A stretch of DNA of 64,000 bases from Nocardiopsis ansamitocini (GTDB lineage Bacteria > Actinomycetota > Actinomycetes > Streptosporangiales > Streptosporangiaceae). Position 1 is the stretch's first letter; each line of letters opens with the position of its first letter. Location: the NCBI RefSeq assembly GCF_030268225.1, contig NZ_BSQG01000013.1:1-64000 (forward strand), read 5' to 3'. The notes under the pieces are model-generated. The model was given only the letters and a program-made list of their open reading frames with translations. It was not told where the DNA came from and made no database searches. Shown piece after piece: positions 1 to 64,000 of this stretch. The position numbers and the translations under genes are program-made.

Positions 1-430
1 CGGCGCTGAAGTTGTTGACCAGCATCTCGAAGCCGGACTTGATCCGCGGCTGCACCACGCCGTCGAACAGCTTCATCAGGTACGCCGCCAGCGGACCGAT
101 GATCATGGCGCCCAGGAACATCGGGATCTCGGCACCCACCACGATGCCCATGGTGGCGATGGCGCCGACCACGGCGCCGCGCTGGTCGTGGACCATGCGT
201 CCACCGGTGTACCCGATGAGGACCGGGAGCAGGACCTTGATCATCGGGTCGACGAGAGAGGCGAGGTTCTCGTTGGGGAACCAGCCGGTGGGGATGAACA
301 GCGCGGTGATCAGGCCCCAGGCGATGAACGCCCCGATGTTGGGCATCACCATGCCGGCGAGGTGGCCGCCGAAGCGTTGAATCACCGCCCGACTGTTCAG
401 GGATTTCGCGGTCGGCTGCTTGTGGGTCAC
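1..430 (-). CDS. mtlA: PTS mannitol-type EIIC, N-terminal part (runs off the window)
   Basis: This is the first 143 codons of an inner-membrane sugar permease of the phosphotransferase system, most like the mannitol EIIC domain, which imports and phosphorylates the hexitol. The translation begins [10 protein letters not shown] and continues through [31 protein letters not shown] and [20 protein letters not shown], all typical of the start of MtlA. The GTG start at 430 is chosen because GGAG lies 7 bases upstream and nothing conserved precedes it. Any EIIB part lies beyond the left edge. Mannitol specificity is inferred from family likeness. Confidence 0.85.
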
Positions 431-1049
431 GTGTGGTCTCCGGGGGATTTTCCCGCGTGCTGAGGAGGGGCATCGGCGTGCGGCGTGCTGAGGTGGGGAG
501 GACGGTCGTCCGTCGGAACCTCGTCGGGAGCCGCTGAGCCGTCTCGCTTCGGTGCGGGACCACTCGCGCGGGAACGATGAGGAGCCGCGGCTGACCGCCG
601 GGTGGTGGTGTTCAGCGCGGACCGCCCCTGGCAGAACGGTCCGGCGGACACGACCATGACGTCGTTGTCAAAGCTGCATCGGGGGACGGGTCCGGGTCCA
701 CCGTGGTGCGGCTCGGCATGAACGCCTCGTCTGTGTGAGGCTTTTACGCTCTTTTGCGGCGTAAGCCCCTTTTTTGTTCCGGTCTGGCTGATCGTAGAAG
801 AGCTTTGGTGCACCGGACAAGGGGTGACGGAGATTACTTCGCGTTTATCGTTTTATTCGCGTGCGGGACACCTGCCTCGGGCTTTGTCGCAGGGGCGGAG
901 CCGCCCGCCGTTTCAACGGCTGTACCGGCCGAAGAGAGGACGGATGATCCCCGCAGGTGCGCGGCAGCTGCCGAGAGCACCCGACCACCGGCTTCGCCCT
1001 GCGCGAAGCCGTTCGTCGACTGCAAACCGGGCGCGCATGAGCGGGAGCG
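431..1049. other. Intergenic region upstream of mtlA
   Basis: About 620 bases with no gene I can support. It should hold the mtlA promoter, but I see no convincing -35/-10 pair. At 739-775 there is an imperfect stem (GGCTTTTACGC against GCGTAAGCC) followed by a run of T on the + strand. It looks like a rho-independent terminator, but it faces away from both neighbouring minus-strand genes, so its role is unclear. Confidence 0.4.
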
Positions 1050-1997
1050 TCAGGGGCGCACGACGCAGCGAAACCCGAGATGGCAGGTCGAACTGTCGGT
1101 GTCCTGTCCTTGCCGGGCAGCGGGACGGTAGCGGAGACAGTAGCTGGGGGCGCACAGGTGGGATCCGCCCTTGATCACGCGGCGCCCGGCCACCGCGCCC
1201 GCTGAGTCGACGGTGGCCCGCGGATTGTGCGGGGTGCAGCACGGTTTCGGCGCGGGGCCGGGGTGCCAGGACGTGAACGTGTCCAGCGTCCATTCCCAGA
1301 CGTTGCCGGTGACGTCGTAGAGGCCGTAACCGTTGGGCGGAAAGGTGCGCACGGGTGACGTGCCCGAGAAGCCGTCCAGCGCACGGTTGTGGTGGGGAAA
1401 GTCCCCCTGCCAGATATTGGCGTGGTGCCGCCCGCGCGGAAGGAGGCCCTCCCCCCAGGAGTAGGTCGCCTGTTCGAGTCCGCCGCGGGCCGCGTACTCC
1501 CACTCGGCCTCCGTGGGCAGGTCCGCCCCCGCCCACGCCGCATAGGCGAGGGCGTCGGCGTGGGCGATATGGGTGACGGGGTGCAGGTCCCTGCCGTTGA
1601 GGTCGGACCCCGGGCCTTCGGGACGTCGCCAGAACGCGCCCGGAACCCACCGCCACCAGGCGGTCCAGTCGTCCAGCCCCACCGGGTGCGCCGGTGCGCA
1701 GAAGACGAGGGAACCGGGAACCAGAAGCGCGGGATCGGCCCCGGGGACCTCGTCGGGAATGGGGGCCCGCTCTGCGAGGGTCCGGTACCCGGTGGCTTTG
1801 ACGAAGCGCCTGAACCGCGCCACCGTCACCGGTTCGGTGTCGATCCAGAACCCGTCGACGCGCACGGGGTGGACGGGGCGCTCCTCGGGATAGAACTCCT
1901 CGCTGCCCATCAGGAAGGTCCCCCCGGGGATCCACACCATGCCTTTGGCTGGTGCCGGTCCCTGTCCCGGTCCTGCGGCGGTGGCCGTGTCAGTCAC
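1050..1997 (-). CDS. Formylglycine-generating enzyme family protein
   Basis: A 315-residue SUMF1/FGE-type protein that would oxidise the active-site cysteine of sulfatases to formylglycine, using copper and oxygen. Visible hallmarks are the N-terminal WIPGGTFLMGSEEFYPEERP, the central AAWAGADLPTEAEWEYAARG, GNVWEWTLD, and the C-terminal GGSHLCAPSYCLRYRPAARQ. The two catalytic cysteines are at about 282 and 287. The GTG at 1997 has AGGAGG eight bases upstream. A Cys-type sulfatase about 2.8 kb away on the other strand is the obvious client. FGE-sulfatase pairing is well established; this particular pairing is inferred. Confidence 0.93.
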   Translation of the reverse strand: MTDTATAAGPGQGPAPAKGMVWIPGGTFLMGSEEFYPEERPVHPVRVDGFWIDTEPVTVARFRRFVKATGYRTLAERAPIPDEVPGADPALLVPGSLVFCAPAHPVGLDDWTAWWRWVPGAFWRRPEGPGSDLNGRDLHPVTHIAHADALAYAAWAGADLPTEAEWEYAARGGLEQATYSWGEGLLPRGRHHANIWQGDFPHHNRALDGFSGTSPVRTFPPNGYGLYDVTGNVWEWTLDTFTSWHPGPAPKPCCTPHNPRATVDSAGAVAGRRVIKGGSHLCAPSYCLRYRPAARQGQDTDSSTCHLGFRCVVRP

Positions 1998-2380
1998 AGC
2001 AGATCCCTCCTGGCCGATCGTTGCTGTTCAGCGGGGGGGGAGGAAAGCCTGATCATCGTTGCATGCGCGATGCTCCCGGAGGCTGACGGACACGACCGCA
2101 GGCGATGTTCCACGCCCCGGGCACCGGCCGATCGCCGGAACGGACACGTTGACCGGCCCCTGGAGTGCCGCCCCGCCGCCCGCCTCCTGCGGGAGCCCGG
2201 TTTCCCCCGGCGGGTGAGTCCGGTCGTGGGCTGGGTGGAGGAGACTGGCGGACAAAGAGACGGGAAGTCCGTCGGGAGAGGAGCCCGTGACGGTGAGCGG
2301 AGCCGGTCCGGTGACCGAAGCGTTCGCCCGTGTCTCCCGCTTTCCGCAGGTTGGAACCACGATCGATGACGGAGGCCGCC
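1998..2380. other. Divergent intergenic region between the FGE gene and the monooxygenase
   Basis: About 380 bases between two divergently transcribed genes, so it must carry both promoters. Apart from the two ribosome binding sites (2006-2011 and 2371-2375) I see no palindrome or clear promoter pair. Confidence 0.4.
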
Positions 2381-3403
2381 ATGCCGCTACCCGACGAGCC
2401 GTTACGAAAACTCGGCTTCCTGACGATGGGCCTGTTCGATCCCGCCGACCCGGTTGCCGGACACGAGAGCACGCTTCGGCTCATCGAGACCGGCGAACGA
2501 CTCGGCTTCGACGGGGCCTGGGTACGACACCGTCACCTCCAGCACGGAATCGCCTCACCGGTCGCGATGCTGGCCGCCGCGTCGCAGCGCACGAGCCGCA
2601 TCGAGCTGGGCACCGCGGTGATCCCGTTGGGCTGGGAGAATCCCTTGAGACTGGCCGAGGACCTGGCCACGGTCGACCTCTTGTCCGGCGGGCGCCTCAA
2701 CCCCGGGCTCAGCGTCGGTCCACCGATGCATTTCGATCAGGTCAAAGATGCCCTCTACCCCGATACAGCAGACCGCGAGGACTTCTCCTACGAACGTGTG
2801 GCGAGGCTCCTGCGGTTCGTGCGCGGGGAGCCGGCCAGCGGCTTCAGCGGGGTCAGAGGCATCGAGGAGTTCTCCGACCGGGTGCAGCCACACGCCGAAG
2901 GGCTCGCCGAGCGCCTATGGTACGGCGGCGCCAGCCTGCGATCGGCCGCATGGGCTGGTCGGCATGGCATGAACTTCCTGACCAGCAGCGTCGTCAAGGC
3001 AGAGGAGTCCGAGGACTTCGCCGAAATCCAACTCTCCCACGTGCGGGCGTTCCGTGCCGGTCACCCCGCAGGCGACACGGCACGCGTCTGCCAGGGACTG
3101 GTCGTCATCCCCACCGACAGCGCCACGGCCGCGCAACGGGACAAGTACGCGGCCTACGTCCAGGCGCGCCTACCGCGGACGCGCAGGCCGCAGGGGCCGG
3201 CGAGGATGCGGTTCGCACCCGACCTGCTCGGCACGTCCGAGGAGATCGCCGAACAGCTGTACGCGCATGCGGCTTTCCGAGAGATCGACGAAGTCGCCTT
3301 CGCGCTCCCGTTCACCTTCGAGCCCGAGGACTACCTCCAGATCCTGACCGACATGGCCACCGGACTCGGCCCCGCTCTCGGCTGGCGGCCGCACGGTTCC
3401 TGA
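2381..3403 (+). CDS. LLM-class flavin-dependent oxidoreductase
   Basis: A 340-residue luciferase-like monooxygenase, a TIM-barrel enzyme that uses reduced FMN to oxygenate small organic substrates. Family signs are LGFLTMGLFDPADP at the N-terminus, ETGERLGFDGAWVRHRH, a TSRIELGTAVIPLGWENPLR strand, and LATVDLLSGGRLNPGLSVG. The C-terminal EEIAEQLYAHAAFREIDEVA fits the usual barrel end. The start at 2381 is chosen over the ATG at 2366 because GGAGG at 2371-2375 is five bases upstream. It stands alone, so the substrate cannot be told. Confidence 0.88.
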   Translation: MPLPDEPLRKLGFLTMGLFDPADPVAGHESTLRLIETGERLGFDGAWVRHRHLQHGIASPVAMLAAASQRTSRIELGTAVIPLGWENPLRLAEDLATVDLLSGGRLNPGLSVGPPMHFDQVKDALYPDTADREDFSYERVARLLRFVRGEPASGFSGVRGIEEFSDRVQPHAEGLAERLWYGGASLRSAAWAGRHGMNFLTSSVVKAEESEDFAEIQLSHVRAFRAGHPAGDTARVCQGLVVIPTDSATAAQRDKYAAYVQARLPRTRRPQGPARMRFAPDLLGTSEEIAEQLYAHAAFREIDEVAFALPFTFEPEDYLQILTDMATGLGPALGWRPHGS

Positions 3404-3897
3404 GCCCGGTACGGGCCCGAAGGGCAATCCGGTGGGCGCCGTGCCGGAGAAGCCCGCCCACGGTTCCAACGCCCGGGAACTCGTCGGGCCGTGCGGACCA
3501 CCCGGTGGCCTCCTTTCCGCGAAATAGCGACCGGCTCTTTCGTGGTGTATCGCATCGCGGTGTGGTCAGTGAAAGGGCAAGGGCTCCTGCGGTCGCTGCC
3601 GATACGGCATCAACCGCATCGCCGGTGTCGTGCAGGCCGCCCGTCCTTCACCACGCGCCGGCGTGGGACCGGAAAAGGCGCAATGATCGCCAGGCGTTCG
3701 CGCGAAGAGATTTTGCGTGCGGGTGACCGTCTTCAGGTGGAACATAGTGCCTGGTCAGAGGGATGATTTTGTCTTTGGGCTAGATGGGCGGACATGCGGG
3801 TTCTTGCTTTTCGACTGGCCACCGCGAACCAGGTGCTGGCGGTCTCGGAGGAATTCGAGGTGATTTCGCCTACCGAATAATCACGGAGGTAATTCCC
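3404..3897. other. Intergenic region, no gene seen
   Basis: About 490 bases. The only structure noticed is a small hairpin (GCCCGGTACGGGC) just after the monooxygenase stop, which may help end its transcript. Upstream of the next gene the sequence becomes AT-richer and ends in GGAGGT at 3885-3890. Confidence 0.4.
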
Positions 3898-4482
3898 ATG
3901 AACCAAGGCAGTCGAGTGACACGGTCCGCCGGCACCAGCGGGTGGGCGGTCTTCGCGGCCACGATGATTCTGCTGGTCGGCGTGATCAACGTGATCCAAG
4001 GAATCATCGCAATGTTCATGCCCGACTACTACCTGAGTGCGGCGGGCGGGTTGTTCTTCTTCGACTTCACGTTGTGGGGAATCGGCCTGGCGATCTGGGG
4101 CGTCATCATGGTCCTCGCGGGACTCGCCATCGCCAGTGGACGGATGTGGGCCCGGGCCTTCGGCGTGGTGCTCGCAGCGATCAACGCGCTGGCCCAACTC
4201 GTCTTCCTCGAGGCGCACCCCATGTGGTCGCTGGTCGTCATCGCCATCGACCTGCTGATCATCTACGGACTCACCGCCGGTTGGCCCACGATCACGGCCA
4301 CCGACGAGCGGGACGTCTCCTACCGTTCGGGGCACGACGACGCCACCGGATACGCCCCGCGCGACGCCACCGGGTACGGCCCGCGCGACGCAGTGGAGCC
4401 CGACGCGACCCATTCCACTCACACCGGTCACCGCAATCCTCAGGAGGGGTCCAGCACCCACCGCCGGACGATGCCCCAGTGA
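3898..4482 (+). CDS. Small four-helix membrane protein (DUF7144-like)
   Basis: A 194-residue membrane protein of unknown function, common in actinomycetes. It opens with a charged stretch, then about four hydrophobic segments (GWAVFAATMILLVGVINVIQ, the FFFDFTLWGIGLAIWGVIMV region, the region around residues 80-100, and WSLVVIAIDLLIIYGLTAGW). The last ~55 residues are a hydrophilic tail with a near repeat (DATGYAPRDATGYGPRDA). The start at 3898 has GGAGGT seven bases upstream. An inverted repeat after the gene may be its terminator. Confidence 0.8.
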   Translation: MNQGSRVTRSAGTSGWAVFAATMILLVGVINVIQGIIAMFMPDYYLSAAGGLFFFDFTLWGIGLAIWGVIMVLAGLAIASGRMWARAFGVVLAAINALAQLVFLEAHPMWSLVVIAIDLLIIYGLTAGWPTITATDERDVSYRSGHDDATGYAPRDATGYGPRDAVEPDATHSTHTGHRNPQEGSSTHRRTMPQ

Positions 4483-4592
4483 TCCGCGGGCTCCGACTGC
4501 CGCGGGTGGCCGGACGGGCGACGGGGAGCTCCCGCCGGAGGTCCTGCCCGGCCCGGCTGCTGTCCACGTCCGGCTCCGTTTAGGGCCGGCTC

Positions 4593-4632
4593 GGTGGACC
4601 CGCCCGTGCGGCCAGCGCAGAGTGGGTCCACC
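4593..4632 (+). terminator. Inverted repeat, possible terminator
   Basis: GGTGGACCC at 4593-4601 pairs perfectly with GGGTCCACC at 4624-4632 around a 22-base loop. It lies 110 bases after the membrane protein gene and 170 bases before the sulfatase. No T run follows. The rest of the 4483-4801 gap holds only the sulfatase ribosome binding site. Confidence 0.4.
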
Positions 4633-4801
4633 GCGCTCCTTCCCCGACCGAACCGGGGCGTCCGTACTTTGGGCCCACCGGCTCGGTTTTGCCCCGCATA
4701 TGGCAAAGGAGTCGTTCTCCGGGGTTTCTCGACCTCGGCCACCGGCCAGTACGCAGGCAACGGCGCCACTGCGCCGGGCGCCGTCGAACCGGAGAACCTC
4801 T

Positions 4802-7153
4802 ATGCCCAGCGACCAGACCTCCCCGAGCCTGCCCACCCCCGACCAGTCGTACCAGGGCCCCCTCTCCGAGGACGCGCGCACGCTCGCCCAGGCCCTTCCC
4901 CCCATCACCCCGAAACGGCCGCCCGCCGGTGCGCCCAACATCCTCATGATCCTTCTCGACGATGTCGGTTTCGGGGCGTCCGGCGCCTTCGGCGGTCCGG
5001 TGCACACGCCCACGGCCGAGCGACTCGCCGGCGCCGGACTCAGCTATACCCGTTTCCACACCACCGCGCTGTGCTCGCCGACCCGCGCCGCCCTGCTCAC
5101 CGGCCGCAACCACCACGCGGTCGGCATGGGGCACATCACCGAGACCGCAACCCCGTCACCGGGCTACACCTCGCAGCGCCCCGACTCAGCGACACCGCTC
5201 CCCGAGATTCTGCGGCTCAACGGATACAACACCGCCCAGTTCGGCAAGTGCCACGAGGTTCCGGTGTGGGAGACCGGTCCGACCGGCCCTTTCGACCACT
5301 GGCCCGCCTTCAGCGGCTTCGAGCGCTTCTACGGGTTCATCGGCGGTGAGACCAACCAGTGGCAGCCCGCCCTGGTCGACGGTGTCACGGCGATCGATCC
5401 CCCCGACGACCCGGACTACCACCTGATGTCCGACCTCGCGGACAAGACCATCGACTACATCCGGCGTCAGCAGGCCCTCACCCCGGACAAGCCGTTCTTC
5501 GCCTATTTCGCGCCGGGGGCCACCCACGCCCCGCACCACGTTCCCAAGGACTGGATCTCCAAGTACCGCGGACAGTTCGACCACGGGTGGGACGCGGTGC
5601 GCGAAGCCACCTTCCAACGGCAGAAGGAGCTCGGCGTCGTCGCCGCCGACGCGCTGCTCACCCCGCGCCCGGCCGAGATCCCGGCCTGGGACGACGTCGC
5701 CGACGAGTGGAAGCCCATCCTCAGCCGCCAGATGGAGGTCTACGCCGCTTTCCTGGAATACGCCGACCACCACACCGGTCGGGTGGTCGACGCACTGGAG
5801 GAGCTGGGCATCCTCGACGAGACGCTGATCGTGCACATGATCGGTGACAACGGTGCCTCGGCGGAGGGCGGCCTCAACGGCTCCTTCATGACCACCACGG
5901 CCGCCAACGGCGGTGGCGAGTACGAGACGCCGGAGTTCTGGACCGACCGCCTCGACCAGATCGGCGGACCGCATGCCTACAACCACTACGCGGTCGGCTG
6001 GGCCCACGCAATGTGCACCCCCTACCAGTGGACCGAGCAGGTCGCCTCGCACTACGGGGGCACCCGCAACGGGGCGATCGTGCACTGGCCGAACGGCATC
6101 GAGGAACCCGGCGGGCTACGCCACCAGTGGCACCATGTCATCGACATCGCCCCGACCGTCCTGGAACTCGCCGGGATCACCGAGCCGAGCACGGTCAACG
6201 GGGTCACCCAGATGCCGATGCACGGTACGTCGATGGCCTACACCTTCAACGAACCCGACGCCCCGGAACGCCACCGCACCCAGTACTTCGAACTCATGGG
6301 CAACCGCGCCATCTACGACGACGGCTGGACCGCGGTCACCAAGCACCGCACGCCCTGGGACCTCCTCGCCAAGGGCGGCGACTTCGACGAGGACGTCTGG
6401 GAGCTCTACGACACCACCACCGACTGGACCCAGGCCCGCGACCTCAGCGCGCAGTATCCGGGCAAACTCGCCGAACTCCAGATGAAGTTCATCATCGAGG
6501 CCACCCGATTCAACGTCTTCCCGCTGGACGACCGCTCCGCCGAGCGGATGAACCCCGAGCTGGCCGGCCGGCCGACGCTGGTGCGGGGCGACACGCTGCG
6601 GCTCTACCCCGGGACCGACCGGCTCAACGAGAACGTCGTCATCAACACCAAGAACACGTCCTACAGCGTCACCGCGGCGATCGGGGTCCCCGAATCCGGA
6701 GCCGAGGGGGTGATCGTCGCCCAGGGAGGGCGCACCGGGGGCTGGGTGTTCATGGTCGACCGCGGCCGGCTCGCCTTCCACTACAACTACTGCGGGCTCG
6801 AACGATTCACCGTGACCGCCCCGGGCGCGCTCCCCACCGGAGCACACCGGGTGCACGCCGAACTGCGCTACGACGGCGGTGGAACGGGAAAGGGCGCGGA
6901 CGTGGTCCTGTTCGTCGACGGCGGCGAGGTCGCCAGGGGCCGGGTGGAACGCACCCATCCGCTCTACTTCTCCTTCGACGAGGGCCTCGACGTGGGCCGC
7001 GACACCGCGATGCCGGTCTATGAGGACTACGACGCGCCCCACGGGACGTTCGTCGGGGCGCTGCACTGGGTCCAGATCGAGCTGGGAAAGGACGATCACA
7101 ACCACCTGGTCGACCCCGACGCGCAGTTGGCGGCAGCCCTGCGCCACCAGTAG
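4802..7153 (+). CDS. Arylsulfatase-family sulfatase (Cys type)
   Basis: A 783-residue alkaline-phosphatase-fold sulfatase that hydrolyses sulfate esters. The signature CSPTRAALLTGR starts at Cys91, the residue FGE turns into formylglycine. The paired aspartates of the calcium site are in ILMILLDDVGFG (residues 53-54), and the GDNG motif that completes the metal site follows later. Residues from about 600 form a C-terminal beta domain. No signal peptide is visible, so it is probably cytoplasmic. The ATG at 4802 has GGAG seven bases upstream. It resembles large bacterial AtsA-like enzymes; the substrate is unknown. Confidence 0.93.
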   Translation: MPSDQTSPSLPTPDQSYQGPLSEDARTLAQALPPITPKRPPAGAPNILMILLDDVGFGASGAFGGPVHTPTAERLAGAGLSYTRFHTTALCSPTRAALLTGRNHHAVGMGHITETATPSPGYTSQRPDSATPLPEILRLNGYNTAQFGKCHEVPVWETGPTGPFDHWPAFSGFERFYGFIGGETNQWQPALVDGVTAIDPPDDPDYHLMSDLADKTIDYIRRQQALTPDKPFFAYFAPGATHAPHHVPKDWISKYRGQFDHGWDAVREATFQRQKELGVVAADALLTPRPAEIPAWDDVADEWKPILSRQMEVYAAFLEYADHHTGRVVDALEELGILDETLIVHMIGDNGASAEGGLNGSFMTTTAANGGGEYETPEFWTDRLDQIGGPHAYNHYAVGWAHAMCTPYQWTEQVASHYGGTRNGAIVHWPNGIEEPGGLRHQWHHVIDIAPTVLELAGITEPSTVNGVTQMPMHGTSMAYTFNEPDAPERHRTQYFELMGNRAIYDDGWTAVTKHRTPWDLLAKGGDFDEDVWELYDTTTDWTQARDLSAQYPGKLAELQMKFIIEATRFNVFPLDDRSAERMNPELAGRPTLVRGDTLRLYPGTDRLNENVVINTKNTSYSVTAAIGVPESGAEGVIVAQGGRTGGWVFMVDRGRLAFHYNYCGLERFTVTAPGALPTGAHRVHAELRYDGGGTGKGADVVLFVDGGEVARGRVERTHPLYFSFDEGLDVGRDTAMPVYEDYDAPHGTFVGALHWVQIELGKDDHNHLVDPDAQLAAALRHQ

Positions 7154-7161
7154 ACCGCGGC

Positions 7162-7184
7162 TCCCGCCCCGGAGAGGGGCGGGA
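7162..7184. terminator. Bidirectional hairpin between convergent genes
   Basis: TCCCGCCCC (7162-7170) and GGGGCGGGA (7176-7184) form a perfect 9-bp stem with a 5-base loop. It sits between the convergent ends of the sulfatase and methyltransferase genes. Confidence 0.7.
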
Positions 7185-7229
7185 ACAGTGGTGCCGGGCG
7201 GGACCGTCCGGCTGCGCAAAACGCCCGCG

Positions 7230-7853
7230 TCACCCGGGAGCGCCTCCGTCCGTCAGCCGATGTGCGCGCAGGACGACGTCGTGGGTGTGGTGTGCGCCCT
7301 CGCCGCCGTTGATGGAACGCTCGCGGACCTCGTTGACGTCGATACGCCAGTCACCGTCGAGCAGGGCGGCGACGTCGCTGGGTTTGACCCAGTCGGCGGG
7401 GTCGAAGCCGCTCTCCAGGGCGGCGGCCCCGTCGCCCATGTCGTGGTGGACGACGAGCAGGGTGCCGCCGGGGGCGACCGCCGAGAGCAGCGCACGCTCC
7501 GCGTCGGCGCCGGGGGTGATGCGCAACGCCGGGTACTGGGCCGAGACGAGGTCGAAACCCCCCTCGGGCAGATCGGCCTCCAGCAGTCCGCTCGATATCC
7601 AGGTGACGTCCACGTCCGCCTCGGCCGCGTGGGCCGCCGCCCGGTCGAGCGCGACCCGGGAGACGTCGAGCGCGGTGACCGCCCACCCCCGTCGGGCCAG
7701 CCATACGGCGTCGGCGCCCTCGCCGCAGCCGACGTCGAGGACGCGCCCCGGCTGTTCGTCGGCCGTCTCGCGGACGAGTGCGCCGTTGGGGTCCCCGCTC
7801 CACACGCGGTCGTGCTCGCTGTAGCGCGCATCCCACTCGGTGGCCTCGCTCAT
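7230..7853 (-). CDS. Class I SAM-dependent methyltransferase
   Basis: A 207-residue Rossmann-fold methyltransferase. Motif I is RVLDVGCGEGADAVWLARRG at about residues 37-56, followed by AVTALDVSRVALDRA (the acidic residue that binds the ribose) and FDLVSAQYPAL (motif IV). It begins SEATEWDARYSEHDRVWSG, a start common in small methyltransferases related to tellurite-resistance (TehB-like) and thiol methyltransferases. It stands alone and converges on the sulfatase. The methyl acceptor cannot be predicted. Confidence 0.85.
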   Translation of the reverse strand: MSEATEWDARYSEHDRVWSGDPNGALVRETADEQPGRVLDVGCGEGADAVWLARRGWAVTALDVSRVALDRAAAHAAEADVDVTWISSGLLEADLPEGGFDLVSAQYPALRITPGADAERALLSAVAPGGTLLVVHHDMGDGAAALESGFDPADWVKPSDVAALLDGDWRIDVNEVRERSINGGEGAHHTHDVVLRAHRLTDGGAPG

Positions 7854-8300
7854 GCCGTCACCGTCCCAGCGTTCGGGCCGGCCGCCCCGCCGCCGATCAT
7901 CATCGTGTCGTGCTCGTTTCTCATGCCGGGCAGTCTGCCCCGGATGCCGTCACTTCGATAAATTTTCTTGCCGGAACAGCAAACCGGTGGGCCGGGCAGC
8001 GCTTCGCGGTGCGGGCCCCTTGCCAAAGAGCGCACGGGCAGTGGTTCCGCAGCGGTCCGCACGCCGATCCCACCGAGAACGCCTCGTCGTTTCCCCGGGT
8101 CGACGGGGCGCCGTTCCCGAGCGCCGATCAGCTCCTCCGCGTCCACGCCGGTGAACCCGTCGGTCGACGCCACGAACCAGAAGCCCGCACTGATCCCCTC
8201 GCGGGCGACGGTCCCGGTCCCGCTGCGCGCCACCTTGAAAAGGAAACGCCCGGGGCCGGTCGGCAGCCGCGCGGGGGCCTGCCCTCCCGCCCCCGGGTGC
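7854..8300. other. Intergenic region with a possible decayed gene
   Basis: About 450 bases without an intact gene. On the minus strand around 8110-8230 the frame reads FWFVASTDGFTGVDAEELI, which faintly recalls the spondin_N domain of secreted proteins. It loses any likeness within 40 residues, so at most it is a decayed remnant. At 8273-8294 GGGGGC pairs with GCCCCC just beyond the stop of the next minus-strand gene, a plausible terminator for it. Confidence 0.3.
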
Positions 8301-9161
8301 CTAGTGCCGGAAGGCGTGCACCACGGCGGCCATGTCGTCCGCGCGGTGGCCGGAACCGGCTGCTGACTCGAACTCCTGCCGTACCGCCTGCATCAGGCCG
8401 TCGTTCGAACCGGCGACCCCCATGGCTTCGACAACGAGTGCGCCGTCCTTGACCGCCCCGTCGACGGTGAAATCGGGGGAGAAGTCCCCGGCCATCATCA
8501 CCCTGCCCTTGGCCTGCGCGTACCCGCAGTTCAACGGGCCCCCGGCGATGGCTTCCAGGAACATCAGGGGAGCCACCCCCAGGCCCTCGGCCAACCCGAC
8601 GGCCTGGCCCGTCGCAGCGGTCACCGACAGCACCCAGGACTGGAAGACCATCTTCAGGCGCTGTGCATCTCCCGCCTGTTCACCCGCCCAGATGGTGCGC
8701 GACCCGATCGCGTCGTAGACCGGTTCGACGACCGCGCGTTCCCCCTGCGGTCCGGCGGCGACCACGACCAGCGCCCCGTTCTCCGCCACTTGCCGGCTGC
8801 CCAGTACCGGGGTGTCGAAGAAAGCCGTCCCGTGTTCCTCGGCCAGCCGGGCCAGTCGTGTTGTCGCCGCCAGTCCCACGGTGGTGCTCTGCACCCAGAC
8901 GGTGTCGGGGCCGGCGGCCGGCAGGGCCCTCCGCATCACCTCGGTCACCGTGTCGGCGTCGAAGAGCATCGTCACGATTACGTCCGCGCCCGCCACCGCC
9001 GCCGTGACGTCCTCGACCGCGCGCACCCCGGCGCCGGTGAGCGCCCGCGCCTTCTCCGCGGTTCGGTTCCACACCGTCACCTCCATCCCCGCCCCGGCCA
9101 GGCTCCTGACCATCCCGGCCCCCATCAGTCCGGCTCCCAGTACCGCCACCCTCGTGGTCAT
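8301..9161 (-). CDS. NAD(P)-dependent beta-hydroxyacid dehydrogenase family protein
   Basis: A 286-residue member of the 3-hydroxyisobutyrate / 6-phosphogluconate dehydrogenase superfamily. The N-terminal Rossmann fold shows RVAVLGAGLMGAGMVRSLAG and VTVWNRTAEKARAL; the Asn-Arg pair suggests NADP. GADVIVTMLFDADTV and VQSTTVGL follow. The substrate/catalytic helix carries QRLKMVFQSWVL, with Lys in the catalytic position where the family usually has G-x-x-x-K. It could be an imine reductase or 3-hydroxyisobutyrate dehydrogenase-like enzyme; I cannot choose. It follows the serine hydrolase gene on the same strand after 250 bases. Confidence 0.85.
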   Translation of the reverse strand: MTTRVAVLGAGLMGAGMVRSLAGAGMEVTVWNRTAEKARALTGAGVRAVEDVTAAVAGADVIVTMLFDADTVTEVMRRALPAAGPDTVWVQSTTVGLAATTRLARLAEEHGTAFFDTPVLGSRQVAENGALVVVAAGPQGERAVVEPVYDAIGSRTIWAGEQAGDAQRLKMVFQSWVLSVTAATGQAVGLAEGLGVAPLMFLEAIAGGPLNCGYAQAKGRVMMAGDFSPDFTVDGAVKDGALVVEAMGVAGSNDGLMQAVRQEFESAAGSGHRADDMAAVVHAFRH

Positions 9162-9411
9162 CGCTGCTCCCGATCCGTGCGTCCCCAGACGAACAACCCC
9201 AGTGCGCTGAACCTTGTGACCGGTACTCCGCGACGGTAAACGAACAGCCGACCCGGGGCGGACGTCACGAAGGCCGGGCCCGGGAGGCGGGAAGCGCCGG
9301 GGTGAGGGGACTGCGCACCGTGCACCGACTCGACAGAAGGCATGGGTCCCGTGCTGCGAGGGATGCGAGAATCCCGGCAGTACGGGGCCCGTTCCCTGTC
9401 GGTCGGACCGG

Positions 9412-10791
9412 CTACGCGGCGACCCGGGGCAGTGCCCGGCCTCCCCGGAAGACGTGGGTGGCGGGTTCGCCGGCCCCGCCGCCGAGGAAGGTGAAGACCT
9501 CGTGCACCCCGGTCGGCGCCTCGGTGCCGATGAGGCGGTCGTCGTCGAGCCGGACGAGCGCGGTGCGCTGCGCCTCGGGGGAGAGCAACCGGGCCTCTTC
9601 CGTCAGCGCGGTCTCGGTCGCGTGCACGGTGCCGTCGTCGGCGACGCCGATCTCCAGTTCGGTCACGGGGGTTGCGAACCGGCCGGAGAACCGGTCCCGG
9701 TCGGCCGGCTCCGGCCGGGCCGGCGGAGTCTCCGGGGCGGGAACCGTGATGCCGGCGAGCTCGTCGAACACCCGCTCCATCACCCTGCGGTGCACCCCCA
9801 GGGAAGCCGTGCTGTTGACCTGCGACACCACGGCGATCCCTGCGTCGGGGGCCATGCGGAAGCTACAGGTCTGGCCGTAGGTGCCGCCGTCGTGGCCCAC
9901 GACCCGGTGTCCGTCCCAGTCGAAGAGCATCCAGCCCAGTCCCCAGTGCGTGCTGCCCAGGAGGCCGCCGGGGATGGTCGCCTGCGGGCGCCACATCGCT
10001 TCGAGGGTCTGCGTCTTCACCAGGGTCTCGTCACCGATGTGGGCGTCGGCGAACGCCAGGAGGGAGCGCGCGTCCATCGCCAGCATCGCGCCCGCCGGCC
10101 CCAACGACGCCGGCAGGTTCCAGAAGGGCGCCGGTTCAAGCGCCCCGTCGGCCCCCGTGGGGACGTGGCCGACCGCGGTGCTGTGCAGAAGGGCCTCCTC
10201 CGGGACGGTCGCCCAGCGCTCCAGGCCCAGGGGGGCGCCGATCAGTTCGCGCACCAGCACGTGGTAGGGCTTGCCGTGCAGCACCTCGGCGATGCGTCCG
10301 AGGACGGTGTAGCCCGAGTTGCAGTAGGACAGGACGCTGCCGGGCGCGATGTCCTGCACGAGGGTGGGCACTACCTCGTCGACGTAGCGGGCGACGGCGT
10401 CGTCGCCCCGCGAGGTCGCGATGAACGCGTCACCGTGGATGCCCGACGTGTGCGACAGCAGGTGCCGGGGCGTGGTCGACGCGCCGGCCTGCGCGTCTAC
10501 GACCCGGAACCCCGGGAGGTAGGTGCGCACGGGCGCGTCGAGGTCCACGCGGCCCGCCTCCACCAACTGCATCACCAACGCGGTCGTCCAGAGCTTGGTG
10601 ACCGAGCCGATCTGGAACAGCGACCCCGTGCTGACGGGGGCGCCGGTGCGCAGGTTGAGGACACCGGTCGCCCCCGCGGCGACCGCACCGCCGGCCAGGA
10701 CGGCGACGGAGCAGCCCGGGACCCCGTATTCGGCGCGCAGGGCAGGGAGTTCATCGTCCAACCAGGATTGGACGGCGGCCAGGTCGTTCAT
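9412..10791 (-). CDS. Serine hydrolase, beta-lactamase class C / S12 family
   Basis: A 459-residue penicillin-binding-fold hydrolase. The SxxK motif is SVTK (Ser63, Lys66), the YxN motif is in SYCNSGYTVLG, and the third motif is HDGGTYGQ. The last ~120 residues are an added domain that starts with a proline-rich linker (PAPETPPARPEP), as in D-aminopeptidases and some esterases. No signal peptide is visible. It sits 63 bases after a TetR gene and is divergent from an N-acyl-D-amino-acid deacylase, so a D-amino-acid amidase or peptidase role is attractive. A generic esterase is equally possible. Confidence 0.87.
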   Translation of the reverse strand: MNDLAAVQSWLDDELPALRAEYGVPGCSVAVLAGGAVAAGATGVLNLRTGAPVSTGSLFQIGSVTKLWTTALVMQLVEAGRVDLDAPVRTYLPGFRVVDAQAGASTTPRHLLSHTSGIHGDAFIATSRGDDAVARYVDEVVPTLVQDIAPGSVLSYCNSGYTVLGRIAEVLHGKPYHVLVRELIGAPLGLERWATVPEEALLHSTAVGHVPTGADGALEPAPFWNLPASLGPAGAMLAMDARSLLAFADAHIGDETLVKTQTLEAMWRPQATIPGGLLGSTHWGLGWMLFDWDGHRVVGHDGGTYGQTCSFRMAPDAGIAVVSQVNSTASLGVHRRVMERVFDELAGITVPAPETPPARPEPADRDRFSGRFATPVTELEIGVADDGTVHATETALTEEARLLSPEAQRTALVRLDDDRLIGTEAPTGVHEVFTFLGGGAGEPATHVFRGGRALPRVAA

Positions 10792-10854
10792 GGGGCACTC
10801 CTCGATGTGCGGGATCGGATGTCACCGGCACGGCCCGCAGGCCACCGGCTCCCA

Positions 10855-11508
10855 TCAGGGCGGGGCAGCCGTGTCGGCGCCCCCGGGGACGATGTGCGGC
10901 AGCAGGGCGAGAGCGGCGTCGAACTCCTCGCCGAGCGTCCGGCCCCCTGGGGCCGCCTCGTCCCAGTACTGCTGTGCGGTCTGCACGACGGCGTTGAAGA
11001 CGGCGATGGACAGCTCGGCCTCGCGGATGCGGTCCGTGCCGAAGTCGGGGCGTGCCACCACCGCCGATACCAGTTCGGTCTGCAGCGTCTGGTTGTGCAG
11101 CAGGGCGCGGGCGCGCACGGACTCCACCTCGCGGACCTGCCGGAAGACCATGCGCACCCTGGTGTCGGAGAACCGGGTGAAGAGTTCGTCGAGACCGTGC
11201 CGGATGGCCTCGGCGAACACCGTGAACAGTGGGCGCGAGCCGTCGTCGTCGGCCAGGTAGCGCGCGCAAGAGCTGTTCGTGTCCGTGACCGGGGCCAGGA
11301 CGAGGTCCTCCTTGGTGGGGAAGTACCGGTGCACGGTCCGGGCGGACATCCCGAGCCGTTCCGCGATCCGTTCGACGGTGACGGAGGCGAAGCCCTCGCC
11401 GTCGATCATCTCCAGCGCGGTGTGCACCATCCGCGCCCTGCGGTCCGCCTTCTGGCGCGCGCGCAGGCCGTCCGCCGGCGTCGCCTCGGCGCGAGGGGCT
11501 GTCCTCAT
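10855..11508 (-). CDS. TetR-family transcriptional regulator
   Basis: A 217-residue repressor. The N-terminal HTH spans about residues 14-60 with ALEMIDGEGFASVTVERIAE and RLGMSARTVHRYFPTKEDLV. The C-terminal part has no recognisable ligand domain. The ATG at 11508 is preferred over the upstream in-frame one at 11559 because GGAGGA lies six bases before it. It is divergent from the amidohydrolase gene. A strong palindrome lies between them, so it probably represses both itself (with the hydrolase behind it) and the deacylase. Confidence 0.88.
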   Translation of the reverse strand: MRTAPRAEATPADGLRARQKADRRARMVHTALEMIDGEGFASVTVERIAERLGMSARTVHRYFPTKEDLVLAPVTDTNSSCARYLADDDGSRPLFTVFAEAIRHGLDELFTRFSDTRVRMVFRQVREVESVRARALLHNQTLQTELVSAVVARPDFGTDRIREAELSIAVFNAVVQTAQQYWDEAAPGGRTLGEEFDAALALLPHIVPGGADTAAPP

Positions 11509-11569
11509 CGGTGCTCCTCCGGTGTCGACGGTGCCGGGGAGCCCGCGGCTTCCCCGCACCGGATCGTAG

Positions 11570-11609
11570 TTTCTGTCAGAGTCTGACTAATGTCAAAATC
11601 TGACAGAAA
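11570..11609. promoter_or_regulatory. Nested palindromes, probable TetR operator
   Basis: TTTCTGTCAGA at 11570-11580 is repeated inverted as TCTGACAGAAA at 11599-11609. Inside this, GTCAGAGTCTGAC (11575-11587) is itself a perfect odd palindrome. The site lies between the divergent TetR and deacylase genes, where a TetR operator is expected. The binding protein is inferred from position. Confidence 0.65.
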
Positions 11610-11722
11610 ATGCTAGCGTCGCCTCCACTGACCGTTCGGCCGGGACGTCCCGCTTCCCGCGGCCGATGGGGCGGGCCGGCCCGGGGCAGCCGCCGCGGCC
11701 GACACAAGGGAGGGGACACCCG

Positions 11723-13201
11723 ATGGCGCAGGAGTATTCGCTGGTCCTGGCCGGCGGTAGGGTCATCGACCCGCAGAACGGACTGGACGCCGTGGGCGAC
11801 GTCGGGATCGCCGGTGACACCGTGGCCGCCGTCTCCGCGACGCCTCTGCGCGGGGCCCGCACCATCGATGCGACCGGGCTCGTCGTGTGCCCGGGCTTCG
11901 TGGACCTGCACAGCCACGGCCAGGCGATTCCCGAGCAGCGGCTGCAAGCCCTGGACGGGGTCACCACCGCGCTCGAACTGGAGGCCGGTACCACCCCGGT
12001 CGCGGCGGCCTATGCGCGGTCCGCGGCCGAAGGGCGCCCCCTCAACTACGGCTTCTCCACCTCCTGGGCGCTGGCCCGCATGGTCGAGTTGGCCGGCGCC
12101 GACGCCGGGGGAGCGGTGCGCACCGTGCTGCGCCACCTGGGCAACCCGGCCTGGCAGGCGCCCGCCTCGCCCGTCCAGCAGTCCGCCGTCCTGGAGCGCC
12201 TCTACGCCGACCTCGATGCCGGCGCCCTGGGAATCGGCATCCTCGCCGGCTACGCGCCGCTGGTCGACCCGGCCGAGTATCTCGCGGTGGCCGCGCTCGC
12301 CGCGCAGGCCGGTACCCCGACCTTCACCCACGCCCGCGCACTCGTCGAGACCAACCCCGACATCCCGATCGACGGAGCCGAGGAGATCGTCCGGGCAGCA
12401 GGCCAGACCGGCGCCCACATGCACTACTGCCACATCAACAGCACCTCCACCCGTCACATCGACCGGGTCCACGCCCTCATCCAGCGGTGCCTGGACGAAG
12501 GCTCTCCCATCAGCACCGAGGCCTATCCCTACGGGGCCGGCGCCACGGCCGTCGGTGCCGCCTTCCTCGCCCCCGACAAGCTGCACGCGCAAGGGCTGCG
12601 TCCCGATTCCATCGTCGTGGCAGCCACCGCCGAACGAATCGCCGACGCGCGCCGTCTCGCCGAACTGCGCGCGACCACCCCCGACGCCATCGCCCTCGTG
12701 CACTTCCTCGACGACACCGACCCCGGCGACCAGAAGCTCCTGAACAGGGCGCTGCTCTTCCCCGACACCGTCATCGCCAGCGACGCCATGCCTTTGACAT
12801 GGCGCAATGGGGAGCCCGACCCGATGCTGTGGCCCCTGCCCCACGGTGCCGAGGCCCACCCCCGAGGCGCCGGGACCTTCACCCGCTCGCTGCGCACCCT
12901 GGCACTGAACGGCGGCCACCTCAGCCTTTCCGAGGCGATCGCCCGCTGCACCGTCACCCCCGCCCGGGTCCTCCGCCCCGCGGTGCCCGCAATGGAGCGC
13001 AAGGGGCATATCGGTGCCGGAAGCGACGCCGACATCGTCGTGTTCGACCCCTCCCGGCTCCAGGACCGGGCCACCTACGCGGACGGCACACGCCCGGCGC
13101 AGGGCGTCGTGCACCTGCTCGTCAACGGCGAACCGGTCGTCCACGACGGCGCGATCGTGCCCGACGCCCTCCCCGGCCGACCGGTCCGGCGCGGGGCGTG
13201 A
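11723..13201 (+). CDS. N-acyl-D-amino-acid deacylase-like amidohydrolase
   Basis: A 492-residue metal-dependent amidohydrolase that would cut N-acyl groups from D-amino acids or a related amide. It shows LVLAGGRVIDPQNGLDAVGD, the barrel-entry CPGFVDLHSHGQ with the HxH metal pair, FTHARALVETN, HMHYCHINS with two further histidines, and SDAMPL with the catalytic aspartate. IGAGSDADIVVFDP closes the second small domain. The usual D-aminoacylase is close to this length. The ATG at 11723 follows AGGGAGGGG. Downstream lies a broken D-amino-acid dehydrogenase, which supports a D-amino-acid route. Confidence 0.85.
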   Translation: MAQEYSLVLAGGRVIDPQNGLDAVGDVGIAGDTVAAVSATPLRGARTIDATGLVVCPGFVDLHSHGQAIPEQRLQALDGVTTALELEAGTTPVAAAYARSAAEGRPLNYGFSTSWALARMVELAGADAGGAVRTVLRHLGNPAWQAPASPVQQSAVLERLYADLDAGALGIGILAGYAPLVDPAEYLAVAALAAQAGTPTFTHARALVETNPDIPIDGAEEIVRAAGQTGAHMHYCHINSTSTRHIDRVHALIQRCLDEGSPISTEAYPYGAGATAVGAAFLAPDKLHAQGLRPDSIVVAATAERIADARRLAELRATTPDAIALVHFLDDTDPGDQKLLNRALLFPDTVIASDAMPLTWRNGEPDPMLWPLPHGAEAHPRGAGTFTRSLRTLALNGGHLSLSEAIARCTVTPARVLRPAVPAMERKGHIGAGSDADIVVFDPSRLQDRATYADGTRPAQGVVHLLVNGEPVVHDGAIVPDALPGRPVRRGA

Positions 13202-13319
13202 CCCAGGACGCGCGCAGAAGCCGCAACGACGAGAGGGCAGCCGTACCTGGCGCTCCCGGGGGCCTCCCGACCCTACGGGCGCTCAGGAACGAACACCCGA
13301 GAAAAAAGTAACGAGCACC

Positions 13320-13862
13320 ATGACCGGCAACCGCTGCGGGAACCGTCCCCGGCGCGCGGTCGTCATCGGCGCCGGGATGGTGGGCTGTCCTGTGCCTGGT
13401 CCCTCCAGGGCCACGGATGCGACGTCGCAGCCGTGGACCGCGACCGTCCCGGACCCGGGGCCTCGCACGGCAACGCCGGGTTCCGCGACCCGTCGCTGCG
13501 CGTGCCGTTTCCCCCTTGCCCCGACGCCGACCGTGTACGTTTCCTCCTCCACCTGCTCCGGCACCGCACCCCCGGAAAACGGCGTCGCGCCATGGCGGTC
13601 CACCGGCGGTTGAACGACCAGGTGTTCGCCGCCTTCGACCCCCAGTGCGCAGGCGGGGCCGCTGCCCGGACCCACCGGACGGACGTACTCGCCGGATTCG
13701 CAGAGGAGCACCAGGCCCGCGGCCTGCCGCACGAACTGGCCGGTGTCGCCGCCAGCGGCCAGCAGATCCACCCGGAGAAGCTTTCCGGGGACCGGGCGCG
13801 GGCGGACGAACCCGGCCTCTTGGCCGGCGTCGGCTCCGCACCGCACATCAAGGGGCGCCGCT
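13320..13862 (+). pseudogene. Frameshifted and truncated D-amino-acid dehydrogenase (DadA-like)
   Basis: The frame opens at 13320 with RRAVVIGAGMVG, the FAD-binding glycine motif. It then runs off-frame near 13382, where GTGGGCTG lacks one C. Restoring one base gives LSCAWSLQGHGCDVAAVDRD and PGPGASHGNAGF, exactly what DadA-type FAD enzymes have next. The second frame stays open with HRTDVLAGFAEEHQARGL, then likeness ends around 13862, before the substrate and C-terminal FAD parts. It is therefore about 180 of an expected ~420 residues. It follows the deacylase by 119 bases; together they would have turned N-acyl-D-amino acids into keto acids. Confidence 0.8.
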
Positions 13863-13872
13863 TCCTCTCTGC

Positions 13873-14523
13873 TCAGTGCTCGGTGACCGGGGCCCCCACA
13901 GCTCCGTCACTCGCGGCCCGGTCCACGACCGCCCCCGTCCAGGACAGGACGGTCCACCCCAGCTCGGGCGAGCCCTCCAGCTCGACCACCCCGCTGTTCT
14001 CCAGGTTGTGGTCCGAGGCGAATCCCGGGTCCACGTTCCCGGCCCGCGCGGCGACCCACATCCGGATGACGGCGCCGTGGCTGACCAGTGCCGCGGTGGC
14101 CGCACCGGTGGCAGCGGCCTCCGCCACCACCGCGTCGAAACGCCCCAGGGCCTCCACGCCGTTCTCCCCGCCGGGAATCCGTACCTGTGTCTCACCGGCC
14201 GACCACGCGAACGCGGTGCGCAGGTACGTCCCGATGGACTCGTGGTCGCCGCGCATCTCCAACTCCCCCGCCACCAGCTCCCGCAGCCCCGCGCGGACCC
14301 GGATCTCCAGGCCGCGCTCCGCCGCCAACGGTGCCGCGGTCTGCTGCGTGCGCACCAGCGTCGAGGCGTAGAGCACGGCGATGTCGTGTGCGACGAGAGT
14401 GGTCGTCAGGGCGGCCGCCTGCTGGGTGCCCAGTTCGGTCAGTGACGCTCCCGGTTCCTCGGTGTCCAGGACGCGGCTCACGTTGGACGGGGTCTGGCCG
14501 TGACGGATCAGCAGCAGGCGCAT
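13873..14523 (-). CDS. Histidine phosphatase family protein
   Basis: A 216-residue phosphoglycerate-mutase-fold phosphatase. The catalytic RHG motif is in RLLLIRHGQTPSNVS right at the N-terminus. The second arginine region is LYASTLVRTQQTAAPLA, and the late histidine is in ALVSHGAVIRMW. The start at 14523 has GGAAGAG upstream. It abuts the end of the DadA pseudogene, whose 3' part may have been lost when these sequences were joined. The physiological substrate is unknown. Confidence 0.88.
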   Translation of the reverse strand: MRLLLIRHGQTPSNVSRVLDTEEPGASLTELGTQQAAALTTTLVAHDIAVLYASTLVRTQQTAAPLAAERGLEIRVRAGLRELVAGELEMRGDHESIGTYLRTAFAWSAGETQVRIPGGENGVEALGRFDAVVAEAAATGAATAALVSHGAVIRMWVAARAGNVDPGFASDHNLENSGVVELEGSPELGWTVLSWTGAVVDRAASDGAVGAPVTEH

Positions 14524-14801
14524 GGTTCTCTTCCGTGCGGGCGACGCCGACTGTTTCGGCGTGCGTGTGCTCCTCACCCTCTCAACGCACCCGGTTCCCC
14601 GTGATGCGGGGGTGGGACTTGCCGTGGTGCAGGTCGTGCACCGCCCCGAGCACTCGACCACCACCCCGTAGTCGCGTCGGGCCGCTTCGGCGGTGGCCAC
14701 GCCACGGCCGGAACCGCAGCCGCTCGGCGCCTGCCTCGCCCGGCTCGCACGGGGAAGCCCGTGGTGACGGCGGCGCTGTTTCGACGGGCGCGCCGTCCGG
14801 G

Positions 14802-15647
14802 TCAGGTTGTTTCCGGTCCGGTGGCGGCCTGTACGTCGGATGCACTGCGCGGCTGCCCCTGCCTCCGGTCCGCCTCGCTGTCGTCGCCCCCGCTGCGGGG
14901 GGAAGGCAGGGCCGGGGCGGCGCCGACGAGCAGTCCGGCCTCGGTGAGGCGCTGGTGCAGGAGGCCGGCGCCTTCGAGCATGGCCGCGGTCTGCCGGTTG
15001 AGCGCCGCGTGGCGTTCGGCGATGGCCGCGCGCAGGGACGCGGTGCCGCCGGTGCGCCGCAGTCCGTCGAGAACGGGACGGATCTGGGCGAAGAAGTAGC
15101 GCCCCTGGCGCAGCAGATGGATGATGCGGGCGTCGCGGACGTCGTCGGGCAGGTATCTGCGGTACGTGGTCCCCGGCTCCCGGGTGGGGGCGAGCAGCCC
15201 CGCCGACTCCCAGACCCGCAGGGTGGAGGTCCGCACGCCCAGGGCGGCGGCGAGTTCCCCCACGAGCATGCCCGACCGCGGAGCCGGGACGGCGCGGGGG
15301 TCCTCGCCGGCGACCGCCTCCAAGGTCTCACCCGCGGCCTCCAGTGCCCGGCGCTGTTCGTGCAGGGCCGCGTGCCCGGCGTCCACCAGGGAGAGCGCGG
15401 CGTGGGCGTCCCCGCGGTGCACCGCACGCATGATCGCCTGGGCCGTGCTGATCCCGTGACCGGCGGAGAGCGCGCGGTAGGTCAGCAGGGCGTCCAGGTG
15501 CTGGGGGCCGTAGCGACGGTAGCCCGACGGGGTCCTCGGGGCGTCGGGCAGCACTCCCGCGGTCTCCAGGTTGCGCACCTGCTGGGTGGAGACGCCGGCC
15601 CTGCGCGCCAGATCGACCGGCCGCAGACTCGACTCCGCATGCCCCAT
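14802..15647 (-). CDS. MerR-family regulator with two tandem HTH domains
   Basis: A roughly 281-residue regulator. The first MerR HTH is at about residues 5-75 (LARRAGVSTQQVRNLETAGV and TPSGYRRYGPQHLDALLTYR). A second complete MerR-type HTH follows at about 130-200 (LVGELAAALGVRTSTLRVWE and YRRYLPDDVRDARIIHLLRQ). The C-terminus is a coiled helix and a polar tail. Having two DNA-binding heads in one chain is unusual for this family, which normally dimerises through one. The start is uncertain; the TTG that extends the frame to 15698 overlaps a likely operator, so I prefer the ATG at 15647. Confidence 0.8.
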   Translation of the reverse strand: MGHAESSLRPVDLARRAGVSTQQVRNLETAGVLPDAPRTPSGYRRYGPQHLDALLTYRALSAGHGISTAQAIMRAVHRGDAHAALSLVDAGHAALHEQRRALEAAGETLEAVAGEDPRAVPAPRSGMLVGELAAALGVRTSTLRVWESAGLLAPTREPGTTYRRYLPDDVRDARIIHLLRQGRYFFAQIRPVLDGLRRTGGTASLRAAIAERHAALNRQTAAMLEGAGLLHQRLTEAGLLVGAAPALPSPRSGGDDSEADRRQGQPRSASDVQAATGPETT

Positions 15648-15683
15648 CCCGCGCACCGCCCTGAAAACGTGTTCGCATCCTGA

Positions 15684-15766
15684 TTGAAGGTTGTTCAAAA
15701 CAGTAGCAGCTTACGGGTTGGCGGGCAGGAAAAAGCTTCAAGAGGTAGTTCAACAATAAACTTGAA
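15684..15766. promoter_or_regulatory. TTCAA/TTGAA boxes upstream of the MerR gene
   Basis: TTGAAGGTTGTTCAA at 15684-15698 is a perfect inverted repeat with a 5-base spacer. TTCAA recurs at 15737-15741 and 15749-15753, and TTGAA at 15762-15766 pairs with the 15749 box. Five copies of one half-site in 83 bases, in an AT-rich island before a double-HTH MerR gene, look like an autoregulatory operator. Confidence 0.55.
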
Positions 15767-16152
15767 TCCATGCGCGGGGCGGCGGAGCGGGCGCCTCCGT
15801 CCGTCACGACTCGCCCGCGCCTTGCGGGCGAGTCCATCCGGGCGGCCGGAACCCGCGGGTGCTTTTGCCCCGGAGATGTCGTGCGCCCGCACCGGTGGTC
15901 GACACCGTGGCAGCCGAAGCGCAGCGCCGGCTCGACGGGACCCTGCCGGCTTTCGCGCCGGTTCCCGCTGGGCCGCTTTTCGTCGATCGGCGCCGCGCCC
16001 TGCGTGCAGCGGATGTCACCTATGGCAGGCCGGCGTCCCGCACCCACCGTTGCTGGGGCCCGACGTTCGGTCGGGCGCCGCCTGACCGGACCCGGCGGCC
16101 GTGGATCGCGCCCACCGGATGCCACGGGCGACCGCCGCGCGTGCGAAGGGCA
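15767..16152. other. Intergenic region, no gene seen
   Basis: About 390 bases between the MerR upstream region and the end of the aldolase gene. GC-rich and without a supported gene; I see no clear terminator. Confidence 0.4.
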
Positions 16153-16821
16153 TCAGACCAGTTTCCTGAGCTGGGCCGCGGCCCCGTCCCACGCCTGGAT
16201 CAGTTCGCGGGCGACCTGGCGGATCTGCGCCAGTTCCCTGCCCGGTGCGTAGAGGGAGGTGCCGATCCCGAAGCCCGTCGCCCCGGCTCGGACCCATTCG
16301 CCGATCGAGTCGGTGTCGATCCCGCCCACGGGGATGAACTCGATCTCCCGGGGCATGACCGCCGTCCATGCCCGCAGCCCGCCGGTGCCCACCTGGCCCG
16401 AGGGGAAGAGCTTGACGGCCAGTGCACCGGCCTCGACCGCGGCGAAGGCCTCCGATGCCGTCGCCACCCCCGGGTAGCTGAGCATCCCCAGGCTCCTGGT
16501 CGTACGGATCACGTCCGTGTTGGTGTTGGGGGACACGATGATCTGGCTCCCCGCCTCGTGCGCTGCGTGGACGTCGGTGACGGTGAGCACCGTCCCCGCT
16601 CCCACGGTGGCGTCGGAGGGGAGGACCGAGCGCAGCACGCGGATGGACGCCAACGGTTCGGGGGAGTTCAGCGGGACCTCAAGGGTGCGGAACCCGGCGT
16701 CGTAGAGGGTCCTGCCCACCTCGGCGGCGTCCTCGGTGGGCAGGCCGCGCAGGATGGCGACGAGGCCGGTGGGCCGCCCCGCCCGCTCGTCCCGGCCGTG
16801 CGCGTGCGGTGCCGATTCCAT
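16153..16821 (-). CDS. dgoA: 2-dehydro-3-deoxy-6-phosphogalactonate aldolase
   Basis: A 222-residue class I aldolase of the KDPG/KDPGal family that splits 2-keto-3-deoxy-6-phosphogalactonate into pyruvate and glyceraldehyde 3-phosphate. Catalytic features are ILRG (Arg25), TLEVPLNSPE (Glu48), ATVGAGTVLT, and the Schiff-base lysine in LAVKLFPSG (Lys137). GGIDTDSIGEWVRAGATGFG forms the phosphate site. Its ATG overlaps the kinase stop by one base (TAATG), so the two are translationally coupled. The galactonate assignment rests on that kinase neighbour; alone it could be a KDPG aldolase. Confidence 0.9.
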   Translation of the reverse strand: MESAPHAHGRDERAGRPTGLVAILRGLPTEDAAEVGRTLYDAGFRTLEVPLNSPEPLASIRVLRSVLPSDATVGAGTVLTVTDVHAAHEAGSQIIVSPNTNTDVIRTTRSLGMLSYPGVATASEAFAAVEAGALAVKLFPSGQVGTGGLRAWTAVMPREIEFIPVGGIDTDSIGEWVRAGATGFGIGTSLYAPGRELAQIRQVARELIQAWDGAAAQLRKLV

Positions 16822-17870
16822 TACGCCTCCCATTTCTGCAGGACCGCGGTCGCGCGGTCCGGGGCTGTCGGGTCGGATCCGGCCGGGGCGAGCAGCCCGG
16901 CCCGGCGGGCCAGGTGGGCCAGTGCGCGCGGGGTGGAGTCCCCGGCGGGACGAGCACTTCGGATCCCCAGACGGGAGAGAGCGCGTGCGTAACGCTCGCA
17001 GAGCCCGTCCTCGCCCAGGAGCAGGACGTCGTCCGGTGGTCGTCCCGACCACGCGTGGGCCGCCCCGCGTACCTCGCTGCCGATCATCAGTCCCGAGATG
17101 TAGTCGCCCACCTGCTCCTGTTCCAGTCGGCCGGTGAGAACCAGCGAGCGGGCGGAGAACAGGGTGCTGAGCAGCCCGGTGTCGCCGGCCGCTCCCGTGG
17201 AGACGTCGAAGCCGCGGTCGAAGGAGTCCCAGCAGGGGGCCCCGGCGGGCTTGACCAACCGGCCCAGGATGCTGCGGTTCAGGAGCAGCGAGTAGATCTC
17301 ACCGGTCATGAAGGTGGTGAATTCCGTGACCACCGTCCCGCGCAGTCGTGCCCACTTGGCGTGGGTCCCCGGCAGGACCACGAGGCGTTCCGCGTCGGGC
17401 GCGGACCCTGCGGACGTGTCCCACTCCAGCGCGGCTCCCACCAGTTGGGTCTCCTCGCCGCGCAGTACGCCGGGCAGCGTTTTGGTGGAGATGAGGCCGG
17501 GCAGGATGTGGACCTCGCCCAGGCTTGAGACGACCGTGGTCAACGGGAGGGCGGCGTGCGCCAGGTCCACCGGGAGTTCGACGTAACCGGCCGGGGCCCA
17601 GCCCTGGTCGCTGCCCACCATGCCGCTGGCGATCACCGGGACGGGGCCGGCGGCTGCCCGTAGCCAGTCGCCGCACAGCGCCTCGAAAGCCTGGTCGAAG
17701 GCGTCCGCCCGGTCGATACCCGCCTCGGCGGCCCTTTCGGTGACGCCCATGACGCCGCCCGCGCCCGAGCGCCGGGCCAGGACCTCGCCCCCCGCGCCCA
17801 GGAGGTAGGCGCGACACGAAGTGGTGCCCCAGTCCAGTGCCACGAGGCTCGCTGCCGCAGAGTCGCCCAT
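16821..17870 (-). CDS. dgoK: 2-dehydro-3-deoxygalactonokinase
   Basis: A 349-residue sugar-acid kinase of the ASKHA fold that phosphorylates 2-keto-3-deoxygalactonate. It starts SLVALDWGTTSCRAYLLG (phosphate 1 loop), then ASGMVGSDQGWAPAGYVELP, LPGTHAKWARL, the TTFMTGEIYSLL signature of DgoK, and DVLLLGEDGLCERYARAL. Start chosen at ATG 17870, which places the Walker-like loop about ten residues in; the frame extends upstream to 17927 but without conserved residues. It feeds directly into the aldolase gene and is divergent from an IclR regulator. Confidence 0.92.
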   Translation of the reverse strand: MGDSAAASLVALDWGTTSCRAYLLGAGGEVLARRSGAGGVMGVTERAAEAGIDRADAFDQAFEALCGDWLRAAAGPVPVIASGMVGSDQGWAPAGYVELPVDLAHAALPLTTVVSSLGEVHILPGLISTKTLPGVLRGEETQLVGAALEWDTSAGSAPDAERLVVLPGTHAKWARLRGTVVTEFTTFMTGEIYSLLLNRSILGRLVKPAGAPCWDSFDRGFDVSTGAAGDTGLLSTLFSARSLVLTGRLEQEQVGDYISGLMIGSEVRGAAHAWSGRPPDDVLLLGEDGLCERYARALSRLGIRSARPAGDSTPRALAHLARRAGLLAPAGSDPTAPDRATAVLQKWEA

Positions 17871-18084
17871 CACGCCCGTTCCACCCGAATGCCGCAAGGA
17901 CCAGCGGTGATCCTTCTGATCAGGCACCAGTAAGCGCGAGCCGTCTCATTTTGTCGACCCGCGTTCCACATATAGGGATTCCTTCCGCCTTGGGCCGCGT
18001 GGTCCCCCCGGTAGGCGGCGCAATCCGGTCCGCCGGGCGGGGCGCGGTGGTGCCTCGCAGATCACGGTCCCTACCCTTGGCCCC

Positions 18085-18888
18085 ATGGAGCCCGACGATC
18101 CGCCGCCCGCCCCGCCACCCGGCACGCAGACCCTCGCGCGCGGCCTCAGCATCATCACCGCAGTGGCACAGGGGGCCGACACCCTCAAGAGCATCTCCAC
18201 CGAGACGGGGATCGGCCGCAGCACCGCCCACCGGCTCGTGCAGATGCTGATCGTCGCCGGCTTCCTGCGCAAAGGGGTCGACAACTCCTACGTGCTGGGC
18301 CCCTCCCTCATCGAGTACGGATTTCTCGCGCTCCAACAGAACCCGGTCCCCTTCGTCGCCCGCCCCGTGCTGGAACAGCTGTCCCAGAAGCTCAAGGACA
18401 CGGTCCACCTGGCCATCCGGGAGAACGACGAGGTCTTCTACCTCGACAAGATCCCCAGCCTGCGCGGAGCCGAGATGCGGTCCCGGATCGGGTACCGCAT
18501 GCCGCTGACGCGCACCGGGATCGGCAAGGCGCTGCTGCTGGGCGAGGAGCACGCCTCATGGGAACGGTGTTTTCAAAGCGACCACGAGCGTTACGGTCCC
18601 GGTCCCGCTGACGCCGAGCGCTTCCTTACCGTGATGAAGCGCTATACCGCCATGGGCGCCACCATGGACCTGGAGGAGAACGAGCCGGGCATCCGCTGCG
18701 TGGCGGCACCCGTCCGTGACGGCAGCAAAAGCGTGGTGGCCGCCGTGAGCATTGCCGCGACCAGGCCCTACATGCCGATGGAGCGTATGCGCGCCCTCGT
18801 CCCGGTGATGCGTGAAGCGGCCCTGGACATCTCCACCCGGCTCGGATACTCCGCCGTCACGGCCGGTGCGAACCGGCCGCGCCGCTAG
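18085..18888 (+). CDS. IclR-family transcriptional regulator
   Basis: A 267-residue regulator. The winged HTH is at about residues 14-75 (TLARGLSIITAVAQGADTLK, STETGIGRSTAHRLVQMLIV). The effector-binding domain follows with VHLAIRENDEVFYLDKIPS, YRMPLTRTGIGKALLLGE and AAPVRDGSKSVVAAVSIAAT. It is divergent from dgoK-dgoA across 214 bases, so it most likely controls galactonate use with a keto-deoxy sugar acid as ligand. That ligand is inferred. Confidence 0.9.
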   Translation: MEPDDPPPAPPPGTQTLARGLSIITAVAQGADTLKSISTETGIGRSTAHRLVQMLIVAGFLRKGVDNSYVLGPSLIEYGFLALQQNPVPFVARPVLEQLSQKLKDTVHLAIRENDEVFYLDKIPSLRGAEMRSRIGYRMPLTRTGIGKALLLGEEHASWERCFQSDHERYGPGPADAERFLTVMKRYTAMGATMDLEENEPGIRCVAAPVRDGSKSVVAAVSIAATRPYMPMERMRALVPVMREAALDISTRLGYSAVTAGANRPRR

Positions 18889-19273
18889 GGTCGTTCGCCA
18901 CCGGCGGGCCCGCCGGCCGTCGGGCCCCCGGTTCCCCGCGACAAGGAGTCGCCCGCGGGTCGTGGGCCATAGGGCCGAACAGCCGGCAGGACAGCCGCCT
19001 GGAACCGGTGCGCGAGGAGGAATCGGTCCCGGCCGACTCCTGCTGAGCCGGCCCGGTGGCGCCGACGAGGGCGACACAGTCGGCCACACCTTTCACCGGT
19101 CCTGATCAGACGGACGCGCACGCACCCTTCCGTTCCCGGCTGCGCGGTCGTTTTGGTGCCGCCGTCGGATAGCGCCCCCCCGCTGTTCCTCGTGACGCGG
19201 CCGCCCCACACGCGGACGCCGTAAGTTACAGCTTGTATAGTTAGCGTGCGTTCGTTCCCGTGAAAGGTCTGTC
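18889..19273 (+). promoter_or_regulatory. Intergenic region with the likely esterase promoter
   Basis: About 385 bases. Near the right end TATAGT at 19236-19241, directly preceded by TG, is the best -10 candidate, 33 bases before the GTG start. A short inverted repeat (TACA-GCT-TGTA) overlaps it and could be an operator for the TetR gene downstream. GAAAGG at 19262-19267 is the ribosome binding site. Nothing else recognised. Confidence 0.4.
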
Positions 19274-20347
19274 GTGCTCAAATTTCGGCGCTCTTCCTCG
19301 ACTCCCCGCGAACCGGTGGCCCCTCGTCGTCGAAAGAGCCGTCGACGCTTGGCCGTCGGTGCGGTCGGCGCCGTCGCCGGTGCCGCCCTCCTCCTCGCGG
19401 CCGGTTTCCAGTTCGGCCTGCCGTGGTCCTTCGGGGAACGCGATCACATCGGTGTCTTCTCCAGCGACCAGGGCAACCAGTTCTACGAGGTTCACCTTCC
19501 GCCGCAGTACAGCGAGGGAGGGCCCGGCCTGCCGGTGATGATGGCGATCCACGGGTGCGCGATGACGGGGTTCGGGTGGAACTCCATGGAACAGACGACC
19601 CAGTTCAACGCTCTGGCGGACGAAGAGGGGTTCATCGTCGTCTACCCGACCCAGAGCGTGTTCAAGGACAAGCTCAACTGTTGGAAGTCGGGTGACTCAC
19701 GCGAGCAGCACCGCGATCGCGGCGAACCCTCGCTGCTCGCAGGCGTCGCCCGCGAAGTCGTCGAACGCTACGGCGCCGATCCGGACCGGGTGCACGTGTC
19801 CGGCGCGTCGTCGGGTGCGGGCACGGCCGTCATCCTCGCCGCCACCTACCCCGACGTCTTCGCCACGGCCACGTCGGTGGCCGGCGGCGAGTACGCCCTC
19901 GATCAGGTGAACGTCGACGACCCCGACCAGACTCCGCCGTCCTACACGGCTCGGCAGGCGTGGGCGCAGATGGGCGATCGCGCGCGGCAGGTGCCCCTGC
20001 TCGTCGTGCAGGGCGATGCCGACGAGGTGGTGCCCCCCGTGGTCGCGACGCGTCTTGTCCAGCAGTGGCTCGCCGTCAACGACCTCGTCGACGACGGGCT
20101 GCTGAACGACAGCGTCGGGGCGACGCCCGACGAGGTCGTCCACCACACCCCCGACGGGCTCCGGAACTACACGCACTCCACGTACACGGCAGAGGGGAGC
20201 GACACCTCCCTCGTCGAGTCGTACGTGGTCGAGGGCATGGGGCACTCCTGGTCCGGGCCGCACAGCACCGGCCTCTTCACCGACCGGGAAGGGCCGGACC
20301 TCGCCCGCATCGTCTGGGACTTCGCGACGGCCCACCCCATGGGGTGA
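19274..20347 (+). CDS. Membrane-anchored or secreted PHB-depolymerase-like esterase
   Basis: A 357-residue alpha/beta-hydrolase of the LpqC/feruloyl esterase/PHB depolymerase group. After an arginine-rich start, [20 protein letters not shown] is a signal or membrane segment. The oxyanion hole is PVMMAIHGCAMTGFGW. The nucleophile is in HVSGASSGAGTA (GxSSG-type elbow), an acid follows in PLLVVQGDADEVVPP, and the histidine is in VEGMGHSWSGPH. The GTG at 19274 is the start supported by the ribosome binding site. It probably cleaves polyester or aryl esters outside the cell. A TetR gene follows after 35 bases. Confidence 0.88.
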   Translation: MLKFRRSSSTPREPVAPRRRKSRRRLAVGAVGAVAGAALLLAAGFQFGLPWSFGERDHIGVFSSDQGNQFYEVHLPPQYSEGGPGLPVMMAIHGCAMTGFGWNSMEQTTQFNALADEEGFIVVYPTQSVFKDKLNCWKSGDSREQHRDRGEPSLLAGVAREVVERYGADPDRVHVSGASSGAGTAVILAATYPDVFATATSVAGGEYALDQVNVDDPDQTPPSYTARQAWAQMGDRARQVPLLVVQGDADEVVPPVVATRLVQQWLAVNDLVDDGLLNDSVGATPDEVVHHTPDGLRNYTHSTYTAEGSDTSLVESYVVEGMGHSWSGPHSTGLFTDREGPDLARIVWDFATAHPMG

Positions 20348-20382
20348 CGACCGTCGGGGCCGATGCTCCATAAGCTGTGGCC

Positions 20383-20997
20383 ATGACGCAGCAGTCGACC
20401 GATCCCCCTCGCCGCACCCGACTCTCACGCGAAGCGCGCGGCACCCAGCTGCTCGACGTCGCGGAGGCCCTTTTCGCCGAGCGCGGTTTCGAAGGCGTGT
20501 CGATGGAGGACATCGCACGCACGGCCGGCGTCACCCGCCCGATGGTCTACGTCCACCACGGGACCAAGGACCAGATCTTCCTCGCCTGCGCCCGGCGGGC
20601 ACGGGCCGAGCTCGACGCCGCGATAAGCGACCCCGAAGCCTTGGCGCAGGCGGGTGCGAGCGTCGACGAGGTGATCGAACGCGCGGGCACGGTCTTCTTC
20701 GCCATCCTCGAACGCGACCCCAGACGGTGGCTCGTGCTCTTCAACCCGAGTGCCTCGCTCTCCGAGGACCTGGCGGCGGAGCTGCGCGCGATGCGGGACC
20801 GGACCATAGCGCGCATCGCGCGGATGACGTCCCCGTTCGCACCGTTCGACGACGACCGCAACACGGCATTCGCATACGCGATCAGCGGCGTCGGAGAACA
20901 GCTGGGCCGGTGGTGGATCGCCAACCCCGATGTCCCCGTGAGCCAGGTCGTGGGCTACTACCGCGACTTCATCACCACGGGTCTGCGCACCTCCTGA
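20383..20997 (+). CDS. TetR-family transcriptional regulator
   Basis: A 204-residue regulator. The HTH is at about residues 14-62 with LLDVAEALFAERGFEGVSME and TAGVTRPMVYVHHGTKDQIF. The remainder is the usual helical ligand domain, with FAYAISGVGEQLGRWWIANP near the end. The ATG at 20383 is used; a GTG two codons upstream is possible. Being 35 bases downstream of the esterase on the same strand, it probably controls that gene. Confidence 0.88.
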   Translation: MTQQSTDPPRRTRLSREARGTQLLDVAEALFAERGFEGVSMEDIARTAGVTRPMVYVHHGTKDQIFLACARRARAELDAAISDPEALAQAGASVDEVIERAGTVFFAILERDPRRWLVLFNPSASLSEDLAAELRAMRDRTIARIARMTSPFAPFDDDRNTAFAYAISGVGEQLGRWWIANPDVPVSQVVGYYRDFITTGLRTS

Positions 20998-21506
20998 GGG
21001 CGACGCGTGATCGTGGGCGGGACCCCGCCCGGCGAGGAGGCCGTGGCGTCCAGCGGTCCACGACGACTGCGGCGCCCGTATCCGCGGGATCGGGGCAGCG
21101 AGCCGAAACGACCGCCTGCCGGCCCTGGACAGGCCGATACCGGCCAGCCCCATGACGGCGAAGGGATCTCATCACGAACTTCTTCACCCGCTCGGTTTTT
21201 CTACGCCCATCGTCGACAGGGCAGGGGAAACGGCTTTTCGGAGCATTCGGGCGCCGGGGACGGACGGCGTCGGTCCCGATCCGGCCGCGACAACGAAACC
21301 CCGCCGATTCCCGCCGCATTGTCCCTGTGTTCCAACGGCGGGAATCCGACAAGGGGCCGAGGGAGGGCGGGGAAGGCCACGACCCGTCTCGCGTCCGTGG
21401 CGGCGGCCACCGCGACGGCGCGGCCCGTGAAGTTCCCGCACGGCGACCGTGCTTCGGCGGGGGGGAGTACCCCGCCGAAGCGGCAGCCCCGGCGGGGTGG
21501 GGACAC
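20998..21506. other. Intergenic region, no gene seen
   Basis: About 510 bases between convergent genes. Long frames exist in this GC-rich sequence but none matches a family or has a ribosome binding site. Confidence 0.4.
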
Positions 21507-21540
21507 GGGACGGCCCCCGGGTTCTCTGGGGGGCCGTCCC
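21507..21540 (-). terminator. Strong hairpin ending the permease operon
   Basis: GGGACGGCCCCC at 21507-21518 pairs perfectly with GGGGGCCGTCCC at 21529-21540 around a 10-base loop. It lies 25 bases after the permease stop, and is the likely end of the LacI-region operon transcript. Confidence 0.7.
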
Positions 21541-21564
21541 GGCCCTCGCAGGGGCAGCGGTACG

Positions 21565-22884
21565 TCAGAGCAGGAACAGGAACGCGGTGAGCACCAGTCC
21601 GCCCACGGCGATCGCCCAGGTGTAGGGAAGGGTGGAGACCATCGCCTTCTCCGGGCGGACCCCCGCGTACTGGGCGCTCCACACCGTCTGCGTACTGGTG
21701 GGGTCCGAGACTCCCAGGACCTGGCCGTAGGAGGCCATCAACCCCAGCACCGCCGGGGTCGGGTAGATCCCGCCCGACACCAGGACCCCGGCCACCCCGG
21801 CGCCCAGACCGTAGATGTTGAACGGGCCCCGGTACAGGCACAGCGGCACCAGTACCGCGAACACCAGCACGAACAGCAGCGGTCCCGACGGGCTCAGCGC
21901 GCTGACGATCGGGTTGAGCGCACTGACCGCGCCGGGCAGGCGCACCGCCGACAGCAGCATCCCGATCGCGATGAACAGCACGATCGGCGGCGCGGCCACG
22001 TCGAAGGCCCGGTACAGGGTGCGCAGTGCACGCTCGCCCATCTGGCGCAGCGGAACGGTCGTCACCAGCGCGTACAGCAGCCCCACCGCCAGCGACGCGA
22101 TGATCGGCACGTGCAGGCCCAGCGCCAGCACGATCGGCACCAACGGCGTGACCAGCGCATACCAGGGGGCGTCGCCGCGGCGTGCGCGCCGACTCGGTCC
22201 TTCGTCCTCCCCGGTCGCGCCGGCCCCGGCCCCGGCACCGGCCGGGACCCGAACCGCCCAGGCGTGCCGGGCCCCGCGCCGGCGCATCTCGACGAGGATG
22301 TAGGCCATGCCGCCCACCAGGGCGATGGGGAACAGCCGGATCTGGAAGAAGCGCACCGTCTCCACCGGGATCCCGATGGCGTCGGACAGGAACTGCCAGC
22401 CGATCAGCTCCAGCGGAAGCCCCGCGGCGATCCCCATGAGAATGGTCCCCGCGGCCACCACCGGCGGCACCCCCACCGCGATCATCGCGGGGATGCCCAC
22501 CACGCCCGCGAGCATCGCCGCGGGCGCCGAACCGGTGATGCTGCCGCACAGGATCGCCACGCAGAACACGCCCAGCGCCACCACCGTGGGGCGTTCACCG
22601 CCGAACTCCACGATCTTGCGCACCAGGGTCGAGGCGATGCCGGTGTCGGCCATCACCGTGCCCAGCCACGACCCCAGCAGGATGGCGATCATCGTGGCCG
22701 CCAGCAAAGGCGCGCCCTCCTGCATGACCGTGCCCGCGACGCTGTTCTCCGCGCCCAGCAGCGACGCGCCCGACAGCAGCGCGATGGCGATGGCCAGGAA
22801 CGTCAGGGCGAACGCGGTCGGTACCTTGCGGGTGAGCATCAGGGCGACACCCACGGCCATGACGGCCAGAATTGCGATACCCAT
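21565..22884 (-). CDS. Secondary carboxylate-type permease (ion transporter superfamily)
   Basis: A 439-residue polytopic membrane protein with about 11-12 hydrophobic segments. It shows the re-entrant-loop style of GntP/CitM/Dcu carriers: LLAATMIAILLGSWLGTVMA, ILCGSITGSAPAAMLAGVVG and LASYGQVLGV-like stretches near the end. A hydrophilic Gly-Ala-rich loop splits the two halves at about residues 215-240. It would import an organic acid with protons or sodium. It follows the HExxH gene by six bases, the last gene of a five-gene same-strand run that starts at the LacI gene. The substrate is unknown but presumably feeds the oxidoreductase and the HyuA-like enzyme. Confidence 0.72.
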   Translation of the reverse strand: MGIAILAVMAVGVALMLTRKVPTAFALTFLAIAIALLSGASLLGAENSVAGTVMQEGAPLLAATMIAILLGSWLGTVMADTGIASTLVRKIVEFGGERPTVVALGVFCVAILCGSITGSAPAAMLAGVVGIPAMIAVGVPPVVAAGTILMGIAAGLPLELIGWQFLSDAIGIPVETVRFFQIRLFPIALVGGMAYILVEMRRRGARHAWAVRVPAGAGAGAGATGEDEGPSRRARRGDAPWYALVTPLVPIVLALGLHVPIIASLAVGLLYALVTTVPLRQMGERALRTLYRAFDVAAPPIVLFIAIGMLLSAVRLPGAVSALNPIVSALSPSGPLLFVLVFAVLVPLCLYRGPFNIYGLGAGVAGVLVSGGIYPTPAVLGLMASYGQVLGVSDPTSTQTVWSAQYAGVRPEKAMVSTLPYTWAIAVGGLVLTAFLFLL

Positions 22885-22890
22885 GGCTTT

Positions 22891-23553
22891 TTAGCCTCCG
22901 AGGGACGCGGGGAAGGGGCGGGTGCGTGCGCGTCCGGCGGACGTGAACGGGAGGGCCTCGGCCAGGCCAAGAGTCAGCAGTACCGGCGAGCGGCCCAGGC
23001 CGCTGCGCGCGTGGGCGACCGTGTGCGCGACGATCTCGTCGGCGCCGGCGACGTGGCCGCGCAGGTGGAACCGGCCCACGCCCGCCACCCGGTGGTCCAG
23101 GCGCCGGCGCAGGGTGCGCGCGGCCGGACCGTGCAGCAGACGGTGGGCAAGCTCGTGCTGCACCGCCGCCTCCCGCACCCGGGCCGGTGGGAAGTACGCC
23201 TGCCAGCCGACCAGTTCCACGAGGGCGTCGGCCAGCGCCAGCGCCCCGGTGTGCACGACGACCGCGCCGCTGCGGTGGTGGTACTCGGCGAGGAGGATCT
23301 CCCCGGGGGAGACGCCGCCCGGCGCCTGCTCCACGGCGACCGCCGCGGGGGAGGGGGCTTCTGCGGCCAGTTCGCGCCCGACCTCCAGGGCCGTGCGCGC
23401 CCACGCCGTCAGGGCCTCCTCGGTCCGGGTGTCGTGGGTGGGCGTCATGCGCAGCAGGCGCGCACCCAACGCGACGTCGTCGAGCGCGGCCAGGTCCCGG
23501 CAACGCCCGGCCAGGGCATCGGTGTCGCAGTTGAAGAAGGAGCGCGGGTTCAT
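22891..23553 (-). CDS. Unrecognised protein with an HExxH motif
   Basis: A 220-residue protein I cannot assign. The middle reads GEILLAEYHHRSGAVVVHTG, then GWQAYFPPARVREAAVQ and the zincin-like HELAHRLLHG at about residues 135-144. A downstream ADEIVAHTVAHAR could offer the third, glutamate ligand, as in gluzincins. No signal peptide or membrane segment. Its ATG overlaps the stop of the HyuA-like gene (ATGA), and its own stop is six bases from the permease, so it belongs to this operon. A metal-dependent peptidase or a metal-binding partner of the HyuA-like protein are both possible; I infer no reaction. Confidence 0.7.
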   Translation of the reverse strand: MNPRSFFNCDTDALAGRCRDLAALDDVALGARLLRMTPTHDTRTEEALTAWARTALEVGRELAAEAPSPAAVAVEQAPGGVSPGEILLAEYHHRSGAVVVHTGALALADALVELVGWQAYFPPARVREAAVQHELAHRLLHGPAARTLRRRLDHRVAGVGRFHLRGHVAGADEIVAHTVAHARSGLGRSPVLLTLGLAEALPFTSAGRARTRPFPASLGG

Positions 23554-25706
23554 CGCCGCTCCTCCATGACCGCCACCAGGCTCTCCTCGGGAGTGCGCGA
23601 ACGCAGCTCCGTGGCGGCCAGCGACAGCAGCTGTTCCTCGTCCAGGACCCCGGAGAGGTTGGCGATCTTGGGCCCCACCAGCAGCCATACGGCCGGGGCG
23701 CGCGACCCCCCGTCGCCGTAACTGGTGCGCTCGTCCACCAGCCGGGCCAGGGTCGCGGGCGCCTCGCCCACGGTCATGGCGTCCACGTGGGCATCGGCGC
23801 TGTGCAGCCGGATCACGCCCTCGCCGTCCACGATCCGCACCGGGGTGCGTTCGCGGCCGAACCGGCGCAGCGGCCCGCGCGGACGGCGCCGCGCGCCCAG
23901 CACCCGGTGGTGGGCGGTGCCGGCCAGCTCGGTGACCTCCTCGACGGCCACCCCGAGGCTGCGGGCCGCGCTCGCGCGCGCCTGGGCGGCGTCCGTCCCG
24001 GCCGCCCGGTCCTTGGTGCGCAGTTCGGTCGCCCCGGTGGCCACCGCCTTGATCAGGTTGCGCTGGGGGTCCACGGTGACGTCCACCTCGACCCCGGCGG
24101 GGTCCGCGCCCTGCTCCACCACGGCCTTCTCCGCCTCGGTGCGCGCCGCCAGCACGTCGGCGTGCGTGGGGTTGGGGACGATGCGCTCCACGGACTCGCG
24201 CACCAGGGCGAGCGCCACCCCCAGGGGGCTGATGACCTCGCTGTGCGCACAGATGCGCCAGTCCAGTCCGGTGTCGGCGCCCAGGAACGGGGTGACGGTC
24301 GCCGCGCCGCCGCCCCCGCCCACCAGCGACAGGACGTCGCGGTCCAGCCGGTAGTCCTCCACCAGCGCGTCCACGACCGTGCGCACTCTCGCCGCGGCCT
24401 TGGCCAGCACCATGCGTGCCGCGGCCTCGACGTCGGTGCCCAGGGACGCGGCCAGCGGCTCCAAGGCCAGGCGGGCGACGGTGGAGTCGGCACGCGCGTA
24501 ACTGTCCTCGGGCACCACCCCCAACGCGTTGGCCGCACAGGTCAGGGTGAGCGCGAAGCGCCCCCCGGCGGCGTCGACCGCCACGTAGTCCTCGGGGTCG
24601 CCCTCCCGGGGACGAACGGTGACCAGCCGGGCGTCGGCCAGGTCGGCGGCCGAGGCGAAGCAGGCGTAGGGCAGCCCGGCGATGTGCGCGCTGCGCGGCC
24701 CGACGTCGGTGACCCCGCCGCCGCCCAGCCGGATCAGCGACCCCCCGCCCACGCCCACGGTGCGCACGTCCAGCGAGGGCAGGTAGGTCTCCTTGTCGCC
24801 CAGGCGCGCGTGGCGCACCTGCACCCGGCCGCGTCGGATCACGCTGATGTCGGTCGAGGTGCCCCCGGTCTCCAGGAACACGCCTTCGCTGACCCGCTCG
24901 CTCATCAGCGCGCCCGCCACGCCCGCGGCCGGGCCCGACAGCACGGTCAGCAGGGGGCGCCCGCGCATCTCCGCCAGCGACATCACCCCGCCGTCGCAGC
25001 GCATCACCATCAACGGCGCGGTGACCCCGGCCTTGGTGATGCTCTGCTCCACCAGGTCGGCCGTCTCCAACATGCGCGGCATGATCCCGGCGTTGAGCAC
25101 CGCGGTCCGGGCCCGCTTGGCCAGGCCGTAGAGCTGGGTGATCTCGTGGGTCGTGGTGACCGGCACCCCCTGGGCCGCGGCCTCCGCGGCCACCGCGCGC
25201 TCGCCCAGCGGATCGTCCACGCTGAAGGGTTCGACGGCCACCAGCACCTGGGCGCCATCCTCGCGGACCCGCTGCACGGCCGAGCGCACCTCCTCGGGGC
25301 GCTCGGGGTGTTTGAGCCCGGTGTAGCGCACCGGCATGGTGCGCCCCGGCGCCAGCGTGAGCTTGCCCAGGGAACGCAACCGCCGGGTGGCCAGGGCATC
25401 GAAACCGCGCCCGATCCCCACGATGCCCACGGTTGCCACGTCGCCCTCCAGCAGGGCGTTGGTGGCCTGGGTGGTGCCGTGGGCGAGGAACGTGACGTCG
25501 GAGGCGGGCACGCCGACGTCGGCGAGCAGCCGCTCCAGGGCGCTCATGATGCCGTGCGCGACGCCGTCGGGGTGGTCGTGGCTGGTGGGGACTTTCACCT
25601 GGCCCAGCAGTTCGTAGGTCTGGGCGCTGACGGCGACGGCGTCGGTGAACGTGCCGCCGACGTCGATACCGACGCGGATGGTGGATGGTCTGGGATGTGG
25701 CGCCAT
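23550..25706 (-). CDS. Hydantoinase/oxoprolinase family protein, A-type subunit
   Basis: A 718-residue protein of the HyuA/acetone carboxylase beta family: an ASKHA ATPase that activates a carbonyl or amide for ring opening or carboxylation. It opens with IRVGIDVGGTFTDAVAVSAQ and continues with VTFLAHGTTQATNALLEGD, AVLNAGIMPRMLETADLVEQ, GAGALMSER-like and FLETGGTSTDISVIRRG stretches, and VGGGGGAATVTPFLG. The partner B subunit normally encoded next door is absent; instead the next gene has an HExxH motif. Start at ATG 25706, GGAGG nine bases upstream. The substrate is unknown. Confidence 0.88.
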   Translation of the reverse strand: MAPHPRPSTIRVGIDVGGTFTDAVAVSAQTYELLGQVKVPTSHDHPDGVAHGIMSALERLLADVGVPASDVTFLAHGTTQATNALLEGDVATVGIVGIGRGFDALATRRLRSLGKLTLAPGRTMPVRYTGLKHPERPEEVRSAVQRVREDGAQVLVAVEPFSVDDPLGERAVAAEAAAQGVPVTTTHEITQLYGLAKRARTAVLNAGIMPRMLETADLVEQSITKAGVTAPLMVMRCDGGVMSLAEMRGRPLLTVLSGPAAGVAGALMSERVSEGVFLETGGTSTDISVIRRGRVQVRHARLGDKETYLPSLDVRTVGVGGGSLIRLGGGGVTDVGPRSAHIAGLPYACFASAADLADARLVTVRPREGDPEDYVAVDAAGGRFALTLTCAANALGVVPEDSYARADSTVARLALEPLAASLGTDVEAAARMVLAKAAARVRTVVDALVEDYRLDRDVLSLVGGGGGAATVTPFLGADTGLDWRICAHSEVISPLGVALALVRESVERIVPNPTHADVLAARTEAEKAVVEQGADPAGVEVDVTVDPQRNLIKAVATGATELRTKDRAAGTDAAQARASAARSLGVAVEEVTELAGTAHHRVLGARRRPRGPLRRFGRERTPVRIVDGEGVIRLHSADAHVDAMTVGEAPATLARLVDERTSYGDGGSRAPAVWLLVGPKIANLSGVLDEEQLLSLAATELRSRTPEESLVAVMEERR

Positions 25707-25814
25707 GGCCGACACCTCCGGGATGGGCGAGGAGACTGCGGTGGGGGTGGCCCCGCCCCGCCGCGGCGACGCCCCTGGCGGGGACGCCGCCGCGGCCGGC
25801 GGGTGTGGTGGGAC

Positions 25815-27437
25815 CTAGTAGCCGCGGACGTCGGGCCAGTGCCGCTCGACGCCGGTCCGGTCCAGCAGGCGGGTGAAGCCGTCCAGGAGTTCGGCGTCCT
25901 CGCGCACCTGGTGCGGGCGCACGCCGTGGCTCAGGGCGAACGCGGCCAGGCGCCCGGCGACCTCGCCGATGTTCCATTCGACGGGGTGCAGCCGGAAGCA
26001 CCCGTTGGTGATGTGCGTGGTGCCGATGTTCTTCGCGGCGGGCAGCAGGTTGCGCACCCGCACCGGCAGCAGGGCGCCCAACGGGATCTCGAAGGGCACG
26101 CTTGCCACGTCGATGTAGTTGTCGCCGCTGGTGGAGGGGTGCAGGTCGATGCGGTAGCTGCCCACCCCCACCGAGTCGGGGTGGCGGGTGCCGCCGTAGG
26201 GCCCCACGATGTCCAGCGAGACGTCGTGCTCGGTGACGGTGGTGACCGCGCGGATGCGCCGCGACTCGCGCACGTAGGCGGCCTTGGCCAGGCCGTCCTC
26301 GGTGCCGGTGACGTCGGGGCGCGGGCGCAGTCCCGGGAAGCCGGTCCCGCCGTCGGGGCGGGGCGCCTCGGTCTGCAACCAGTACAGCACCGACAACGAC
26401 AACTGCCGTGCCTCGTGGTGGGCCCGGGCCACCGCATCGGCGTCCACCAGGCCCTCGACCTCCAGGGCGGGCTTGAGCCAGTAGTCGTTGAGCGGCCAGT
26501 TGACCAGGGTGATGTCGGAGTCGAAGGCACCGGCCCGGTGCATCCCGCGTGCCAGGATCCGCCGGAAACCCCACAGTTCCTTGTCGCCGGCGTCGGCGCT
26601 CTGGTCGGCGCTGACCGCCAGCGGGTCGGTGTCGGGGTTGGGCACGAAGGTGCGCTCCACCGACTCCAGGGTGCGCGGGTCGGGCGCGGTCAGCCCCAGC
26701 AGCGGGCCCGGCCAGAAGTCGGGTTGGTAGGAGCGCCAGAAGTCGTACATCTCCGGGCGCTCGATGGTGTGGTCCTCGCCCGGGTGGTAGGACATCGCGA
26801 AGCAGTAGGTGATGCCCTGCAGGTTGAGCGGGTCGGCCTTCTCGGGGGCGTGGGGCTCGTCGTACTCGGCGCGGGATTCGGCGCCGGTGACGTGCTCGAC
26901 CCCCGCCAGCAAAAGCAGGTCGCCGTCCTCGGTGGCGTCCAGGACGTAGTCGGCGGCCACGGTGGTGCGGCGCCCGCCAGGGCCCTCAAGGGTCACCGAA
27001 CGCACTTCGTCGCCGACCGTCTCGGCGGCCACCGGGCGGTGCTCCAGCAGCAGGGTCAACCGCCCCGACGCGCGATGGGGCGCCAGCAGTGATTCCAGGA
27101 CGGCCAGCGCGACCCGCGGTTCGTGGCACAGCTTGCTGACCCGCCCGGCGCCCGGGTTGAGGTCGACCAGGTCCAGGGCTTCGGCCCGCAGGGGGTAGTG
27201 GCGGCGGTAGTAGTCGCGGATGCCGTCGCGGACCTCGCGGTAGGCAGCCGTGGCGCCGAAGCGCTCGATCCAGGGGTTCTCGTCGGGCGGCACCGCCTGG
27301 GAGGTGAGTTGGCCGCCGATCCAGTCGGTCGGCTCGGTGAGCACCACTCGGTTGCCGGCGCGTGCGGCGGCCAGGGCCGCCGCGACTCCGCCGAGCCCCC
27401 CGCCCACGACGAGGATTTCGGTTGCGCGGTCGGACAT
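25815..27437 (-). CDS. FAD-dependent oxidoreductase (FAD_oxidored type)
   Basis: A 540-residue flavoprotein. The dinucleotide loop is EILVVGGGLGGVAAALAAAR, followed by VVLTEPTDWIGGQLTSQAVP, a signature of the PF12831 family found in carbohydrate and organic-acid catabolic clusters. YVLDATEDGDLLLLAGVEHV and the C-terminal NLLPAAKNIGTTHITNGCFR complete the FAD site. Start at ATG 27437 with AGAAAGG upstream. It is the first enzyme gene after lacI, separated from it by only 29 bases, and is followed by the HyuA-like gene. Likely it oxidises the imported compound. Confidence 0.87.
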   Translation of the reverse strand: MSDRATEILVVGGGLGGVAAALAAARAGNRVVLTEPTDWIGGQLTSQAVPPDENPWIERFGATAAYREVRDGIRDYYRRHYPLRAEALDLVDLNPGAGRVSKLCHEPRVALAVLESLLAPHRASGRLTLLLEHRPVAAETVGDEVRSVTLEGPGGRRTTVAADYVLDATEDGDLLLLAGVEHVTGAESRAEYDEPHAPEKADPLNLQGITYCFAMSYHPGEDHTIERPEMYDFWRSYQPDFWPGPLLGLTAPDPRTLESVERTFVPNPDTDPLAVSADQSADAGDKELWGFRRILARGMHRAGAFDSDITLVNWPLNDYWLKPALEVEGLVDADAVARAHHEARQLSLSVLYWLQTEAPRPDGGTGFPGLRPRPDVTGTEDGLAKAAYVRESRRIRAVTTVTEHDVSLDIVGPYGGTRHPDSVGVGSYRIDLHPSTSGDNYIDVASVPFEIPLGALLPVRVRNLLPAAKNIGTTHITNGCFRLHPVEWNIGEVAGRLAAFALSHGVRPHQVREDAELLDGFTRLLDRTGVERHWPDVRGY

Positions 27438-27466
27438 GATCGGCCTTTCTGGGTTGATCGTTGCGG

Positions 27467-28555
27467 TCACTGCTGCCCCTGCCGGCCGGCAGGGCCGATG
27501 GTGCTCCCGACGACGGGTTCGCACGGCACCAGCTGTTGCAGGGGCGGTGGGGGTTGGTCGGGGGGGTTGGTGATGAGCTGGGTGAGCAGGCGCACGGCGC
27601 GCCGCCCCATCTCCCGGCGCGGCACGGTGAACCCGCTGATGTGCGCGGACGCCGCCCCGGCCGCCGGCGGGTCCCCGAGCATCGCCAGCGAGAGGTCCTC
27701 GGGGCAGCGCAGGCCGGCGTCCGCGATGGCCCCGGTCAGTGCGGCCAGGGCCGCGCCGGTGTCGGTCTCCTCGGTGACAAGGGCGGTGACGCCCTCGTCG
27801 CGCCAGGCGCGCACCCGGCGGGCGTCGATGTCGGAGCCGTCGGTGCGCACCACCAGGCCGTCGAGGTCGATGCCGGCCGCACGGGCGCCGGCCAGCACGC
27901 CGTTCTCACGGTCGGTGGACGCGGGGGCGTCGTCGTTCTCGCGGACATAGCGCAGGCGGCGGTGTCCGAGGTCGGCGAGGCGGCGCACGACGTCGGCGGA
28001 GGCGGGCACGTAGTCGGCGCCGACGTAGGGGAGGCGCCCTTCCAGCTCGTCGCGCCGGCCGATGTAGACCAGGGGGTAGCCGCCCTCCACCAGCCGTTCC
28101 ACCTGTTCGGTGGGGACGTGCCGGCCGAAGAACAGGCAGCCGTCGGCCACGCGGACGCGGTGCAGCGCGGCCGGTCCGGCCGCGCGCGGCGGCGCGCCGC
28201 TGGAGCCGGTGAACAGGATGAGGTCCTGGCCCAGGGCCGCGGCCTCCTCCTCCACCCCCACCAGGATCGGGTAGTAGGAGTGGGCCACCTCGGTGGGAAA
28301 CGTCGCGGAGAAGGTGAACAGGCCGAGCATGTCGTTGCGGGCCGAGGCGAGGCGTGTGGCGATGGGGTCGGGGACGTAGCCCAGGGCGTCGGCCGCCTCC
28401 ACCACCCGGCGTTTGGTCTCCTCCGCGAGCACGACGCCGGCCTTGTTGCCGCCCAGCACCAGCGACACGGTGGTCTGGGAGACCCCCGCTGCCCGGGCGA
28501 TATCGGACTGCCGCGGCCGGGCCCGGCCGCTCGCCCTCGCCCTATCGCCGACCAT
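27467..28555 (-). CDS. LacI-family transcriptional regulator
   Basis: A 362-residue repressor. The HTH is PRQSDIARAAGVSQTTVSLV at about residues 14-33 with the hinge helix near ALGYVPDPIATRLAS. The periplasmic-binding-like ligand domain follows (LGLFTFSATFPTE, ADGCLFFGRHVPTE, VGADYVPASADVVRRLADLG). Start at ATG 28555 with AGGAG six bases upstream. It leads the catabolic operon and is divergent from a Tat-exported protein. Two near-identical palindromes in the divergent promoter are its probable operators. Confidence 0.92.
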   Translation of the reverse strand: MVGDRARASGRARPRQSDIARAAGVSQTTVSLVLGGNKAGVVLAEETKRRVVEAADALGYVPDPIATRLASARNDMLGLFTFSATFPTEVAHSYYPILVGVEEEAAALGQDLILFTGSSGAPPRAAGPAALHRVRVADGCLFFGRHVPTEQVERLVEGGYPLVYIGRRDELEGRLPYVGADYVPASADVVRRLADLGHRRLRYVRENDDAPASTDRENGVLAGARAAGIDLDGLVVRTDGSDIDARRVRAWRDEGVTALVTEETDTGAALAALTGAIADAGLRCPEDLSLAMLGDPPAAGAASAHISGFTVPRREMGRRAVRLLTQLITNPPDQPPPPLQQLVPCEPVVGSTIGPAGRQGQQ

Positions 28556-28577
28556 GGAAACTCCTGTCCTATTGGCT

Positions 28578-28593
28578 CCTAATGCGCATTAGG
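28578..28593. promoter_or_regulatory. Palindromic operator 1 of the LacI region
   Basis: CCTAATGCGCATTAGG is a perfect 16-base palindrome with the central CG typical of LacI/GalR operators. It lies 23 bases upstream of the lacI start, well placed for autorepression of the operon. Confidence 0.85.
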
Positions 28594-28668
28594 ACAAGAA
28601 TCTGAGCCCTCCGCCGTTAAATGTCAACGATTCCGCGGGAATTTCCACGAAGTTAATTCTTGGCTCTA

Positions 28669-28682
28669 CTAATACGTATTAG
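28669..28682. promoter_or_regulatory. Palindromic operator 2 of the LacI region
   Basis: CTAATACGTATTAG is a perfect 14-base palindrome matching operator 1 at 12 of 14 positions (CTAAT-N-CG-N-ATTAG). It lies about 70 bases before the start of the divergent exported protein. The centre-to-centre distance is 90 bases, compatible with looping. Confidence 0.85.
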
Positions 28683-28752
28683 GGCCTTGACGGCGAACAG
28701 TGACGGAGCACACACTCGGCCTCCCCTGCACCTCACGACGGGAGCGCCCGCC

Positions 28753-29778
28753 ATGACCCACGACACCGGACCCGGACCCGACCACTCGGCCCCGTCGCGC
28801 CGCTCGGTACTGCGCGGCGCCGTCCTCCTGGGAACGGGGGCGGCGCTCGCCGGCGCCGGGGTCGCCACCGCCGCCGGGGCCTCGGCCGCCGGGCCCGCGG
28901 GCTTCCCCAGCTACCGCTACCTGCGCACGGCCTTCAACAAGAACGCGCTGTCCTACAACCCGACCGGGGAGTTCATCTTCCCCACCATCCGGGGCACGGT
29001 CGGACGCCTGTCGAGCGCCCGGGGCCGCTTCTACCTCTACTACGCTCCCCACGACGCCCCCGGCGGGATCTGCCTGGCCCACGCCAACTCGCTGGAGGGG
29101 CCCTTCACCGAGTACCCGGGCAACCCGATCGTGGGCCGCAACTGGTCACCGCACCACTCGGTCTCGCACGTGTCCTCGCCGCACGTGATGTGGAACAGCG
29201 CGGCCAAGGAGATGTGGCTCTACTACCACGGGGAGAACAACACGACCCGGCTCGCGCGCTCCACCGACGGCATCAACTTCCGCTACCAGGGCGTGGTGCT
29301 GAACACCGGAATGCTGCCCGGCACCACCGAGACCTCCTACGCCCGGGTGTTCGAGCACTCCCTGCCCGCCCGTGGCGCCCGCTACGTCATGCTCTTCATG
29401 CGCAACAGCACCGCCAACACGCGCTCGATCGGCTGGGGCTGGTCGGCCAACGGCATCAACTGGACCTACGACCAGCAGCCGCTGGTGCTGCCCTCCGCGG
29501 TGGGCGCGGCCAACATCTCCGCGCCGCACCTGCTGACCCGCAACAACAGCGCCTACGTCGTCTACCACACCAGCAACGGTGGCATGCGCATCACCGAGGT
29601 CGGCAAGGACTTCACCCTCCGCAAGCACCTGGGCGCCTTCCACACGCCCCTGAAAGGGGCCCCCGACAACGGCCGTGCGGCCGCCCCCTCCTTCGGCAGC
29701 GACGGGGGCGTCCACTACATGTTCTACGAGGCGGGCAACCGCCTGGGCGCCACCATCGCCATCGCCCGCCAGGTCTGA
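28753..29778 (+). CDS. Tat-exported beta-propeller protein, glycoside-hydrolase-43-like
   Basis: A 341-residue secreted protein. The signal has the twin arginines in SRRSVLRGAVLLGTGAALAG and a likely cleavage after ASA. The mature part has repeated aromatic strands like a five-bladed propeller: GRFYLYYAPHDAPGGICLA, EMWLYYHGENNTTRLARS, YVMLFMRNSTANTRSIGWGW, NISAPHLLTRNNSAYVVYHT, and VHYMFYEAGNRLGATIAIA. This layout is usual in GH43/GH117-type enzymes. I cannot fix the three catalytic acids with certainty. It shares the LacI operators, so it may release the extracellular substrate that the operon consumes. Confidence 0.75.
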   Translation: MTHDTGPGPDHSAPSRRSVLRGAVLLGTGAALAGAGVATAAGASAAGPAGFPSYRYLRTAFNKNALSYNPTGEFIFPTIRGTVGRLSSARGRFYLYYAPHDAPGGICLAHANSLEGPFTEYPGNPIVGRNWSPHHSVSHVSSPHVMWNSAAKEMWLYYHGENNTTRLARSTDGINFRYQGVVLNTGMLPGTTETSYARVFEHSLPARGARYVMLFMRNSTANTRSIGWGWSANGINWTYDQQPLVLPSAVGAANISAPHLLTRNNSAYVVYHTSNGGMRITEVGKDFTLRKHLGAFHTPLKGAPDNGRAAAPSFGSDGGVHYMFYEAGNRLGATIAIARQV

Positions 29779-29857
29779 TCCGCGCACCCTCCCCGTCCCC
29801 GCCGGTCGTGCAGCGCGCCGCGCCGAGACCGCCGGCCCCGGCCGGACGCCTGCACGG

Positions 29858-30655
29858 TCAGCGGGTGAGACGGGCGTTGCGCAGCACCGGGATGGCCGAG
29901 CGCACCGACTCCACGGCCTCGGTGTCGATGTCGGCCACCAGCACGCCGGGTGCGGCCCCGAGCACGGCGGCCGGTTGCCCGTTGGGCGCGATCACCGCGC
30001 TGTAGCCGATGCCGCGCGGCGCGGTGCCGGTGACCTCCTCGCCCGAGGCCGCGGGGTCGGCCTGGCCGCAGGCCAACACCCACGAGGTGCAGTCCAGGGC
30101 GCGCGCCCTGGTCAACAGCTCCCACTGCTCGCGCTTGCCCTCGCCCGCCCCCCACGAGGCACCCACCACGATCGCCTCGGCGCCCGCGTCGGCCAGGCGC
30201 CGGAACAGTTCGGGGAAGCGCACGTCGTAGCACGTGGCCAGGCCCACCCGCAGCCCGTCGACGTCGACGGTCACTACGTCCTCGCCCGGCTGGACGGCGT
30301 CGGACTCCCGGTGGCCGAAGGCGTCGAAGACGTGGATCTTCTGGTAGACCTCCTCCACGTCCGCGCCGGTGGCCAACAACAGGTTGCGCACCCGCCCGTC
30401 ACCGGCCGGCGCGAACATCCCGGCCACCACCGCCACCCCGTGCTCGCGCGCGATCGCGCGCACCCCCGAGGCCCAGGGGCCGTCCAGTTCCTCGGCCGCC
30501 GCCGCGAGGTCGGCACCGAAGTGCGCCATCGCCGCCTCCGGCAGCACGACCAGCCGCGCCCCGGCCTGGGCCGCCTCGGCCACGGCCGCGCGGACCAGGC
30601 CCAGGTTGGCGTCGGGGGAGTCGGTCGAGGCGATCTGGCAGAGCGCCACGCGCAT
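29858..30655 (-). CDS. Carbon-nitrogen hydrolase (nitrilase superfamily amidase)
   Basis: A 265-residue nitrilase-fold hydrolase with the full catalytic triad: Glu40 in LVVLPEAAMAHFG, Lys106 in EVYQKIHVFDAFG and Cys142 in LATCYDVRFPELFR. The size and the start RVALCQIAS match omega-amidase/NIT-type and carbamoylase branches, which cut C-N bonds in small amides. ATG at 30655 has AAAGGA upstream. It converges on the propeller gene and has its own promoter region, so membership in the LacI regulon is uncertain. Confidence 0.9.
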   Translation of the reverse strand: MRVALCQIASTDSPDANLGLVRAAVAEAAQAGARLVVLPEAAMAHFGADLAAAAEELDGPWASGVRAIAREHGVAVVAGMFAPAGDGRVRNLLLATGADVEEVYQKIHVFDAFGHRESDAVQPGEDVVTVDVDGLRVGLATCYDVRFPELFRRLADAGAEAIVVGASWGAGEGKREQWELLTRARALDCTSWVLACGQADPAASGEEVTGTAPRGIGYSAVIAPNGQPAAVLGAAPGVLVADIDTEAVESVRSAIPVLRNARLTR

Positions 30656-31134
30656 GGGAACATCCTTTGCGGTCGGCGGCCCGGCGGACCGGGCCGGTCA
30701 CTACGATTGCGCATCCACGTTGTATATAAGGAGGGTCGTCGGCCGCGTCGGCTCGGGACCGAGCTTACGAGTTCCTGAAAAGGACACCCACCTCTTTGCC
30801 CCGCTGATATCGGGCCCGCCCGGCGCGGCCTCACCCCAGGCGGGGCGAAGCGGGCGATCGAGTCCACCGGTCCGGCTCCCGGATCGCCTGTACCGGCAGA
30901 TACCTACGGCCCCGCGCACCAAGGACACCCGAGGCGGACCGTGGCGAGAACACCGGTGGCCGCCCCGGGGCCGGCCACCGGTGGAACCATCGCCCCGGAG
31001 CACGGTGTGCAAGCAGATGCCCGACCCCATCCCTGCCCCTTTCACCGCCACGCCACGCCGTCCCCGCCACCGCTGTTCGGGGACGGTAGGGCATGATCGT
31101 CAGTGCCCTTGTCGCCTTGCCGATCGGAACCGCC
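30656..31134. promoter_or_regulatory. Divergent intergenic region with a TTGTATATAA site
   Basis: About 480 bases between the nitrilase and SDR genes. TTGTATATAA near 30719-30728 is close to the FadR/GntR-type consensus TTGTATACAA and is the only AT-rich patch; it lies 65 bases upstream of the nitrilase start and may be its promoter or operator. Nothing else stands out. Confidence 0.4.
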
Positions 31135-32100
31135 ATGCCGCGCTGGAGCGCCGCCGACATCCCTGACCAGTCCGGGCGCACCGCCCTGGTGACCGGGGCG
31201 GGCGGCGGCCTCGGCCTGCGCGTCGCACTGCACCTGGCGCAACGGGGCTGCCGCGTCCTCATGGCGGTCCGCGACACCACGCGCGGAGAGGCGGCCCTGG
31301 ACCTGCTGCGCGCCCAGGTGCCCGGTGCGGCGGCCGAACTGGTCGAGGTGGACCTCGCCGACCTGGAATCGGTGCGCAAAGGGGCCGCCGAGGCCGCGGA
31401 ACGCACCGATGCCCTGGATCTGCTCGTGGACAACGCCGGGGTCATGGCCGTCCCCCGCCGCACTCTCAGCGCCCAGGGCTTCGAGCTGCAACTGGCCACC
31501 AACCACCTCGGCCACTTCGCGCTGACCGGCCTGCTCCTGCCGCTGCTGGAGGCGGCTCCGTCGGCGCGGGTGGTGGCGGTGAGCAGCATCATGCACAAGT
31601 CCGGGCGCCTCGACTTCACCGACCTCCAGGCAGAGCGCCGCTACAGCCCCATGACCGCCTACAACGCGGCCAAGCTCGCCAACGCCGTCTTCGCCGTCGA
31701 GTTCCAGCGCCGTCTGGGCGCGGCGGGCTCCCCGGTGATCGCGGTCGGTGCGCATCCCGGGGTCGCGACCACCGAACTCGGTCGCAAGGGATCCCGCCTG
31801 GGCGGGGGCGGGACGCTGGGAGCACTCTTCGACGCCTTCGCCCAAATCGCGGGGCACTCGGCCGAGGCCGGCGCGCTTCCGCTTCTGCGGGCCGCCACCG
31901 ACCCCGGGGTGCGGGGCGGCGAGTACTACGGCCCCGCCGGCCTCGGCGGCCTGCGCGGTGCCCCCGTCTCGTGCGCCTACCACCGTCGAGCGTACGACCC
32001 CGAGACGGGCCGGCGACTGTGGGCGGAGTCGGAACGGCTCACGAACGTCACCTACGATCTGCCCCCGGCCCCGTCCGGGGGACCTGCTGGCCCAAGCTGA
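31135..32100 (+). CDS. Short-chain dehydrogenase/reductase
   Basis: A 321-residue SDR of the retinol-dehydrogenase/protochlorophyllide-reductase-like branch. It has DQSGRTALVTGAGGGLGLRV (TGxxxGxG cofactor loop), LVDNAGVMAVP, RVVAVSSIMHKSGRLDF with the catalytic serine, and YNAAKLANAVFAVE with a YxxxK pair. Start at ATG 31135 because relatives begin WSAADIPDQSGRT; an ATG 14 codons upstream is possible. The gene ends about 130 bases before the CRISPR leader. Substrate unknown. Confidence 0.87.
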   Translation: MPRWSAADIPDQSGRTALVTGAGGGLGLRVALHLAQRGCRVLMAVRDTTRGEAALDLLRAQVPGAAAELVEVDLADLESVRKGAAEAAERTDALDLLVDNAGVMAVPRRTLSAQGFELQLATNHLGHFALTGLLLPLLEAAPSARVVAVSSIMHKSGRLDFTDLQAERRYSPMTAYNAAKLANAVFAVEFQRRLGAAGSPVIAVGAHPGVATTELGRKGSRLGGGGTLGALFDAFAQIAGHSAEAGALPLLRAATDPGVRGGEYYGPAGLGGLRGAPVSCAYHRRAYDPETGRRLWAESERLTNVTYDLPPAPSGGPAGPS

Positions 32101-32231
32101 ACCGAAGTCCTGCCGGACTGTGCCGGGCACAACCCGCAATGCTCGGGGATGCTCCTGAACCTCCAGGCCGCAGACAGCGACCCGCGCTCTTCGCTACGGT
32201 TGAGGCGAGGACGTTGCGGCGGCGAAAAGCC

Positions 32232-32276
32232 AGATCTCATTACGATAACGCCCCGCAAAGTCGCAGGTCGTTAACG
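32232..32276 (+). promoter_or_regulatory. CRISPR leader-proximal block, array 1
   Basis: A 45-base block from AGATCTCAT to the first repeat, matching the block before array 2 at 36 of 45 positions. It is AT-rich relative to its surroundings and ends CAGGTCGTTAACG. In type I-E systems this end of the leader guides new spacer integration, so new spacers should enter here. Confidence 0.75.
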
Positions 32277-33341
32277 GTGAGCCCCGCGCACGCGGGGATG
32301 GACCCTCACCGGACGCTGCGGATGACATGGCGCACGAGTGAGCCCCGCGCACGCGGGGATGGACCGCGCAGCTTGTTGTTGACCGCGACCAACCCTCGGT
32401 GAGCCCCGCGCACGCGGGGATGGACCGCCCCAGATCGTGTTCATGTCGGGCTCGCGCCCGTGAGCCCCGCGCACGCGGGGATGGACCGGGTGAGCGTCCC
32501 GTGTTCCTCGCGGGCGGGATGTGAGCCCCGCGCACGCGGGGATGGACCGCCGGGCCAATGTCTTCGACAATAATGGTCGCGGTGAGCCCCGCGCACGCGG
32601 GGATGGACCGCGGTCGGTTGCTGCGGAGTGTTCACAGTTTCGGTGAGCCCCGCGCACGCGGGGATGGACCGAAATCCATGGAGGTGGGTCGGACAGCCGC
32701 GGCGTGAGCCCCGCGCACGCGGGGATGGACCGATCAGATCGGCCTCGGCCACGCTCAACCCCACGTGAGCCCCGCGCACGCGGGGATGGACCGCCATTAA
32801 GAAGGTCGTCGCCGACCACCCGCACGTGAGCCCCGCGCACGCGGGGATGGACCGGTATCGCTGACGCTTGGGCTTGTTGTCATACTGTGAGCCCCGCGCA
32901 CGCGGGGATGGACCGGATGCTCATCCGTGCTGACCGTCTCACTCCGCGTGAGCCCCGCGCACGCGGGGATGGACCGCGATCCGGTCCCTGTGGCCCAAGA
33001 AAGCCAGGGTGAGCCCCGCGCACGCGGGGATGGACCGATCCTGTGTGGTGCCTCCGGGCCAGGGGTGTTGTGAGCCCCGCGCACGCGGGGATGGACCGCG
33101 ATCGTGCAGGGCTCCGACGAAAACAACGCGGTGAGCCCCGCGCACGCGGGGATGGACCGGCGACGTTGCCCAGGACGGTGGTGTCCTGGACGTGAGCCCC
33201 GCGCACGCGGGGATGGACCGAGGTGGCTGCACCATCCCTGGACGTGGTGGCGGTGAGCCCCGCGCACGCGGGGATGGTCCCTCTGATCGACTCTTGGGAC
33301 ACCACTTCGGATTGTGCTCCCCGCGCACGCGGGGATGGACC
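32277..33341 (+). CRISPR. Type I-E CRISPR array 1, 18 repeats
   Basis: Eighteen 28-base repeats begin GTGAGCCCCGCG and end GCGGGGATGGACC, each 61 bases from the next (17 spacers of 33 bases, or 32 if a following G is counted in a 29-base repeat). The first 16 repeats are identical. Repeat 17 (33253) ends GATGGTCC and repeat 18 (33314) begins GTGCTCC, the two changes that distinguish array 3. The leader is on the left and the altered repeats on the right, so crRNA is read on the + strand. The repeat palindrome (CCCCGCGCACGCGGGG) is typical of I-E. No cas gene is present. Confidence 0.98.
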
Positions 33342-33477
33342 CACGGTTGCCAGCAAGGTCGTTACTAGGGTTGGCGGTCCGCTTGCTTCTCTTTTGTTGC
33401 GACGTTCGCCTCGTGTGAGGCATCCGTACGGCTTGTTTCGTCGATACCGTTCCTCTCGCTGGCCAGTGCTGGGTGTG

Positions 33478-33507
33478 ACAAAACCCCCGGAGAGGCCCCC
33501 GAGGGTT
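33478..33507 (-). terminator. Terminator of the XRE/DUF397 pair
   Basis: On the minus strand AACCCTCGG pairs with CCGGGGGTT (one G-T pair) around an 8-base loop and is followed by TTGT with a short T run. It lies 20 bases after the DUF397 stop. Confidence 0.65.
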
Positions 33508-33526
33508 GTCGTCGCTTGCTGTGCGG

Positions 33527-33715
33527 TTACAGGTGTCCCGTCTTCACCTCGGCAAGGAAGGTGCCCCATGCTCCGGTAGAGACGCCGATGGGTCCGAGGT
33601 CTCGGTTCTGGGTGTCGCGCACCAGTACGGTATGCGCGCTTTCAGCGACCTCTACGCAGTGACCGCCGGTCTGGTTGCTGTAGCTGGACTTGTGCCAGGC
33701 CAGGTCTGTACTCAT
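33527..33715 (-). CDS. DUF397 small protein
   Basis: A 62-residue protein of the DUF397 family, found in many copies in actinomycetes next to XRE regulators. It shows the family pattern: LAWHKSSYSNQTGGHCVEVA near the N-terminus, then VLVRDTQNRD and the C-terminal W-F block. Its ATG overlaps the XRE stop (ATGA), so the two are co-translated. In studied cases the DUF397 protein binds and antagonises its XRE partner; that is the likely role here. Confidence 0.93.
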   Translation of the reverse strand: MSTDLAWHKSSYSNQTGGHCVEVAESAHTVLVRDTQNRDLGPIGVSTGAWGTFLAEVKTGHL

Positions 33716-34533
33716 GAGAACTCTCCTCGAATCTCTTCGATCAACTTCCGAGACGCTGGCGGGGGTAGCGCCGCGCCACGTAGATCCCCAAAGTGGCGGG
33801 TGTATGCCGCTACCACCTTGGCATCATCGATTGCCAGCGCAGACATTCGGGTCTCCATGTAGACGGCTTCACCCCGATCCGGGACTGTGAAGAGTGAGAA
33901 GGCTTCGGAAAGCCCCGGAGGGTATTCAGTGCTAAGGGGAATGACCTGCGCGATTACTCGCGATTCTGATGTTGCTTCAAGTAAGCGTGTCAACTGTTGT
34001 GCCATCACCTCAGCTCCTCCGACCGGGCGCCGCAAGACCGCTTCGTCAAGGATTTCGACCAAATGAGGGGGGCGACGCTGAGGATGTGAGGTGAGGACGG
34101 ATTGGCGGCTCATGCGAGCCGAGACCTGTTCTTCGACCTCGTCATCTGTGTAGCTGGGCTGCCCGGCGCGCAGGATTGCCCGTGCGTAGCTTTCCGTCTG
34201 TAGCAGTCCTGGTATGAGCATGGGGTTGTACTCACGTAGTTCGGACGCCTGTTGAATCAAGGTTGCCAACCCCCTGAACCAGGCTGCCAGTCCGTTGCCC
34301 TTGTTCGCCGCGTGCCACAAGCGGATCAGGGAGCCTTTGCTTGAAAGGGCTTGGTCGATTCGTTCAATATGCTCCAGTTTTGGAGCTTGTACGCCGCGTT
34401 CGAAAGCGCTCACCAGGCCGTACGAAATTGAGACCCGGTCGCCGAGTTGACCTTGGGTCAACCCGGCCTGTTCGCGCCATCTCTTCAGTTCTCCACCGAA
34501 CCCCAACCACTGAGATTTAACTCTTTTTGGCAT
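33712..34533 (-). CDS. XRE-family regulator with DUF5753 domain
   Basis: A 273-residue regulator. The HTH is at about residues 14-70 (LKRWREQAGLTQGQLGDRVS, SYGLVSAFERGVQAPKLEHI). The DUF5753 domain follows from about 95 (NPMLIPGLLQTESYARAILR, ILDEAVLRRPVGGAEVMAQQ, GEAVYMETRMSALAIDDAKV). Domain order and length are typical. It forms an overlapping pair with the DUF397 gene. The AT-rich upstream region (34534-34620) has repeated TTCAA/TTGAA boxes. Confidence 0.93.
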   Translation of the reverse strand: MPKRVKSQWLGFGGELKRWREQAGLTQGQLGDRVSISYGLVSAFERGVQAPKLEHIERIDQALSSKGSLIRLWHAANKGNGLAAWFRGLATLIQQASELREYNPMLIPGLLQTESYARAILRAGQPSYTDDEVEEQVSARMSRQSVLTSHPQRRPPHLVEILDEAVLRRPVGGAEVMAQQLTRLLEATSESRVIAQVIPLSTEYPPGLSEAFSLFTVPDRGEAVYMETRMSALAIDDAKVVAAYTRHFGDLRGAALPPPASRKLIEEIRGEFS

Positions 34534-34767
34534 GCTTCAAGTTTATTCAAAAAACATTGAAAGCACATGGGCTTTTTTGAAGAAAAATTAGGGGTTCAGT
34601 TCAAATGCTAGACGCTGTGAGCTGGCTTGGAGAGTCTTGTTGTGAAGCACTGCTTAGCGCTTAAAGGCGGCATTTGTGCCGTTGAGACGTAAGTGGCCCT
34701 GTCCAGCGCTCCCAACGCCGGGCAGGGCCTTAAGCCCCCACGACTGGAATGGCCAGGTGGAGACTCT
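34534..34767. other. Divergent intergenic region with a long hairpin
   Basis: About 235 bases. The left part is unusually AT-rich and holds the XRE promoter. At about 34690-34731 GGCCCTGTCC pairs with GGGCAGGGCC around a long loop; this could be an attenuator or a small structured RNA before the small ORF, but no T run follows. Confidence 0.35.
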
Positions 34768-34869
34768 ATGGACAAGGTTAGTGCCCGACTCGCCCCTCAA
34801 CGCCCCTTTGTGCGAACAACCCGGCGGGTGCGCTTCTACGTACGACGCGTGAATGGCTGGGTGGCGTGA
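34768..34869 (+). CDS. Small arginine-rich ORF (33 residues) coupled to the next gene
   Basis: A short frame reading MDKVSARLAPQ then RPFVRTTRRVRFYVRRVNGW, rich in arginine with ten basic residues. GGTGGAGA lies a few bases before its ATG at 34768, and its TGA overlaps the ATG of the ATPase-fold gene (TGATG). The ribosome binding site and the overlap suggest it is translated, either as a peptide or as a leader. I know no family for it. Confidence 0.45.
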   Translation: MDKVSARLAPQRPFVRTTRRVRFYVRRVNGWVA

Positions 34870-35837
34870 TGGCGGTGTGCACGGCGGTGTTTCCCGGGGT
34901 TCCCGGCAGTGTGGCCGAGGTGCGGCGGTTCGTCGCCGCAGCCCTGGCCACCGCCCCCGAAGCGGTCGTTCCCCCTGAGGTGAGTCAGACCGCTGAGTTG
35001 TTGGTCAGTGAGCTTGCGACCAACGCCATCACACATACCCACAGCGGTGATCCAGGAGCGTCTTATGGCGTCGAGGTGCGCGTGGATGCGGGCAGGGTGC
35101 GGGTGGAGGTGAAGAACCGTCATCCCCACGACGTGTTGAACCGTCCCCGCGTGCGCACGCCTGAGGCGGACGCCGAACACGGGCGCGGGTTGTTCCTGGT
35201 CGCGGTGCTGGCTACCGAGTGGGGCACCACGGCCCACAGGCCGGGCGTGTTCTTCACCCTGGAATGGGTGGTGGGAGTCCCCGAAACCGAGGCGTCGATT
35301 CTGACCCGGGCGCGACCGTGCGGGGAGAGAGAAGGGCATTCGGTGGACCGCGCTCGTCCAACGGCCGCACGTCACCGGAAGGAAACTCCGCCCCGTTTGC
35401 TCTGTCTGCTGGTGTTGGCGGGTGTGTTGGTGGTGGCGGCGGTGATGCCTGCCCGGCGGGTGGGCCGCCACTGCACAGGTGCTCCCGGTGCCGCGCCGCA
35501 TGTGCCTGGACCGCAGCCTGTGCCTGTGCGTCAGGCGCGGGTGGTGCCGCGTATTCCGGACTATCCCCGTTTCGCTGAGGTCGCGGAGTCGCATTCGGCT
35601 TTGTGGGAGGTGACTTACCGCTATGGCGAGGCCGCGCCTTATGCCGCGCGCAACCGGGTCACCGCCCACGTCGTGGCGGTGTCCGACATCGAACTGTTGG
35701 ATCACTGCCTGCACGTGTACGAGCCGCCCTCACCGCTGCGCGCCTACACCGCACCGCGCGTGCGCGCCCACGATCTCGGCGCCGAGCAGCGGGCCTTGGA
35801 CGACCACGCCGGCTCCTCGGACCGCCCCGGCCGGTGA
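34869..35837 (+). CDS. ATP-binding (HATPase, RsbW-like) protein with an extra C-terminal part
   Basis: A 322-residue protein (323 if the GTG at 34866 is used). Residues 1-135 form a GHKL ATPase fold like anti-sigma kinases: ETAELLV-type helix seen as TAELLVSELATNAITHTHSG (N box) and AEHGRGLFLVAVLATEWGTT (G box). Such stand-alone ATPases are numerous in actinomycetes. From about 150 the chain continues with a basic linker, a hydrophobic segment LLCLLVLAGVLVVAAVMPAR, and a ~100-residue region without a known fold. The extension is unusual: most relatives stop near 140. Confidence 0.78.
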   Translation: MAVCTAVFPGVPGSVAEVRRFVAAALATAPEAVVPPEVSQTAELLVSELATNAITHTHSGDPGASYGVEVRVDAGRVRVEVKNRHPHDVLNRPRVRTPEADAEHGRGLFLVAVLATEWGTTAHRPGVFFTLEWVVGVPETEASILTRARPCGEREGHSVDRARPTAARHRKETPPRLLCLLVLAGVLVVAAVMPARRVGRHCTGAPGAAPHVPGPQPVPVRQARVVPRIPDYPRFAEVAESHSALWEVTYRYGEAAPYAARNRVTAHVVAVSDIELLDHCLHVYEPPSPLRAYTAPRVRAHDLGAEQRALDDHAGSSDRPGR

Positions 35838-35971
35838 GTGACCGGCCCTCAAGCGAGGGGCCGCGCGTTCGCTCACCCCGACGTGCGGCCCCTCCCACCC
35901 CTCGACCACCAGGTGTGCGCCTGCCCTCTCGCGGCGTGTGCCGGTTCTGCCCGAACGGACCTTTCACTCTC

Positions 35972-36265
35972 ATGTCTTGCACTGACCCCGCCCCCACCGG
36001 CCCCGACCCGGATACGCCGCTGGAAGGCGTCCACGGCGCCCTCTTGATAAACCACCAGGTCGCGACCCTGTTCGGGGTGGACGCCTCCACCGTGGCCCGG
36101 TGGGGAACCCACGGCCTCATCACCTACGTGACCACCCCCGGCGGAGCACGCCGCTACCCCGCAGCGCAGTTCCACGACCTGCTGCGCGAAACCCCGCGCA
36201 CTAGCCCTGCCAACCACACCGGTCCGCTGGGCCACGCGGACTCTCCCGGTCAGGACACCCCCTGA
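35972..36265 (+). CDS. BldC/MerR-like helix-turn-helix protein
   Basis: A 97-residue DNA-binding protein. The HTH reads ALLINHQVATLFGVDASTVA and ARWGTHGLITYVTTPGGARR, then YPAAQFHDLLRE, which is the BldC/excisionase-type winged helix. The N- and C-terminal ~25 residues are polar and Pro-rich. The start at 35972 is uncertain because no good ribosome binding site is visible. Its stop overlaps the next ATG (TGATG), tying it to a DUF5753 protein that lacks its own HTH. Confidence 0.75.
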   Translation: MSCTDPAPTGPDPDTPLEGVHGALLINHQVATLFGVDASTVARWGTHGLITYVTTPGGARRYPAAQFHDLLRETPRTSPANHTGPLGHADSPGQDTP

Positions 36266-36792
36266 TGGGTGGTGACGTCTCGGGCGCGCTCGTCAAACAC
36301 CAACGCAACCTGGCCTTGGATGAACCCCACGGCCGCATCCGTGCCTTCGCACCCTCGATCGTGCCCGCGCCCCTGCAAACCGCTACCTACGCCCGCACGG
36401 TCCTGACCGCTTCGGGGTTGCTGCGGCCTGAGCATGTGGAAGAGGTCGTGGCGATCCGGATGCGCCGTCAGCGTCTGCTGATCGACGCCGAACACCCCCG
36501 TACCTACGTGGTGACCGAGACGGCGCTGCGCCGCCCTATCGGTGGGGTAGAGACCATGACCGAACAACACCTGCTGCTCCTGGCGTTGGCCGAGCTGCCA
36601 CACGTCACCCTGCGCGTCCTGCCCGAGAAACACGACCCCCCGGTGATCTGGTCGTGTGGGTTCACCATCACCGACAACGCCACCACGGTGGAGGCCATCC
36701 CCTTCCCCTTAGCGTTGCCGATCACCGACACCCGCCACTACCTCGCCCACTTCCACGACCTCTTCCACGCCGCCCACCCCTACCGGCTCTGA
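36265..36792 (+). CDS. DUF5753-only protein (XRE regulator without its HTH)
   Basis: A 175-residue protein that corresponds to the sensor half of XRE-DUF5753 regulators: FAPSIVPAPLQTATYARTVL, RMRRQRLLIDAEHPRTYVVT, ETALRRPIGGVETMTEQHLL, LPHVTLRVLPEKHDPP and the C-terminal Y-L-F helix. The ~80-residue XRE HTH that normally precedes this is absent. Its ATG overlaps the stop of the BldC-like gene, so the missing DNA-binding part may be supplied by that neighbour. Alternatively it is a decayed remnant that is still open. Confidence 0.78.
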   Translation: MGGDVSGALVKHQRNLALDEPHGRIRAFAPSIVPAPLQTATYARTVLTASGLLRPEHVEEVVAIRMRRQRLLIDAEHPRTYVVTETALRRPIGGVETMTEQHLLLLALAELPHVTLRVLPEKHDPPVIWSCGFTITDNATTVEAIPFPLALPITDTRHYLAHFHDLFHAAHPYRL

Positions 36793-37049
36793 GCGGGGGA
36801 TTGGAAGGAGTGTCGTACCGGTTCAACGCAGGTGATCGACGAGTCGCGAGGGGTAATGCGGACGGTTTCCTTCCGCAATCGCTTCCGCCTTTCCCGCGTA
36901 GTGGGGGTGTCGTATCTGTTGGAGGTCCCTGCCGCGAAGCCCTGCTTGGCCGCATGTCGTGGGCGTAGTGCCTGGTGGGGGTGGGGGAGTGGTTGGTCTG
37001 ACAGGGGGTGGGAGTGGGTGGATAATAGGGATGCTGGACGTCTCACCGA

Positions 37050-37094
37050 AGATCTCATAATGGTAACGGCTCGCAAAGTGCCAGGTCATTAACT
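37050..37094 (+). promoter_or_regulatory. CRISPR leader-proximal block, array 2
   Basis: A 45-base block matching the array 1 leader block at 36 positions, ending CAGGTCATTAACT against the first repeat. The remaining gap from 36793 holds two similar patches (GTGTCGTACCGGTT near 36812 and GTGTCGTATCTGTT near 36907) whose meaning is unknown, and no gene. Confidence 0.75.
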
Positions 37095-37852
37095 GTGAGC
37101 CCCGCGCACGCGGGGATGGACCGACGGGCGGCGGCGATGGTGACGCCGGTGTGGGTGAGCCCCGCGCACGCGGGGATGGACCGGTCGGACCGGGGGCCAG
37201 GACGGCCCCCCGGGTGTGAGCCCCGCGCACGCGGGGATGGACCGTACAAGCGGCTCCGTCACCGGCTGATCTACGAGTGAGCCCCGCGCACGCGGGGATG
37301 GACCGACACCCACGCCCACGGCCCCGACGAGCTCGCGGTGAGCCCCGCGCACGCGGGGATGGACCGATCCGGGTCCACCAAAACATCCCAAACGGCTTGT
37401 GAGCCCCGCGCACGCGGGGATGGACCGCGCAGATAGTTGATCGACTTAGCCTTGCCGAGGTGAGCCCCGCGCACGCGGGGATGGACCAAGGCCGCGCTGG
37501 GGGCCTCCATGAGCGGGTTTGTGAGCCCCGCGCACGCGGGGATGGACCGAGCAACATGATCGGGGCGATGACGGCCGCGATGTGAGCCCCGCGCACGCGG
37601 GGATGGACCGCTTCGCACCGGGGTCACTCGCCAAAGTCAAACGTGAGCCCCGCGCACGCGGGGATGGACCGTCCATGTGGTCCGGCTACGTCGGAGGCGT
37701 CAGTGAGCCCCGCGCACGCGGGGATGGACCGGACCTCAATTCTTCGCCCTCCAGGACACGTCGGTGAGCCCCGCGCACGCGGGGATGGACCGGGACGTCA
37801 GCAGGTAGCTTCCTGGGAGCAGGAGTGAGCCCCGCGCACGCGGGGATGGACC
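37095..37852 (+). CRISPR. Type I-E CRISPR array 2, 13 repeats
   Basis: Thirteen repeats of the same 28-base GTGAGCCCC...GATGGACC sequence as array 1, spaced 61 bases apart except for two 60-base steps (37095 to 37155 and 37643 to 37703). This gives 12 spacers of 32-33 bases. The repeats are invariant in the 28-base core; the base after the core is G in most units but A after repeat 7 and C after repeat 13. Orientation matches array 1. A truncated gene begins directly after the last repeat. Confidence 0.98.
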
Positions 37853-38025
37853 CCCTCCGGTCCATCCCCTCCGTAGCCACCGGCTACGGCCCCACCTGCA
37901 CCCGCAAAGTCCGAAACGCCGTCAAGGCCGCCATCGTCTCCCAGTTCAAGCCGACCGCCGTGACCAAAGCCCGCGAGCTCATCGAGAAGGGAGACATCGT
38001 TGCCATCCGAGCCCCACACAGGTGA
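37853..38025 (+). pseudogene. C-terminally truncated fragment of an unknown gene after array 2
   Basis: The frame after the last repeat reads GPTCTRKVRNAVKAAIVSQF then KPTAVTKARELIEKGDIVAI and stops 5 residues later. It resembles the middle of small actinomycete proteins in which a KARELIE-type helix is followed by a cysteine-rich part; that part is missing. The break coincides with the start of the IS5 remnant, so an insertion probably cut it. It has no start of its own. Confidence 0.45.
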
Positions 38026-38430
38026 ACCGGGCGCAGTCGTTGGTGTTGCCGCCCGTGATGACCAAGCCGAGCGGGCGGCCCCGACCGTCGCAGGCCAGGT
38101 GGACCTTGCTGGTCAGGCCGCCTCTGGACCGGCCGAGGGCCGGGGCGCGGAGCCCCTTTTTCGGGCCCCGGCCGCATGCCGGTGGGCACGGACGACGGTG
38201 GAGTCCACGGACACCAGCCAGTCGATGTCGCCCGCCGTGTCCGCCTCGGCCTGGGCGGTCCGCAGCATCCGGTCAACCGTTCCGTCCGCCGCCCACCTGC
38301 GAAAACGAGTGTGGAGTGTGGCCCACGTCCCGTATCGCTCGGGCACGTCGCGCCAGGCCGTCCCGGTGCGGAACCCAGGCAATGGCCGCCGTGTTCAAGG
38401 AACGAGGCGCGGTCGTCATGACCTGCCGCA
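38026..38430 (-). mobile_element. IS5-family transposase remnant
   Basis: On the minus strand the pieces TAAIAW, FRTGTAWRDVPERYGTW, DWLVSVDSTVVRAHRHAAGA and LTSKVHLACDGRGRPL align in order with IS5-family transposases (DDE fold; the DSTVVRAH block carries the first catalytic Asp). Two frame breaks are needed: one after AIAW and one at an AAAAAGGGG run near 38155-38165. Both ends are missing: the N-terminal domain, and everything after the TGGNTND motif including the later acidic residues. No terminal inverted repeats were found. It is inactive and sits between the array 2 debris and the arsenic genes. Confidence 0.85.
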
Positions 38431-38441
38431 GGCGCGGCTTT

Positions 38442-38879
38442 TCAGTCTTGCGCCTGCCCGGAGTGCTCAGCTGACGGCGACAGGAGTTCAGCCACCAGCT
38501 CGGTGACCCGTCGGCGGATCTCGTCACGGATCGGACGCACCGCCGCAACACCCTTCCCCGCAGGGTCGGTCAACTCCCAGTCCAGGTACGTCGTCCCGGG
38601 AAAGAACGGGCAGGAATCACCACAGCCCATCGTGATAACCACGTCAGAACTCTGTACCGCGTCCGCCGTCAGGATCTTCGGAACGGCGGCGCTCAGGTCG
38701 ATACCGATTTCGGCCATCGCTTCAACCGCAGCCGGATTGACGGTGTCGGCCGGTGCCGACCCGGCAGAGCGAACTTCGATGCGTTCCCCGGCCAGATGCT
38801 CAAGGAACGCCGCAGCCATCTGTGAGCGGCCGGCGTTGTGTACGCACACGAACAGCACCGATGGCGTGGATTCAGACAT
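38442..38879 (-). CDS. arsC: Arsenate reductase, thioredoxin-coupled low-molecular-weight phosphatase type
   Basis: A 145-residue enzyme that reduces arsenate to arsenite. The phosphate loop is FVCVHNAGRSQMAA with nucleophile Cys12 and Arg18. The two later redox cysteines are in TMGCGDSCPFFPG, and the C-terminus has LTDPAGKGVAAVRPIRDEIR. This three-cysteine pattern is the thioredoxin-dependent class. Its start lies inside the 3' end of acr3 (an 8-base overlap), so it is the last gene of an arsR-acr3-arsC operon. Confidence 0.95.
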   Translation of the reverse strand: MSESTPSVLFVCVHNAGRSQMAAAFLEHLAGERIEVRSAGSAPADTVNPAAVEAMAEIGIDLSAAVPKILTADAVQSSDVVITMGCGDSCPFFPGTTYLDWELTDPAGKGVAAVRPIRDEIRRRVTELVAELLSPSAEHSGQAQD

Positions 38880-39954
38880 GAACAGGGCCTTTCTCGGGGA
38901 AGAAACGGCGTGCCCCCAGCGCCACGTACACAAGGCCGATGAGGAGGGGGACTTCAATCAGCGGGCCGACCACTCCGGCCAACGCCTGCCCCGAGGTGGC
39001 GCCGAAAGTGGTGATGGCCACCGCGATCGCCAATTCGAAGTTGTTGCCCGCAGCCGTGAACGCCAGCGTCACCGAGCGCGCGTATCCCATCCCCAGTGCC
39101 CGGCCCAGGGCCAGGGACCCCGCCCACATCACCAGGAAGTAGACCAGCAGCGGCAACGCGATGCGCGCGACGTCGAAGGGCCGCGACGTGATGGCCTCGC
39201 CTTGCAGGGCGAAGAGCAGCACAACGGTGAACAGCAACCCGTACAGCGCGAGCGGCCCCAGGCGCGGGAGCAGCCGCGTCTCGTACCAGGTGCGGCCCCG
39301 GGCCCTCTCGCCCAGACGCCGGGTCAAGAACCCCGCCAGCAGTGGTACGCCGAGAAAGACCAGCACCGAACCGGCGATTGTGGCCACCGACACGTCCAAC
39401 GCGGCTTGTTCAAGCCCCAACCATCCCGGCAGCACCGACAGGTAGAACCAACCCAGCAGACCGAACGCCACTACCTGGAACAGCGAGTTGAGAGCCACCA
39501 GCACGGCCGCTGCCTCCCGGTCGCCGCACGCCAGATCGTTCCAGATGATCACCATCGCGATGCACCGGGCCAGCCCGACGATGATCAACCCCGTCCGGTA
39601 CTCCGGAAGGTCGGGCAGGAACAGCCACGCCAGGGCGAACATCACCGCGGGCCCGACCAGCCAGTTCACGACCAGGGACGAAACCAGCAGCCGCCGGTCA
39701 CCGGTGACCGCCCCCAACCGGTCGTATCGGACTTTGGCCAGTGCCGGGTACATCATCACCAGCAGCCCCACCGCGATCGGCAGTGAGACTCCGGCGACGT
39801 CCGCCCCGGCCAGCGCCTCACCGACGCCGGGAAACACCCGCCCCAGCGCCAGGCCAACAGCCATCGCAACCAAGATCCACACCGTCAGGAACCGGTCGAG
39901 CACTCCCAGCCGCCCCGCGACCGCCGAAGCCCCCTGCGCGGGTGGGGCGGTCAC
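38872..39954 (-). CDS. acr3: ACR3-family arsenite efflux permease
   Basis: A 360-residue, ten-segment membrane carrier that expels arsenite. Family marks are LARCIAMVIIWNDLACGDRE with the essential cysteine, NSLFQVVAFGLLGWFYL, and FTAAGNNFELAIAVAITTFG. The GTG at 39954 overlaps the arsR stop by four bases (GTGA), and the 3' end overlaps arsC, so all three are translationally coupled. It accepts the arsenite made by ArsC. Confidence 0.95.
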   Translation of the reverse strand: MTAPPAQGASAVAGRLGVLDRFLTVWILVAMAVGLALGRVFPGVGEALAGADVAGVSLPIAVGLLVMMYPALAKVRYDRLGAVTGDRRLLVSSLVVNWLVGPAVMFALAWLFLPDLPEYRTGLIIVGLARCIAMVIIWNDLACGDREAAAVLVALNSLFQVVAFGLLGWFYLSVLPGWLGLEQAALDVSVATIAGSVLVFLGVPLLAGFLTRRLGERARGRTWYETRLLPRLGPLALYGLLFTVVLLFALQGEAITSRPFDVARIALPLLVYFLVMWAGSLALGRALGMGYARSVTLAFTAAGNNFELAIAVAITTFGATSGQALAGVVGPLIEVPLLIGLVYVALGARRFFPEKGPVHV

Positions 39955-40355
39955 GAAGCTTCCTCCGTCGACACGTCCGCCCGCTGTGCGGCGGGACGGG
40001 CCAAGAGAGCGGCCAACCGGTCGGTCATGGCGGGGAGCAGCCGGTAGTACACCCACGTCCCCCGCCGCTCCGAGGCGATCAGCCCGGCTTCGCGCAACAA
40101 CTTCAAGTGGTGCGAGATCGTGGGCTGCGACAGGTCGAAGGCGGGGGTCAGGTCGCACACGCACACCTCACCCCCAGACCGCGAAGCGATCATCGACAGC
40201 AACCGCAGCCGCACCGGATCACCCAACGCCTTGAAGACCCGCGCCAACTCCACGGCCTGCTCCTCGCCCAGGGGAGCCCCCAGCAGAGCCGGGCAACACT
40301 CAGGGGCTAGCCGGCCCGGGAATGCCTCGGGCACCCCACCCTCTTGTTTCGACAT
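39951..40355 (-). CDS. arsR: ArsR/SmtB-family arsenic-responsive repressor
   Basis: A 134-residue winged-helix repressor. The metal-sensing helix has EVCVCDLTPAFDLSQPTISH, with the CVC pair of As(III) sensors; an upstream APECCPALLGAP adds two cysteines that may form the third ligand, as in actinobacterial-type sensors. RRGTWVYYRLLPAMTD is the wing. It starts at ATG 40355, only ten bases from the repeat-containing control region, so its message may be nearly leaderless. Confidence 0.94.
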   Translation of the reverse strand: MSKQEGGVPEAFPGRLAPECCPALLGAPLGEEQAVELARVFKALGDPVRLRLLSMIASRSGGEVCVCDLTPAFDLSQPTISHHLKLLREAGLIASERRGTWVYYRLLPAMTDRLAALLARPAAQRADVSTEEAS

Positions 40356-40359
40356 TCTT

Positions 40360-40429
40360 CTATGTTGACAAACTTCGATCCAGTGCGCAACTTTAGATAG
40401 ACAAACATCGATGCAATCGAATCGAGGAG
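40360..40429. promoter_or_regulatory. Divergent arsenic promoter with repeated ArsR boxes
   Basis: The 80-base gap between arsR and cadI is AT-rich. GACAAACTTCGAT at 40367-40379 recurs as GACAAACATCGAT at 40400-40412, 33 bases apart (three helical turns), as expected for two bound repressor dimers. A consensus -35 TTGACA for the + strand (40365-40370) overlaps the first box. GAGGAGA before the cadI GTG is the ribosome binding site. Confidence 0.75.
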
Positions 40430-40435
40430 ACGCCC

Positions 40436-40897
40436 GTGTCCCGTGTCCAACTCGCTCTCAACGTCGCCGATCTGGAAGAATCCGTCGTTTTCTACTCCAA
40501 GCTGTTCGGCGTCGAACCTGCCAAACGTCGCCCCGGATACGCCAACTTCGCTATCACTGAGCCCCCGCTCAAACTCGTTTTGATCGAGGGCGAGCCTGGG
40601 CAGGGCACCCGCCTTGACCACCTCGGAATCGAGGTCGACCACACGGACCAGGTCGGGGCCGCGACAACCCGGCTCAAAGACGCGGGCCTGGCCACGTTCG
40701 AGGAGAACGACACCTCCTGCTGCTACGCGCTTCAGGACAAGGTCTGGGTTCACGGCCCCGGCAGAGAGCCCTGGGAGGTCTATGTGGTGAAGGGCGACAC
40801 CAGCCAGATGGGCAAGAACATCGACGCCATCACTGCCCAGGCCACCGCCTCGAACACTCCTGTCGCGGACAACGGGAGCTGCTGCACTTCAAGCTGA
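40436..40897 (+). CDS. arsI: ArsI/CadI-family VOC protein, probable organoarsenical C-As lyase
   Basis: A 153-residue vicinal-oxygen-chelate dioxygenase. It has RVQLALNVADLEESVVFYSK, RRPGYANFAITEPPLKLVLI, DHLGIEVDHTDQ, TSCCYALQDKVWVHGPGREP and WEVYVVKGD. The neighbouring cysteines 95-96 that bind trivalent arsenicals in ArsI are present. Putative iron ligands are Gln5, His62 and Glu114, as in the actinobacterial ArsI type. A Cys-Cys pair also ends the protein. It splits methylated or aromatic As(III) to arsenite. It is divergent from arsR and shares its operators. Confidence 0.88.
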   Translation: MSRVQLALNVADLEESVVFYSKLFGVEPAKRRPGYANFAITEPPLKLVLIEGEPGQGTRLDHLGIEVDHTDQVGAATTRLKDAGLATFEENDTSCCYALQDKVWVHGPGREPWEVYVVKGDTSQMGKNIDAITAQATASNTPVADNGSCCTSS

Positions 40898-41124
40898 CCC
40901 GTCATCACCGATGCAAGGTGTCCGGCGCGGGTGGTCAAGTCCGTGTCGGGCACCGGTCGAATGCGCCATCCACCTTGTGGGACCCGCTCGCGACAAGGGG
41001 GCGGGGCCCGGACCTGTCCCCCAGCCAGCAAGAGCGCGAGGGTAGACCCCCGCCCCCCTTGCCGCCGCCACCCCACACCCGCATCGGGTGCCCCGGGCCG
41101 TGGTTTCGAGAGCAGCGGCCCGAG

Positions 41125-41700
41125 TCAGCCGACGACGTCGAGAACCTGCTTCTGGACGCCGTTGGCGTACACCTCGTGCTCGACGAGGGAGAGCGTGGTC
41201 AAGTCCTTGTCGGTGCTGCTGAACAAACGCTTGCCCGCGCCCAACAACAGTGGGAAGACGAGCAGGTGGTAACGGTCGACCAAGCCGGCGTCGGCGAGGG
41301 AGCGGGCCAAGGTCGCGCTGCCGTTGACGATGACGGGCTTGCCCTCGGTCGCCTTGAGGGCGGCGACGTCGTCGAGCGAACGCAGGACGGTGGCGGGCCA
41401 GCGCGAATCCTGCTCGGTGAGGGTGGTGGAGACGACGTAGCGGGGCATCGCGTTGTATCCGGCGAACTCCTCGGTCATCGAGGGCCACACCGGCGCGAAC
41501 GCCTCGTAGCTGCTGCGCCCCAACAGCAGTGCTCCGGCCTCGCGCTGTTCCCGGGCCTTGATCTCATAGGCGGCCTCGTCCATGGGGACGGCGTTGAAGG
41601 TCCATCCGGCGTTGCGGTAACCGGGTTCACCCCCAGGGGCCTCCATCACGCCGTCCAGGGACACGAACGCGGTGACGATCAAGGTGCGCAACGAAGACAC
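41125..41700 (-). CDS. Dihydrofolate reductase family protein (RibD C-terminal-like)
   Basis: A 191-residue NADPH-dependent reductase of the RibD_C/DHFR-like fold. It opens RTLIVTAFVSLDGVMEAPGG, then EAGALLLGRSSYEAFAPVWP, VVSTTLTEQDSRWPATVL, PVIVNGSATLARSLADAGLV and LLVFPLLLGAGKRLF, which is the standard order. Start taken as GTG 41700; the frame extends upstream into unrelated, degenerate sequence. It stands alone after the arsenic genes. Such paralogues are common in actinomycetes and usually have no known substrate. Confidence 0.87.
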   Translation of the reverse strand: MSSLRTLIVTAFVSLDGVMEAPGGEPGYRNAGWTFNAVPMDEAAYEIKAREQREAGALLLGRSSYEAFAPVWPSMTEEFAGYNAMPRYVVSTTLTEQDSRWPATVLRSLDDVAALKATEGKPVIVNGSATLARSLADAGLVDRYHLLVFPLLLGAGKRLFSSTDKDLTTLSLVEHEVYANGVQKQVLDVVG

Positions 41701-42373
41701 TTCATTTCTTGGGCAGGACGACGGTGGAGACATCCTCTCAACGGGGTCCGACAAACCTGGAGCGGCGCGTGGACGTGTCCGCGGTTGCGTCGGCCCCGCG
41801 GCGAACCCGGCCGGCACCACGTGTGTCTCATCGGCAGACTCTTCCCTGACCGCAGGGGACCGCCGAAACCCGGACCGATCCTTTCCGGAGGCCAAGCCGG
41901 CCTGCGTCGCTTGCGCTGTCCATGTGGCGAGATCGGCCACGGTTGACAAGCGTTCGTCCTCGCCGAGGTCGCCGTTGGCGATCGGTTCGCGGTAGCGGTC
42001 CGCGATCTGCGCAGGGCGCACGCGGCCCGTCGTGTGCTGTCACCGCCTACGAGGTCTGCGGACGCTCCGCATCCCTGCCCGGGGCACCCGAGGCCGTGGC
42101 GGCGCCGAAGACGTGGAGGGCGCAGGCCCGGCTGACCTCTGCGGCGGGGGTGATCACCGCGACATCGTCCCGGAACTCCCTCGGATAGGGCCCCGGCAAG
42201 GCGTCCGTGCTTCCCGGGCGCGAGCGCGGTCACCGCCTATCGGGAGCCGCCCCGGCCTTCGGCAGGCCCGGGTGATCAAAAGGTTCGTGGTGTCGTGGGC
42301 GTCCCGGCGGGGCCGTCTTGTAGAAGGGGACCTCGACTGGCACACAGCCCACATGTCAAGGTAAGGTTTACAA
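41701..42373 (-). pseudogene. Degenerate region with GntR-HTH and IS3-orfA fragments
   Basis: About 670 bases of gene debris. Around 41930-42015 the minus strand reads QIADRYREPIANGDLGEDER and LSTVADLATW, the start of a GntR HTH that then dissolves. Around 42160-42200 it reads PYPREFRDDVAV, the opening of IS3-family OrfA, and loses likeness at once. Neither can make a working protein. Just before the next gene, TGTCAA (42355) and TTGACA (42387) face each other in an AT-rich patch. Confidence 0.45.
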
Positions 42374-42982
42374 GTGCAAGAAGATTTGACAGGCGCAATG
42401 CAAGCGTTGAAGGCACGCATGGAGGCGTTCCTCGCGTCACGTGTCCTGACCAGGGGCGACGACTGGGTCGACTCGATAGGACACGCCGTGAACATCCGTG
42501 CGGCTGCCGATGACGTCGTGCGTGCTGTCGTGCAGCAGGCGCGCCAGGACGGCGTTACGTGGCAAGTCGTCGGCGATGCGCTCGGCGTGAGCCGGCAAGC
42601 GGCGTTCCAGCGCTATGGGAAGCCGACCGATCCACGAACAGGAGAACCAATGAACACCACACCACTGCCGGGCGTCGCCGAACTGGCCGCCTCGGTGATC
42701 CGCGACCTCGCGTCCGGACAATGGCCGCGTGTCGCCGAGCGGTTCGATCCGGCCATGCGCGACGGCCTGTCGGAGGACGCGCTCGCCGCAGCGTGGGCGC
42801 AGATCGTCGGCCTGTCCGGAGCTTTCGAGGGACAGGGGGAACCGGAGATCGCCCGGGCCGGCGATGTGACGGTCACGAACACGCCGCTCTCGTTGGAGGC
42901 CGGCGACTACACGGCACGAATCACCTTCCGCGACGACCGCACCATCGCCGGCCTCTACATCTTCGAGGAGAAGACACCGTGA
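42374..42982 (+). CDS. HTH plus DUF3887 protein
   Basis: A 202-residue protein with two parts. Residues 1-95 form a helical region ending in a clear HTH (DGVTWQVVGDALGVSRQAAF, then QRYGKPTD). Residues 100-202 are a DUF3887-type domain (VIRDLASGQWPRVAERFDPA, LSEDALAAAWAQIVGLSGAF, YTARITFRDDRTIAGLYIFE), usually found alone in exported or sensory proteins. The fusion suggests a ligand-sensing regulator. Start is GTG 42374 with AAGG nearby. Its stop overlaps the GTG of the membrane protease gene, so the two are co-translated. Confidence 0.78.
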   Translation: MQEDLTGAMQALKARMEAFLASRVLTRGDDWVDSIGHAVNIRAAADDVVRAVVQQARQDGVTWQVVGDALGVSRQAAFQRYGKPTDPRTGEPMNTTPLPGVAELAASVIRDLASGQWPRVAERFDPAMRDGLSEDALAAAWAQIVGLSGAFEGQGEPEIARAGDVTVTNTPLSLEAGDYTARITFRDDRTIAGLYIFEEKTP

Positions 42983-43950
42983 CCGTCGAATCCCCGGGCG
43001 GGCCGGACACGTCCATGACCCCGGGCAGACCCCGCATGAGCCGTCGCGACCTGCGGTCCGTCGGCGTGTTCGTCGCCATCGCGTTCGCGCTCTCCTGGCT
43101 GGTCGCGCTCCCGCTCTGGTTCGGTGACGGGCTCGCCACCCCCTGGTTCCCCCTCGTGGCCATGGCCGTGATGGCGACCCCCGCGATCGCCGCCCTCGTC
43201 GTGGTGTTCTTCGTGGAACGGCCGCAGCAAAAGGCGTGGACGCTCGGGCTGTGGCCGTTGAGGCCGGTCCTGAGACTGCTCGGCTACTCCGCGCTGGGGA
43301 TCGTCGTGTCCATCGCCCTCGTCCTGGTGGCGCTTCCGGTCGGCGCGCTGCTGGGGGTCTACCCGGCCGATTTCGTGAACTTCTCCGCGTTCCAGCAGAC
43401 CCTGAACGCGCAAACGGGAGCGGCCGGCCTCCCCTTGTCGATCGGCGTGCTCGTCGCCCTCCAGGTCCTCCTGCTCCCCATGGCGGCGTTCATCAACCTC
43501 GTCCCGGCGCTCGGGGAGGAACTCGGGTGGCGCGGGTGGCTGCTCCCGAAACTGATGCCGCTCGGTACGCCCACGGCCCTCCTGGCCATGGGCGTGGTCT
43601 GGGGCCTGTGGCACGCTCCGCTCATCCTCCTCGGATACAACTACCCGGATGCGCCGGGCTGGCTCGCCCTGACCGCGATGGTCGGCATGTGCATCCCGAT
43701 CGGCGCGGTCTTCGGTTGGCTGCGGCTCCGGTCGGGATCCGTGTGGCCGGCGGCCCTCGCCCACGCCGCGTTCAACGGGGCCGGTGGGACCTACCTCCTT
43801 TTCGCACAGGCGGGAGAGCACATCGACACCACGCAGGCGACGATCCTCGGCTGGAGCGGGTGGATCGTGCCGCTCGTGTTCGTCGCGGCCCTCGTCGCCA
43901 TGGGGGAGTTCACCCCCGCGAAGCACCCCTCCGGCCCGGCGTCGAAGTAA
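42979..43950 (+). CDS. CPBP-family intramembrane glutamic endopeptidase
   Basis: A 323-residue membrane protease of the CAAX/Abi type with about eight hydrophobic segments. The catalytic motifs are all present: GEELGWRGWLLPKL (EExxxR-like), GVVWGLWHAPLILL (WxxH) and LAHAAFNGAGG (HxxxN). The GTG at 42979 overlaps the stop of the HTH-DUF3887 gene by four bases. Such proteases process prenylated or peptide substrates or give self-immunity to bacteriocins. Here the partner could be regulated by, or be a substrate of, the protease. Confidence 0.88.
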   Translation: MTVESPGGPDTSMTPGRPRMSRRDLRSVGVFVAIAFALSWLVALPLWFGDGLATPWFPLVAMAVMATPAIAALVVVFFVERPQQKAWTLGLWPLRPVLRLLGYSALGIVVSIALVLVALPVGALLGVYPADFVNFSAFQQTLNAQTGAAGLPLSIGVLVALQVLLLPMAAFINLVPALGEELGWRGWLLPKLMPLGTPTALLAMGVVWGLWHAPLILLGYNYPDAPGWLALTAMVGMCIPIGAVFGWLRLRSGSVWPAALAHAAFNGAGGTYLLFAQAGEHIDTTQATILGWSGWIVPLVFVAALVAMGEFTPAKHPSGPASK

Positions 43951-44041
43951 CCGGAGCATGACCGGGGCGCCGGCACAGCAGGTGAACGGTCGGCCCCTGG
44001 TCCGCGCAGGACCGCACGACGAAGAAAGAAGGAGAGTCCTC

Positions 44042-44404
44042 ATGAGCCGCAACCGAGTCACCGTGACCGACGGCCACCTGGTGGTCGAGCCGCTGGGCCT
44101 GGACAAGGCGTGGTCGTTCACGCGCCGCCTCCAGATCCCCCTCGCGCATGTGAGAGGCGCGTCCTTCGACCCGGACGTAATGCACGAACCCAAGGGGGTG
44201 CGCGCTCCCGGCCTCCACCTCCCCGGCAAACTGTCGGGCACTTTCCACGCCAAAGGAAAGAAGAACTTCTGGAACGTCTCCGGGGACGGACCCGCCATCG
44301 TCGTCGGGCTCGACTCCACCGAACGCTTCGACCGCCTCATCCTCACGGTCGACGACCCGGCCGAGGTCATCGATACCATCAACAGCGCCCTCGGCGCCCG
44401 CTGA
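44042..44404 (+). CDS. Small PH-domain-like protein of unknown function
   Basis: A 120-residue soluble protein. It is mostly beta strands ending in a helix: VTVTDGHLVVEPLGLDKAWS, LQIPLAHVRGASFDPDVM, GKLSGTFHAKGKKNFWNVSG, and VDDPAEVIDTINSAL. This arrangement recalls bacterial PH-like domains found in stress proteins. GGAG lies ten bases before ATG 44042. It follows the protease by 91 bases on the same strand and may be part of its transcript. Confidence 0.7.
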   Translation: MSRNRVTVTDGHLVVEPLGLDKAWSFTRRLQIPLAHVRGASFDPDVMHEPKGVRAPGLHLPGKLSGTFHAKGKKNFWNVSGDGPAIVVGLDSTERFDRLILTVDDPAEVIDTINSALGAR

Positions 44405-44570
44405 TCACCACGGTGAGGCCAGAGGGGCAGCGCCCCGGCCCGTCGAAGGCCCACACTCGCATCGGACGCCGCCTCTGCCCCAGATCTCTGCGTGGCGATG
44501 GGACCGGGGGAGCGGCCCCCGCGGCCGGAGGGGGTGGCGAGTCGTCAACCGGCTCCCCACCCCCCGGCGG

Positions 44571-44924
44571 TCAACGCCCGGCGTCTTCTTGAGGCTCGGT
44601 CCTCGACCTGCCCGGGATGAGCTTGAGGCCGATGACCGAGGCGATGATCCCGGCGATGAACACGACCTTGCCCACCGAGACGCTTTCGGTTCCGGTGGCC
44701 ATCGCGTAGGTCACGGTCAGCGCGGCGCCGATGCCGACCCACACCGCGTAGGCGGTGCCGATGGGAATGTGCTTCACCGCCCACCCCAGGCCGAGCATGC
44801 TCACGGCCAAGGCGCCGAGGAACACGAGGGTCGGGCCCGTCTCGGTGAACCCGTTCGACATGCCCAGGGCCGTGGCCCAGACGGCTTCGAAAACGGCGCT
44901 GACCAGCAGAACGATCCACGGCAT
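44571..44924 (-). CDS. SMR-family exporter subunit (SugE/Gdx-like), second of a pair
   Basis: A 117-residue four-helix membrane protein of the small multidrug resistance family. The membrane glutamate is in WIVLLVSAVFEAVWATALGM (about residue 13), and the family block GTAYAVWVGIGAALTVTYAM follows. The tail is longer and more polar than usual. Its ATG begins one base after the stop of the other SMR gene, so they are co-translated. Paired SMR proteins form opposite-facing heterodimers; quaternary amines or guanidinium-like ions are typical cargoes. Confidence 0.92.
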   Translation of the reverse strand: MPWIVLLVSAVFEAVWATALGMSNGFTETGPTLVFLGALAVSMLGLGWAVKHIPIGTAYAVWVGIGAALTVTYAMATGTESVSVGKVVFIAGIIASVIGLKLIPGRSRTEPQEDAGR

Positions 44925-44925
44925 G

Positions 44926-45240
44926 TCAGCTCACCACCTTGAGGCCGACGACGGAGCCGACCAGCAGGAGCAGGAGCAGCGCCCGCGCCAGGGTCGCCCT
45001 TTCCTGGCCGGTGACAAATCCCCACACCACGGTCAGGGTCGCGCCGATGCCGACCCAGACCGCATAGGCCGTGCCGGTGGGAAGGTCGAGCATCGCGTAG
45101 GCCAGACCTGCCAGGCTCAGCGGCAGGGCGACGAAGAAGAGAACGGTGGGACGCCACCGTTTGAACCCTTGGGAGGCCGAGAGCGCTACGGCCCACACCG
45201 CCTCCAACATGCCCGAGGCGACGAGCAGGAACCACGACAT
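44926..45240 (-). CDS. SMR-family exporter subunit (SugE/Gdx-like), first of a pair
   Basis: A 104-residue four-helix transporter: SWFLLVASGMLEAVWAVALS with the key glutamate, LPTGTAYAVWVGIGATLTVV, and LLLLLVGSVVGLKVVS at the end. The ATG at 45240 is chosen over an upstream start because GGAG is seven bases before it. It heads the pair. The sequence G-W-motif pattern is closer to SugE/Gdx than to EmrE, but the ligand is not certain. No guanidine riboswitch could be recognised upstream. Confidence 0.92.
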   Translation of the reverse strand: MSWFLLVASGMLEAVWAVALSASQGFKRWRPTVLFFVALPLSLAGLAYAMLDLPTGTAYAVWVGIGATLTVVWGFVTGQERATLARALLLLLLVGSVVGLKVVS

Positions 45241-45541
45241 GACAGAACTCCTCATGAGTCAGTCTTGTCGTGGTGCGGGTACTGCTCCCTCGTCCGCGGG
45301 CCCACGTGCCGGGCCCCACCGGTGACTGTACAACACCAGGTCAGCACAATGCTGTGACGTCGATCTCCATGCGGTGCCTCCCGGCCTCGCCATCCGGCGG
45401 TGTTGCACCCGCCTTCACCGGACAGGCCGCCCGCCACCGCCCTGCTTCGCCGCCGATTCCGGTCGCGCTTGCCGAAAGGGCGCGCCGACACGGTTCGACC
45501 CGCCCCCGAGGGGGCGAACGGTGACTACCTAGACTCCGTTC
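45241..45541. promoter_or_regulatory. Divergent intergenic region with a short palindrome
   Basis: About 300 bases between the SMR pair and the flavoprotein gene. CAGCACAATGCTG at 45342-45354 is a perfect inverted repeat (CAGCA-3-TGCTG), about 100 bases upstream of the first SMR gene, and could be a regulator site. Nothing else seen. Confidence 0.35.
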
Positions 45542-46081
45542 ATGACGACCCCCCGTACGCGCGAGTTGTATCTGACGATGGCGGCAGCGGGCATTCCCCG
45601 TTCCTCGGTGGAACTGGTGCGGTCGGCCCAGGAGGCCGGCTGGAACGTGACCGTTCTGTGCACGCCGGACGGGACCCGGTTCCACGACCTCGAAGCCATC
45701 GAGGACCTCACCGGTGAACCGGTGCGGGTGGCCTACCGCGCCCCGGGGACGGGCAAGAGCCTGCCGCCCCCCGATGCTCTCCTGGCCTGCCCGTTCACTT
45801 TCAACTCGGTGAACAAGTTCGCCAACGGCATCGCCGACAACTTCGTCGTTTCCCTGATGTGCGAGATGGCCGGGTACGGGGTGCCGATGCTGGTCGTGCC
45901 CAATGTCGGCCCCCAGTTGGCGCGCCACCCCGCCTTCTCGGCCAGCCTCGCCACTTTGGGACGAATGGGGGTGGACGTGTTCTTCGACGCCGATGCCCCG
46001 CAGGGCGAACGCCTGCCGTCCTGGGAGCGCGTGATCGAACGCCTTGGCCGGCTCGGCGCCGGTGAAGCTGGAGCGGGGTGA
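45542..46081 (+). CDS. HFCD-family flavoprotein (PPC decarboxylase-like)
   Basis: A 179-residue Rossmann-like FMN protein of the homo-oligomeric flavin Cys decarboxylase family. ELYLTMAAAGIPRSSVELVR opens the fold, and the conserved loop is LLACPFTFNSVNKFANGIAD, which in the family binds FMN and begins the substrate clamp. MLVVPNVGPQLARHPAFSAS is the later conserved block. Members decarboxylate cysteine groups in coenzyme A and lantibiotic pathways, but many stand-alone actinomycete copies, like this one, have no known role. Confidence 0.82.
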   Translation: MTTPRTRELYLTMAAAGIPRSSVELVRSAQEAGWNVTVLCTPDGTRFHDLEAIEDLTGEPVRVAYRAPGTGKSLPPPDALLACPFTFNSVNKFANGIADNFVVSLMCEMAGYGVPMLVVPNVGPQLARHPAFSASLATLGRMGVDVFFDADAPQGERLPSWERVIERLGRLGAGEAGAG

Positions 46082-46357
46082 CTTCGACGGCACCGTTTCA
46101 GGGGTTCCCGTCGGCATCGTCGCCCAGGGTTTCGTGCTTGCCTTCAGGCCGTTCGAGCCCTCTTCCCCGGCAGGCTTTATCCGCCGTGTTCTCCGATGGG
46201 AATCGGCCCGGTAGTCGGAGTCGGGTTTCACCTGCCTGGTCGATTTGCATCGATCCCGTAGTGGAGTAAAGAAAGCGTGCTTTCGTGTCGAATTTTCTTT
46301 TCTCGACAAGTGAATGAAATGGGGGTTGCCCGCTGGTAGAGTCCCAGGTCATTAAGG
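46082..46357 (+). promoter_or_regulatory. Leader region of CRISPR array 3
   Basis: About 275 bases. The last 20 or so bases (GTCCCAGGTCATTAAGG) match the leader ends of arrays 1 and 2 in CCAGGTCATTAA. The preceding 100 bases are AT-rich, as expected of a leader. No gene seen. Confidence 0.6.
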
Positions 46358-46740
46358 GTGCTCCCCGCGCACGCGGGGATGGTCCGCAGAGGCAGGCTCC
46401 TCCGCCTGCGAGGATGTTGTGCTCCCCGCGCACGCGGGGATGGTCCCCGATCCGCGGCGTGGCCAGGGGCGGGGTCGTGGTGCTCCCCGCGCACGCGGGG
46501 ATGGTCCCTCCGCGATATCGAACCCCGTCTCCTCAGCCGGGTGCTCCCCGCGCACGCGGGGATGGTCCGAAACAGGCGGCGAGCCGTCCGGTATCTCCGG
46601 GGTGCTCCCCGCGCACGCGGGGATGGTCCCCTCGCCGCCCGCTAACCCCCTGCATCTATCTCGTGCTCCCCGCGCACGCGGGGGTGGTCTGGGCCGGAGC
46701 GCGAACTCCGGCCCTCACAAGTGGTGCTCCCCGCGCGCGA
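46358..46740 (+). CRISPR. Type I-E CRISPR array 3, six repeats plus a truncated one
   Basis: Repeats begin GTGCTCCCCGCG and end GCGGGGATGGTCC, differing from arrays 1 and 2 at GTG[CT/AG] and GATGG[T/A]CC. They start at 46358, 46419, 46480, 46541, 46602 and 46663, all 61 bases apart. The sixth is altered near its 3' end (GGGGGTGGTCT). A seventh begins at 46724 and breaks off after GTGCTCCCCGCGC, a few bases from the end of the decarboxylase gene. Orientation is the same as the other arrays. Confidence 0.97.
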
Positions 46741-46746
46741 CTCAGT

Positions 46747-48087
<1,341 letters not shown>

Positions 48088-48088
48088 T

Positions 48089-48124
48089 CATTTGTTTGGC
48101 CTATTGAACTAGGCCGAACAAATG
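48089..48124. promoter_or_regulatory. Long inverted repeat, operator of the dgdA region
   Basis: CATTTGTTTGGCCTA at 48089-48103 and TAGGCCGAACAAATG at 48110-48124 are inverted copies with one mismatch and a 6-base centre. A related half-site, GTTTGGGCCTA, follows at about 48138. The site lies 35 bases upstream of dgdA and 105 bases before the GntR gene, where it would control both. Confidence 0.8.
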
Positions 48125-48229
48125 GGGGTCAAGACCGTTTGGGCCTAGCAAAATATCGGGCCACGAGCGCGGACACGGGGATAGCTACAATAGGTCGATC
48201 GCGTTCGGCGGAGGGGGAAGTGGGAACCG

Positions 48230-49180
48230 GTGGACAACATACAGCTGGTCCGTCACTCCGACGTGCCCGTCTACCGCCAGATCGTCACCCAGCTGTCGTT
48301 CATGATCGAGGCGGGCGATCTGACTGCGGGGCAGGCGCTTCCCAGTGCCCGGCTGCTGGCCGACAACCTGCACATCAATCGCAACACCGTGGCCCGCGCC
48401 TACCTGGAGCTGAGCAAGATTGGCCTAGTCGAAGGCCGTGGGCGCAGTGGGACGATCGTGGTGGGCCCCGACCCCGCGCGGGAGGGCTCGCCGGCCCGCG
48501 ACCGGGCCCGAACGGTCTTGGAGGCGGCAACCAGGGAATGCATCGACCTCGGCCTGTCCGTCGCCGAGATCCAGACGCTCGTGACGAGCCTCGCCCTGCG
48601 CGCCGAGGAGGACCTCCTCAAGGTCTCCTTCGTCGAGTGCAACGCCGACCGGGCATGGTACTTCGCGAGCGAACTCGAAGAACACATCGGCCTCGCGGTG
48701 AAACCGCTCGTGCTCGGGGAGTTCGAACCAGAAGGCGAACAGGCCGATCTCGTCCTGACCACGTTCTTCCACCTGGCCGAGGTCCGCGGGCTATGGCGCC
48801 GCACGGACACCGACGTCGTCGCGATCGTCGTCGCACCCCACGTGCAGACGCTGGTCCGGATCGCCTCGGTCGCCAAGGATCGAACGGTCGGCATCTGGTA
48901 CTCCACCGACGAACAGGCCCTCAGCATCCAGGACTCGCTGGTGCAGTCGGGGATCACCAACATCACGGTCCTCCACGGCACCGGTGACGAGGACATCGAA
49001 GGCACCGACCTCGTCGTGATCCCCAGCGAGATGCCCCAGCTGAAGTCCCGCCTCGACGGACGGGTCGACGTCATCGAGTTCGGCAACGTGCTGGACACCG
49101 CGTCGATCCGCATGGTGGCCGAGGTCGTCGGCGACATGCAGGCCGCCAAGCGCAGCGGCGCGTACGGCTCGCTCGCGTGA
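48230..49180 (+). CDS. GntR-family regulator with an uncommon ligand domain
   Basis: A 316-residue regulator. The GntR HTH is at residues 8-75 (VPVYRQIVTQLSFMIEAGDL, LLADNLHINRNTVARAYLEL). The remaining ~230 residues match neither the FCD, UTRA nor MocR aminotransferase domains; they read like a periplasmic-binding-like alpha/beta fold (DLVLTTFFHLAEVRGLW, VGIWYSTDEQALSIQDSLVQ). It starts at GTG 48230 and is divergent from dgdA across a long inverted repeat. A role as dialkylglycine-responsive regulator is inferred. Confidence 0.87.
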   Translation: MDNIQLVRHSDVPVYRQIVTQLSFMIEAGDLTAGQALPSARLLADNLHINRNTVARAYLELSKIGLVEGRGRSGTIVVGPDPAREGSPARDRARTVLEAATRECIDLGLSVAEIQTLVTSLALRAEEDLLKVSFVECNADRAWYFASELEEHIGLAVKPLVLGEFEPEGEQADLVLTTFFHLAEVRGLWRRTDTDVVAIVVAPHVQTLVRIASVAKDRTVGIWYSTDEQALSIQDSLVQSGITNITVLHGTGDEDIEGTDLVVIPSEMPQLKSRLDGRVDVIEFGNVLDTASIRMVAEVVGDMQAAKRSGAYGSLA

Positions 49181-49445
49181 CGCGGCGGACCTGACGGCCG
49201 CGTGCCCGACCGCCCCTGGTCCCGCGGGGTCCCCGCCGTCGTCGAGCGACGGTCCGCGCGGTGGAGCCGGAGGGTCCGTTTGCACGGGGGAACGGCTGGA
49301 CCGTGTCCCGAATCCGCAGGCGGCACACGGTAGGGCGGCCGACCCCTCCTGTCCTGAGGCCCGCCCCGCCGGGAGAACCCGCCCCCGACCGGGTACACGG
49401 AGGATGAGGGTGAGTGCTGCCGCGAGCGGAGAAGAGGGAACCGCC

Positions 49446-50321
49446 ATGACCATTGTCGTCACCACCCCCACCGGGCACGTCGGTTCGCGCGTCGTCCAAC
49501 TGCTCGTACAGGCCGGTGTCCGGCCGCGGGTGCTCGTGCGGGACCCCGCGCGGCTGGCCGCCGATGTGCGGGACCGGGTCGACGTGCACCGGGGGGACCT
49601 CACCGACGCCGCCTTCGTCCGTGCCGCCGTCGCGGGCGCGCGTTCGGTCTTCTGGGTGGACCCCACCCCGCACACCGCCGCCGACCCCGTCGGGACCTCG
49701 CAGCGCACCGCGTCCGCCGTCGCGGAAGCCGCCCGGGACGGCGACGTCGCACGACTCGTCCTGTTGAGCAGCGTGGGGGCCGAGAAACGGAACGGAGCCG
49801 GCCACATCGACGGCCTTGCCAGGATCGAGGAGCAGTTCGACGCCACCGGCGCAGCCGTGCTCCACCTGCGCTGCGGCTACTTCTTCACGAACCTGCTGCT
49901 CGACCTCGACGGACTGCGGGCGGGCGTGGTGACCTCCGCGGCCGATCCCGCCCGGCCCCGGCCGTGGGTGGCCCCGCGCGACATCGGGGACGTCGTCGCG
50001 GCCCGGCTCCTGAACGACACCTGGGGCGGACGCGTGGTGCAGGCCGTGCACGGCCCCGAGGACCTCAGCGACGTCCGGGTCGCCGACATCCTCGGCGACG
50101 CCCTCGGCCGACCGATCCGGACCGAGACCGTCACCGACGACGACGTCCGCGACTCGCTGCGCTCGGTGGGCCTGCCGCCCGGCGCGGTGGAGGGAATCGT
50201 CGGGATGACCGCCGGAACACGCGGTCTCGTCCCCGAACAGCCCCGCGACGCCACCACCACGACCCCCACCACGCTGGCGGGCTGGGCATACGACACCCTG
50301 CGTCCGTTGCTCGCCGGATGA
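49446..50321 (+). CDS. NAD(P)H-binding NmrA-like protein
   Basis: A 291-residue atypical SDR. The cofactor loop is TIVVTTPTGHVGSRVVQLLV at the N-terminus, followed by PRVLVRDPARL, GARSVFWVDPTPHT and VLLSSVGAEKRNGAGHIDG. The sequence lacks the classic YxxxK pair, as in NmrA/quinone-sensing relatives. ATG 49446 follows GAGGGA. It stands between the GntR gene and a convergent small gene. Function is unknown; a redox sensor or quinone reductase are the usual options. Confidence 0.82.
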   Translation: MTIVVTTPTGHVGSRVVQLLVQAGVRPRVLVRDPARLAADVRDRVDVHRGDLTDAAFVRAAVAGARSVFWVDPTPHTAADPVGTSQRTASAVAEAARDGDVARLVLLSSVGAEKRNGAGHIDGLARIEEQFDATGAAVLHLRCGYFFTNLLLDLDGLRAGVVTSAADPARPRPWVAPRDIGDVVAARLLNDTWGGRVVQAVHGPEDLSDVRVADILGDALGRPIRTETVTDDDVRDSLRSVGLPPGAVEGIVGMTAGTRGLVPEQPRDATTTTPTTLAGWAYDTLRPLLAG

Positions 50322-50352
50322 CCGGGGCAGCCCCCGTCGCCCCGAGCCGCCC

Positions 50353-50754
50353 CTAGAACGGTCCGGGGGCGTCCACCTTGATACCGCGGGCCTCCAAGGC
50401 GGCGCGGTCGGCCTCGGACAGCGGGGCGACCGACCACACCTCCGTGAGGTTGGGGAGCTTGACCGACTCCCCGTAGCCGGTGACGTCGAAGGAGTCGTCC
50501 TCACCGTCCCAATACGGGGTGATCACCTGGTAGACCTCGTTTCCGCCATCGAAGTTTAACGTCTCCACGTTCGCCACCTGCTCGGACGTGAGCCGCAGTG
50601 CGGTGAAGTAGGCCACCGCCTCGGGAAGCGGGACGCAGGCGTAGATGTTTTCCGGGTCGGGAAACGTCGGGAACTCCAGGAGCCCCTTGTGCATCAGCTC
50701 CTCGACCACGAGCAGTTTGAAGTTGAGCTCCTCGAACTCCACGAACTCCGCCAC
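50353..50754 (-). CDS. DUF6892-like small protein
   Basis: A 133-residue acidic protein of unknown function. It begins FVEFEELNFKLLVVEELMHK, continues VPLPEAVAYFTALRLTSEQV and VETLNFDGGNEVYQVITPYW, and ends with LSEADRAALEARGI. The FDGGNEVYQVI-P-W-G pattern is what I associate with DUF6892. The GTG at 50754 is chosen for the ribosome binding site before it. Context gives no clue. Confidence 0.65.
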   Translation of the reverse strand: MAEFVEFEELNFKLLVVEELMHKGLLEFPTFPDPENIYACVPLPEAVAYFTALRLTSEQVANVETLNFDGGNEVYQVITPYWDGEDDSFDVTGYGESVKLPNLTEVWSVAPLSEADRAALEARGIKVDAPGPF

Positions 50755-50835
50755 AGGTTCCCGCCCTTCAGTACACGCCGTGACCGGCGCGGATCGTCAG
50801 TGGCCCCACTGTAGGGACGGGTGGGGACAGACCGG

Positions 50836-51981
50836 TCACCACTCGGCGAAGGAGCCGTCGTCGTGGCGCCACACCGGGCCGCGCCAGTCGGGGGCCGAGC
50901 CGTCGGCCGCGCGTACTCGCGCCTCGTCCACCTCGATGCCCAGGCCCGGCGCGGTGGGCCGGTCGATGTGGCCGTCGCGGAACGCGAACACCTCGGGGTC
51001 GGCCAGGTAGTCCAGGACCTCGGCCCCCTTGTTGTAGTGGATGCCGATGCTCTGTTCCTGGATGAGGAAGTTGGGGGTGGCGAAGGCGACCTGGAGACTG
51101 GCCGCCAGGGAGACCGGTCCCAGGGGGCAGTGCGGGGCGAGCTGGACGTCGTAGACCTCGGCCAGGGACGCGATGCGGCGCACCTCGGAGATGCCGCCGG
51201 CGTGGGAGAGGTCGGGCTGGGCCACGGCGATCCCGGCTTGGAGCGCGGGGAGGAAGTCGGCGCGGGAGAACAGCCGCTCGCCGGTGGCGACGGGCACCGT
51301 GGTCGAACGCGTCACCTCGCCCAGCAGGTGGGTGTGCTCGGGCAGCACCGGCTCCTCCACGAACAGCGGACGCAGCGGCGCCAGGTGCGGGATGGCCTGG
51401 CGGGCGTTGGCCGTGGTGAAGCGGCCGTGGAAGTCCACCGCGAAGTCGCGGTCGTCGCCGAGCGCCGCGCGCGCCGCCGCGGCGCGCCGCACCATCAGGT
51501 CGATGTCGCGGACGGTGGCCAGCCGGTTCATCCGCCCGGAGGCGTTCATCTTCACCGCGGTGAAACCGGCCTCGACCTGCGCGGCGACCGACTCTCCGAC
51601 GTCACCGGGCTCGTCGCCGCCCACCCAGCTGTAGGCGCGCACCCTGTCGCGGACGGGCCCGCCCAGCATGACGTGCACGGGCACGCCCAGATGCTTGCCC
51701 GCGATGTCCCACAGCGCTTGGTCCAGGCCGGCGACCGCGCTGGAGAGCACGGGCCCGCCCCGGTAGAACGACGCCTTCGTCATCAACTGCCAGTGGTCCT
51801 CCACCCGCAGCGGGTCGCGGCCGACGAGCAGTTCGGCGAGTTCGTGCACGGCGGTGCGCACGGTCGCCGCGCGTCCCTCCACGACGGGCTCGCCCCAGCC
51901 CACGACCCCGTCGTCGGTCTCCACCCGGCACAGCAGCCAGCGGGGTGGGACGGCGAAGGTCTCGACACGGGTGATCTTCAC
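50836..51981 (-). CDS. dgoD: D-galactonate dehydratase-like enolase-superfamily enzyme
   Basis: A 381-residue mandelate racemase/enolase-fold acid-sugar dehydratase. It would turn galactonate into 2-keto-3-deoxygalactonate. Catalytic parts are AVKMNASGRM (lysine region), FAVDFHGRFT (first metal Asp), LFVEEPVLPEH (second ligand), VATGERLFSR (third ligand) and QLAPHCPLGPVSLAA with the dehydratase histidine. YNKGAEVLDYLADPEVF is also typical. GTG 51981 follows GAGGAG. It is the last of an SDR-GntR-dehydratase operon. Its product is the substrate of dgoK at 16.8-17.9 kb, which supports the galactonate call. Confidence 0.9.
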   Translation of the reverse strand: MKITRVETFAVPPRWLLCRVETDDGVVGWGEPVVEGRAATVRTAVHELAELLVGRDPLRVEDHWQLMTKASFYRGGPVLSSAVAGLDQALWDIAGKHLGVPVHVMLGGPVRDRVRAYSWVGGDEPGDVGESVAAQVEAGFTAVKMNASGRMNRLATVRDIDLMVRRAAAARAALGDDRDFAVDFHGRFTTANARQAIPHLAPLRPLFVEEPVLPEHTHLLGEVTRSTTVPVATGERLFSRADFLPALQAGIAVAQPDLSHAGGISEVRRIASLAEVYDVQLAPHCPLGPVSLAASLQVAFATPNFLIQEQSIGIHYNKGAEVLDYLADPEVFAFRDGHIDRPTAPGLGIEVDEARVRAADGSAPDWRGPVWRHDDGSFAEW

Positions 51982-51992
51982 GCGGGCGCTCC

Positions 51993-52697
51993 TCAGAAGG
52001 GGTCAGTGGTGAGGTGTTCGGCGTCGGCCGCAGCCGAGGCCAGCAGGCTGAGCATCGCGATCTCGGCGGCGTCGGGGTTGCCCGACCGGACCGCGTCCAC
52101 GACCGCCCGGTGACTGGGGATCGGGTCGGCGTGCGGGGCCGCCGAGTGCACGAGGACGTCGCGTTCGAGCAGCCCCGGCTCCAGGGCGATGTCCATGCGT
52201 GCCAGCAGTTCGTTGCCGGAGGCGGCCAGGAGCGCCCGGTGAAAGGCCAGGTCGGCCAATGCGTGCTCCAGGGGGTCGCCGAGGGTGGCCGCCATGGCGG
52301 CCAGGGCCTCCTCCAGGACCGCGAGGTCGGCCTCCGTGCGGCGCGTCGCCGCATGGCGCACCGCCGCGGGCTCCACCACCTCGCGCAGTTCGCCGAGGTC
52401 GCGGATCAGCCGGGCGGTCGCCCCGCTGCGCATCTGCCAGCGCAGCACGTCGGCGTCCAGCAGGTTCCACGCCGAGCGCGGGCGCACGAACGTCCCGCGC
52501 TTCTGGCGGGCGTCGAGCAGTCCTTTGGCGGTCAGCACCTTGACGGCTTCGCGCAGTGCGCTCAGCCCCACGCCCAGCTCGGTGCCCAGCGCGGGCAGGT
52601 CCAGGACCGCGCCCTCGGGGGGTGTGCCGGCCAGGATGCGCCGGCCCAGCAGTTCGACGGTGCGGCCGTGGACGCCTCGGCCTCGATAGGAGGGCAT
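51993..52697 (-). CDS. FadR/GntR-family regulator with FCD domain
   Basis: A 234-residue regulator. The winged helix is at residues 10-75 (VELLGRRILAGTPPEGAVLD, ELGVGLSALREAVKVLTAKG, RQKRGTFVRPRSAWNLLDAD). The helical FCD effector domain follows (LIRDLGELREVVEPAAVRHA, ALADLAFHRALLAASGN, IPSHRAVVDAVRSGNPDAAE), with the metal-binding histidines of that fold. The WNLLDADVLRW block is typical of DgoR-like galactonate regulators. Eleven bases separate it from dgoD. Confidence 0.92.
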   Translation of the reverse strand: MPSYRGRGVHGRTVELLGRRILAGTPPEGAVLDLPALGTELGVGLSALREAVKVLTAKGLLDARQKRGTFVRPRSAWNLLDADVLRWQMRSGATARLIRDLGELREVVEPAAVRHAATRRTEADLAVLEEALAAMAATLGDPLEHALADLAFHRALLAASGNELLARMDIALEPGLLERDVLVHSAAPHADPIPSHRAVVDAVRSGNPDAAEIAMLSLLASAAADAEHLTTDPF

Positions 52698-52727
52698 GGA
52701 CTCTCGCTTCTCGTGTGGCGGGGGGCC

Positions 52728-53519
52728 TCAGGCCGAGGTCTTGTAGGAACTCCAACCGCCGTCCACCAGCAGTGACGTGCCGGTGATGTAGGAAGCGTCG
52801 GGGGAGAGCAGGAAGGCGATGGCCGAGGCGACCTCGGCGGGCTCGCCGAGGCGGCCCGCGACCGTCTGGTCGACGCTCATCGCCACGTCGGCGTCGCTGA
52901 CGCCGTCCCAGGCGCGGGTCAGGATCGGTCCGGGGAGAACGCTGTTGACCCGTACCTGCGGGCCGTACTCCACGGCCAGTTGCCGGGTCAGCCCGGTCAG
53001 TCCGGCCTTGGCCGCCGCGTAGGCGGGGCGCCCCGGGAGGCCGACGAGGGCGTGCACGGAGGAGACCGCCACGACGCTGCCCCGGTGGGCGCGCAGGTCG
53101 TCCAGGCAGGCCCGAACCCCCAGGAACGTCCCGGTCAGGCTCACACCGATCTGGGCGTCCCAGTCGGCCAGCGTCGTTTGGTGGGCGGGAGCGATGGTCA
53201 CCCGGTAGGCGTTGCTGACCAGCATCGACACCGGTCCGAAGGCGTCGTTGGCGACGGCTGCCGCCCGGTGCCAGGACTCCTCGTCGGAGACGTCGCAGTA
53301 CTGGAACAGCGCCGTGCCCCCGGCCGCGTCGATCGCCTGGGCCACCGCCCGGCCGCCCTCGGTGTCGATGTCGGTGACCAGTACCGACGCGCCATCCGCT
53401 GCCAGCCGTTGCGCGGTGGCGGCCCCGATGCCCCGGGCCGCGCCCGTGACCAGGGCGGTGCGGCCGTGAAAACGCCCGGCTGCGCCGGGCGGGGGGGCAA
53501 AGGACTGGGGGTCGGGCAT
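52728..53519 (-). CDS. SDR dehydrogenase, probable galactose/sugar dehydrogenase
   Basis: A 263-residue classical SDR: TALVTGAARGIGAATAQRLA (TGxxxGIG), VLVTDIDTEGGRAVA with the NAD-type acidic residue, AVSSVHALVGLPGRPAYAAA with the catalytic Ser and YxxxK, and a C-terminal YITGTSLLVDGGWSSY. It is the first gene of the operon with the FCD regulator and dgoD, so oxidation of galactose (or a related sugar) toward galactonate is the likely job. No lactonase was seen nearby. The enzyme assignment within SDR is inferred from context. Confidence 0.88.
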   Translation of the reverse strand: MPDPQSFAPPPGAAGRFHGRTALVTGAARGIGAATAQRLAADGASVLVTDIDTEGGRAVAQAIDAAGGTALFQYCDVSDEESWHRAAAVANDAFGPVSMLVSNAYRVTIAPAHQTTLADWDAQIGVSLTGTFLGVRACLDDLRAHRGSVVAVSSVHALVGLPGRPAYAAAKAGLTGLTRQLAVEYGPQVRVNSVLPGPILTRAWDGVSDADVAMSVDQTVAGRLGEPAEVASAIAFLLSPDASYITGTSLLVDGGWSSYKTSA

Positions 53520-53548
53520 GGTGCTCCCTGTCGCTGCGGGCCGGCGAA

Positions 53549-53563
53549 TTCATTAATTATGAA
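53549..53563. promoter_or_regulatory. Inverted repeat upstream of the SDR-GntR-dgoD operon
   Basis: TTCATTAATTATGAA is TTCAT and ATGAA in inverted repeat with a 5-base centre. It lies 30 bases upstream of the SDR start in a short AT-rich island, a typical place for a GntR operator overlapping the promoter. Confidence 0.55.
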
Positions 53564-53572
53564 AACTTATTG

Positions 53573-54377
53573 GGAGGTGTGTGTCTACCGTCACTCCGGC
53601 CCGCAACGCCGACCACCGCCCGCCTGCGGGGAGAGGAGCGTCGTTCCGCGCAGGCCGAAGCGGTCGGTCCTGCCTTTTTCGTCGCCGGAACCGGGCGCGC
53701 TCCCCAGAGGAGCGGCTCGGCCGCGCCCGCCGCGGTCACGGTGGCGAAACACCCGGGGGAGGGGAGACCCCGGGCATCGCCCGGTCCGGCCCCGAAGGGA
53801 CCGGCGGGCGCGGCGGCCCCGAACCATGCGTCCGAGTGGTCCCCGACGCGGATCCCAGGCAGCGCCGCCCCGGGCCGCAACCGCACCGCGAACCCACCCC
53901 GTGGGCACCGGCCGCGCACGTCCAGTGCCCACCCCCACCCAGCCGAGGGCGGATGCGCGCCACCGCTGCCGTTCCCAGGGGGTGACCGCTGTCGGGTAGC
54001 GTCCCCGGTCCGCGCTCCCGGGCGTGTCCTGATTTTCCGTCCCGTCAGCCGGGCACGGCCCCGTCGGCGCCTCCACCGGTTTTCGACGGGCCGGGGGCGC
54101 GATCTCTTCACCGCGCCGACAAAAAATCGAGCGCCGGCCAACGGGGGAGCAACCACACGGTCGGTTCATCCGAATTCCGCCGGTGACCAGGGGAGAAGCC
54201 GCCCAGGGCGGACGTTTGCCCCGATCGCGACACATCCCCTCAGGGGTGGGGGCAGTGGCCTTTCAGGTGAAAAACGGTCCCGATCCACCAATCCGCTCGA
54301 AAAACGGCAACGGATAAGGAATGGGTCCGACGATCGATCGTGGGCCCGGTCCGTGTCGATCCACCTGGAAGGTCATC
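53573..54377. other. Long intergenic region, no gene seen
   Basis: About 800 bases between divergent genes. The left three quarters are very GC-rich and their long frames show no family likeness or ribosome binding site. From about 54110 the sequence becomes AT-richer and should hold the promoter of the small secreted peptide gene; I see no certain -35/-10 pair. Confidence 0.35.
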
Positions 54378-54581
54378 ATGCGCACCATCTACCGACGTAC
54401 CCTCGCCGTCGGGGTCTCCGGACTCTTCGCCTCCGCCCTGCTGCTGGGCGCCTCCGCGCCGGCCCAGGCCGCGGCCCCGCCCGCGCAGGGCTCCGCGAGC
54501 TCCTCGGGCCTGCTGGGCGGACTGTTCGGCGGTGGCGGCCTGATCAGCATCTTCATCGGCAACTACCAGATCAACAACTGA
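54378..54581 (+). CDS. Small secreted peptide precursor (67 residues)
   Basis: A small protein with a classic signal peptide: RTIYRRTLAVGVSGLFASAL then LLGASAPAQAA, with cleavage expected after AQA. The mature ~36 residues are GSASSSGLLGGLFGGGGLIS followed by IFIGNYQINN, a glycine/serine linker plus a hydrophobic, Asn-ending tail. That tail faintly recalls the GNxxxxN strands of amyloid surface proteins such as chaplins, but the cysteines and spacing do not match, so I do not assign it. GGAAGG precedes the ATG. A strong hairpin follows at once, so it is a separate transcript upstream of the NRPS gene. Confidence 0.75.
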   Translation: MRTIYRRTLAVGVSGLFASALLLGASAPAQAAAPPAQGSASSSGLLGGLFGGGGLISIFIGNYQINN

Positions 54582-54603
54582 CCTTCGCCGCGTTGCCGGC
54601 ATC

Positions 54604-54633
54604 GAGGCCGCACCCCCATCGGGGTGCGGCCTC
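54604..54633 (+). terminator. Strong terminator after the secreted peptide gene
   Basis: GAGGCCGCACCCC at 54604-54616 pairs perfectly over 13 bases with GGGGTGCGGCCTC at 54621-54633, with a 4-base loop. It starts 22 bases after the stop codon. No long T run follows, as is common in high-GC genomes. Confidence 0.85.
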
Positions 54634-55067
54634 GCGCTTTGCGCGCGGGACCTTACCAAACGTCACTGAGCGGGATGCACGGCAAAAAATTTGTTTTCTG
54701 CCCGTTTCGTCGGGATGAAACGCCAGTTCGGTGGTCCTGTCCATCGGCCGGACAGCCGCAGCCGCAGGGGTTTTCGCTCCCGGGCCGCCTTGCTCGCCGT
54801 AATCGGGGAATGGCGTCCAGTCACCTCAAGTGACCTTGCTCACCCAAACTTCTTTCCCATTGGCCGCGAACCACCACCGATTGGAGTTTTCGGAGTGAAA
54901 GGAGGCCAAGGCGCACATGTCCTCGCGTGCCTCGCCGCCACAGCAGCGGATCGCGCCGCCACCGCGACCCGACTGACCCCCGCCCCGGGCCACACCGTTC
55001 CCGGCCCCCGACGCACTGGCCTGCGCCGGCTCCCCCCAAGAGCCCCGGCGCGATTGGAAGGTAAGCG
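54634..55067 (+). promoter_or_regulatory. NRPS upstream region with a possible coupled ORF
   Basis: About 430 bases that should hold the NRPS promoter. An AT-rich patch (AAAAAATTTGTTTTC near 54682-54696) is followed by an imperfect inverted repeat GTTTCGTC / GATGAAAC at 54704-54721, a possible operator. A 58-codon frame from GTG 54895 ends in a TGA that overlaps the NRPS ATG (ATGA). It is low-complexity and may be only a leader or chance. Confidence 0.35.
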
Positions 55068-58000
55068 ATGACGAACGCCTCCGGATCCCCCCGTCTGCCC
55101 CTCACCGCCGCCCAGACCGGACTCTGGTACGCCCAGCAGCTCGACCCGGCCAACCCGGTCTACGCGATCGCCGAGTACATCGAGATCGAGGGTCCGCTGG
55201 ACGTCGCCACCTTCCGCGCCGCGGTGCGCAGGGCCGTCCTGGAGACCGACGCCATCCACCTGCGCTTCGGGGAGGAGGACGGCCGGCCCTGGCAGCAGGT
55301 CGACCGCCCCGACGACTGGCAGCTCACCGTCGTCGACCTCACCGGCGAGACCGACCCCGCGGAGGCGGCCCGTGCCTGGATGCGCGACGACCTCGCCCAG
55401 CCTCTGGACGTGCACGGCGGCGCCCTGTTCGCCGAGGTGCTGTTCAGCCTGGGCCCCGAGCACTACTTCGTGTACCAGCGCGTCCACCACCTGCTGCTGG
55501 ACGGCTACGGCGCCGTGCTGGTCCTGGGCCGCATCACCGAGATCTACGACGCGCTCGTCGCCGGCACCGACCCCGGCCCCGCGCCGTTCGGCTCGTTCAC
55601 CGACCTCCTCGACGCGGACGCCGCCTACCCGGGCAGCCCGCAGCACGCCGACGACCTGGAGTTCTGGCGTGAGCGCACCGCCGGGACCGAAGAACCCGTC
55701 GGACTGGCCGGAACCCCGGCGCGCATGCCCCGCACGCTCCTGCGCGCCACCGCCCACCTGTCCCGTGCCGAGGCCAAGGCCGTCCTGGCCACGGCCCGCG
55801 CCCACCAGACCGGTATGCCGGCGGCGATCCTGACGGCGACCGCCGTCTACCTGCACCGCCTCACCGGTGCCCGCGACATCACCCTGGGCCTGCCGGTGAC
55901 CGCACGCAAGGGCGGCCACGCCCGCTCGGTCCCCGCGATGCTCTCCAACATCGTTCCCCTGCGCGTGCGGGTACGCCCCGACGCCCCCGTCGGTGAACTC
56001 CTGCGCGAGGTCGCCGCCGAGACCCGTGCGGTCCTGCGCCATCAGCGGTTCCGCTACGAGGACCTGCTGCGCGCCGAGGGTGCCGCCGGGCGCCGGCTCA
56101 CCGGCCCCTCGGTCAACATGCTGCCCGTCGCCGGGACGATGACCTTCGCCGGCCTCCCCGCCACCGCGCACAACCTCGCCATCGGCCCCGTGGACGACCT
56201 GTCCGTCATCGTGCACGGCGTCACCGCCGAGCGCGACATCCGCGTGGACTTCGACGCCAACCCCGACCTCTACGCCGCCGAGGACCTGGCCGACCACCAG
56301 CGCCGCTTCCTCGACCTGCTCGGCGCCTTCGCCGCCGCCCCCGAGACCCCCGTGGGAGCCCTGGCGCTGCTGGCCGAGCCCGAGCGCACCGCCCTGTTGG
56401 AGTCGGGGCGCGCCCCCGAGCGCGAGCGCCCCGCCCACACGGTCGTCGCCGAGTTCCAGCAGCGCGCCCGGCAGACCCCCGGGGCCACCGCCCTGGTCGC
56501 CCCCGACACCCGCCTCACCTTCGCCGAACTGGACGCCCGGTCCAACCAGCTGGCCCGCCACCTGCTCGCCCGGGGCGCACGCCCGGGAACGATCGTGGCC
56601 GTGCGCCTGCCACGCTGTGCGGACCTGGCCGTCGCCCTGCTCGCGGTGCTCAAGTCCGGTGCGGCCTACCTTCCGCTGGACCCCGGCTACCCCGCCGACC
56701 GGTTGGCCGCGATGACCGCCGACGCCCGCCCCGTCCTGACCCTGGCCCACACCGGGACCGCCGCGCACGACGCACCCGGCACCGTCGTGCTGGACGACGC
56801 CGACACCCGGGCCGCGCTCAAGGCCCTGGCCGACACCACCATCGGCGCGGGCGAGCGCCCCCGTCCCATCACCCCGGCCGACCTCGCCTACGTCATCTAC
56901 ACCTCCGGGTCCACCGGGCGCCCCAAGGGCGTGGCCGTGGAGCACGGTTCGCTGCTCAACCTGTTCCACTCCCACCGCGAGCAGGTGTTCGGTCCGGCCC
57001 GCGAGCGCGCCGGGCGCCCGCTGCGCGTGGCCCACACCGCGGGGCTGTCCTTCGACGCCTCCTGGGACCCCATCCTGTGGCTGGCCGAGGGCAACGAACT
57101 GCACCTGGTCCCCGACGAGGTCCGCCGCGACCCCCAGGCGCTGATGGCCCACCTGCATGCCGCGCGGATCGACGCCATCGAGACCACCCCCTCCTTCGCC
57201 CGCGCCCTGCTGGGCGAGGGACTGGCCACCCCGGGCGGCCCCACCGTCGTCGCCCTGGGCGGGGAAGCGGTGGACGCCGACCTGTGGCGTGCCCTCGCCG
57301 CGCTGGACCACGTCCGCGCCTACAACTTCTACGGCCCCACCGAGACCACCGTGGACAGCCTGATCGCCCCCATCACCGCCGACACCGAGCCCGACATCGG
57401 CCGCCCCGTGCCCAACACCCGCGCCTACGTCCTCGACAGCGGTCTGCACGCGGTCCCCGACGGCGCACCCGGCGAGCTCTACCTCTCCGGAGCCAACCTG
57501 GCCCGCGGCTACCTCGACCGCCCCGCCCTGACCGGCGAGCGGTTCGTCGCCGACCCCTTCGCCGCCGACGGCGCGCGCATGTACCGCACCGGCGACGTCG
57601 TACGCCGCCGCCCCGACGCCACGCTGCAGTTCCTGGGCCGCGCCGACGACCAGGTCAAGATCCGCGGCTTCCGCGTCGAGCCCGGCGAGATTGAGGCGGT
57701 CCTGCTGTCCCACCCCGACGTGGAACAGTCCGCGGTGGTGGTGCGCACCGACGCCGGGGACCCCCGCCTGGTCGGCTACGTCACCGGCACGGCCGACCCG
57801 GTCGAACTGCGCGAGCACACCGCCCGGATGCTGCCCGGCCACATGGTCCCCGCTCAGATCATGGCGCTGGACACGCTCCCGCTGACCCCCAACGGCAAAC
57901 TCGACCGTGCCGCGCTGCCCCGCCCCGACGTCACCGGTACCGCGGGGGCCCGGGAACCCGGCACCCCCGAGGAGACCCTGCTGCGCGACCTCTTCGCCGA

Positions 58001-61000
58001 CACCCTCGGCCTGGACGAGGTCGGCGTGGACGACGACTTCTTCGCCCTGGGCGGCCACTCCCTGTTGGCCACCCGGCTCATCGGGCGCATCCGCGACGCC
58101 CTGGGCACCGCACCGCCCATCCGCGACCTGTTCGAGCACCCCACCGTGGCCGGGCTGGCCACACGCCTGTTGGCCGGGGGGACCGACCGGCCGGTGCTCG
58201 CCCCCCGCGAGCGCCCCGAACGGATCCCGCTGTCCTACGCCCAGCGCCGCCTGTGGTTCCTCAACCGCTACGACCCCGCCTCGCCCGCCTACAACATCCC
58301 GGCCGCACTGCGCCTGCGCGGAGACCTCGACCCCGCGGCACTGCGCGGAGCCGTCGCCGACCTGGTTGACCGGCACGAGTCCCTGCGCACGGTCTTCCCC
58401 TGGACCGAGGAGGAACCGCGCCAGAACGTGCTGGCCGCCACCGATGCCGGACTGGACTACGCGGCCGTCTCCTGCACCGAGGCCGACCTCGCCCGCCTGC
58501 TGCGCGCGGAGTCCGCGCGCGGTTTCGACACCTCCGCAGAGCTGCCGCTGCGGGTCCGGCTGTTTCGCCTGGACTCCGGCGAGCACGTGCTGCTGCTGGT
58601 CCTGCACCACATCGCCGGCGACGGCTGGTCCCTGGCCCCGTTGGCCCGCGACCTGGCCGCCGCCTACTCCGCCCGCGTCACAGGAGGAGCACCCGCGCTC
58701 GCGCCGCTGCCGGTGCAGTACGCCGACTACACGCTGTGGCAGCGCGAGGCCCTGGGCGACGAGGACGACCCCGACAGCGACATCGCCCGCCAGCTCGCCT
58801 TCTGGCGCCGCACCCTGGCGGGGACGCCCGAGGAACTGGCCCTGCCCACCGACCGTCCCCGTCCCGCCGAGCCCAGCGGCCGCGGCGGCGCGGTTCCCGT
58901 GGAACTGCCCGCACGCCTGCACCGCGACCTGGCCGCCCTGGCCCGTTCGCGCGGCGCCAGCCTCTTCATGGTCCTACAGGCGGGGCTGGCCGCGCTGCTC
59001 ACCCGCCTCGGCGCGGGAGAGGACCTGCCCATCGGCACCCCCGTCGCCGGGCGCACCGACCCCGCGCTGGACGATCTCGTCGGCTTCTTCGTCAACACTC
59101 TCGTCCTGCGCACGGACACATCCGGTAACCCGACCATGGGGCAGCTCGTGGACCGGGTGCGCGCCACCGACCTGGCCGCCTACGCCCACCAGGACGCCCC
59201 CTTCGAGCGCGTCGTCGAAGAGGTGCGCCCCGCGCGCTCCGCGGCCCGCCACCCGCTGTTCCAGACCATGCTCACCCTGCAGAACACCCCCGAGGCCCGG
59301 CTGGAGATGCCCGGTCTGCACGTCGGGACCGAACCGGGCGCCGACTCCGGCGCGGCCAAGTTCGACCTCTCGCTGAGCCTGGCCGAGCGCTTCGCCGAGG
59401 ACGGAACCCCCGCCGGGGTGGCCGGCACCCTGGAGTACAGCGGCGACCTCTTCGACGCCTCCAGCGTCCGGGTGATCGCCGATCGCCTGGTCCGCGTCTT
59501 CCAGGCCCTGGCCGCCGACCCCGACACCCCCCTGTCCGAGACCGACATCCTGGCCCCCGGCGAACTGCGCGCCCTGGAGGCGGGCGCCCGAGGGCCCGTC
59601 CGCGCGGTGCCCGACACAACGATCGTCGGGCTCTTCACCGACCAGGCCCGCCGGACCCCCGGAGCGACCGCCGTGGTCGCGGGGAACCAGCGGCTCACCT
59701 TCGCCGACCTCGACGCCCGCTCCGACCGGTTGGCCCGCGTCCTCGCCGGACACGGCACCGGTACCGGCGACGTCGTGGCCGTCCTCCTGCCGCGCTCGGC
59801 CGACACGGTCGTGGCGCTGCTGGGCGTGCTCAAGAGCGGCGCCGCCTACCTGCCGGTGGACCTCTCCTACCCCAGTGAGCGCATCGCCCACATGCTCGCC
59901 GACTCCCGGCCCGCCCAGGTCGTCACCGGCGCGGCGGCCACGGTCGACATCGCCGTGGACGCCCCCGTGCTGCGCCTGGACGACCTTCCGCTGACCGTGC
60001 CCCGGTGCCCGGCGCCGGTCGGCCCCGCCGCCCACGACCTGGCCTACGTCGTCTACACCTCCGGGTCCACCGGGCGCCCCAAGGGCGTGGCCGTGGAGCA
60101 CCGGGCCCTGGCCAACCTGTTCTACTCCCACCGCGAGCAGGTGTTCGGTCCGGCCCGCGAGCGCGCCGGACGTCCGCTGCGCATGGCCCACACCGCCGGT
60201 GTCTCCTTCGACGCCGCCTGGGACCCCATCCTGTGGCTGGTGGACGGCCACGAACTGCACGTGATCGACGACGAGACCCGCGGCGACGCCGAGCGCCTCA
60301 CCGCCCATCTGCACGCGGTCGGCGCCGACGCCATCGAGACCACCCCCGCCTACGCCCGCCAGCTCGCGGCACTGGGACTGTTCGCCGACGGCGTCGGGCC
60401 GAGGGTCGTCGCCCTGGGCGGCGAGGCCGTGGACCCGGCCCTGTGGCGCACCCTGCGCGAGGTCCCCGGGCTCACCGCGCACAATTTCTACGGCCCCACC
60501 GAGGCCACCGTGGACAGCGTCACCGCCTCCGGCGACGACGAGCCCGAGCCCGTCATCGGCCGCCCCGTGGCCAACGTCGGGGCCCGGGTGCTGGACGCCC
60601 GACTGCGCCCGGTCCCGGCCGGCGTGGTGGGGGAGCTCTACCTGACCGGCGCGGGCCTGGCCCGCGGCTACCTAGGGCGTCCGGCCCTGACCGCGGAGCG
60701 TTTCATCGCCGACCCCGTCGCCGCCGACGGCACCCGCATGTACCGCACCGGCGACCTCGTCAGCCGCCGCCCCGACGGGGCCCTGCGCTTCGTGGGCCGC
60801 GTCGACGACCAGGTCAAGATCCGTGGTTTCAGGATCGAGCCCGGCGAGATCGAGGCGGTGCTCGCCGAGCACCCCGACGTCGCCCAGGCCGCCGCGGTGG
60901 TCGGCACCTCCAAGGCCGGCGACCCGCGCCTGGTCGCCTACGCCACCGCCCGGCCCGGCACCCGCCTGGACACCGCGGACGTGCGCGCCCGCGCCGCCGA

Positions 61001-64000
61001 GCGGCTGCCCGACTACATGGTGCCGGTGGCCGTGGTGGAACTCGCCGAACTGCCGCTGACCCCCAACGGCAAGCTCGACCGCGCGGCCCTGCCCGAGCCC
61101 GAGCCGGGCCCCGGCCAGGGCCGCCCGCCCCGCGGCGGTGACGAGTCGCTGTTGTGCGGCCTGTTCGCCGAGGTCCTCGGGGTGCCCACCGTGGGCGCCG
61201 ACGACGACTTCTTCGCCCTGGGCGGCCACTCGCTGCTGGCGGTACGCCTCATCGCCCGGGTCCGAGCGGTCATGGGGGTCGAACTGGAGATCCGCACCCT
61301 CTTCCAACAGCCCACCGCCGCCCGCCTGGCAGCCGCCCTCGACAGCGGGCAGCGCGCCCAGCCGCCGCTGCGCCCGATGCCCCGCCCCGAGCGGCTTCCG
61401 CTGTCGCCGGCACAACAGCGCCTGTGGTTCCTCAACCGCATGGACGACACGGCCGCCGACTACAACATCGCGATGGCCGTGCGCCTGACCGGCGAGCTGG
61501 ACACCCGGGCACTGCGCCTGGCCCTTGGCGACGTCACCGCCCGCCACGAGAGCCTGCGCACGGTCTTCCCCGACCTCGACGGCGTCGCCCACCAGCACGT
61601 CCTCGCCCCCGAGGAGGCCGCTCCGCCGCTGCTGATGTCGTTCCCCGGCTCCGAGGAGGCCCTGCGCGCGGAGATGGCGCGCGTCGCCGGCACCGGCTTC
61701 GACCTGGTGCACCAGACGCCGCTGCGCGCCCACCTGTTCCGCCTCCGCCCCGACGAGCACGTGCTGCTGCTGGTCCTGCACCACATCGCCGGCGACGGCT
61801 GGTCCACCGCGCCCCTTGCCCGCGACCTGTCCACCGCCTACACCGCGCGGGTGCACGGCACCGCGGCGCTGTGCTCCGACCTGACCGTGCAGTACGCCGA
61901 CTACGCCCTGTGGCAGCGATCGGTCCTGGGCGAGGAGAGCGACCCGGCCAGTCCGGTCAGCCGCAGCCTCGACGCCTGGCAGCAGCGCCTGGCCGGCGCA
62001 CCCGAGGAACTGCGCCTGCCCGCGGACCGCCCCCGCCCGGCCTCCTCGGCGCAACCGGCCGCCACCGTCGCGGTACGCATCGACGCCGCCCTGCACCGCC
62101 GACTGCTGGACCTGGCCCGCGGCTCCTCGGCCAGCCTGTTCATGGTCCTGCAGACCGGTCTCGCCGCGCTCTACACCCGCCTGGGAGCCGGAGAGGACAT
62201 CGTGCTGGGCAGTCCCGTCGCTGGGCGCACCGACCCCGCGCTGGACGACCTCGTCGGGTTCTTCGTCAACACCCTGGCGTTGCGCACCGACACCTCCGGC
62301 AACCCCGGCTTCGCCGAACTGCTGGAGCGGGTGCGCGCCGGCGACCTCGACGCCTTCGACGACCAGGACGTGCCCTTCGAACGGGTCGTGGAGCGGCTGC
62401 GGCCGTCGCGTTCGCTGGGCCGCCACCCGCTGTTCCAGACCATGCTGACCCTACAGAACACCGAGACCCCCACCCTGGAGTTGCCCGGCCTGGACGTCCG
62501 GCCCGAACCGGAGGTCAGCGGGGGAGCGGCCAAGTTCGACCTGTCCTTCAGCCTCGCCGAGAGCGAGGACCACCTCGGTGCGGCCGACGGCATCCTGGGC
62601 ACCCTGGAGTTCAGCACCGCCATGTTCGACGCCGCCACCGCCACCACCATCGCTGAGCGCTACGTGCGGCTGCTGGAGGCCGCCGCGGCCAACCCGCGCA
62701 CCCCGATCGGACGCCTCGACATCCTGACCCGCGCCGAGCGCACCGGGCTCCTGGAGAAGGGGCGCGGCCCCGAACGCGTGGCGCCCGCCGCCACCGTCGT
62801 CGACCTCTTCGAGTACCAGGCCCAGGCCGCCCCCCGTGCCGTTGCGGTGGTCGCCGGCGGCGAGCGCCTGGACTTCGGCACGATCAACGCCCGGGCCAAC
62901 CTCCTGGCCCGCACCCTCGTCGAGCAGGGAACCGGCCCCGGAGACGTCGTGGGGGTCCTGCTGCCGCGCTCGGCCGCAACGGTCGTGGCGCTGCTGGGCG
63001 TGCTCAAGTCCGGCGCGGCCTACCTGCCCCTGGACCCCGATTCGCCCGACGAGCGCCTCGCGGGGATGCTCGACGACGCCGGCCCGGCCCAGGTGATCAC
63101 CGTTCCCGAGCTGCGGGAACGCTTCGCGGCACGCCACCCCGCCCTGTTCCTGGGCGACACCGCCCCGGGCGGACCGTCCCGGCCGGGGGCCGGGGCCGAC
63201 CTGTCCGACACCGAGCGCGTCCGCCCCTTGAGCGGCACCGACACCGCCTATGTCATCTACACCTCGGGTTCGACCGGGCGCCCCAAGGGGGTGGAGGTCG
63301 AGCACGCCGCACTGGTGAACCTCTTCGCCAGCCACCGGGCCGAACTGTTCGCGCCCACCCGTGAACGGCTCGGCCGGCGTCCCAGGGTCGCCCACACCGC
63401 GGGCGTCGCCTTCGACGCCTCCTGGGACCCGATGCTGTGGCTGGTGGACGGGCACGAACTGCACGTCATCGGCGACGACGTGCGCCGGGACTCCGCCGGC
63501 CTCGTCCGTTACCTCGCCCACGAGGGAATCGACGCCATCGAGACCACCCCCAGCCACATCCGCCGACTCCTCGCCGAAGGTCTGCTCGACGGCGACCGGG
63601 GCCCCGGAGTGGTCGCCCTGGGCGGCGAGGCGGTGGACGCCGACCTGTGGCGCACGCTCACCGAGCACGCCGGGGTGCGCGCCTACAACTTCTACGGGCC
63701 CACCGAGACCACCGTGGACAGCCTGGTCGCCCCCATCGAGGTCGGGCAGGCCCCCACCATCGGGCGCCCCGTCGGCAACAGCCGGGCCTACGTGCTCGAC
63801 GGCGGTCTGCACCCCGCTCCCGTCGGCGCCGTCGGTGAGCTCTACATCGCCGGCGCCGGCCTGGCCCGCGGCTACCGCAGCCGTCCAGCGCTGACCGGTG
63901 AGCGGTTCGTCGCCGACCCCTTCGCACCCGCGGGGGAGCGGATGTATCGCACCGGGGACCTGGCGCGCTGGCGCGCCGACGGAACCCTGGAGTTCATGGG
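55068..64000 (+). CDS. Non-ribosomal peptide synthetase, C-A-T-C-A-T-C-A (open at window end)
   Basis: The window shows 2977 codons with no stop. C1 (residues ~8-440; HHLLLDG at 140) resembles the first domain of EntF/DhbF. A1 is ~465-960 ([11 protein letters not shown] near 608), T1 has the carrier serine in [11 protein letters not shown] near 998. C2 (HHIAGDG at 1180) is of the kind that joins two L-residues. A2 is ~1520-2000, T2 ([11 protein letters not shown]) near 2052, C3 (HHIAGDG at 2238), A3 from ~2580. All three A domains have the same pocket residues (D-A-D-E-V-L-F-V-D at the usual nine positions). No epimerisation domain and no MbtH gene are seen here. GGAAGG precedes ATG 55068. 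Confidence 0.95.

Follow-up and report, generated by a model that had tools for sequence, protein, structure and literature searches.

A three-module nonribosomal peptide synthetase of Nocardiopsis ansamitocini with three identical ornithine-like pockets and a paired gene for a small ribosomal peptide

The ornithine adenylation (A) domains of the gramicidin S, tyrocidine, fengycin and bacitracin synthetases carry Glu278 as side-chain acid, and A domains for oxidised ornithine tend toward Glu239 (PMC4786211; see also PMC10522769). Arginine codes cluster on Glu239 combined with Asp278, although there is overlap among the codes published for basic residues (PMC12283262). In the scabichelin siderophore pathway, module 5 reads DAWEGGLVDK and loads hydroxy-ornithine (PMC7692728). 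Synthetases of the EntF/MxcG type have a starter-type first condensation (C) domain and C-A-T modules, with a terminal thioesterase in EntF, while the cationic homopoly(amino acid) synthetases for epsilon-polylysine and the PosA product make a homo-oligomer of one basic amino acid by means of a single A domain plus tandem, membrane-bound C-like domains (PMC10522769). Here, we describe a nonribosomal peptide synthetase (NRPS) encoded in a 64,000-nt stretch of N. ansamitocini DNA (contig NZ_BSQG01000013.1, positions 1 to 64,000; hereafter, the window) that resembles each of these systems in part. It shares Glu278 with the four ornithine-incorporating synthetases; however, ornithine is one residue among several in those products, whereas all three modules of the window NRPS match the pattern. 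Its pocket code agrees with that of scabichelin module 5 in eight of ten letters (nine of ten for DAWEAGLVDK, the commonest code among its relatives), but several genomes carrying such relatives contain no convincing ornithine N-oxygenase. It resembles the EntF/MxcG type in its starter-type C1 domain and C-A-T modules, but has three modules and a different pocket, and most carrier genomes lack a 2,3-dihydroxybenzoate (DHB) ligase. Like the polylysine-type synthetases, it appears to use one basic amino acid throughout, but with three modules and a thioesterase in place of a single A-T unit followed by transmembrane tandem domains.

The NRPS gene starts at position 55068 on the forward strand and, as the preliminary description had stated, forms a single ORF that runs off the window; on the same contig, it continues past position 64000 to a stop at 65384 and encodes a protein of 3438 aa with (C-A-T)x3-TE architecture. 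Pfam searches of the complete protein identified three copies each of the Condensation, AMP-binding and PP-binding domains plus a single Thioesterase domain at the C-terminus, such that C, A and T follow each other in module order and end in a release domain; no epimerase domain was found in the full-length protein. The C domains are located at 55095..56399 (C1), 58221..59576 (C2) and 61395..62750 (C3), as placed by PF00668, and the A domains at 56436..57932 (A1), 59619..61106 (A2) and from 62793 past the window end to about 64310 (A3), all on the forward strand; T3 and the thioesterase lie beyond the window, 3′ of A3. The motif HHxxxDG is present in all three C domains (intact as HHLLLDG in C1), LGGHSL occurs three times, and GWSFGG is also found. 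In a C-domain tree, C1 grouped with EntF and the starter C domains of other siderophore synthetases, the C1 domains forming one group, and C2 and C3 were placed among ordinary extension domains. The expectation of L-joining C domains fits C2 and C3, together with the missing epimerase; C1, however, is of the starter type. For module 1, the EntF/MxcG type was among the best NCBIfam matches, with scores below both NCBIfam cut-offs. An AlphaFold model of A1, made from a three-sequence alignment, had a pLDDT of 53, a confidence too low for it to carry weight here.

Pocket residues were read from alignments to GrsA, with 1AMU numbering set through a match between the PDB chain and GrsA residues 234-527. 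Three MAFFT modes gave D-A-W-E-A-G-F-V-D-K for A1, A2 and A3, identical at all ten positions, and both controls in the same MAFFT run, the EntF serine code DVWHFSLVDK and the GrsA code DAWTIAAICK, were recovered. The preliminary description was therefore right that the three domains share one code, which persisted under proper alignment to GrsA, and that they carry the motif NFYGPTE[TA]TVDS; its letters, D-A-D-E-V-L-F-V-D, were misread at 239, 299 and 301. In HMMER and all three MAFFT alignments, one residue is missing ahead of the W in FDA[SA]WDP, relative to GrsA FDASVWEMFMALLTG, with the W-to-G spacing unchanged; because this deletion had been overlooked, position 239 was read as D rather than W. 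Both programs also align GGEA with the GEA of EntF at 302-304, and since GGEA had been anchored one residue off, positions 299 and 301 were read as V and L rather than A and G. Only two acidic side-chain residues besides Asp235 consequently remain, Glu278 and Asp331, instead of the three (239, 278 and 331) counted previously. Glu278 aside, the GrsB ornithine code differs from the window code, which has Ala236, Trp239, Ala299 and Phe322. Pairwise identity among the three A domains is 61-64%, and 52% of their columns are invariant; the naive chance of nine identical pocket residues out of nine is about 0.003, a figure that overstates significance, as some pocket positions are conserved in A domains generally.

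Compared with the ornithine domains described in PMC4786211, A1-A3 all combine Glu278 with Gly301, and Glu278 together with Trp239 and Gly301 is an ornithine A-domain pattern. The three modules thus very probably load one and the same basic residue, for which ornithine is the most likely candidate, its exact identity being deduced from the code. A basic substrate had been proposed before, partly for a different reason; the proposal is supported, with Glu278, at the position used by ornithine domains, as the relevant acid. Literature searches with the code as first read, the corrected code and related codes returned a match only in the scabichelin/Phytohabitans paper, which contains the nearest published code, DAWEGGLVDK (PMC7692728); because this similar code loads hydroxy-ornithine, the rule that Glu278 indicates unmodified ornithine is weakened.

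A scan of species genomes yielded 78 loci. Forty-three loci, including the window, carry a trimodular NRPS, mostly of about 3400-3700 aa; they belong to Nocardiopsis, Micrococcales, Streptomyces and other taxa. Nearly all A domains of this family read DA[WMLI]E.G[LFY]VD. Glu278 was found in 126 of 127 family A domains but in only 6 of 123 other A domains of the same set, and Gly301 (127/127) and Asp331 (123/127) were similarly conserved. Three letter-identical codes are present in only two family loci; as a rule, the family keeps an acid at 278 together with Gly301 rather than strict letter identity. The near-fixation of Glu278 supports the homo-oligomer core suggested in the preliminary description, and a homo-tripeptide is, judging from these codes, a well-supported prediction. 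A literature search for orphan trimodular NRPSs in the carrier genera found no description. Arthrobacter has been listed as one of the 20 genera with the most predicted cationic NRPS clusters (PMC6095874), and we infer that the family described here may be part of the reason.

Upstream of the NRPS gene, a small gene (54378..54581, forward strand), which the preliminary description did not mention, encodes a 67-aa peptide with a signal-peptide-like N-terminus and the C-terminus FIGNYQINN, directly preceded by an RBS-like GGAAGG. A strong terminator-like hairpin, GGCCGCACCCCCATCGGGGTGCGGCC, is located between the two genes (54603..54633, forward strand; z = -5.7 for the folding of 54582-54660). 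Upstream DNA was available for 41 loci, and in 37 of them a homologous or positionally equivalent peptide ORF lies upstream of the NRPS, a descriptive count, as the motifs were chosen after inspection of some of the same loci; the genome samples described below represent the independent test. No recognised peptide was found in four of these loci (two from Amycolatopsis and one each from Sciscionella and Nocardioides). In Sciscionella (L078), another small secreted ORF (MNTLKKVGATAG...NIIWMQCK; 4680, forward strand) occupies the place of the peptide and possibly represents a third type. In Nocardiopsis and Micrococcales, the peptide is encoded on the NRPS strand and carries an IG[QN][FY]Q-like motif in its C-terminal part (IGQFQ type), while in Streptomyces it is transcribed divergently from the NRPS and contains two QGxN[FL]CLL-like repeats (QGxNxCLL type); the peptide types of different lineages share no clear homology. 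Two peptides (L062 and L063) are 33 residues long and retain the conserved core with no obvious signal peptide, and three others (L167, L168 and L169) show a LINGPL..GQFQQ core after a transmembrane-like stretch that is not a typical signal peptide. Peptide codons are under purifying selection among close relatives, with dN/dS values of 0.0-0.37 within Arthrobacter-type, Pseudoclavibacter and close Nocardiopsis pairs, and selection is weaker between the window and Nocardiopsis (0.5-0.6). Searches of Pfam and NCBIfam returned no credible match for the peptide, and literature searches for its motifs found no description. An AlphaFold model of a Streptomyces peptide had a pLDDT of 46 and was likewise too uncertain to be informative.

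Peptide and NRPS occur together in almost every sampled genome that carries either. Among 121 genomes of the window's family, the peptide and a close C1 homologue (65%) were each confined to the window genome and one Nocardiopsis genome; a peptide-like match in one other genome (G059) was due to chance. Among 247 Streptomyces genomes, searches alone detected the peptide in 11 and the NRPS in 8. Inspection revealed further NRPS C1 domains beside peptides as well as a peptide in G264, which had appeared to carry only the NRPS, resulting in 11 genomes with both, none with the NRPS alone, and one (G277) with only a frameshifted peptide. For G264 and G239, the trimodular code itself was read; for G289 and G210, the evidence consists of an adjacent C1-like domain only (41-43%). 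In the P. aurescens family (197 genomes), both genes were present in 11 genomes and neither was present alone, with the NRPS detected by search in eight peptide carriers and on inspection in the other three; the genes are adjacent in ten genomes and split over contigs in one (G413), where each is located at the end of a different contig. For the 247-genome and the 197-genome sample alike, the hypergeometric chance of this concordance is about 3e-18, ignoring shared ancestry. Only discordant genomes were inspected, which favours concordance; the values based on the searches alone are 2.5e-10 and 3.4e-12. The pairing is thus near-obligate in the 565 sampled genomes.

A second conserved partner, likewise absent from the preliminary description, is a DrrAB-type ABC transporter encoded past the window, 3′ of the NRPS (drrA, 65738-66733, followed by drrB, 66730-67530). 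Almost every locus with enough sequence 3′ of the NRPS contains the drrA/drrB pair there, with identities of 63-74% for DrrA and 62-80% for DrrB in the loci checked. Following drrB on the window's contig (C13, 67729-68967), a gene encodes a FabF-type ketosynthase that stands alone and shows apparent Cys-His-His residues; it was rejected as a component of the system, as the 5 kb that follow drrB in a Nocardiopsis relative (L163) contained no match to it and it was not recurrent in other loci.

Taken together, these data lead us to favour, with some reservation, a scheme in which a three-module NRPS makes an N-capped tri-ornithine that is exported by DrrAB and acts jointly with the paired ribosomal peptide. 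Each of the three modules would activate the same basic amino acid, most likely unmodified L-ornithine; the starter-type C1 would probably place on the first of them an acyl cap whose donor is encoded elsewhere in the genome, the residues would be joined by C2 and C3, and the terminal thioesterase would free the N-capped tri-ornithine in linear or cyclised form. The DrrAB-type transporter would then export the tripeptide, and the small ribosomal peptide (54378-54581), as part of the same system, would probably act with it outside the cell. Of this scheme, the domain architecture, the shared pocket, the conserved exporter and the near-obligate peptide pairing are observed, while ornithine as the residue, the cap, DrrAB as the route for this product and the joint action are predictions.

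The alternative readings differ from this scheme in the substrate, the function of the product, the meaning of the identical codes or the role of the peptide. Lysine or arginine could replace ornithine, with the remaining scheme the same; we regard this as rather improbable. Codes for basic residues do overlap (PMC12283262), and the first A domains of dimodular relatives read DAWD[VA]GLVD, differing from the window mainly at 278. These relatives, in which the second code is Thr-type and a DHB ligase adjoins in one case, resemble griseobactin-type clusters, and their Asp278 therefore probably indicates arginine; published arginine codes, however, form the Glu239 and Asp278 cluster, and Glu278 in the absence of Glu239 is the pattern of ornithine domains (PMC4786211). 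A siderophore had been hinted at in the preliminary description. Such an iron-chelating product would be built from three N-hydroxy-ornithines or from three basic residues each carrying 2,3-dihydroxybenzoate, and both the hydroxy-ornithine loaded by the nearest published code and the grouping of C1 with DHB-type starter domains would be consistent with it. The window's genome does contain genes for an ornithine N-oxygenase and a DHB-AMP ligase, but these are located in a separate NRPS cluster on a different contig (G000:C5:259000-281000), which probably makes a mixed catecholate/hydroxamate siderophore of its own. Among carriers of the trimodular family, Lys/Orn N-oxygenase gave weak or no matches in 7 of 18 genomes (best E 1e-8 or worse), and DHB-AMP ligase, expected in producers with catecholate synthetases such as EntF and DhbF, was without a match in 15 of 19 at E 1e-100; these counts are approximate because no completeness is given for the carrier genomes. 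The best candidates for a DmdR/IdeR iron box within 1 kb upstream of 41 NRPS loci had 7-10 mismatches out of 19, no better than shuffles, and twelve family loci searched whole gave 7-8, as compared to 1-3 in five Arg/Thr-type siderophore-like loci, also searched whole. The transporter that recurs beside family loci is the DrrAB exporter, and siderophore uptake genes do not recur there. Because a convincing N-oxygenase and a DHB ligase match are lacking in many carriers and no iron box was found upstream, a siderophore is unlikely as the product.

That the identical codes merely reflect recent duplication of one module and carry no functional meaning appears very improbable. The A domains are similar to one another, as noted above, and A-domain positions are mixed in the tree for some lineages; however, window A1, A2 and A3 each group with the same-position domain of Nocardiopsis species and are not each other's closest relatives, and Glu278, Gly301 and Asp331 are nearly fixed across the family. 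The peptide gene could also be a functionally separate neighbour that encodes, for example, a pheromone or secreted structural peptide and is kept near the NRPS for regulation only. The strong hairpin separating the two genes in the window and the divergent transcription in Streptomyces are consistent with such independence, but near-perfect co-occurrence in 565 genomes and in distant lineages argues against it, and we consider it doubtful. Beyond the joint action assumed in our preferred scheme lies the stricter and tentative possibility of a two-component system, in which tri-ornithine and a dedicated ribosomal secreted peptide function only jointly and are kept across Actinobacteria with lineage-specific peptide types, for example as a complex, as a two-part antimicrobial or signal, or covalently (e.g., via the invariant Gln residues of the peptide). 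If true, a compact synthetase for one cationic tripeptide, present in many actinobacterial genera and nearly always paired with a ribosomal peptide, would be a cluster type for which we found no description. It would make the joint action of a nonribosomal and a ribosomal peptide accessible to testing on a small scale, and would yield a homo-ornithine product outside siderophores.

The region further upstream (46747-53519) encodes an aminotransferase, GntR regulators, an NAD(P)-dependent epimerase-like protein, an SDR and a galactonate dehydratase; this gene set resembles sugar-acid metabolism and looks unrelated to the NRPS locus.
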